This document shows positions 1 to 33,574 of a DNA stretch of 33,574 nt, piece after piece. Under the pieces are notes generated by a model. It was given only the letters and a program-made list of their open reading frames with translations. It ran no database searches and was not told the DNA's origin. How positions within the stretch are numbered: position 1 is the stretch's first letter; every line of letters starts with the position of its first letter. Origin of the DNA: Candidatus Omnitrophota bacterium (GTDB taxonomy: Bacteria > Omnitrophota > Gorgyraeia > Duberdicusellales > 4484-171); the NCBI GenBank assembly GCA_023135905.1, contig JAGLSE010000022.1, positions 1 through 33,574 of the forward strand. Reading direction: 5' to 3'. Made by a program: the position numbers and the translations under genes.

Positions 1-31
1 GCGGTAAATTTGGTCGGTGTGCAGCGATTTG

Positions 32-352
32 TTATGAAATTCGATAATTCATTTTTTCAAGATTGTTTATTAATTGTTTTAAATTGAAAGACCAAAAAAT
101 TAAAATGTTTGGATAATTTATATTTGTAGTTTTTATTTGAAGTCCTTTATTGAATAATCCATGGCATTTTTTTAATTGTAAAGATTCTTCTTTTTGAAAT
201 TCATAAGATTTTCCTAATACAAAAAGTTTTATTTGATTTTCTGATATCTCTATTTTGGCAAATGGCCATGTTGCATTAAAACAGCCAATTCGAGCCCCAC
301 CAATTTGTGTATATTTTTTCATTTTTAATTTCTCATAACAATTACTATACAC
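32..352 (-). CDS. small hypothetical protein
   Basis: This encodes about 106 residues from a GTG start (GTG TAT AGT), with GGAG only three bases upstream. An in-frame ATG at residue 11 (MKKYTQIGG) is an alternative start. The protein has no signal peptide or membrane segment. It contains a short patch, GCFNATWPFAKIEIS, followed by alternating short strand-like segments and an IFWSFN motif near the C terminus, which suggests a compact beta-rich domain. I have a vague memory of small hypothetical proteins sharing the 'NATWPFAKL..' and 'FWTF' patches, but no function is known to me. It stands apart from the ybeY operon, separated by about 840 bases of repeats. It may be a lone accessory gene, and its expression is unproven. 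Confidence 0.55.
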   Translation of the reverse strand: MYSNCYEKLKMKKYTQIGGARIGCFNATWPFAKIEISENQIKLFVLGKSYEFQKEESLQLKKCHGLFNKGLQIKTTNINYPNILIFWSFNLKQLINNLEKMNYRIS

Positions 353-766
353 CTACTCCGTTTATTTTTAAATTCTTTCTAAATACTATCATTATCAAAA
401 AAAAAGTCAATGAAAACGCTTTTACCAATCGATCATTATCCGATTAACCCTTTAATAACAGAAAAAACGATAAGTTCCATTTAGAGGGATTTTATACAAG
501 AATATAAAAATTATATATATTCCAGAAGAATACTTAACGGGTGTTTTTTATTTATTCGTATTTATTTGAACATGTGGTCAATTCAAGACTTGCCCCCCTA
601 TGCTTATTCATCCTTATAATTTTACCAAATCTTGACAATTTAATTTTATTTCTATCTAGGACGGACGCAACGCCCGCACCCTACGTATTTCTTATTTTTA
701 CAAATATATCTTATATTTATTTTTTCTAATTATTTCTATTCTTTCGTCTTATTTTCCCCTTTCCCC

Positions 767-794
767 TTTTTCCTTTTTCCTTTTTCCTTTTTCC
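767..794. repeat. 7-base tandem repeat, four units
   Basis: Four exact head-to-tail copies of TTTTTCC, preceded by a related TTTCCCC run. This is a slippage-prone pyrimidine tract (purine tract on the gene-sense strand). Confidence 0.85.
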
Positions 795-842
795 TTAATT
801 TATTCTCCCCATCTCTCACCATATTAGTTATATATTTTATAA

Positions 843-978
843 AAAATCTGTATTACGATAGGTGCGTAGCACCAATATTTAGGAGGTTGACACTGCCTGG
901 ATAAAATGTATTTTAAACAGAAAGTGTTGAACTCATAAATATTGCCGCGAATTTACTCGTGGCAGTATTACAGATTTT
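843..978. repeat. 136-base element with terminal inverted repeats and internal hairpins
   Basis: The ends form a 14-base inverted repeat with one mismatch: AAAATCTGTATTAC at 843-856 against GTATTACAGATTTT at 965-978. Inside are three hairpins in series. The first is GGTGC/GCACC (861-873). The second runs from 886 to 932, GTTGACACT against AGTGTTGAAC, capped by a perfect TAAAAT/ATTTTA stem at 902-915. The third is TGCCGCGA/TCGTGGCA at 943-964, with one G-T pair. Together they form a closed multi-arm structure like a cloverleaf. It could be a MITE-type element or a structured RNA, and the strand cannot be decided from sequence. Confidence 0.55.
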
Positions 979-984
979 CATACC

Positions 985-1024
985 CTTCGTGTCTCCCAAC
1001 CTTCGTGATCTTCGTGGCTTCGTG
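985..1024. repeat. clustered CTTCGTG words
   Basis: The word CTTCGTG occurs at 985, 1001, 1010 and 1018. On the opposite strand it reads as repeated CACGAAG. This looks like a degenerate dispersed intergenic repeat, with no coding or regulatory role evident. Confidence 0.6.
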
Positions 1025-1062
1025 TGAATATTTATCTTTATTTTTATCTTCTAATATTTTAT

Positions 1063-1112
1063 TACGGGCGTAGACAAGCCAGAGGTCTTGACAACTTGGC
1101 AGACGGCGCCCC
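1063..1112. repeat. GC-rich imperfect palindrome
   Basis: A GC-rich island in AT-rich DNA. GGGCG near the left end pairs with CGCCC near the right end, and inner GCC/GGC and GTC/GAC pairs suggest a long imperfect hairpin. The sequence at about 658-686 is a similar GC-rich piece. Both resemble dispersed palindromic intergenic repeats rather than genes. Confidence 0.45.
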
Positions 1113-1192
1113 TACAATTTCTCTTTTTCCTTTATCTATTTCTTCTTCTTTTCCCTATGAGCTAAGTACTAAAGACTATGAGCTTCTTATTA

Positions 1193-1612
1193 TCAACAAA
1201 TCTCTTCTAACAATTCTTCTTGTTTCTTTTCCATAACTAGCCGTTTTACTTTTGTCATATCATCATAGCCTATAAGATGTAACACTCCGTGAACAAGATA
1301 AAGAAATAATTCTTTTTGCCATTTAATATCAAGGTCTTTACTTACATTTACTGCCGTTTCAACGGAAACAACAACTTCACCTAAATAATCTGGTTCTAAA
1401 TCGTCTTTTAAAGGAAAACTTATGACGTCGGTTGGTAAGTTTTTCTTGAAATATTTTTTATTAAGATTTTTTATAAATTCGTTGTCGCAGAGATAAAATG
1501 AAATGTGTTTATCCGCTATATTAAGAAGAAACCCAAGTTTATCAAGTTTTTCACACAAGGATTTAAGATTTATTCTCTTTAGATTTTGTTTGTTTATTAT
1601 TTCGACTTTCAT
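1193..1612 (-). CDS. ybeY: endoribonuclease YbeY, rRNA maturation factor
   Basis: YbeY is a metal-dependent single-strand endoribonuclease needed for 16S rRNA 3' end maturation and ribosome quality control. The 139-residue length fits the family. The zinc motif is seen near residue 109 as HGVLHLIGYDD. The first two His ligands are present, but the usual third His (…GYDH) is Asp here, which may still bind metal. The start lies 50 bases inside the end of the upstream HD-phosphodiesterase gene and has no clear Shine-Dalgarno, suggesting translational coupling. The pgpH-like gene followed by ybeY is a common bacterial order. This is the last gene of the long minus-strand run before the repeat-rich gap. 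Confidence 0.93.
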   Translation of the reverse strand: MKVEIINKQNLKRINLKSLCEKLDKLGFLLNIADKHISFYLCDNEFIKNLNKKYFKKNLPTDVISFPLKDDLEPDYLGEVVVSVETAVNVSKDLDIKWQKELFLYLVHGVLHLIGYDDMTKVKRLVMEKKQEELLEEIC

Positions 1613-2966
1613 CTTTAGGATAATTAATTCGAGTATGAAAAACCGCGTTTAACATTCTTACAAAACTTTGAGTAATCTTTTCTAAATCTTTCATGGTAAG
1701 GCTGCTTTCATCAAGTTCTCCATCCATAAAACGACTTTTAACAACTTCTCTCACCATTTCTTCTATTCTTGAGGGAGTCGGTTCATCTAATGTACGGGAT
1801 AAAGCTTCTATAGTATCAGCTAAAGCAACAATTGCTGTCTCTTTACTTTGAGGTTTAGGTCCATGATAACGATAATCTTCTTCATGTTTACCTTCTGGTT
1901 CTAATTCTCGAGCTCTGTGATAAAAATAATAAACTAAAGTCTTACCATGATGCTGTATAATAAAATCAATTATTTTTGGCTTTAAATTATGTTTCTTAGC
2001 TAAATCTACACCTTCTTTTACGTGGTTAAGAATTATTAATTTACTTATTGAAGGTTTTAATTTTTTATGCATATCTTTAAATCTTACTAAATTTTCCGTA
2101 AAATAATCAGGTTTAACCAGTTTACCCACATCATGGTAATAAGCTCCCACTCTAGCTAAAAGAGAATTCGCGCTAGCGGCCTCTGCTGCCGATTCACTTA
2201 AATTTGCCACAACTAAAGAATGTTGATACGTACCCGGGGCTTCTAATATTAATCTCCGAAGTAAAGGATGGTTAAAATCCGATAATTCCAGGAGTGAGAT
2301 ATTAGTTACTACTTTAAAAATATATTCAAAAACTGGAAGAATACCTAAAACTATAAAAGAAGATAACAACCCGTTAATCAGACATACCGAAAGAAGATCT
2401 CTTAAAAATGGCAAATCAAGACCAGACATTACAAAAGGGCTTAACCTCCTTTCCGAGATATAAGCAAAAATAAATAAAATAAGCCCCGCAAAAAAACCGG
2501 CTTTTATCACTTGAAATCTACGGCGAATTCTTATGGTAAGCATTGAAGCTGTTATTGATCCAGCTAACAAACTGATACCTATTCCAAGATTATTATCACC
2601 TATACTCGCACCCAGCAATGAAATGAAAACTGAAAAAATAAAAGAAAGTTCTAAATTCTCAAACAAAAGTGTTATTAAAATCGCGAACCCGATTACGGAT
2701 ATACCATAACCGGATATTTTAAAAGTTGTTATAGTCAAAAGAGGTATCCATATAGCTATCATCCCTAATATGCATAAATCTAAATTTGACGGTAAATTAT
2801 CTATTTTTCGAAAAAATTTAGCATAAACAAAAAGAATGAATGTCAAAATCACCATAGAAAAGTCTATATCATATTTATAAAATATCAGTCCTATAATAAC
2901 AAAAAATATAAGACCAATAAAATGCTCTAAAAATTTATTTTGTTTTTTTTCGTTAAAAATTTTCAT
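1563..2966 (-). CDS. PgpH-like 7TM HD-domain phosphodiesterase (probable cyclic-di-AMP hydrolase)
   Basis: A membrane protein of 467 residues. Seven or eight hydrophobic segments span about residues 12-215. A cytoplasmic HD domain follows, with H249, the H278-D279 pair, H315, H339-H340 and D384 as likely metal ligands. The block YRYHGPKPQSKE (365-376) is typical of the PgpH group, which hydrolyses cyclic-di-AMP. Characterised PgpH proteins are near 700 residues and carry a large extracellular 7TMR-HDED domain after the first helix. That domain is absent here, so signal input must differ. The charged tail after residue 450 overlaps the start of ybeY. Assignment to the family is firm, but the exact cyclic nucleotide substrate is inferred. 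Confidence 0.85.
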   Translation of the reverse strand: MKIFNEKKQNKFLEHFIGLIFFVIIGLIFYKYDIDFSMVILTFILFVYAKFFRKIDNLPSNLDLCILGMIAIWIPLLTITTFKISGYGISVIGFAILITLLFENLELSFIFSVFISLLGASIGDNNLGIGISLLAGSITASMLTIRIRRRFQVIKAGFFAGLILFIFAYISERRLSPFVMSGLDLPFLRDLLSVCLINGLLSSFIVLGILPVFEYIFKVVTNISLLELSDFNHPLLRRLILEAPGTYQHSLVVANLSESAAEAASANSLLARVGAYYHDVGKLVKPDYFTENLVRFKDMHKKLKPSISKLIILNHVKEGVDLAKKHNLKPKIIDFIIQHHGKTLVYYFYHRARELEPEGKHEEDYRYHGPKPQSKETAIVALADTIEALSRTLDEPTPSRIEEMVREVVKSRFMDGELDESSLTMKDLEKITQSFVRMLNAVFHTRINYPKDESRNNKQTKSKENKS

Positions 2967-3102
2967 ATACTTGGATTATTTCCTGTATTAGATGATGTCG
3001 CTCATAATCAATCTTATTTAAATAACAAAACTTAATACCTAAATTTGCGTTGTATATCATGGCTACTACTATTCAACCTGTATCAGGAAGGTCAATTGTT
3101 TT

Positions 3103-3130
3103 AAATAGTTTCAGCATTTTTTAACTATTT
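3103..3130. other. AT-rich hairpin downstream of the LysM gene
   Basis: A perfect 8-base stem, AAATAGTT/AACTATTT, lies 12 bases past the stop codon of the LysM lipoprotein gene. In the sense direction no proper T-run follows, so it is at best a weak terminator or an RNA-processing hairpin. Confidence 0.3.
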
Positions 3131-3142
3131 ATATTTATTGCT

Positions 3143-3700
3143 TTAATTTAATATTGGGATTTTTATCCTTAATCCGGGATAAATTTTATCGGGACTTTTT
3201 AGTATATCTTTATTGTAATCAAATATTAACTTCCACTTTGTTGTTGTATTATAAAATTTTCGTGAAACCTTCTGGAGAGTCTCATTCTTTTGAATCGTGT
3301 AATATTTATATTCTTTTTCTATTTTGGTCTTCTCTTTTTTTTCAGTAACTAAAGGTTCAACTTCTTCTAAAAAATCATATTCTGTATCTTGGGCTAGAGT
3401 ATATTCATCCTTTTCATTTTTTAATGTTTTTTCTTCTAAAAATAATTCTTGTTTTAATGCACCTTTCTTGTTATATCTTTTTGTTTCCTGTTCCTTAGAT
3501 TTAAATTCAAATTCTACAACTGATATTTTTCGAGAATTTCCAAACCTATTTTTCTTAGTTACACCTTTTGATGAACCTGACAAATAACCTTGGTTACCCT
3601 GAACCTCCATATCTGTTCTTGGTTTTTCAATAGTATATGTTCTTACTCTCATACATCCGCTTAACAAAACAATACAGAATAAAATAAATATTTTTTTCAT
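3143..3700 (-). CDS. LysM-domain outer-envelope lipoprotein
   Basis: The 185-residue product begins with a short lipoprotein signal peptide. A lipobox, LLSGC, ends at Cys16, so a diacylglyceryl-modified, membrane-anchored protein is expected. The middle, about residues 30-130, is charged, low in hydrophobics and rich in K and E, probably an extended linker. The C-terminal 50 residues (from YYTIQKNETL to GLRIKIP) form a LysM domain, which binds peptidoglycan or chitin-like glycans. A role in tying the outer membrane to the wall, or as a scaffold, is inferred. The start has a strong Shine-Dalgarno (GGGGAGG, spacing 8). It lies 130 bases after aspS and 176 bases before the HD gene, so it may be a separate unit. 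Confidence 0.85.
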   Translation of the reverse strand: MKKIFILFCIVLLSGCMRVRTYTIEKPRTDMEVQGNQGYLSGSSKGVTKKNRFGNSRKISVVEFEFKSKEQETKRYNKKGALKQELFLEEKTLKNEKDEYTLAQDTEYDFLEEVEPLVTEKKEKTKIEKEYKYYTIQKNETLQKVSRKFYNTTTKWKLIFDYNKDILKSPDKIYPGLRIKIPILN

Positions 3701-3831
3701 ATTATTTACCTCCCCTTATTAATGAACAGTATAGGTATTTAATTTATACATTTTTACGCCATCAAAGACAGAAATATAATATCACTTTTCTTCTAAATCT
3801 AATAGAACTTTCTATAATGACATTTAAAGTT

Positions 3832-5241
3832 TCAATCTTCTTTTTCTTCTTTAATTAATTTAATTTTGAGTTCGTCTAACTGTTTTTCTTCTATATATGA
3901 AGGCGCTTCGCTTAAAGGACAAATACCCCTTTGTGTTTTAGGAAAAGCGATTACCTCTCGAATACTAGATGATTTGGTTATAATAGCACATAATCTATCT
4001 AAACCAAAAGCTGCTCCACCATGAGGTGGAACACCATATTTAAACGATCTCAATAAAAATCCGAATTTTTCTTCTGCTTCTAACTCTGATATCCCTAAAA
4101 TCTCAAAAATTTTCTTTTGAAGCTCGAATGAATTTATTCTTATAGAACCGCTCCCTAATTCTTCACCATTTAAAACAAGATCATATGAACGGGATCTTAC
4201 TTTAGACAAATCTGTATCCAAAAGAGGGATATCTTGTTCGTTTGGTGCTGTAAAAGGGTGATGACAGGATTGCCAACGTTTATTTTCTTCGTTATATTCA
4301 AACAACGGAAAATCTACTACCCATAAAAACTTATATTCGTTTTCTTTCTCTGTAGAATTAGGGTTCCTTAAATCCGGTTTATCTGTCCCATATTTTTCTA
4401 TTGCTTCTTTATGAGGTATCCTTAAAAAAGGAGTTTTTATTTCTACACCCAAAAGTTTGGAAAAAACTGAAGCAAACATATTTTCTACTATAGAAAGTAT
4501 ATCTTCCTCGTCCACAAAGGACATTTCTAAATCTAACTGAGTGAATTCCGGTTGTCTGTCTTTTCGTAAATCTTCGTCACGAAAACATCTTGCTATCTGA
4601 TAATATCTATCCATACCTCCTACCATTAGTATTTGTTTAAATAGCTGTGGTGATTGGGGTAAAGCATAAAATTTGTTTTCATTTAGGCGGGATGGTACTA
4701 GATAATCCCTGGCTCCTTCAGGAGTTGACTTTGTAAGAAACGGTGTTTCTATTTCTAAAAAATTTTGTTCATTTAAAATTTTTCTAAACTCCTGATTTAA
4801 TTTATGACGTAAAATTATTTTTTGAGAAACACTATTTCTTCTTAAATCTAAATATCTATGCATCAATCTAGTCTCTTCTCCGGCTTCTACATTATCTTCA
4901 ACATTAAAAGGTAAATCAGAAGCTGCACTTAAAATATCTAGTTCTTGGGCACAAATCTCTACATATCCTGTAGATATTTTAGGATTCTCTGTCTTCTTAG
5001 GTCGAGAATTAACCATTCCTTTTATTTTCACTACGTCTTCGTTACGCAGTTTTTTAGCTTTTTCATATGTTTCAGTATTTGGTTTAGGAAGAAATATTAT
5101 CTGAGTAATTCCATATCTATCCCTAATATCAATAAAAATAAGTTTTCCATGGTCGCGTCTTGAAGCAACCCAACCGCATAATACAACTTCTTTATTTAAT
5201 TCTTCTACAGTTAAATCGCCGCAAGTATGTGTCCTTAACAT
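3832..5241 (-). CDS. aspS: aspartyl-tRNA synthetase, bacterial type lacking the GAD domain
   Basis: Class II synthetase that charges tRNA-Asp. At 469 residues it is over 100 shorter than the usual bacterial enzyme (about 590). The N-terminal OB anticodon domain covers about 1-105. Motif 2 is seen around FRDEDLRKDRQPEFTQLD (220-237) and motif 3 as GGAAFGLDR (408-416). KYGTDKPDLR (283-292) is followed after only a dozen residues by FLWVVDFP (305-312). The GAD domain normally inserted there is missing, with both flanks intact and in frame. Residue 31 is His and residue 82 is Lys; positions near these are reported to affect tRNA-Asn acceptance, so discrimination is unclear. The Shine-Dalgarno GAGGAG supports the start. 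The gene lies after hisS. Confidence 0.95.
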   Translation of the reverse strand: MLRTHTCGDLTVEELNKEVVLCGWVASRRDHGKLIFIDIRDRYGITQIIFLPKPNTETYEKAKKLRNEDVVKIKGMVNSRPKKTENPKISTGYVEICAQELDILSAASDLPFNVEDNVEAGEETRLMHRYLDLRRNSVSQKIILRHKLNQEFRKILNEQNFLEIETPFLTKSTPEGARDYLVPSRLNENKFYALPQSPQLFKQILMVGGMDRYYQIARCFRDEDLRKDRQPEFTQLDLEMSFVDEEDILSIVENMFASVFSKLLGVEIKTPFLRIPHKEAIEKYGTDKPDLRNPNSTEKENEYKFLWVVDFPLFEYNEENKRWQSCHHPFTAPNEQDIPLLDTDLSKVRSRSYDLVLNGEELGSGSIRINSFELQKKIFEILGISELEAEEKFGFLLRSFKYGVPPHGGAAFGLDRLCAIITKSSSIREVIAFPKTQRGICPLSEAPSYIEEKQLDELKIKLIKEEKED

Positions 5242-5262
5242 TTGTTACTCCTCTTTTGGTTA

Positions 5263-5301
5263 AACCCAAAATTCGCGTTAGACCACAGCGAATTCTGGGT
5301 T
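5263..5301. repeat. 39-base intergenic palindrome between hisS and aspS
   Basis: The left arm AACCCA-A-AATTCGC (5263-5276) pairs with GCGAATT-C-TGGGTT (5288-5301), with one internal mismatch and an 11-base loop. It starts 19 bases past the hisS stop and ends just before the aspS Shine-Dalgarno. No T-run follows in the sense direction, so it is more likely a dispersed palindrome, a processing site or a translation-level element than a terminator. Confidence 0.6.
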
Positions 5302-5319
5302 ATATTAGTAGTTTTAAAA

Positions 5320-6591
5320 TTATATAACTTTTTCTATCCCTAAACTTTTCATTCTTTTTTTAATTTCAGTTGTTAAATTATTGTATTTTATTATTTCTTG
5401 CGTTGAAGTTTCCATATTTCTTAAAACAAATGAATCATTTTTATGTTCCTCTTCACCAAGAATAAGCACGAATTTGGTTCCTTTTTTTTGAGCTACTCTC
5501 AATTGTCCTTTTAATGATTTATCTTTATAATCAAAATCAGCACTAAACCCCGCTTCTCTTATATCCCGTAAGATACCAAATCCTAATTTAGTATTATCCT
5601 GACCGGTAACGGCTACAAAAAAATCGAGAGTTTTCGACCTTTGAGTTTCTGCTAATATTAACAATATTCTTTCAACTCCCAAAGCAAAACCTATAGCGGG
5701 TATTTCCGGGCCGCCTAAAGATTTCATAAGGTTGTTATATCTGCCGCCTGCGCCGATAGCATCTTGTGAGCCTAACTTGTTTGAAGTTATTTCAAATACA
5801 GTATTAGTATAATAATCTAAACCTCTTACTAAATGAGGACTATATACATGCTTTATATTCATATCTTTAAGAAGAGACAATAAATCATTAAACCGGGTTT
5901 TACAATCTAAACATAAATGCCCCATTTCCAGATTCAAGGAGTTGACTAAATTTTTACATTGTTTATTTTTACAATCTATTACTCTTAAAGGATTTTTTTC
6001 TAACCTTTTCGCGCAATCTTCGCAAAGTTCATCACGTTTACCACTAAGAGATTGTTTAAGTGTATAGGAAAACTTTTCTTTATCAGAAATACAGCCTAAA
6101 GTATTAATTTTTAACTCTTTTTCTGTAACACCAATATCCTTCAATATTTCAAAGCACAAACTAATTATTTCGGCGTCAATATAAATACTATTTGAACCTA
6201 TAGCTTCAACCCCAATATGATGAAATTGGCGTAATCTTCCTTTCTGAGGCCTTTCTCCTCGAAACATTGGGCCTTGATAAAAAAACTTATAAAAATCATT
6301 TTGTTTAAATAAAGAATTCTGAAGATAATATCTGATAACCTGAGCTGTTCCTTCGGGTCTTAAAACTATATCTTTACCTTCGATTTTAAACATTTGTCTC
6401 TCTACAATATCAGTTACTTCTCCTACACCTTTTAAAAATAATTCCCGTTCTTCCAAAATAGGCAAACTTATCTCTTCGTAACCAAATTTCTGACAAATAT
6501 CTCTTGATTTCTGATTTATATCCTGAAAAACTAAAGTTTCTGATGGTTTAAAATCAGAGGTTCCTCTAACATTAAAAAACTTTTTTCTCAC
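5320..6591 (-). CDS. hisS: histidyl-tRNA synthetase
   Basis: Class II synthetase that charges tRNA-His. The length of 423 residues is normal. Visible motifs are the N-terminal RGTSDF block, LRPEGTAQ (78-85) of the active site, FRGERPQKGRLRQFHHIGVE (motif 2 region, 110-129) and the histidine-specific RGLDYY (256-261). The insertion domain carries a Cys set (C190, C193, C207, C212, C227, C230) that could bind zinc. Similar Cys patterns occur in many bacterial HisRS. Translation starts at GTG with AGGAG nine bases upstream. It follows the HU gene by 76 bases and precedes aspS, a frequent hisS-aspS pairing. Confidence 0.96.
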   Translation of the reverse strand: MRKKFFNVRGTSDFKPSETLVFQDINQKSRDICQKFGYEEISLPILEERELFLKGVGEVTDIVERQMFKIEGKDIVLRPEGTAQVIRYYLQNSLFKQNDFYKFFYQGPMFRGERPQKGRLRQFHHIGVEAIGSNSIYIDAEIISLCFEILKDIGVTEKELKINTLGCISDKEKFSYTLKQSLSGKRDELCEDCAKRLEKNPLRVIDCKNKQCKNLVNSLNLEMGHLCLDCKTRFNDLLSLLKDMNIKHVYSPHLVRGLDYYTNTVFEITSNKLGSQDAIGAGGRYNNLMKSLGGPEIPAIGFALGVERILLILAETQRSKTLDFFVAVTGQDNTKLGFGILRDIREAGFSADFDYKDKSLKGQLRVAQKKGTKFVLILGEEEHKNDSFVLRNMETSTQEIIKYNNLTTEIKKRMKSLGIEKVI

Positions 6592-6667
6592 TATTTTAAT
6601 CTCCTATTAATGGAATATAACAACTTTAAAAGGGTGGAATTAACGAGGCGCATTTACTAATGAAAGT

Positions 6668-6940
6668 CTATTTAATATGTTTCTTCATATCAAGACCAGG
6701 CTTAAAAACAACAATTTTTCGTTCCGGAACCGGAACAACTTCACCTGTTTTAGGATTTCGGCCAATTCTTTTTTTTCTAGTTTTTACTTGAAAAATCCCA
6801 AAGTTTCTCAACTCTATTCTTTGACCCTCCTTTAAAGCCTCTAAAAGAGTATCAAACGTCATTTGTACTACTTCTTTAACTTTAACCTGTTTTATTCCTG
6901 TTTTTTCACTAATTTTTAAAACAATATCTCTTTTTCTCAT
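6668..6940 (-). CDS. HU-family nucleoid DNA-binding protein
   Basis: A 90-residue HU/IHF-family protein that bends and compacts DNA as a dimer. The helical N-terminal half is followed by the diagnostic stretch LRNFGIFQVKTRKKRIGRNP (44-63). That stretch forms the base of the beta arm, with the conserved GRNP and the following Pro at the arm tip. The C terminus GLDMKKHIK is typical. It could be HU or an IHF subunit, as sequence alone does not settle this. It sits 23 bases after dnaE and before hisS, and so is probably cotranscribed with the replication polymerase gene. Confidence 0.95.
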   Translation of the reverse strand: MRKRDIVLKISEKTGIKQVKVKEVVQMTFDTLLEALKEGQRIELRNFGIFQVKTRKKRIGRNPKTGEVVPVPERKIVVFKPGLDMKKHIK

Positions 6941-6963
6941 ATCCTAAGTTTATCAGTCTCAAA

Positions 6964-9900
6964 CTATAGTGTCAAGACTAAGTTTCCGTCTCCAACCAGA
7001 GAGGTCAAATCCTTTAATACTTGGGGTGTTAATTCTATGCTGCAATTATCTGCCGTCTTAATTTTTACTCCATCCATCCGTGAGTTCTTAAAAGAAAAAT
7101 AAATCGGTACATTTCCTCTATTATTTGTAAAAATATCCTTTAATTTATCTAAATGTAATCTATTTTTCTCAATTACGATATTTGCCCTTTTAACATAAGT
7201 CATTATTTTTTCCATTGGAATTATTCTTGATGCTAAAATCTTACATGTCTTATCTTTAGATTCAAGATTACCCATCAATACTATAATTTCTTTTTCTTTT
7301 AAATAAATATTTGCTTCTTCGTATAACTTAGGAAAAACAATAGCCTCTATATTGGATGTTTCATCTTCAATCTTTAAAATAGCCATACGCTGTTTTTTCC
7401 GTTTTGTAACCACAATCTTTATTTTTTCAACAATACCGCAAACTAAAACTTCTTTGTTCATAGGTCTCTCATAAAAAGAACTTATTTTATCTCTTTTTAA
7501 TGAATCAACAAAATAAGAATAACATTTTAAAGGATGGCTGGTTACATAAATACCTAAAAGTAATTTCTCGTTATTTAATATCTCAAGAAGGTCCCATTCT
7601 TCAATATCTGGCACACTTTCATCATTTGTAGGAGCAAATAAAGTTAATTGAGAAGTATCAACCTTTTTAGTTGACTTAGCTAATAATCTGTCCAAAATCG
7701 CCATCATTTGGGAACGTCTAATCCCAAAACTATCCAATGCTCCTGATTTAATTAAACTTTCCATTACTTTTTTATTAACTACTCTGGAATCCACCCTATC
7801 TGTAAACTCAAAAATATTGGGAAACATTTTTTCTTTTCTTGTTTCAATAATATTTTCTAAAGCGGCTTTACCAACATTTTTTATTGCCATTAACCCAAAC
7901 CTTATACTTTTATCATCCGTTACTGTGAAATTAGCAAAACTGGAATTTATATTCGGGGGTAACACGTCCAGTTTCATCTGTTTTGTTTCGCCTATATATT
8001 CAACAACTTTATCGGTATTATTACGTTCACTGGTAAGAAGAGCTGCCATGTATTCAATAGGATAATTTGCTTTCAAATAAGCCGTACGATAAGAAATAAG
8101 TGCGTAAGCCGTTGAATGGCTTTTATTAAATCCATAGCCGGAAAAATAGTCTATCAAATCAAATATCAGGGCTGCTTTATCTTTAGATATCTTATTTTTA
8201 ACACACCCTTCAACAAACATATGCCGTTGTTCTTCCATAATCTCTGGAATTTTTTTACCAATAGCTTTTCTTAAAAGATCTGCCCGTGACATGTCAAATC
8301 CGGCTAATTTACATACTATCTGCATTATCTGTTCTTGATAAAGGATTATTCCATAAGTAGGTTTAAGTATAGACGCTAATTCAGAATGAATATAAGTAAT
8401 CTTAGTTTTCCCTTGTTTTCTGCTTATAAAGTCATCAACCATGCCGCTGCCTAAAGGACCTGGACGATAAAGAGCAAGTACAGCTATCAAATCCTCGAAT
8501 TCAGATGGATTTATTTTTGTTAATATTTCTCTCATACCTCTACTTTCCAGCTGAAAGACTCCTACAGTCTCACCTTCGGCTAATAGTTTATACGTATTTT
8601 TATTATTAAGTAAAATTTTAGAAATATTTAGGTCTTCGCCTCTTGTTCTTTTTATAATTTTTAAAGTTTCTTCAATAACAGTTAAAGTTTTAAGACCTAA
8701 AAAATCCATTTTTAAAAGACCTGTCTTTTCCAAAGAAGCCATATCATAACCAGTTACGGCATCCCCTTCTGAACTGCGTATTAACGGTACTCTGTCTATC
8801 AAAGGTTTGTCCGATATAACTACTCCTGCTGCATGAGTAGACGAATGCCGACAAAGACCTTCCAATTGAGATGCCACATCTATAAGCTGTTTAATCTTAC
8901 TATCTGATTTGTAGACATTTGCCAAATCAGGGTTTTGAGATATACCCTCTTTTAATGATATCTGTTGACCTACATTAGCTGGTATCATTTTAGCAATTTT
9001 ATCTACTTCAGAATAAGCAAACCCTAATACTCTACCTACATCTCTTATTGCCGCACGGGCCTGCATAGTTCCAAATGTAATTATTTGAGCTACATTATCT
9101 CTGCCATACTTTTTAGTTACGTAATCTAAAACGTCTAACCGTTTTTCATAACAAAAATCTATATCAATATCCGGCATGGAAATCCTTGCCGGATTTAAAA
9201 ATCTCTCAAAAAGCAAATCATAGGTTAAGGGGTCAACATCTGTAATATCCAAAACATAACTGACAATACTTCCTGCCGCGCTTCCTCTTCCCGGTCCGAC
9301 AGGGATATGACTTTCTCTAGCAAATTTAATTAAATCCCAAACTATTAAAAAATAACTGGAAAATCCAGTTTTAGTGATAACACTTAATTCATATTCTAGT
9401 CTTTGCGTTATTTTCTCTGTAATTTCCGGATATTTATCTTTTAGTTTCTTGTAACAAATATTCTTTAAAAAATTTTCGTCAGTTTCATTTTCCGGTAAAG
9501 GGAAACTTGGTAAATGTGTTTTAGTGAAATCCATTATAAGATTACATTTTTGTGTAATCTCTAAAGTGTTTTTTATTGCTTGAGGAATTTCTTTAAAAAG
9601 AGTTTTCATTTCAGATGGACTTCTAAAATAAAAACTGTCTGTACTAAATTTAAATCTTTTCGGGTCAGATATTAATGTCTGCGTTTGTATAGAAAGAAGT
9701 ACTTCTTGAGCAAACGATTCATTTTTTTCTAAATAATGAACATCATTTGTTGCCACAATTGGTATATTTAGTTCTTTTGATATTTTAAGTAATCCTTTAT
9801 TTACCTTAATTTGATCGTCTATACCATTTTCCATTAATTCTAAATAAAAATTACCTTTACCAAAAATATTTAAATAATCATCTGCTGTTTTATAGGCTTT

Positions 9901-10365
9901 ATTCATATCATTTAATAAGATATACGATGCAACCTCACCTTTTAAACAAGCGCTTGAGGCTATCAACCCTTCACTATATTGTCTTAGAATTTCTTTATCT
10001 ACCCGAGGTTTATAATAAAACCCTTCTAAATTAGCTAAGGAAACTAACCTAACAAGATTTGAATAGCCTACTTCATTTTTAACTAAAAGAATCAAATGAA
10101 AAGTATTGTTTGAACCAGGTCTATGTTCTTTATCTAAACGAGAACCTGCAGAAACATAAACTTCGCAGCCTATAATAGGTTTAATCCCTTTCTTCATACA
10201 AAGACTATAAAATTTTATTGCTCCGAACATATTTCCATGGTCGGTCATGGCCAAAGCAGGTAATTTGAATTGAACAGCTTTATCTACAAGACGTGTAAGA
10301 AGACATGCGCCGTCTAACAAACTATATTGTGTATGTACATGAAGGTGAACAAAATCTGCGTGCAT
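6964..10365 (-). CDS. dnaE: DNA polymerase III alpha subunit
   Basis: The replicative polymerase catalytic subunit, 1133 residues, of the DnaE type. The N-terminal PHP domain shows HLHVH (7-11) and TDHGNMFG. The catalytic aspartates are in PDIDIDF (D401 and D403), with the third in KMDFLGLKTL. A sliding-clamp binding peptide, QLTLF, lies at about 904-908, followed by a C-terminal OB-fold region. PHP metal-binding residues look mostly present, so proofreading by this domain is possible but not shown. The start has no visible Shine-Dalgarno, only an A/T-rich leader. It follows guaA by 83 bases and is followed closely by the HU gene. Confidence 0.97.
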   Translation of the reverse strand: MHADFVHLHVHTQYSLLDGACLLTRLVDKAVQFKLPALAMTDHGNMFGAIKFYSLCMKKGIKPIIGCEVYVSAGSRLDKEHRPGSNNTFHLILLVKNEVGYSNLVRLVSLANLEGFYYKPRVDKEILRQYSEGLIASSACLKGEVASYILLNDMNKAYKTADDYLNIFGKGNFYLELMENGIDDQIKVNKGLLKISKELNIPIVATNDVHYLEKNESFAQEVLLSIQTQTLISDPKRFKFSTDSFYFRSPSEMKTLFKEIPQAIKNTLEITQKCNLIMDFTKTHLPSFPLPENETDENFLKNICYKKLKDKYPEITEKITQRLEYELSVITKTGFSSYFLIVWDLIKFARESHIPVGPGRGSAAGSIVSYVLDITDVDPLTYDLLFERFLNPARISMPDIDIDFCYEKRLDVLDYVTKKYGRDNVAQIITFGTMQARAAIRDVGRVLGFAYSEVDKIAKMIPANVGQQISLKEGISQNPDLANVYKSDSKIKQLIDVASQLEGLCRHSSTHAAGVVISDKPLIDRVPLIRSSEGDAVTGYDMASLEKTGLLKMDFLGLKTLTVIEETLKIIKRTRGEDLNISKILLNNKNTYKLLAEGETVGVFQLESRGMREILTKINPSEFEDLIAVLALYRPGPLGSGMVDDFISRKQGKTKITYIHSELASILKPTYGIILYQEQIMQIVCKLAGFDMSRADLLRKAIGKKIPEIMEEQRHMFVEGCVKNKISKDKAALIFDLIDYFSGYGFNKSHSTAYALISYRTAYLKANYPIEYMAALLTSERNNTDKVVEYIGETKQMKLDVLPPNINSSFANFTVTDDKSIRFGLMAIKNVGKAALENIIETRKEKMFPNIFEFTDRVDSRVVNKKVMESLIKSGALDSFGIRRSQMMAILDRLLAKSTKKVDTSQLTLFAPTNDESVPDIEEWDLLEILNNEKLLLGIYVTSHPLKCYSYFVDSLKRDKISSFYERPMNKEVLVCGIVEKIKIVVTKRKKQRMAILKIEDETSNIEAIVFPKLYEEANIYLKEKEIIVLMGNLESKDKTCKILASRIIPMEKIMTYVKRANIVIEKNRLHLDKLKDIFTNNRGNVPIYFSFKNSRMDGVKIKTADNCSIELTPQVLKDLTSLVGDGNLVLTL

Positions 10366-10412
10366 ATTTTATTTTTTTTAAAAAATTATTAGAAAGGATA
10401 TAAATACTGTAA

Positions 10413-10434
10413 AAATCTTAACCCTAAAAGATTT
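10413..10434 (-). terminator. weak candidate terminator after guaA
   Basis: A 7-base stem, AAATCTT/AAGATTT, with an 8-base loop lies 15 bases past the guaA stop and is followed in the sense direction by TTTTTA. The stem is AT-rich and short, so it would be partial at best. Confidence 0.3.
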
Positions 10435-10448
10435 ATATGCAATATATT

Positions 10449-11990
10449 TTATTCCCATTCAATTGTTGCCGGAGGTTTAGAACTTATATCTAAAACTACT
10501 CTATTAACTCCTCTTACTTTATTAATAATCGAGTTAGAAATCTCGTTTAAGACTAAAAAAGGTATCTTTGACCAATCTGCGGTCATTCCGTCTATACTGC
10601 TTACAGCACGAACAGCAATAACATATTCATATGTGCGCTTATCTCCCATAACACCAACAGTTTTTAACGGTAATAAAACACAAAATGATTGCCAGATATC
10701 TTGATATAAACCATTTTTCTTTATTATTTTCTCTAAAATAGCATCTGCCTCTCTCAAAATTTTAAGTTGTGAAGGAATTACCTCACCTATAACCCTTATC
10801 GCCAAACCCGGACCAGGAAACGGATGTCTATTTATAATATAGTCAGGCATTTCTAAAATTTTAGCTATTTCTCTTACTTCATCTTTAAATAACTGGCGAA
10901 AAGGTTCTATCAAATTCAATTTCATATTTTCAGGAAGACCACCAACATTATGATGAGACTTTATACAAGCTGTAGGACCTCCAAAAAAAGAAACTGATTC
11001 TATAACATCAGGATAAAGCGTTCCTTGAACTAAAAATTCCACGTTTTTTATTTTTGAAGCTTCATCATCAAATACTTTAATAAACTCATGTCCGATTATC
11101 TTTCTTTTTTGTTCAGGATCAACCACCCCTTTTAATTTTGATAAAAATGATTTTGAGGCATCAACATAATGAAAATCTATTTTTGAATTGTTACCAAAAT
11201 TTTTTATAACTTGCTGAGCTTCTCCTTTTCTCAACACACCATTATTAACGAAAATACATTTAAGTTTTTTACCAATCGCTTTACTTAATAAAACGGCTGC
11301 GGTAGATGAATCTACTCCTCCGCTTAATCCGCAAATAACATTTTTGTTGCCAACTTTTTTTCTAATCTCAGAAATCTGTTCGCTAATAAAGTCTTCCAAT
11401 TGCCAATTAGCAAAACAATCACATATTTTAAATAAAAAATTAGAAAGTACTTGTATTCCCAAATCAGTATGAACGACTTCAGGATGGAATTGAACACCGT
11501 AAATATTTTTATCTAAATCTCCTATAGAAGCATATTTGGTATTAACAGTATGCGCTAAGACAATAAATCCTTTAGGAAGTTTTACTACTTGGTCAGTATG
11601 ACTCATCCATGAAACAATTTTAGCCGGCATAGCATAAAATAGATTATTATGGTCATCTATATACATCTCTGCTCTTCCATATTCTCTTTCTTTTGATTCA
11701 ATTACTTTACCTTTTAAATTTTTAACCAATATCTGCATTCCATAACAAATTCCTAATATAGGAATACCTAATTCCAGAATTTCCTTATTTAAGGAAGGTG
11801 CATTTTTTTCATAAACACTATGAGGGCCGCCGGAAAGGATTATTCCTTTAGGATTTATTTTTTTAATTTTATTTATATCAACAGTACAGGGTTCTATAAC
11901 GCTAAATACTTTAAGTTCTCTTATTCTCCGGGCAATCAATTGGGTATATTGAGAACCAAAATCCATAATTAAAATAGTATCTTTTATCAT
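10449..11990 (-). CDS. guaA: GMP synthase (glutamine-hydrolysing)
   Basis: Converts XMP to GMP using ATP and glutamine, in the cytosol. The 513 residues are the standard two-domain length. The class I glutamine amidotransferase half has C82 in LGICYGMQ, plus H169 and E171 in QFHPEV. The ATP-pyrophosphatase half starts with the PP-loop SGGVDSS (223-229). It ends with the dimerisation domain and the usual PPATIEWE terminus. The Shine-Dalgarno GGAG lies nine bases before the ATG. It is on the same strand downstream of guaB3 but separated by 630 bases of repeats, so a separate promoter is likely although none was identified. Confidence 0.98.
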
Positions 11991-12193
11991 TATTATTTAC
12001 TCCGCATTACATAGCTCATCGCTCATAATCGATTATAAAGCCTCAATTCAAATAAACAAAACAAACAAATTCAATCTACTACAGGCTAAAAAATAAAAAT
12101 TCTAAATTCTAAACAAATTAAAAATCATAAATTCAAAACAAAACTCAAAAGTCAAAGATTCCTGTCTGCATAATGGCAAGATATATGACATAC

Positions 12194-12427
12194 TCAGTAA
12201 TGACAATTTATGGGGTATTTCTCATATTTGGTTACCATTATTTTGGACATTCGCCCTTATGATTTACAATATTCTTGTGCAGTATCAGGCACAGCACGCT
12301 GTGCCCCCACAGGATTAATTAATCTATTATTATGTTCATACATTCTTCTTTTCATATTATTTGTTACCCCAATGTATAAAACATTATTTCCTTTATTCGT
12401 TAACATGTAACCATAATATGTATTCAT
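12194..12427 (-). pseudogene. broken GIY-YIG endonuclease remnant
   Basis: From ATG at 12427 the minus strand encodes MNTYYGYMLTNKGNNVLYIG, then VTNNMKRRMYEHNN. This is the N-terminal half of a small GIY-YIG nuclease of the UPF0213/YhbQ kind. After this the frame enters a GC-rich palindrome and stops at 12257-12259 (56 residues). A later segment in another frame reads TKYEKYP, resembling the continuation of the same domain. The gene therefore seems to have been interrupted by a repeat insertion and has decayed. Small GIY-YIG genes of this kind are often scattered as accessory genes. Confidence 0.6.
12288..12305. repeat. GC-rich palindrome inside the GIY-YIG remnant
   Basis: GGCACAGC and GCTGTGCC arms separated by two bases, in a local GC-rich patch. 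In the minus reading frame it translates as GAQRAVP, a pattern typical of dispersed palindromic repeats that drift into reading frames. Confidence 0.65.
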
Positions 12428-12439
12428 CTTTCATTCGAG

Positions 12440-12459
12440 ATCCCGGCATCCGCCGGGAT
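12440..12459. repeat. perfect 8-base-stem palindrome
   Basis: ATCCCGGC and GCCGGGAT arms with a four-base loop, embedded in AT-rich sequence. It resembles REP-like dispersed palindromes (translated RDPGIRRDD). It could act as a bidirectional transcription barrier, but no T-run supports a terminator. Confidence 0.65.
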
Positions 12460-12564
12460 GACAGGGGTGGTTTGTTTTCACCTCATTACATCAATACATC
12501 GTTACTTTTCTACGCTCCTACTATATTCTGTTTTTTTTTCTTTCCTTCTTTTATCATCACTCTT

Positions 12565-12612
12565 CTGAGCGAAGCAATCGTCCCTCGTCTAAGCGAAGCG
12601 ATCGTCTCTCGT
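12565..12612. repeat. two-copy 24-base tandem repeat
   Basis: CTGAGCGAAGCAATCGTCCC… at 12565-12588 is repeated at 12589-12612 with three substitutions. It ends 11 bases before the stop codon of guaB3 on the opposite strand. No function is evident. Confidence 0.7.
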
Positions 12613-12622
12613 CCTTCGTATT

Positions 12623-13783
12623 TTACTTTCCCATACCCACTCGCTGTGTGGCTTGGAATATTTTACCTTCTGTTTGTATTGAAGGTGCAATTATAATCTC
12701 TACAAAATGCATATCTTTTATCGCGTGTGCTCCTAAAGCCCCCATTGAAGTTTTCAAAGCTCCCATTAAATTCTGAGAACCGTCGTCTACTAATGCCGGA
12801 CCAAAAAGTATTTGTTCCAAACTACCGGTTATACCAACTTCTATTCTTGTGCCACGTGGTAAATTTCCGTGTGAGGTTGCCATACCCCAGTGAAAACCTC
12901 TTCCCGGAGCTTCTTTTGCTCTGGCAAATGCTGAACCTATCATAACTGCATTTGCACCACAGGCAAAAGCTTTACAAACATCCCCTCCTTTACTCATACC
13001 ACCATCTGTAATTATAGATATATATTTGCCTGTTTTTTGATAATAAAAATCTCGAGCAGCTGCACAATCTATAGTTGAAGTTACCTGAGGAACACCTATT
13101 CCTAATACACCTCTTGTTGTACAAGCGGCACCCGGCCCTACACCGACTAAAAGGCCAGAACATCCTGTTTCCATTAATTCTAACGCGCCCTCATAAGTTA
13201 CACAATTCCCAATAATTACAGGTATCTTTAAGCTTTGACAAAATTTTGCTAAATCTAAAGGGATATATTTTTTAGAGATATGCCTGGCTGTTGTAACTGT
13301 AGATTGTAAAACAAAACAATCCGCGCCTGCTTCTTCTGCCAAAGAAGCAAATTTCACAGCGTTCTGAGGAATACAACTAACTGCGGCATAACCGCCGGAT
13401 TTCTTAATTTCGTCCACTCTTTTGGAAACTAAATTTTCTTTTATAGGAGCAGTATATAATTTTTGAATTAATTTTGTGGATTCATCTTTATTGGCATTAG
13501 ATATTTCTTTTAAAACTTCATCGGGATTATCATAACGTGTTTGTACGCCATCTAAATTTAATACTCCAATACCCCCTAATTTTGACATTTTACCAGCAAA
13601 ATCAGTTCCAACAACTCCATCCATTGCTGCCGCAAATATAGGAACAGAAAAGGTCTTTCCGCCAAATTCCCATGAAGTTTCAACTTCTTCCGGATTTATT
13701 GTTGCTTTACCCGGAACAAGCGCTATCTCATCAAATCCATAACATCTACGTGCGCGTTTACCTATGCCAATCCACTCTGCCAT
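12623..13783 (-). CDS. GuaB3-type IMP dehydrogenase/GMP reductase family protein
   Basis: A 386-residue TIM-barrel protein of the IMPDH/GMPR superfamily with no CBS (Bateman) domains. The catalytic loop GPGAACTTR (216-224) carries the nucleophile C221. The phosphate-binding DGGM is at 260-263 and GSAFARAKEAPGRG at 283-296. The region GFHWGMATSHGNLPRG (296-311) replaces the canonical flap, as in the GuaB3 group of actinobacteria and cyanobacteria. A cyanobacterial GuaB3 has been reported to act as a GMP reductase, so the direction (IMP to XMP, or GMP to IMP) is open. The Shine-Dalgarno GGAGGG lies in the end of the upstream FAD gene, which overlaps by 22 bases. guaA is the next gene downstream. 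Confidence 0.85.
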   Translation of the reverse strand: MAEWIGIGKRARRCYGFDEIALVPGKATINPEEVETSWEFGGKTFSVPIFAAAMDGVVGTDFAGKMSKLGGIGVLNLDGVQTRYDNPDEVLKEISNANKDESTKLIQKLYTAPIKENLVSKRVDEIKKSGGYAAVSCIPQNAVKFASLAEEAGADCFVLQSTVTTARHISKKYIPLDLAKFCQSLKIPVIIGNCVTYEGALELMETGCSGLLVGVGPGAACTTRGVLGIGVPQVTSTIDCAAARDFYYQKTGKYISIITDGGMSKGGDVCKAFACGANAVMIGSAFARAKEAPGRGFHWGMATSHGNLPRGTRIEVGITGSLEQILFGPALVDDGSQNLMGALKTSMGALGAHAIKDMHFVEIIIAPSIQTEGKIFQATQRVGMGK

Positions 13784-14730
13784 AATTCTCCCTCCTTAAA
13801 AATGTTATCAATAATCTTTTTAATGTTATTTCCATCAATATCAGGTCTAATATATTCAGGAGTTATCCCATCGCTAAAAAAATCTGCTAATACCGCTCCT
13901 TGTTTTTTTGCTTCTTGAAAGTTAGAAACAAAAAATAACTCATTTTCAATCCCTAATTTATTAACGTCTCCTAATAAATAAACGTTTTCGTAATCTGTAA
14001 AAAAAGTATCTTTTATTACAATATCTTCACCAAAAAAATGATTGTTTGGAATAAAACCGCTATCTATAAAAATCAATTGTGACGGAAAAACTTTTAAAGG
14101 TAAAATCTTTGTTGCTTTAAGAATACCTTCGCCGACAGCTTCTTCAATAATCGAGTTTATATACACCCCTATACCTTTAGCCTTTAATGCCTCTATAACC
14201 GTTAATTCATACTCACCTAGAAAATTAAAATTCGCTGATACTACTCTCACTTCTTTACCTAATTTTTTTAAGGCTAATGAAAGTTCAATCCCAACAAATG
14301 TCGTAACATTTACTGCAATATCTGAAGAAATCTTTAATAAACTTCTTAAATTCCCCGGAGTAATATCTGAAAGATAAAAGAACCCTTCTCTATGTTCACC
14401 TTTTATCTCTATTTTTTTAGACTTCACTCCTGAAGCTAACACCAATTCTTCAAAATCTCGTGTTTCTCCTTGTTTTAAATAAATTTTCCCTCGTTTAATA
14501 TTTATTTTTTCAACTTTGTCCTTAATAAATTTAACTTTATTCTTTTCCGCCCAATCTGCGAGTTTTATTCTATTACTAAATTTTCCTGGTACAATTAATA
14601 ATTCATTTTTGTAAAAGTTGTAATCGTTAATATCTATAAGTGTTATTCGACAGTCTATATTTTTTTCTCTAATTTGTTCGATTAAAGTAAATCCTGAAAT
14701 ACCCCCACCTATTACTGTTATGTCTTTCAT
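13762..14730 (-). CDS. FAD-dependent pyridine-nucleotide-disulphide-type oxidoreductase, divergent
   Basis: A 322-residue flavoprotein related to type-II NADH dehydrogenases. The FAD-binding Rossmann motif GGGISG is at 8-13, an ASG at 99-101 and the second FAD motif YLLGD at 251-255. The usual second Rossmann glycine motif for NAD(P)H, expected around 139-149, reads VNVTTFVGIEL and lacks the GxGxxG. NAD(P)H binding may therefore be lost or altered. It has no redox CxxC and no C-terminal membrane anchor. The gene lies 14 bases after folD and overlaps guaB3 by 22 bases, so it is cotranscribed with folate and purine genes. The substrate is unknown. A role in re-oxidising or reducing a folate or purine intermediate is speculation from context. 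Confidence 0.75.
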   Translation of the reverse strand: MKDITVIGGGISGFTLIEQIREKNIDCRITLIDINDYNFYKNELLIVPGKFSNRIKLADWAEKNKVKFIKDKVEKINIKRGKIYLKQGETRDFEELVLASGVKSKKIEIKGEHREGFFYLSDITPGNLRSLLKISSDIAVNVTTFVGIELSLALKKLGKEVRVVSANFNFLGEYELTVIEALKAKGIGVYINSIIEEAVGEGILKATKILPLKVFPSQLIFIDSGFIPNNHFFGEDIVIKDTFFTDYENVYLLGDVNKLGIENELFFVSNFQEAKKQGAVLADFFSDGITPEYIRPDIDGNNIKKIIDNIFKEGELWQSGLA

Positions 14731-14744
14731 AATCTTTATATTTT

Positions 14745-15617
14745 TTAATGTTTCTGTTCTAAGGAAGTTTGAATCTCGGAACTTATTATTAAATTATTAT
14801 AGAGAAACATTGTAGTAAGCCTGCCGACACCTCCGGGAACCGGAGTAATAAAAGAAGCTTTACTCTTTGCTGTTTCAAATTCTATATCACCTGTAAGTTT
14901 TCCATTTTTTTCGCCAGTTCCAACATCTATAACTATTGCGCCTTCTTTTATCCATTCTCCTTTTATAAGATAAGGTTGGCCGACTGATGAAATAACAATA
15001 TCCGCATTTTTGACAAAAAAAGGAAGATCTCCTTTTTCAAATGTCCCTATATGGGTTATGCTAACTGTTGCTAATCTTTTACCTAAAAACAAAGCTAAAG
15101 GTTTTCCTATCAATGAAGAAAACCCTACAATTGTAATTCTTTTACCTTTATATTTATTTACGTCTTTTTCTAAACTAATATCCAATAATTTAATAATACT
15201 TCTTACTGTCGGAGAAACAATATCATCTTTGCCCATAAAAAACTTACCTAAATTAGCAGGATGCATACCTTCTATATCTTTAAATTCATCTATCTGAGCA
15301 AAAACAGCCTCATCTTTCCATCCTTTTGGGAAAGGTTTATTAAAAATAATGCCTGATATTTTTTTGTCATTATTTAATTTTACTACTTCGGCTTTGAAAT
15401 CATCAAAAGAAACTGTTTCTTTTAAATCTATTGGTACATATTTGATGCCCAACTTATCGGCAACTTTTTTTTGTGAAATTCTATATACTTTAGTTGAATA
15501 ATTGCTGCCTATCGCCAAGGAAGCCAGACATAATTTATTAGGAAGATTTTTTAATCTTTCTATATTTTCTTGTTCTAAAATATTACAAATTTCTCTAGAA
15601 TCTAATATTTTTGCCAT
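14745..15617 (-). CDS. folD: FolD-family methylenetetrahydrofolate dehydrogenase, probably without cyclohydrolase activity
   Basis: A 290-residue FolD homologue. FolD normally oxidises 5,10-methylene-THF to methenyl-THF and hydrolyses that to 10-formyl-THF. The Rossmann motif GFSSLIGKP (165-173), HP.N.G (119-124) and PGGVG (261-265) are clear. The shared active-site residues have changed. The catalytic Lys of YxxxK is Gln (Y45, Q49), the Gln of VQLP is Asn (N93 in IFNKPFP), and the second Asp of KDVDG is Glu (E116 in KDIEG). In the human enzyme the equivalents K56, Q100 and D125 are tied mainly to cyclohydrolase chemistry. The gene overlaps fchA by 16 bases, so a partner cyclohydrolase is at hand. 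Dehydrogenase-only function is inferred. Confidence 0.88.
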   Translation of the reverse strand: MAKILDSREICNILEQENIERLKNLPNKLCLASLAIGSNYSTKVYRISQKKVADKLGIKYVPIDLKETVSFDDFKAEVVKLNNDKKISGIIFNKPFPKGWKDEAVFAQIDEFKDIEGMHPANLGKFFMGKDDIVSPTVRSIIKLLDISLEKDVNKYKGKRITIVGFSSLIGKPLALFLGKRLATVSITHIGTFEKGDLPFFVKNADIVISSVGQPYLIKGEWIKEGAIVIDVGTGEKNGKLTGDIEFETAKSKASFITPVPGGVGRLTTMFLYNNLIISSEIQTSLEQKH

Positions 15618-16156
15618 TTATTCAAACTTTTTTTAAATTTATTTATAGATTTGTTTTTTTTACCAGAAATTTTACTATTTGCTTCTAAATTTAAAATACA
15701 CCCTAATAAAGCTGTGCGGACTAATTCCAAGCCTATAATGAAATCACTTTCTATACTCTTTTTTATACCAGATTCTATCTTCTTAGCAAGGCAAAACATA
15801 TTTTCACATGCCGTAGCCACTTCATATATAATAAATTCACTTTGTTCGATAAATTGTTCTTTCTTTTCTCCTTTTGTCTTTATAATTTTTTCAAATATAT
15901 ATCCGTCTTTATCAATGTAAGGAAAAACTCCCTTTTTTAAGGTTTGCAGTTCTATAATTGTTGTTTTGAGTTTTTTATTATGAATTATAGTTTTTTTATC
16001 ATTTTTCTTTAAATTTAATGAATAATTCACCGCTTTTTCCATCAAACTAGCTCCCATACAAAAAGCGACACAAACAGCGCTCCCTCCTCCTGGAGAAGGT
16101 TCTCTCTTACCTAAATCATGAATATAGTCTTTAAAATTACTTTTATATTTCTTCAT
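15602..16156 (-). CDS. fchA: FchA-like methenyl-THF cyclohydrolase / formimidoyl-THF cyclodeaminase
   Basis: About 184 residues of the cyclodeaminase (FTCD C-terminal) family, an all-helical fold. The N-terminal signature PSPGGGSAVCVAFCMGASL is clear. The family either deaminates formimidoyl-THF in histidine or purine breakdown, or, as in Methylobacterium FchA, hydrolyses methenyl-THF to formyl-THF. No glutamate formiminotransferase domain is attached. The tight coupling to folD favours the cyclohydrolase role. I chose the ATG at 16156. The frame can be extended three codons to a TTG at 16165, but no Shine-Dalgarno supports either. The gene overlaps the end of yraN by 14 bases. Confidence 0.87.
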   Translation of the reverse strand: MKKYKSNFKDYIHDLGKREPSPGGGSAVCVAFCMGASLMEKAVNYSLNLKKNDKKTIIHNKKLKTTIIELQTLKKGVFPYIDKDGYIFEKIIKTKGEKKEQFIEQSEFIIYEVATACENMFCLAKKIESGIKKSIESDFIIGLELVRTALLGCILNLEANSKISGKKNKSINKFKKSLNKWQKY

Positions 16157-16496
16157 ACAAACCAAACGCGTTCTTTATCAAACGAAACTCCCGCCACTGA
16201 TTTCCTTGAATAACCTCTAAAACATCAAATCGATAAAATTCTTCTGGTTTACCGGCTGAATAAAAAAGAGCGGTTTTTCTTATTTTATCTCTTTTTCGTC
16301 TATCCACAGATTCAATCGGTGATAATAAATGATTCTTTTTTCTTGCTCTTATTTCAACAAATGAAAGAAATTTATTATCTCTGGCTATTGTATCTATCTC
16401 TCCAAAACGACTATTAAAATTTTGTTCTAAAATCTTGTAACCCTGTAATCTTAAAAATTCGTTACCCTTTTTTTCGTAATATTTTCCTTTATTCAT
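16143..16496 (-). CDS. yraN: YraN/UPF0102 nuclease-fold protein
   Basis: A 117-residue protein of the UPF0102 family, which has a small restriction-endonuclease-like fold related to Holliday junction resolvases. Its cellular role is not settled. The core motif is seen as GEIDTIARDNKFLSFVEIR. The acidic residues align with the family's E-x-D…E-x-K active site, with Arg in place of the final Lys. Its position after rnhB is a very common arrangement (rnhB-yraN). The end of the gene overlaps the start of fchA, linking the ribosomal and rnhB group to the folate group in one transcript. Confidence 0.88.
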   Translation of the reverse strand: MNKGKYYEKKGNEFLRLQGYKILEQNFNSRFGEIDTIARDNKFLSFVEIRARKKNHLLSPIESVDRRKRDKIRKTALFYSAGKPEEFYRFDVLEVIQGNQWREFRLIKNAFGLYEEI

Positions 16497-16556
16497 TTCT
16501 CAATATAACATTTAATTGTCAAAGTAAAAATATTTTTTACCTCATATAAATAATCT

Positions 16557-17120
16557 CTAAGTAAAACGACAAGGAGAAAAACTCTTCCGATGAAAAGGTG
16601 TTAACGGGTGTTTTTTTAATAAAGAAAAGTGTTCTTTCGTTGGATACCCTTTATGTTTTGAAAAATTCCATTTAGGATACAAAAAATCAACAGAATTCAT
16701 AAGGTGATCTCTAGTTACTTTAGCCACTATTGAAGCACAAGAAACTTCTTTTATTTTTTGATCAGCTTTTTTTATGCAAGTATACTTCAAATCCATCTCT
16801 GTTTTAAAAAGAGTACCATCAACAATAAAATCTGCTTTACTTAAATTAGGGTCTTTTATTAGCAATTTTTTTATTGCCCTATTAAAAGCTATAAATGTTG
16901 CTTCTAATATATTAAATCTATCAATTTCCTGAGAATTAGCAATATCAACAGCAAAAACAGCATTAGATATAATCCACGAAAAAAATTCTTCCCTTTTGCT
17001 TTGAGAAAGAATCTTGGAATCTTTAGCTATAAATGGGGGATCATATTTGAGATGTAACGCACAAGCGACTACAACCCCTGCTAATGGCCCCCTGCCTGCC
17101 TCATCAATTCCTACTATCAT
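16557..17120 (-). CDS. rnhB: ribonuclease HII
   Basis: Removes ribonucleotides from RNA-DNA hybrids, including single misincorporated ones. The length of 187 residues is normal. Active-site residues are in DEAGRGPLAG (6-15), with further acidic residues in VDGTLF (about 99-104) and in the DxxxxS…D region that precedes KVTRDH. The family block CASIVAKVTRDH, the HKGYPTKEH loop and the C-terminal HRKSFSPC are all present. It follows rplS by 37 bases and precedes yraN, the conserved rplS-rnhB-yraN order. Confidence 0.96.
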   Translation of the reverse strand: MIVGIDEAGRGPLAGVVVACALHLKYDPPFIAKDSKILSQSKREEFFSWIISNAVFAVDIANSQEIDRFNILEATFIAFNRAIKKLLIKDPNLSKADFIVDGTLFKTEMDLKYTCIKKADQKIKEVSCASIVAKVTRDHLMNSVDFLYPKWNFSKHKGYPTKEHFSLLKKHPLTPFHRKSFSPCRFT

Positions 17121-17157
17121 CTTTAATTGAATAAATTGAGCTGTTTATTTCTAATAT

Positions 17158-17505
17158 TTATGCTATTACAGCCTTTTTACCCAGTCTATCTCTTAAATAA
17201 AACAAACGTGCTCTTCTTGGACGTCTACGGCTTTTTTTAATGACCTCTATCTTCTCAATATTAGGCGAATAATAAGGAAATGTAACTTCATAAGCTTGAC
17301 CATAAGAGATTCTTCTTGCTGTAAATGATTTCCTGTGCATTGCACCTTGTATCTTAATGACAACACCTTCTACAGGGTGTAAACGTATTTTTTCTTTGTC
17401 ACGTATCTTATAAAAAACTTTAATTATATCTCCTGCTTTAAATTCAGGATAATCTTTTTTAAATTCTTCTTTAAGACTTTTTTCTACTTCTAATAATTTT
17501 TCCAT
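17158..17505 (-). CDS. rplS: 50S ribosomal protein L19
   Basis: Large-subunit protein at the 30S-50S interface, 115 residues as usual. The family signature IEKIEVIKKSRRRPRRARLF and the terminal YLRDRLGKKA are clear. I chose the ATG at 17505, because AGGAGG followed by six A's precedes it at ideal spacing. An ATG five codons upstream (17520) also has a GGAGGG before it, so a 120-residue form is possible. The gene follows trmD, but with an unusually long, hairpin-rich 290-base leader that may give it separate control. Confidence 0.96.
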   Translation of the reverse strand: MEKLLEVEKSLKEEFKKDYPEFKAGDIIKVFYKIRDKEKIRLHPVEGVVIKIQGAMHRKSFTARRISYGQAYEVTFPYYSPNIEKIEVIKKSRRRPRRARLFYLRDRLGKKAVIA

Positions 17506-17798
17506 TTTTTTCCTCCTCATTGAATCCCTCCGAATTAGGGTAAAAAGTCGAAGTCATTTTACCCTATATGTAGCGAAGAGGGACTCGTTTATATCATTAT
17601 ATCATTCCTTACCATTTGAGACTTAGACTTTTTTTAAAAAAATCTGTACTTGAACCATTGTATAACTCAAAAATCTTTCACATTTTTGAGCAGGTTCAAG
17701 TATTATCAGTCCGTAGAATTTTCTCTTCGAGAAAATGCTCGGCTGTAAACTTGTAGTCGAATTTAGCTAATATTATTTATCATTTCATAAACATCTCT
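17506..17798 (-). promoter_or_regulatory. structured leader between trmD and rplS
   Basis: Read on the minus strand it contains, in order, four structures. First is a perfect hairpin ATTTTCTC/GAGAAAAT (17718-17736). Second is a nested double hairpin, with outer stem TACTTGAACC/GGTTCAAGTA (17647-17702) and inner stem CTCAAAAAT/ATTTTTGAG (17666-17690). It is followed four bases later by a seven-T run, like a terminator. Third is a -10-like TATAAT at 17596-17601 with no good -35. Fourth is a perfect AGGGTAAAA/TTTTACCCT hairpin (17537-17565) just above the Shine-Dalgarno. This suggests trmD read-through is limited and rplS has its own start and possibly autoregulation. Confidence 0.5.
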
Positions 17799-18614
17799 TT
17801 ACTTCTTAAAATCCTTTTTCTCGTTTAACAAATCCGGCCTCCTTTTTTTTGTTAATTCAAAAGCTTTATCTTTTCTCCATTTTTCAATATCTTTATGATT
17901 CCCTGAAATTAATATATCAGGGACTTTTAACCCGCAAAATTCTGCAGGTCTTGTATAATGAGGAAAATCTAAAAGTGAATTTTCAAAACTCTCGTTTTTT
18001 ATAGAATTTTTATCGGATACAACTCCCGGTATAAGTCTTACCAATGAATCGATAAAAACCATAGCTGGAAGTTCTCCTCCGCTTAAAACATAATCTCCTA
18101 TAGAAATCTCTTCATCTACCAGATATTCTCTCACCCGTTCGTCTACACCTTCATAACGAGGAGCAATTAAAATTAATTTTTCATAACTCAAAAATTTATT
18201 CATCATTTTCTGGTTTAATTTTTTACCTTTTGGACTAAAAAGTATGGTTCGTTTCGTTTTATCCTTAATCTTGTTCTCATAAAACTCATTAAAACTATCT
18301 TTAGTTAAATTTCTCGGTTTATCCACACCTTTAGTCTTTGGTCTTGAAACTTTCATATTTATACCTTTTACTAATATTTTTTTCTCATTATTTAGTATAG
18401 ATTTAATAGACTCAAATAAAGGGTCTATTTTGAAAACCATGCCTCCTCCTCCATAGGAGGGTGAATCGACCTTCTTATGTATATTTGAAGAATAATCTCT
18501 AAGGTCATGTATATTTATTTTTACTAATCCTTTAGCCCGACCTCTCTTTATAATTGATTCTCCGATAACCGGGATGAACATCTCAGGGAAAATAGTTATT
18601 ACATCTATTATCAT
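17799..18614 (-). CDS. trmD: tRNA (guanine-37-N1) methyltransferase TrmD with an insert
   Basis: Methylates G37 of tRNAs reading CCN, CUN and CGG codons, preventing +1 frameshifts, as a SPOUT-fold dimer. I chose the ATG at 18614 (MIIDVITIFPEMF). The reading frame extends upstream only through a palindromic repeat. Key blocks are SYGGGGMVFK, APRYEGVDERV with catalytic Arg and Asp, and the knot region SIGDYVLSGGELPAM. The protein has 271 residues, about 25 more than typical. An additional Lys/Asn-rich stretch of about 40 residues (80-120, 18255-18377) lies between the ESIKSI helix and the RTILFSPKG strand. The usual upstream neighbours rpsP and rimM are absent, and tgt is upstream instead. Confidence 0.95.
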   Translation of the reverse strand: MIIDVITIFPEMFIPVIGESIIKRGRAKGLVKINIHDLRDYSSNIHKKVDSPSYGGGGMVFKIDPLFESIKSILNNEKKILVKGINMKVSRPKTKGVDKPRNLTKDSFNEFYENKIKDKTKRTILFSPKGKKLNQKMMNKFLSYEKLILIAPRYEGVDERVREYLVDEEISIGDYVLSGGELPAMVFIDSLVRLIPGVVSDKNSIKNESFENSLLDFPHYTRPAEFCGLKVPDILISGNHKDIEKWRKDKAFELTKKRRPDLLNEKKDFKK

Positions 18615-18637
18615 TTTATTTTCTGACTTCTGACTAC

Positions 18638-18680
18638 CCTGCCTACCGGCAGACAGGCGGACAGACACAGTGCTCTGTCC
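18638..18680. repeat. compound palindromic repeat upstream of trmD
   Basis: Two adjacent hairpins. CCTGCCTACCGGCAGACAGG (18638-18657) is near-palindromic. GGACAGA/TCTGTCC (18659-18680) has inner CAC/GTG pairs. They sit between the tgt stop and the trmD ATG and happen to be open in the trmD frame, giving a false N-terminal extension (VRLSAGRQG). Similar palindromes are spread through this window. Confidence 0.65.
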
Positions 18681-18707
18681 CTTGTATATTTTTTAAAAAT
18701 TTAAAAG

Positions 18708-19928
<1,221 letters not shown>

Positions 19929-19954
19929 TTATCTAATAAACAATGTATTTATTA

Positions 19955-20977
19955 CTAAACTTTATCTATCTCTTTTTCTTTGAAAGGAAGGTTTAAAAGC
20001 CGATATGCCTTTTCTTTAACTATTCTGCCTCTTTGAGTCCGAACAATAAATCCTTTATTTAACAAATACGGTTCAATAACATCTTCTAAAGTTACCTTAT
20101 CTTCTCCTAAAGAGGCCGCTATAGATTCTATGCCAGCTGGACCTCCATTATATAATTCTATTATCGTTTTTAAATATTTTCTATCCATAACGTCTAAGCC
20201 TTCTCTATCCACACCTATTTTAGCCAACGAACTTATTGTAATTTCTTTATTAATAAAACCTTCTCCTAAAACTTGGGCATAATCTCTAACTCTTTTAAGG
20301 AGTCGATTGCATAATCGAGGAGTACCTCTTGAACAACGGGCAATTTCTAAACAACTTTTATCATCAATTTCAATATCTAAAAGTTCAGCACTTCTTTTAA
20401 CTATTATCGAAAGGTCAACCGGTGTATAAAACTCAAAATCGAAAAAAAGCCCAAATCTACTTCGCAAGGGCGCGCTTAATGTCCCTTTTTTTGTTGTTGC
20501 TCCGATAAGAGTAAACGGTTTAAGATTAAACTTAACACTTTTAGCATAAGGTCCTTTATCAATAACAAAATCTATTTGAAAATTCTCCATTGCCGGATAA
20601 AGAAACTCTTCAATCACCCGAGAAAGACGATGTATCTCATCAATAAATAGTATATCGCCCTTTTCTAAATTTGTTAGAATACCGACTAAATCACCTGCCC
20701 TTTCAATAGCCGGACCACTGGTTGCCGTAACTTTTGAGTTCATCCCTTTTGAAACACAATAGGCTAATGAAGTTTTACCTAATCCCGGAGGACCTGAAAG
20801 TAATACATGTTCTAACGGTTCCATTCGTTTTACTGCTGCTTCAATTGATACACCCAAAGGGTGAATTATATTTTTTTGTCCTATAAACTCTTCTAAATTA
20901 TGCGGACGTAAAGACAAATTAATAATCTGTTCTTCTTCGTTTTCATTAAAATTATCTATATATTTTTCTCCAGACAT
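19955..20977 (-). CDS. ruvB: Holliday junction branch-migration helicase RuvB
   Basis: AAA+ motor that drives branch migration with RuvA. The length of 340 residues is normal. Walker A is GPPGLGKTS (62-70), Walker B FIDEIHRL (111-118), with sensor GATTKKG (159-165) and the SAPLRSRFG block (168-176). The C-terminal winged helix contains GGPAGIESIA and RTQRGR. The start has an A/T-only leader without a Shine-Dalgarno. ruvA and ruvC are not in the window. It lies between scpA and tgt. Confidence 0.97.
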   Translation of the reverse strand: MSGEKYIDNFNENEEEQIINLSLRPHNLEEFIGQKNIIHPLGVSIEAAVKRMEPLEHVLLSGPPGLGKTSLAYCVSKGMNSKVTATSGPAIERAGDLVGILTNLEKGDILFIDEIHRLSRVIEEFLYPAMENFQIDFVIDKGPYAKSVKFNLKPFTLIGATTKKGTLSAPLRSRFGLFFDFEFYTPVDLSIIVKRSAELLDIEIDDKSCLEIARCSRGTPRLCNRLLKRVRDYAQVLGEGFINKEITISSLAKIGVDREGLDVMDRKYLKTIIELYNGGPAGIESIAASLGEDKVTLEDVIEPYLLNKGFIVRTQRGRIVKEKAYRLLNLPFKEKEIDKV

Positions 20978-21032
20978 ATTTATTTTCTATTTATTTAATA
21001 ATTTAATTTTTATCGCCGGATTTTATAATTTT

Positions 21033-21740
21033 TTATAATGAAGTATAAATAGTTTCTCTACGCGCAATCATAATAGAACCAAAAAGTTCATCTTGAATAG
21101 CTACCAACTCTTTCATTTTTATTAACTCTAAAATTGCTAAAAAAGTAACTACTATCTCAAGTTTATTTTTTGCTGAAGAAAAAAGTTCATCTAATGAAAT
21201 TTTTTCTTTTACTAAAAGTAAATGCAATAAATCATGGATTTTTTCTTCTACCGTAAATTCATCTTTAATTACCTCAAAAAAAATATCTTTAGGTACATCT
21301 TTTAATGCTGTTTTAAAAGCACTAATAAGATCAAAAATAGAAGCTTCTATATATACATCTAAATTGCCAGGTTCACTTGATGGCCGATTAAAATATTTGT
21401 TTCGTTCGACTTCTTTGTCTCTTAAAAACTCGGCAGCCTCTTTAAATTTCTCATATTCAAGAAGTTTTCTCACTAATTCATCCCTAGGGTCTTCTTCCTG
21501 TTCATCTTCGTTTACCTGTTTAGGTAAAAGCATCTTTGATTTTATATTGATTAAATTTGCTGTCATTAGTAAATATTCAGAAGCAATATTTATATCTAAC
21601 AAATTCATTAATTCTAAAAACTTAAGATATTGGTCCACAACCTTAGCTATAGGAATATCATAAATATTAAGATGTTCTTTCTTAATTAAATATATAAGTA
21701 AATCTAATGGACCTTCAAAAATATCTAAACTAAGTTTCAT
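21033..21740 (-). CDS. scpA: segregation and condensation protein A (kleisin)
   Basis: The kleisin subunit bridging the heads of SMC, needed for chromosome segregation. The length of 235 residues is typical. The diagnostic N-terminal FEGPLDLLIYLIKKEHLNIY is followed by the helical SMC-neck binding region. The charged, variable middle is EDEQEEDPRDELV, and the C-terminal winged helix carries FLAILELIKMKELVAIQ. The usual partner scpB is not next to it. The next gene is ruvB, 55 bases on. The leader has no Shine-Dalgarno. Confidence 0.93.
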   Translation of the reverse strand: MKLSLDIFEGPLDLLIYLIKKEHLNIYDIPIAKVVDQYLKFLELMNLLDINIASEYLLMTANLINIKSKMLLPKQVNEDEQEEDPRDELVRKLLEYEKFKEAAEFLRDKEVERNKYFNRPSSEPGNLDVYIEASIFDLISAFKTALKDVPKDIFFEVIKDEFTVEEKIHDLLHLLLVKEKISLDELFSSAKNKLEIVVTFLAILELIKMKELVAIQDELFGSIMIARRETIYTSL

Positions 21741-21764
21741 AATTTTATATTATTGGTTTCTTCT

Positions 21765-22748
21765 TTATAGTTTCAGAGCTTCTCTGGTTTCTTTTATAGT
21801 TTGTATAGCGGTGTTCTTAGCTTTTTTTCTTCCTTCCTCTAATATATCTTTTATATAATTTTTATCTTTAAGTAATTCCTCTTTTTTCTCTCTTATAGGC
21901 GCGATAAAATCTTTTATAATCTCGTACAACATTTTTTTGCAATCTCGGCACCCTTTTTTAGCCTTAATACACCAATCGTGGACTTCATCTTTAAACTCTT
22001 CTTTAAAAATCAAATACGATGAGAAGACATTGCATATTTGAGGTCGACCGGGATCATTTCTTCTCTTCCTTTGGGGATCAGTAAACATTGCTAAGACTTT
22101 TATCTCAAGATTTTTGTCGTCCTCATCTAAAGCAATATCATTTTTATAACTTTTACTCATTTTTCTCCCATCAATACCTAAAAAACGGGGTATATTAGTA
22201 AGTAATGGCTGGGGTTCAATAAAAACTTCAGTTTTTGTAATTAAATGAAATTTCCTTACTATTTCCCTGCACAATTCTAAGTGAGGAAGCTGGTCCTCTC
22301 CAACTGGAACCGTATCTGCTTTATATAAAAGTATATCGGCTGATTGAAGAACCGGATATCCTAAAAAAGCGTATGTATTGACTTCTTTATCCTTTAACTG
22401 TTTAACTTGATCTTTAAATGTAGGGCATCTTAATAACCAGCCTAAAGGAACCATTACTGAAAGTATCATGGATAATTCTAAATGTTCTGGTACCTGTGAC
22501 TGAATAAATATATTTGATTTATTAGGATCGATACCGCAACTCAGCCAATCCGCTACATTATCTATAGCAAATTCCTTGATAGATGAAGAATCTTTATATT
22601 CACTCATTAGAGCGTGCCAATCCGCGACCATAAAATAACAATGATATTTTTCCTGTAATCTAGTCCAATTAGATAAAGCTCCTACCCAATGACCAAGATG
22701 CAATTTGCCGGTTGGCCGCATTCCACTTAAAATTGTTTTATTTTCCAT
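21765..22748 (-). CDS. trpS: tryptophanyl-tRNA synthetase
   Basis: Class I synthetase for Trp, 327 residues, bacterial type. The HIGH equivalent is HLGH at 17-20 within GMRPTGKLHLGHWVGAL. The KMSKS motif is exact at 196-200. The Trp-binding stretch GYPVLQSADILLYKADTVPVG is conserved. It sits 33 bases after infB and 24 before scpA. The trpS-scpA neighbourhood is seen in several bacterial groups. The start has no Shine-Dalgarno. Confidence 0.97.
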   Translation of the reverse strand: MENKTILSGMRPTGKLHLGHWVGALSNWTRLQEKYHCYFMVADWHALMSEYKDSSSIKEFAIDNVADWLSCGIDPNKSNIFIQSQVPEHLELSMILSVMVPLGWLLRCPTFKDQVKQLKDKEVNTYAFLGYPVLQSADILLYKADTVPVGEDQLPHLELCREIVRKFHLITKTEVFIEPQPLLTNIPRFLGIDGRKMSKSYKNDIALDEDDKNLEIKVLAMFTDPQRKRRNDPGRPQICNVFSSYLIFKEEFKDEVHDWCIKAKKGCRDCKKMLYEIIKDFIAPIREKKEELLKDKNYIKDILEEGRKKAKNTAIQTIKETREALKL

Positions 22749-22781
22749 TTGTTAATTTAATTATAATTTATTATTCCAATA

Positions 22782-24689
22782 TTATTTCAACCGGCGAGTA
22801 ATAATTTCTTCATGAAATATGTCTATAACATCATTTTCTTCAAGTTTATTATACCCAATACCCACACCGCATTCCATACCCTCTATCACTTCTTTTACTT
22901 CCTCTTTAAATCTTTTCAAAGTAATAACCTTGGATTTAAAAATCACTTCGTTGTTTCTAGATAATTCACATATAGAGCCTCTTACAACTTTTCCTTTATC
23001 TACAATACATCCGGCAATTATACCTGATTTTGATAATTTAAATATTGTTTTTACTATCGCTCTGCCCACAAAAGTACGTTTTACTTGCGGAGCTAGCAAT
23101 CCTTCTAAAGCTGCTTTTACATCATCTATTAATTCATATACAATCTGGTAAGACCGCGTTTCAATACCTTTTCTTCGCGATAATTCCCTCACCTGAACGT
23201 TTATTTCTACTTTAAATCCTACGACTATCGAGTCTGTAACTTCTGCTAAAAGAATATCAGAAGAATTCACCTCTCCTACCCCTTTATGAACGATGACTAA
23301 TTCTACTTCCTGTGAATTAATATTTTTCAAAGCGCTCTCCACCGCTTCTAAAGTACCACCGACATCAGCTTTTAAAACAACTTTCAACTGTATTGTTTTT
23401 TCTTCTTTCGCGTTAGCAAATAAATCCTCTAATTTAATATGCTCAGCCGGTGCAAATTTTTCATTTTTACTATTTTCTATTCTTTTTCCGACAATAACTT
23501 TTGCACTTTTTTCATTAGTTACCACCCACAATGGTTCTCCGGGATTAGGTATTCCGTTTAAACCTAAAATTTCAACAGGAAATGATGGGCCTGCTGATTT
23601 GACCATGCCTCCTAAATCATCATGCATCGCTTTAATTTTTCCTAAAAAATTACCACATACACACCAATCACCTATATTAAGAGTTCCTTCTTTTACTATA
23701 ATACTAGCTAATGCGCCTTTTCCTTTACACAATCTAGATTCAACGATAACTCCCGTTGCCGGTCTTTCATAATCAGCTTTTAATTCTAACATTTCCGCGT
23801 GAATAATTATTAAATCTAAAAGTTCATCTATTCCTTGACCGGTAATCGCGGAAACTCCAACTGTAGTGGTTTTACCTCCCCAATCTTCGGGAACCAAATC
23901 AACTTTCGAAAGTTGTTGTTTTACCATATCAACATTAGCATTAGCTTTATCAATTTTATTTATTGCAACAATTATAGGTCCGCCGGCAGCTTTTGCATGG
24001 TCAATAGCTTCTATAGTTTGTGGCTTCACCCCGTCATCAGCCGCAATTACAATTACAACAATATCTGTAATGTCAGCCCCTCTTGCTCTCATAGCAGTAA
24101 AAGTTTCGTGCCCGGGAGTATCTAAAAAAGTAATTTCACCTTTTTCAGATACAACTTGATATGCCCCGATATGTTGAGTAATACCACCTGTTTCTTTATC
24201 AGCTATTTTGCTTTTCCTTATATAATCCAGAATACTAGTTTTACCATGATCAATATGTCCCATAAAAGTAACGATAGGAGCTCTTTTTTGTAAATTTTTT
24301 GACTCAACTTGCTGAATTTCTTCTTCTTGTGAAAGTTTTTGCTTCAAAGTTACTTTATAACTATATGCTATAGTTAATGCCATTTCTTTATCTATATTTT
24401 GGTTTAATGTAAAAAACTTTTTTTGTTCCATTAACTCTGCTATTAATTCTGAAGATTTTTTATTTAATTTAACCGCTAAATCTTTTAAAGTTATAGGAAA
24501 ATCTACTTCTATAACATTGCCTTCAATCTCTTTCTTTTTTATTGCTTCTATCTCATGTATTATTATTTCCGCGGTTTCATTATCTACACTGGACATATGA
24601 TTTTTTACAGAAAAATTTAAATCTTTGAGTTTTATCAATAACTCTTTACTGTCTAGCCCCAATTTTTTTGCTAACTCATGAATTCTCAT
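22782..24689 (-). CDS. infB: translation initiation factor IF-2
   Basis: GTPase that places initiator tRNA on the 30S subunit. At 635 residues it is a short form. Two IF2-N modules occur (about 1-50 and 63-115) without the long charged linker found in many species. The G domain shows GHIDHGKT (144-151), DTPGH (190-194) and NKID (244-247), followed by domains II, III and the fMet-tRNA-binding C-terminal barrel (CGVGIGYN). The Shine-Dalgarno AAGGAG supports the start. It follows nusA by 104 bases, the classic rimP-nusA-infB order. rbfA and truB, often next, are replaced by trpS. Confidence 0.98.
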   Translation of the reverse strand: MRIHELAKKLGLDSKELLIKLKDLNFSVKNHMSSVDNETAEIIIHEIEAIKKKEIEGNVIEVDFPITLKDLAVKLNKKSSELIAELMEQKKFFTLNQNIDKEMALTIAYSYKVTLKQKLSQEEEIQQVESKNLQKRAPIVTFMGHIDHGKTSILDYIRKSKIADKETGGITQHIGAYQVVSEKGEITFLDTPGHETFTAMRARGADITDIVVIVIAADDGVKPQTIEAIDHAKAAGGPIIVAINKIDKANANVDMVKQQLSKVDLVPEDWGGKTTTVGVSAITGQGIDELLDLIIIHAEMLELKADYERPATGVIVESRLCKGKGALASIIVKEGTLNIGDWCVCGNFLGKIKAMHDDLGGMVKSAGPSFPVEILGLNGIPNPGEPLWVVTNEKSAKVIVGKRIENSKNEKFAPAEHIKLEDLFANAKEEKTIQLKVVLKADVGGTLEAVESALKNINSQEVELVIVHKGVGEVNSSDILLAEVTDSIVVGFKVEINVQVRELSRRKGIETRSYQIVYELIDDVKAALEGLLAPQVKRTFVGRAIVKTIFKLSKSGIIAGCIVDKGKVVRGSICELSRNNEVIFKSKVITLKRFKEEVKEVIEGMECGVGIGYNKLEENDVIDIFHEEIITRRLK

Positions 24690-24793
24690 ACTCGATTATC
24701 TCCTTTTTCCGTGTAATCTTCTTAATCAAAAAAACAACTTTCGTATATAACTAATAAATTATCATTATTTAAACCTTAACTTTACTAATAAAA

Positions 24794-26065
24794 TCATTTC
24801 TCTGTGGATTCGGTGTTCTCTTCTTCAATAGATTTTTTATCAGTATTTTTCTCTAGGTTTATTTCTTTCTCTGTTTCTTTCTCTTGGTTAGAATCTTTAT
24901 CACTTTTAAACATTTTTAGAACATTCTTTTTTAACTCATCTTTTGCTTCTTGGATGATATTGACTGCTTTCTTTTTTCCAATTCCTTTAAGTTTTGATAA
25001 ATTATTTTCATTCGCGTCTCTTAGTGAATTCAAATTAGTATAACCGGATTCTACCAAAATTTCAGAAGCTTTCTTACCGATACTCTTCAATTTTATGATA
25101 ACCTTCATACTGTCTTCCATACTTTCTTTGGAACGGACATCTATATCCCAACCCACCAGTTTTGAAGCAAGTCGAACATTTTGGCCCTTTTTGCCAATAG
25201 AAAGTGAAAGTTGATCTGCGGCTACCAAAACTTTAGCTTTTTTATTCTCCCTATCCAAATCTATCATAGAAATAATTGCCGGAGAAAGAGCCGCTTTTAT
25301 AAATTCCTTTATATCATCACTCCATCTGACAATATCAATTTTTTCGCCTCTCAATTCTTCTATAATATTTTTCACTCTTGAGCCCCTGATGCCTACACAA
25401 GCGCCCACACAATCAACCTTCTCATCTTTTGAAAATACTGCTATCTTGGTTCTTTCGCCTGCACTGCGGGCTATACCTTTTATTTCCACAACACCTTGTC
25501 CAATTTCAGGTACCTCAAGGTTAAACATCTTTTTTACCAGACCTTCATGTTTTCTTGAAAGAATAATCTGAACACCCTTTTCTTTTTTTACTTCATAAAC
25601 ATAAGCTTTAGCTCTCTCTCCAATCCTGAACCTGTCTAAAGGAGAAAGAAAAGAATTAGGTATAATCCCTTCGGCTTTTCCCATAAGATCGATTATAACC
25701 GCTTTTTTTTCAAATCGATATATCACACCTCCAACTATATCACCAACTCTAGAATGATAATCATTATAAATATTATCTTTTTCTGCTTCTCTAATTTTTT
25801 GAATTATTACTTGTCTTGCTGTTTGAGCCGCTATACGACCAAAATCTTCTGAAACTACTTCTTTATCTCCAATGTAAACATGGATATCTCCTTTATTAGA
25901 ATCAATTTCTACTCTAACTTCTTCTTCTGAATCAGGTGAAGCCATCTTTGCTATTTTTTTTGCTGCCAGCGCTAACGCGCATTGCACAGCATCAATCAAA
26001 ACGCTCCTATCTAAACCTTTTTCCCGCTCTAATTGAGCAAGGACACTTAAAAATTCTTTCTTCAC
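24794..26065 (-). CDS. nusA: transcription factor NusA
   Basis: Binds RNA polymerase and nascent RNA, affecting pausing, termination and antitermination. It has 423 residues: an N-terminal polymerase-binding domain, S1 (about 130-200), and two KH domains (CVGIRGSRV and LSIGKKGQNV as GxxG loops). A helix-hairpin-helix follows (LSKLKGIGKKKAVNI), then a tail of about 45 residues rich in E, K, S and N. Translation starts at GTG with a strong GGAGGG seven bases before it, which settles the start. It sits between rimP and infB. Confidence 0.97.
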   Translation of the reverse strand: MKKEFLSVLAQLEREKGLDRSVLIDAVQCALALAAKKIAKMASPDSEEEVRVEIDSNKGDIHVYIGDKEVVSEDFGRIAAQTARQVIIQKIREAEKDNIYNDYHSRVGDIVGGVIYRFEKKAVIIDLMGKAEGIIPNSFLSPLDRFRIGERAKAYVYEVKKEKGVQIILSRKHEGLVKKMFNLEVPEIGQGVVEIKGIARSAGERTKIAVFSKDEKVDCVGACVGIRGSRVKNIIEELRGEKIDIVRWSDDIKEFIKAALSPAIISMIDLDRENKKAKVLVAADQLSLSIGKKGQNVRLASKLVGWDIDVRSKESMEDSMKVIIKLKSIGKKASEILVESGYTNLNSLRDANENNLSKLKGIGKKKAVNIIQEAKDELKKNVLKMFKSDKDSNQEKETEKEINLEKNTDKKSIEEENTESTEK

Positions 26066-26153
26066 TATGTAACCCTCCTATTAATTTTTATCTTAAATTT
26101 TAAATCTTATACTACCTAAAATAATTTTAAAAAATTAAAATACCCCATTTTAT

Positions 26154-26606
26154 CTATAACTTTTCTTTCCCTAATTTGATTTTATCAATAGCTATCTTTA
26201 AAGTTTTACCTTTACAATCTAAAATCAATTCGTTTTCTTCGATCTCTAAAACTTCTCCTTCCAAAAAAACTTTATCATTAACTGGTTCATTAAACCATAA
26301 AGATATTTTTCTACCTTTAACTTTCCTAAAATCACGGGCATTTTTCAAAGGCCAATCTAAACCCGGTGAATTTATTTCTACTGAATACCTCTCCCCTAAG
26401 GGTTGCTCTTCATACAAATAAGAAGAAATTAATCTATTTATTTTAGCACACTCATCTATAGTTATGCCTCCCAAAACATGATCGACAACACATCTAACAA
26501 CATGCTTTCCATTTAGAAAAAAAATCTTAGACTCTAAAAGGTCAAAACCTTCTTCTTTCACCATATTATTAATCTTAGATTGTATTTGGTCTTTATTAAT
26601 TATCAT
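26154..26606 (-). CDS. rimP: ribosome maturation factor RimP
   Basis: A 150-residue small-subunit assembly factor that promotes 30S maturation. The N-terminal alpha/beta domain has RCVVDHVLGGITIDECAKIN. The conserved link YSVEINSPGLDWPLKNARDF (SPGLDRPL in most) is followed by a C-terminal SH3-like barrel. The Arg of the usual DRPL is Trp here. The start lies inside the end of proS (11-base overlap), implying coupling. It is followed by nusA. Confidence 0.94.
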   Translation of the reverse strand: MIINKDQIQSKINNMVKEEGFDLLESKIFFLNGKHVVRCVVDHVLGGITIDECAKINRLISSYLYEEQPLGERYSVEINSPGLDWPLKNARDFRKVKGRKISLWFNEPVNDKVFLEGEVLEIEENELILDCKGKTLKIAIDKIKLGKEKL

Positions 26607-27825
26607 ATTCTTTTTTAAAAAAATTTAAAACTTCATTTTCAGTTAGATTGAATTTATTATTATTTTTTCTGATTTCTATATCTACACTTTTATTTTCCAA
26701 ATATGTTTTACCCATAATAAGTATATATGGGTTGCCAATTAAGTACGCGTCTTTAAATTTAACCCCTGCTGTAACAGCCCTATCATCAACTAAAACTGAT
26801 AGCCCTTGGATTTTGAGTTTATCTCTTAAACTAATAGCAGCTTCTAACAAACTATCATTTAAAACAACTAATGTAACATCAAAAGGTGCTACGTTCTTCG
26901 GCCAAATTATCCCTTTTTCATCTGAACTAACTTCAGCAATTGTAGCAAGTATCCTGCTGACCCCTATCCCATAACAACCCATTATTAAAGGGTTTTTCTT
27001 GCCATTTTTATCTAAGAATAAAGCGTCCTGAGCCACTGAATATTTTGTTCCTAACTTGAAAATATGTCCAACCTCTATCATTTTAACTTCTTCTAAATTA
27101 GCATTACATTGAACACAAGTTCCTTTTTCTTTAAAATATTTCAAACAACCATTACAACAAAAAAGGATATCTTCTCCTATTTCCGAAGGAACCATAAATT
27201 CATGTGATATATCTCCGCCCATTGCTCCTGAATCTGCTTCGGTGGCTACAATCCCTAATTCAAGATCCTTAAATATCTCTTTATAACAGTTAAACATTTT
27301 ATTATAATTATCATCTAACCCTTGTTGATCCTTATCAAAGCTATAAGCATCTTTCATTATAAACTCACAACTTCTCAAAAGACCTAATCGCGGACGAGGT
27401 TCGTCACGGAATTTTGTTTGTATTTGATAGAGTATCCACGGTAATTTTTTATATGAACCGGCGTTAGCACGAACAATTTCTGTAATTGCTTCTTCATGAG
27501 TAGGTGCCAAACATACATCTTTATCTTTTCTATCTTTAAATTTAAACATCACCTCATCTAAAGTCTGGTCTCTTCCTGTCTTTTGCCACATCTCAATAGG
27601 CTGTAAAGCGCTCATTAAAAGTTCCTGTGCCCCATTAGAATCCATACGGTTTCTTATAATACTGGTTATATTATTTAAAACCCTCTGACCTAATGGAAGA
27701 TAAGAATAAACTCCTGACGAAACCATAGAAATAAAACTCCCTTTTAATAATAGTTTATGGCTTCTGCATTCGGCTATTCTAGGATCTTCTCTTAATGTAA
27801 AAATAAAACTTTTAGAAAACAACAT
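26596..27825 (-). CDS. proS: prolyl-tRNA synthetase lacking the editing (INS) domain
   Basis: Class II synthetase for proline, 409 residues against about 565 for the usual bacterial form. Motif 1 lies in YSYLPLGQRVL, motif 2 is FRDEPRPRLGLLRSCEF (139-155) and motif 3 is MGCYGIGVSR (282-291). The INS domain, which clears Ala-tRNA-Pro, normally lies between motifs 2 and 3. Here HEFMVPS (208-214) is followed by only about 30 residues before IEVGHIFKLGTKYS (250-263). That short piece has two CxxC pairs (C224/C227 and C237/C240), resembling a zinc knuckle. The C-terminal anticodon domain is normal. The Shine-Dalgarno GAGGTG supports the start. It lies 9 bases after ispG. Confidence 0.95.
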   Translation of the reverse strand: MLFSKSFIFTLREDPRIAECRSHKLLLKGSFISMVSSGVYSYLPLGQRVLNNITSIIRNRMDSNGAQELLMSALQPIEMWQKTGRDQTLDEVMFKFKDRKDKDVCLAPTHEEAITEIVRANAGSYKKLPWILYQIQTKFRDEPRPRLGLLRSCEFIMKDAYSFDKDQQGLDDNYNKMFNCYKEIFKDLELGIVATEADSGAMGGDISHEFMVPSEIGEDILFCCNGCLKYFKEKGTCVQCNANLEEVKMIEVGHIFKLGTKYSVAQDALFLDKNGKKNPLIMGCYGIGVSRILATIAEVSSDEKGIIWPKNVAPFDVTLVVLNDSLLEAAISLRDKLKIQGLSVLVDDRAVTAGVKFKDAYLIGNPYILIMGKTYLENKSVDIEIRKNNNKFNLTENEVLNFFKKEYDN

Positions 27826-27834
27826 TTAAACACC

Positions 27835-28887
27835 TCAACCTTTAGTATCTTGATCTTTATCTATAAATTTTAACAAATCTATTATTACGTTATCTTCATT
27901 AGTCCAACCTAAAATCTTGTTTTTCTTAAATATTGCAGCTCTTTTATTACCAAAAGCCACACCAATGTCGGCTTGATAAGCTTCACCCGGTCCATTAACT
28001 ACACATCCCATAATAGCAATATTTATTTGTTTTTTAAAATTATTTTTTTTAAGCTTTTTACTAAATTTATCAACAATCTTTATAAGGTCTACGGAACATC
28101 GTGAACATGTTGGACAAGAAATAATCTCTGGACCAAACTTTCTCAAGTTTAATGATTGAAGAATCTGTTTAGCTGCCCTTATTTCCCAAAAAGATGGTGA
28201 TGTTAATGAAACTCTTATAACATCACCTATCCCTTGATACAAAAGATTACCTAAACCTATAGAAGATTTTATAACACCGTCAAAAAAAGGACCGGCAGCT
28301 GTAATTCCTAAATGCAGCGGATAATCAAACTTTTCAGAAAATATTTTGTTCGCTTCTATCGTAGATATCACATCTGATCCCTTAAACGATACCATTATAT
28401 CAAAGAAATTTTCACCTTCCAAAAGTTTAAGATAATTTTCACATTTTTTTACCATCTCTTTGGCTAAACTTTTATTTGTAGAAAAATCCCTTTTAAATCC
28501 ACCGGAATTTATTCCTACCCTAATTGAAATTCCATAATTTTTTGCTGCTCTTACTATTTGTCTCACATCTTTAGCTTTATCTATATTTAATGGGTTTAAT
28601 CTTAGGCAATCTATTCCCTCCTCTATAGCAAGAAGGGCGATTAACGGCTGAAAATGAACATCCGCGACAATTGGAACCGATAAATGTTTTTTCAAAATAG
28701 GAATAATCTTAATATCCTTTTTATCTTTGACAGCCAACCTTATAGCTTCTACGCCTTCTTTCTCCAACACAATAGCTTCTTTAATCAAAGCTTTAATATC
28801 TCCTGTAGAAGTTTTAAGCATACCTTTTATTCTTACCGGATTATTACCGCCAATTTTTAAATTACCTATTTTTACTTCTTTAGTCAT
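27835..28887 (-). CDS. ispG: 4-hydroxy-3-methylbut-2-enyl diphosphate synthase (MEP pathway)
   Basis: Reductively converts MEcPP to HMBPP, the sixth MEP-pathway step, with a [4Fe-4S] cluster. The 350-residue two-domain bacterial form has an N-terminal TIM barrel with VADVHFQPLIA and a C-terminal cluster domain with SCPTCSRC and GCVVNGPGEA, which hold the cluster Cys ligands and the Glu. It overlaps the rseP stop in an ATGA arrangement and is followed by proS. With dxr and uppS in the same run it forms an isoprenoid-supply cluster. Confidence 0.97.
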   Translation of the reverse strand: MTKEVKIGNLKIGGNNPVRIKGMLKTSTGDIKALIKEAIVLEKEGVEAIRLAVKDKKDIKIIPILKKHLSVPIVADVHFQPLIALLAIEEGIDCLRLNPLNIDKAKDVRQIVRAAKNYGISIRVGINSGGFKRDFSTNKSLAKEMVKKCENYLKLLEGENFFDIMVSFKGSDVISTIEANKIFSEKFDYPLHLGITAAGPFFDGVIKSSIGLGNLLYQGIGDVIRVSLTSPSFWEIRAAKQILQSLNLRKFGPEIISCPTCSRCSVDLIKIVDKFSKKLKKNNFKKQINIAIMGCVVNGPGEAYQADIGVAFGNKRAAIFKKNKILGWTNEDNVIIDLLKFIDKDQDTKG

Positions 28888-30497
28888 TTTATTCTGTCGG
28901 TTCCTTTATCTGAGTTCTTCCAAATGGATAAGATTTCTTCTTTATCGGTAACTTCATTTTCTATCAACTTATCATTTAATTCTTTTTCTGTAAGATTACG
29001 CCAAAAAACATAGTTTTCATCATCTTTGATTTCTGCCACTATATTATTGTCATTTAATTTAACTAACTGCTCTTCGTTAATAATAGATTTTTTTACTCCA
29101 AATCTTAGGATATCATTATACGACACAAAAACCATTAAAGTTAGTAATGCCGCTATAGCGATTTGTGTTAATATATTTTCCACTTTGTGTGGTATAGGGC
29201 CACCTTTTATTTTTTCAATTAACATAAAACATAAATGCCCACCATCTAATACCGGAAACGGAAAAAGATTAATTATACCTAAACTCAAACTTAACATTGC
29301 CATAAAATTTAAAATAGGAAATATTCCTCCTTTCGCGACTTTACCGGTAATTACTCCAATACCTATAGGCCCGGTAACCGCGTCTTTAAAAGGAATTTTT
29401 TTTGAAATCAATAATCCAAACCCTTTCAAAACTGTCCTCGATAACTCATAAAATTTCTTACCAGCTGCTGCAAAAGAGTTAGTAAATCCCGATTTAGTTG
29501 TCATACTTCGAATACCTATCAATGAAATTTCTCTTTCTCCATCAATATCTACAAGTAAGACTCTCTCAGGTTTTACATCCAAATTAATTATTTGATCTAT
29601 TCTTTTTAACTCTACATTAATTATCCCCTCACTATTTCTTATTAACTTAGACATTTTATTCCAATTTTCTACTGTTACCCCGTTTATTTTGGTAATAAGG
29701 TCACCAACTTTAATCCCTGCTTTATTTGCAGGATAACGAGAACCGAATAAAACTTTACTAATACTATCTTTATCTATACCTTCAACATCTACTAATTTAT
29801 TTTTTAACTCTTCTTCACTATCTATATTCCAAGAAACAACTTTCTCTCCCAATAAATCCATTTCTAAAAGTTTCTTTAACTGTTCCGCCTGAAACATCTT
29901 TTTATTAGTAATTTTAAAAGAATCCTCCCAAATATTTAAAAACCTCTTTACTTCTTTCTCGTCAAAAGAAGCATTTATTAATTTATTTTTTAAATCTTGA
30001 GGTATCCAAGTTATATACATTTGATCACCGTCAATTTCTTCGACTACCTCTTTTTCTATTAGTATTTTTAAATCTGTCGGATTAAATTTATCTTTTGATA
30101 CTAAATCATATTTAACGATCTCACCTATTAACGGTTTTTGAGTAGGTATTCCTGAAAAATAAAAAATCACCCAATAAAGAAAAAAAGTTAAAAACAAATT
30201 GAAAAGCGGACCCCAAAAAACAATTTTAGCTCTAACCCCTACAGGTTTAGAATAAAATTCAAATTTATCACCTTTACAATCATCTCTAACGTCTCCGGCT
30301 AATTTAACAAAACCGCCTAAAGGAAAAAGACAAATAGAAAATTCTGTTTCTTTACCCTTAATTTTAAATAACGCGGGTCCAAAACCGATACCAAATTTTT
30401 CTACCCTAACTCCTGCTCGTCTAGCCGCTAAATAATGACCTAATTCATGGACAATAATCAATACACTAAATAAAATAATTGTTATTATTATGCTCAT
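28884..30497 (-). CDS. rseP: RseP-type site-2 protease with three internal repeats
   Basis: An intramembrane zinc metalloprotease that cuts membrane-anchored anti-sigma factors and signal-peptide remnants. HELGH (17-21) and the LDG motif in FPVLDGGH (414-421) give the active site. Transmembrane segments lie near 2-18, 90-115, 392-412 and 440-460. A single recognisable PDZ covers about 248-310. At 537 residues it is 90-180 longer than usual. The excess is three copies of a roughly 50-residue repeat: 139-193, 203-253 and a C-terminal tail 475-529. Each follows the pattern QLxxL…VxEI..D…W….ELxxKL……D…I…W..S. The gene overlaps dxr and ispG by ATGA junctions. Confidence 0.94.
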   Translation of the reverse strand: MSIIITIILFSVLIIVHELGHYLAARRAGVRVEKFGIGFGPALFKIKGKETEFSICLFPLGGFVKLAGDVRDDCKGDKFEFYSKPVGVRAKIVFWGPLFNLFLTFFLYWVIFYFSGIPTQKPLIGEIVKYDLVSKDKFNPTDLKILIEKEVVEEIDGDQMYITWIPQDLKNKLINASFDEKEVKRFLNIWEDSFKITNKKMFQAEQLKKLLEMDLLGEKVVSWNIDSEEELKNKLVDVEGIDKDSISKVLFGSRYPANKAGIKVGDLITKINGVTVENWNKMSKLIRNSEGIINVELKRIDQIINLDVKPERVLLVDIDGEREISLIGIRSMTTKSGFTNSFAAAGKKFYELSRTVLKGFGLLISKKIPFKDAVTGPIGIGVITGKVAKGGIFPILNFMAMLSLSLGIINLFPFPVLDGGHLCFMLIEKIKGGPIPHKVENILTQIAIAALLTLMVFVSYNDILRFGVKKSIINEEQLVKLNDNNIVAEIKDDENYVFWRNLTEKELNDKLIENEVTDKEEILSIWKNSDKGTDRIK

Positions 30498-31684
30498 AAT
30501 TTATTTAAATACTCCCTAGTTTTTATTCGTCCCCAATTATCCCAATAAAATATATCATTTATATCCGTTATTTTTGCCGCAGGGTAACGATTGAACATAA
30601 ATTTGATAACCCGATGAATATCAGTAAATTTTATTTTCTTTTTTAAAAAATAATCTATAGCAATCTCATCACAAGCGTTTAAAATAATCAACGAGTTATC
30701 TTGTTTTTTTGCTGATTGTAAAATAATTTCAAGAATGGGGTATTTACTATAATTTACCGGATAGAAAGAACATAAAAACCCGTTTTTATTTTTTAAAAAT
30801 GACGTTCCTTTTGAAATCACAGATTTTTTTTTATCACTATCAAATCTCTCAGGATAATATAAAGCAAATGATATCGGCATTCTCATGTCCGGAGAATACA
30901 TACAAGAAAAAAAAGTATCATCTTTATATTCTACCAAAGCATGAACAACTGATTCTTTATGTATAACAATATTTATCTTATCGTAAGGGATATTAAAAAA
31001 ATAATGACTTTCAATAACTTCGAACCCTTTGTTCATTAAAGTAGCGCTATCAACAGTTATTCTTCTACCCATTTTCCAAGTAGGATGATTCAATACTTGT
31101 TTAACACTTACTTTATCTAAATCTTTTTTCTTATAATCTGCTAAAGCCCCCCCTGAAGCCGTAAGATAAATTTTTCTTAAAATATTATTTGCTTTTATAT
31201 CCTCCCTATTTATTGAGACGAGTTGAAAAAGCGCGTTTATTTCACTATCTACGGGAATAATTTCAGTATTAAACCGTCTTGCTTCATTAAAGATCAATTT
31301 TCCAGCAGTTACCAATGATTCTTTATTTGCCAGAGCTATTCTTTTAGCATACCGGATATTAACAAGAAGCGGCTTCAAAGCTGAAATCCCTGAAATAGCC
31401 ATAATAGAAATATCAGATTTTAAATTTGAAAACTCTTCTAATCCTTTATCACCTTTAAACAATTTACAGACTTTCTCTAAATCAGGTTTAATTGCTTTGG
31501 CTGCTTTTTCATCTCTAACACAAACGTATTTAGGAGAAAACTCTTTAATTTGTTTATAAAGGGTTTTAGTATCTCTATTAGCGGATAACCCCAAAATTCT
31601 GAATTTTCCCGGGCTTTGTCTTACCACATCCAAAGCGCTTTTTCCTATTGAGCCTGTTGAGCCAAAAATAATTATTTTTTTCAT
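30494..31684 (-). CDS. dxr: 1-deoxy-D-xylulose 5-phosphate reductoisomerase
   Basis: Second enzyme of the MEP pathway, turning DXP into MEP with NADPH, and the target of fosmidomycin. The length of 396 residues is normal. The NADPH-binding GSTGSIGKSALDV (8-20), LANKESLV, the metal-binding PVDSEINALFQ and the loop HPTWKMGRRITVDSATLMNK are all present. It sits between cdsA (55 bases upstream) and rseP (ATGA overlap). This dxr-rseP neighbourhood is widely conserved. Confidence 0.98.
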   Translation of the reverse strand: MKKIIIFGSTGSIGKSALDVVRQSPGKFRILGLSANRDTKTLYKQIKEFSPKYVCVRDEKAAKAIKPDLEKVCKLFKGDKGLEEFSNLKSDISIMAISGISALKPLLVNIRYAKRIALANKESLVTAGKLIFNEARRFNTEIIPVDSEINALFQLVSINREDIKANNILRKIYLTASGGALADYKKKDLDKVSVKQVLNHPTWKMGRRITVDSATLMNKGFEVIESHYFFNIPYDKINIVIHKESVVHALVEYKDDTFFSCMYSPDMRMPISFALYYPERFDSDKKKSVISKGTSFLKNKNGFLCSFYPVNYSKYPILEIILQSAKKQDNSLIILNACDEIAIDYFLKKKIKFTDIHRVIKFMFNRYPAAKITDINDIFYWDNWGRIKTREYLNKL

Positions 31685-31739
31685 ATATCCAATAATTTAA
31701 AATTAAATCAATAAGATTTATAATTTTAATTAAGTATCC

Positions 31740-32531
31740 TTATCTCATCATTGTAAGATAAAGATAAAAAGTAGGTGCCGTAAAAATTAAGCTATCAATA
31801 ACATCTAAAATTCCTCCCATACCTGGAAGCAACTTGCCCGAATCTTTAACACGACAATCTCTTTTCACTAAAGACTCAAATAAATCTCCTAATTGAGCAA
31901 TTATTGCTAAAATTATTATGAGAAAAAATTTCTCCCAAACGGTTATACTAGTTATAAAAATTGAAAAAATAAGACCAACAACTAAACTGGTGAAAAACCC
32001 TCCGACAGCTCCTTCTAATGATTTTTTAGGACTTATTCTTTTCAAAAGCCTGGTCTTTCCAAATTTTTTACCCCAAAGATAAGCACCCATATCTGAAGAT
32101 TTTGTCACCAAAATTAAAAACCCAGAAAGCATTATCCCTTCCGGCAACTGCCTTATTCTAATCAAAAAACTAAAACACCATGAAATATAAATTATACCGA
32201 ATACCGTTGCTGATATCGATAAAACGGAATGATGTGTTTCTTTTTTTGTCAGTTCAAGCAAAAAAAGAATAAAAATAGCAATAACAACAAATAAGAATTG
32301 CCAGCCTTCATTTATAGGAATTCGAAAATAAATAGTTATAGGTATTAAAGCACCCACCAATAAACCTAAAATTTTAAATAATTTTACCCCTTTTTTTTCG
32401 ACCATATAAAAAAATTCATATAAACCGGCAATTATAAACAAACAAGAAAATATACCGCATAAAGGATAATAAACCACACTAAGGATTGTTGTGAAAATTA
32501 AAATAATAGCTGGTACTATACGTTTATTCAT
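31740..32531 (-). CDS. cdsA: phosphatidate cytidylyltransferase
   Basis: Integral membrane enzyme that makes CDP-diacylglycerol from phosphatidate and CTP, the entry to phospholipid synthesis. About eight hydrophobic helices are visible. The catalytic blocks are DMGAYLWGKKFGK, ISPKKSLEGAVGG and the signature KRDCRVKDSGKLLPGMGGI. I chose the ATG at 32531 (263 residues), because GGAG lies six bases before it. A TTG four codons upstream is open but unsupported. The start overlaps the end of uppS by 8 bases, the usual uppS-cdsA coupling. Confidence 0.96.
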   Translation of the reverse strand: MNKRIVPAIILIFTTILSVVYYPLCGIFSCLFIIAGLYEFFYMVEKKGVKLFKILGLLVGALIPITIYFRIPINEGWQFLFVVIAIFILFLLELTKKETHHSVLSISATVFGIIYISWCFSFLIRIRQLPEGIMLSGFLILVTKSSDMGAYLWGKKFGKTRLLKRISPKKSLEGAVGGFFTSLVVGLIFSIFITSITVWEKFFLIIILAIIAQLGDLFESLVKRDCRVKDSGKLLPGMGGILDVIDSLIFTAPTFYLYLTMMR

Positions 32532-33240
32532 GAACTTCTCCAAATCTTCTATTTCTTTTAGAATACTCTTCCACCGCTTTTCTTAATGAATCCTTATTAA
32601 AATCAGGCCACAAAGTAGGTGTAAAATAAAATTCACTATATGCTAAGTTCCAGATCAAAAAATTACTAATCCTTTGTTCACCTGAAGTTCTTATCAATAA
32701 ATCAGGATCAGGGATACCTGATAAAGAAATATATTTACTAAAAAATTCTTCATCAATATCATCTTTGGAAACCATCTGTTTACTAAAATCTTCAAGGATT
32801 TTCTTCGCGGCTTCAACTACATCCCATCTCCCCCCATAATCTAATGCTATGTTTAACATAAAACTTTTATTTAATTTTGTTTCGTCTTCTATCTTTTCTA
32901 TTTTTTTTATAAATTTTTGATTAATTCTGTCTCTCCTGCCTATAACATTAAACTTTATATTCTTTTCGAACATAACTTTTTTGTAATCATCCAAAAAATG
33001 GCCCATATAAGAAAAAAGAGCAGCAATTTCGTTTCTAGGCCTATTCCAATTTTCTGTAGAAAAAGCAAAAACTGTAAGTATCTTTATTCCCAATAATAGA
33101 GATTCATCTATTATTTCTTTAATCCTTTGTATACCTGAACTATGTCCAACTGTACGAGGCAATCCTCTTTTCTTTGCCCACCGTCCGTTTCCATCAATAA
33201 TCAAAGCTATATGATTAGGGATTTCCATAAGTTTAGCCAT
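32524..33240 (-). CDS. uppS: undecaprenyl diphosphate synthase (cis-prenyltransferase)
   Basis: Makes the C55 lipid carrier for peptidoglycan and other envelope glycans by adding isopentenyl units in cis. Motifs are IIDGNGRWAKKRG (usual IMDGNGRWA), GHSSGIQRI, FAFSTENWNRP, and RTSGEQRISNFLIWNLAYSE near the C terminus. I start it at the ATG at 33240 (238 residues). A second ATG four codons on is possible, and upstream in-frame codons lie in a hairpin repeat. No Shine-Dalgarno is seen. It is the first visible gene of the long minus-strand run. Confidence 0.96.
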   Translation of the reverse strand: MAKLMEIPNHIALIIDGNGRWAKKRGLPRTVGHSSGIQRIKEIIDESLLLGIKILTVFAFSTENWNRPRNEIAALFSYMGHFLDDYKKVMFEKNIKFNVIGRRDRINQKFIKKIEKIEDETKLNKSFMLNIALDYGGRWDVVEAAKKILEDFSKQMVSKDDIDEEFFSKYISLSGIPDPDLLIRTSGEQRISNFLIWNLAYSEFYFTPTLWPDFNKDSLRKAVEEYSKRNRRFGEVHE

Positions 33241-33254
33241 ACATATTTTTGTTA

Positions 33255-33360
33255 ACCCAAATAATGCAGTTAGCATTATTCGCCCGGAGGGTCGACTCCA
33301 AAATTTCCACGGGAAAATTTGGCCTGTGCCCGTTAGGGTAAAAAGTCGAGGTTACCTTAG
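33255..33360. repeat. hairpin-rich leader or repeat element upstream of uppS
   Basis: Contains AATAATGC/GCATTATT (33260-33280, perfect), then CCAAA-A-TTTCC/GGAAA-A-TTTGG (33298-33322, one mismatch). Next is TAGGGTAA/TTACCTTA, at about 33334-33359 with one G-T pair. The 17-base word TTAGGGTAAAAAGTCGA (33333-33349) is identical to 17535-17551 in the rplS leader. The small open frame crossing it (33233-33445) looks like a translated repeat. It may be a dispersed element serving as, or inserted into, the uppS 5' leader. Confidence 0.5.
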
Positions 33361-33534
33361 AAAAACGCAAAGGTGTTATTTCGCGCATCGCAATTTTTAC
33401 ATAATTGTTTCGATTGTTATTCATTGCGTATATAGGTTTTTTCAAATACGTTTTTCGGGTTAATTCTTAAATTTTGTCAACACTATTATATAAAAATGTT
33501 CCTTTTAAATAATAGCTTTTATAAGCTCATTAAA

Positions 33535-33574
33535 ATAATTTTAAACTAAAAATTAAGGGGGCTAACGCCCCCTT
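33535..33574 (-). terminator. intrinsic terminator of an upstream gene outside the window
   Basis: A perfect 8-base GC-rich stem, AAGGGGGC/GCCCCCTT, with a four-base loop (33555-33574). It is followed on the minus strand by AATTTTTAG. This would stop a minus-strand transcript entering from the right and implies that uppS begins a new transcript within 33241-33554. No convincing -35/-10 pair was found there. A TATAAT at 33485-33490 lacks a good -35. Confidence 0.7.

Follow-up and report, generated by a model that had tools for sequence, protein, structure and literature searches.

The window, a stretch of 33,574 nucleotides from a Candidatus Omnitrophota bacterium, carries on its reverse strand a putative folate gene pair, folD and fchA. 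The folD gene (14745-15617, minus strand, ATG at 15617) encodes a 290-aa protein predicted to be a monofunctional (NAD-type) methylene-THF dehydrogenase, and fchA (15602-16156, minus strand) encodes a predicted methenyl-THF cyclohydrolase of the FTCD_C family (184 aa from ATG; PF04961, 72.2 bits). As called, the fchA open frame starts at a TTG at 16165; the ATG start was taken for the interval given here. The 16-bp overlap between the end of fchA and the start of folD described in the first-pass annotation is present at 15602-15617 (minus strand), and because fchA from its ATG also overlaps the upstream yraN by 14 bp, this gene run is tightly packed. Directly after folD lies an FAD/NAD(P)-linked oxidoreductase of the Pyr_redox_2 type (13762-14730, minus strand), which may be a redox partner. 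Most genomes of the window's family have the same neighbor directly 3' of folD, as does G036, a relative without Fhs and with PurU; it is weak or missing in Fhs-bearing relatives. A GuaB3-type IMP dehydrogenase-related protein (12623-13783, minus strand) adjoins the folate genes and GMP synthase lies downstream (10449-11990), so that purine genes stand close to the formyl-THF source. On the other side, the TrmD protein (17799-18668, minus strand) has an unusual length of 289 aa, and its match to the Pfam model is divided into two parts, which suggests an insertion or an N-terminal extension.

FolD matches both Pfam domains above cut-off (PF02882, 157.7 bits; PF00763, 64.4 bits), and the top PDB matches of its AF2 model (pLDDT 95.9) are all FolD or MTHFD enzymes (TM 0.81-0.91), placing it in the FolD/MTHFD fold family. 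Its best NCBIfam FolD equivalog model reaches 216.6 bits against a cut-off of 392. The fold and the folate and nucleotide domains are common to the bifunctional E. coli FolD (1b0a), but Lys54, Gln98 and Asp121 of that enzyme are all changed and the NADP ligands are lost. A remote sequence match (E 3e-10) was also obtained with 1edz, yeast Mtd1, a eukaryotic FolD-fold dehydrogenase that is reported to be NAD-dependent and monofunctional, without cyclohydrolase. FchA has the FTCD_C domain and the FchA fold (AF2 model pLDDT 96.3), and it retains the GGGS motif and the family's invariant Asp and Asn residues. Its PDB match with the best E-value is 7vg4, the methenyl-THF cyclohydrolase FchA of Methylobacterium extorquens; 1o5h and 1tt9 give TM-scores similar to or above that of 7vg4. 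Against the NCBIfam FchA equivalog it scores 32.4 bits (cut-off 275), the window's family being divergent.

When the window's FolD is aligned by phmmer with 1b0a, the E. coli enzyme, the alignment is free of gaps from GSN through KD(V/I)(D/E)G, and the three replacements proposed by eye in the first-pass annotation are all found. Gln49 (codon 15471-15473, minus strand) stands in place of the catalytic Lys of the YxxxK motif that characterizes bifunctional FolDs (E. coli Lys54, human Lys56), Asn93 (15339-15341, minus strand) in place of E. coli Gln98 (human Gln100), and Glu116 (15270-15272, minus strand) in place of E. coli Asp121 (human Asp125). Gln49, Glu116 and Tyr45 are invariant in 50/50 aligned FolDs of the class (the window's and those of 49 relatives), an alignment that omits one class member, G045, whose FolD reads Y-L-F with a gapped loop. 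The Asn93 position is variable: within the window's family it is occupied by N or H, and most of the other families in the class have Q there. The Lys-to-Gln and Asp-to-Glu changes are thus old and fixed, and the Gln-to-Asn change is a later, family-level one. Lys50 or Lys51 had been named as residues that might occupy the catalytic position instead, an alternative that fails on the alignment: position 50 varies (K/Q/E/R/A/M), and the E. coli counterpart of Lys51 is Lys56, a site already basic in canonical FolDs.

The expected effect of these changes can be judged from published enzymes. In E. coli FolD, the K54N mutant has undetectable cyclohydrolase and about 19% of dehydrogenase activity, and Q98H retains about 8% of dehydrogenase and an estimated 1% of cyclohydrolase (PMC5688156). 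Of the residues for which a link to cyclohydrolase chemistry had been proposed, human Asp125 instead binds the pterin head group (PMC3368264); for this reason, the Asp-to-Glu change is better regarded as a conserved co-change or co-adaptation than as a cyclohydrolase loss by itself. The suggestion that changes at the Lys spare the dehydrogenase does not hold in E. coli, where this activity is lowered both in K54N and in Q98H (PMC5688156). In a natural enzyme with co-adapted residues, the effect on the dehydrogenase may be unlike that in the E. coli mutants. The cofactor pocket is also altered. Ligands of the NADP 2'-phosphate in the human enzyme include Arg173 and Ser197 (PMC3368264), and two of the three such ligands are replaced in the window's FolD, by Phe166 (codon 15120-15122, minus strand) and Ile190 (15048-15050, minus strand), respectively. 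As in NAD-dependent MTHFD enzymes, both ligands are lost, and NAD+ is therefore the likely cofactor predicted from the sequence. Across the sampled FolDs with Gln and Glu at E. coli positions 54 and 121 (Q/E FolDs), His/Phe and Ile/His predominate at the two ligand positions; in Lys-type FolDs, Arg and Ser are retained in most cases.

At the genome scale, folD and fchA lie no more than 2 kb apart in 51 of the 53 relatives with FolD, the exceptions being G021, where the genes are on two contigs, and G043, where they are well apart. FchA is retained in all 35 low-contamination relatives whose completeness is 90% or higher. A second FolD, which would have spoken against a division of the reaction, was not found in a search of the window's genome (92.5% complete), and this genome encodes three enzymes that use 10-formyl-THF, namely PurN, Fmt and PurU. 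No match to Fhs (PF01268) was obtained in the window's genome (about 92.5% complete) or in the 34 other genomes of its family (0/34), and PurU is present in the window's genome and in 20/20 sampled of those 34. PurU also occurs in G036 and G057, both without Fhs. The other relatives include 17 with Fhs, for which the gene order is usually fhs-fchA-folD, and the second formyltransferases examined in Fhs-bearing relatives (those fetched) were all Fmt-like; in G050, which lacks Fhs, the formyltransferase examined is Fmt. In Notoacmeibacter (L089) purU is flanked by one folD of the Lys type and one of the Gln type, and on one Omnitrophota contig (L146) the order is purU-fchA-folD, with purU in the place of fhs. 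With one FolD, no Fhs and three users of the product, FolD and FchA together are probably the cell's sole source of 10-formyl-THF, and the replacement of Fhs by PurU points the same way.

On a wider scale, about 85,000 species genomes were scanned with a degenerate-codon pattern, which gave at least 117 Gln54 FolDs from many phyla; all listed matches are true FolDs, and 109 of the 117 listed also have Glu121. These Q/E FolDs form one branch, which includes sequences from Omnitrophota, Planctomycetota, Alphaproteobacteria and others. Among 50 sampled genomes with a Gln54 FolD outside Omnitrophota, FchA is present in 29 and a Lys54 FolD in 17 of the 21 others, so that 46/50 have one or the other. 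Both occur together in 4 of the 29 FchA-bearing genomes, counting the tandem Lys FolD of G105 (L159), and canonical FolD and FchA are mutually avoiding in this sample (Fisher p 2e-6, uncorrected for kinship). Neither FchA nor a Lys FolD was found in the draft genomes G071, G074 and G076, nor in G058, which has two Gln54 FolDs. The first-pass annotation had asked whether the substitutions go together with an adjacent fchA, and this is borne out among the relatives (51/53) but not outside Omnitrophota, where fchA is often elsewhere or replaced by a canonical FolD. A strict form of this association, with the substitutions found only alongside an adjacent fchA, was rejected, as FchA is encoded elsewhere in Planctomycetota and a canonical FolD is present instead in Alphaproteobacteria. 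In the latter, fhs often precedes a tandem pair of folD genes, of which one is Gln-type and the other Lys-type (L151, L156, L179, L183, L191, L114, L132), an arrangement that suggests paralogues dividing labour.

In a tree of FolDs built with the trait columns left out, the Q/E FolDs are set apart on one side with a support of 94, and the Lys-less FolDs of Clostridia group with the canonical enzymes. At minimum, this tree requires two changes at Lys54, so the associations described here are strong by count and rest on few independent events; for a sister-pair co-evolution test, the tree holds too few events of Lys loss. The clostridial FolDs beside fchA lost the Lys separately from the Q/E branch. 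Among 245 genomes from the class to which Clostridium cadaveris belongs, 3/85 with FchA show the canonical-Lys pattern, versus 44/160 without FchA (p 1e-6), and in 20 clostridial regions examined none of the eight FolDs near fchA has the Lys, Ala, Val or Ile standing in its place. The Gln pattern is found in four clostridial genomes, all with FchA, a low number because other FolDs near fchA carry Ala, Val or Ile. The clostridial FolDs next to fchA further differ from the window's enzyme in having Phe or Leu at Gln98 and in keeping the Asp.

Separate FolD and FchA enzymes are an established principle in acetogens such as Acetobacterium woodii, in which fhs-fchA-folD are genes of the methyl branch (PMC10472528, PMC6925170). 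The window resembles this module in its separate fchA and folD genes side by side, and the full order is also found in other Omnitrophota families; the window's genome differs in lacking Fhs and in having PurU. FolD and FchA of Clostridium perfringens have reportedly been studied as separate enzymes (by Aluri et al. in 2016), but that organism is said to have Fhs as well, unlike the window's. In Methylobacterium extorquens, the FchA fold (7vg4) and a dehydrogenase-only partner (predicted for the window) are common features; the dehydrogenase there is MtdA and not FolD. The simplest reading of the pair is an acetogen-like module deprived of its ATP-driven entry and now running oxidatively.

We consider it likely that folD and fchA divide the step from methylene-THF via methenyl-THF to 10-formyl-THF and act in the oxidative direction as its sole source, an interpretation that rests on observed residues and their conservation, gene neighborhood, and gene presence and absence. 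FolD, with Gln for the catalytic Lys, would carry out dehydrogenation only, probably with NAD+, and FchA would hydrolyze methenyl-THF. The pair would then supply 10-formyl-THF to PurN and Fmt, and surplus formyl-THF would be converted to formate by PurU. The split proposed in the first-pass annotation is thereby supported: the Lys is lost beside a stand-alone FchA throughout the class, the E. coli mutants agree, Fhs is missing and FolD is single.

It is unlikely, though the best placed of the alternatives, that FolD retains both reactions in a re-arranged site, Gln49 and Glu116 serving for Lys and Asp, with FchA accelerating the reaction or filling another folate role. The strict conservation of both residues is like that of a working site, and methenyl-THF hydrolyzes to some extent without enzyme (PMC5688156), which reduces the catalytic demand and counts against the split. 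However, the Lys is reported to be essential for the E. coli cyclohydrolase (PMC5688156), nearly all genomes with a Q/E FolD have FchA or a Lys FolD, and FchA is consistently retained in the more complete relatives. Somewhat less probable again is that FchA is a formimino-THF cyclodeaminase, methenyl-THF being opened spontaneously or via FolD. The low NCBIfam FchA score counts against the split, as does the common Pfam family, FTCD_C, which includes cyclodeaminases, and the sole PDB sequence match, 1o5h, is annotated as one; but the fold match of best E-value is the M. extorquens cyclohydrolase (with the similar or higher TM-scores of 1o5h and 1tt9 noted above), and fchA adjoins folD, and in relatives fhs as well. 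The order fhs-fchA-folD in relatives would also fit a pair still working reductively, from formate to methylene-THF as in acetogens, which we regard as very improbable given the missing Fhs and the presence of PurU throughout the sampled family.

The split reaction in itself is therefore not new; the novelty lies in how widely a seemingly little-noticed FolD branch extends and in its fixed signature, together with its probable NAD use and the replacement of Fhs by PurU. The wider proposition, in which a broad FolD branch combines fixed Gln54/Glu121 and an NAD-type pocket with an obligate FchA or canonical-FolD partner, and in which the window's family has exchanged Fhs for PurU so that the module is now oxidative and yields NADH, 10-formyl-THF and formate, is one on which we are evenly divided. 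NCBIfam models label FolD as bifunctional. On the basis of residues, partner genes and published mutants, this FolD branch is probably not bifunctional across several phyla, so that metabolic reconstructions for the lineages concerned would miss an essential FchA and may misassign cofactor and direction. A simple rule, that a Lys-less FolD requires FchA or a second FolD, follows from these observations and is cheap to test.
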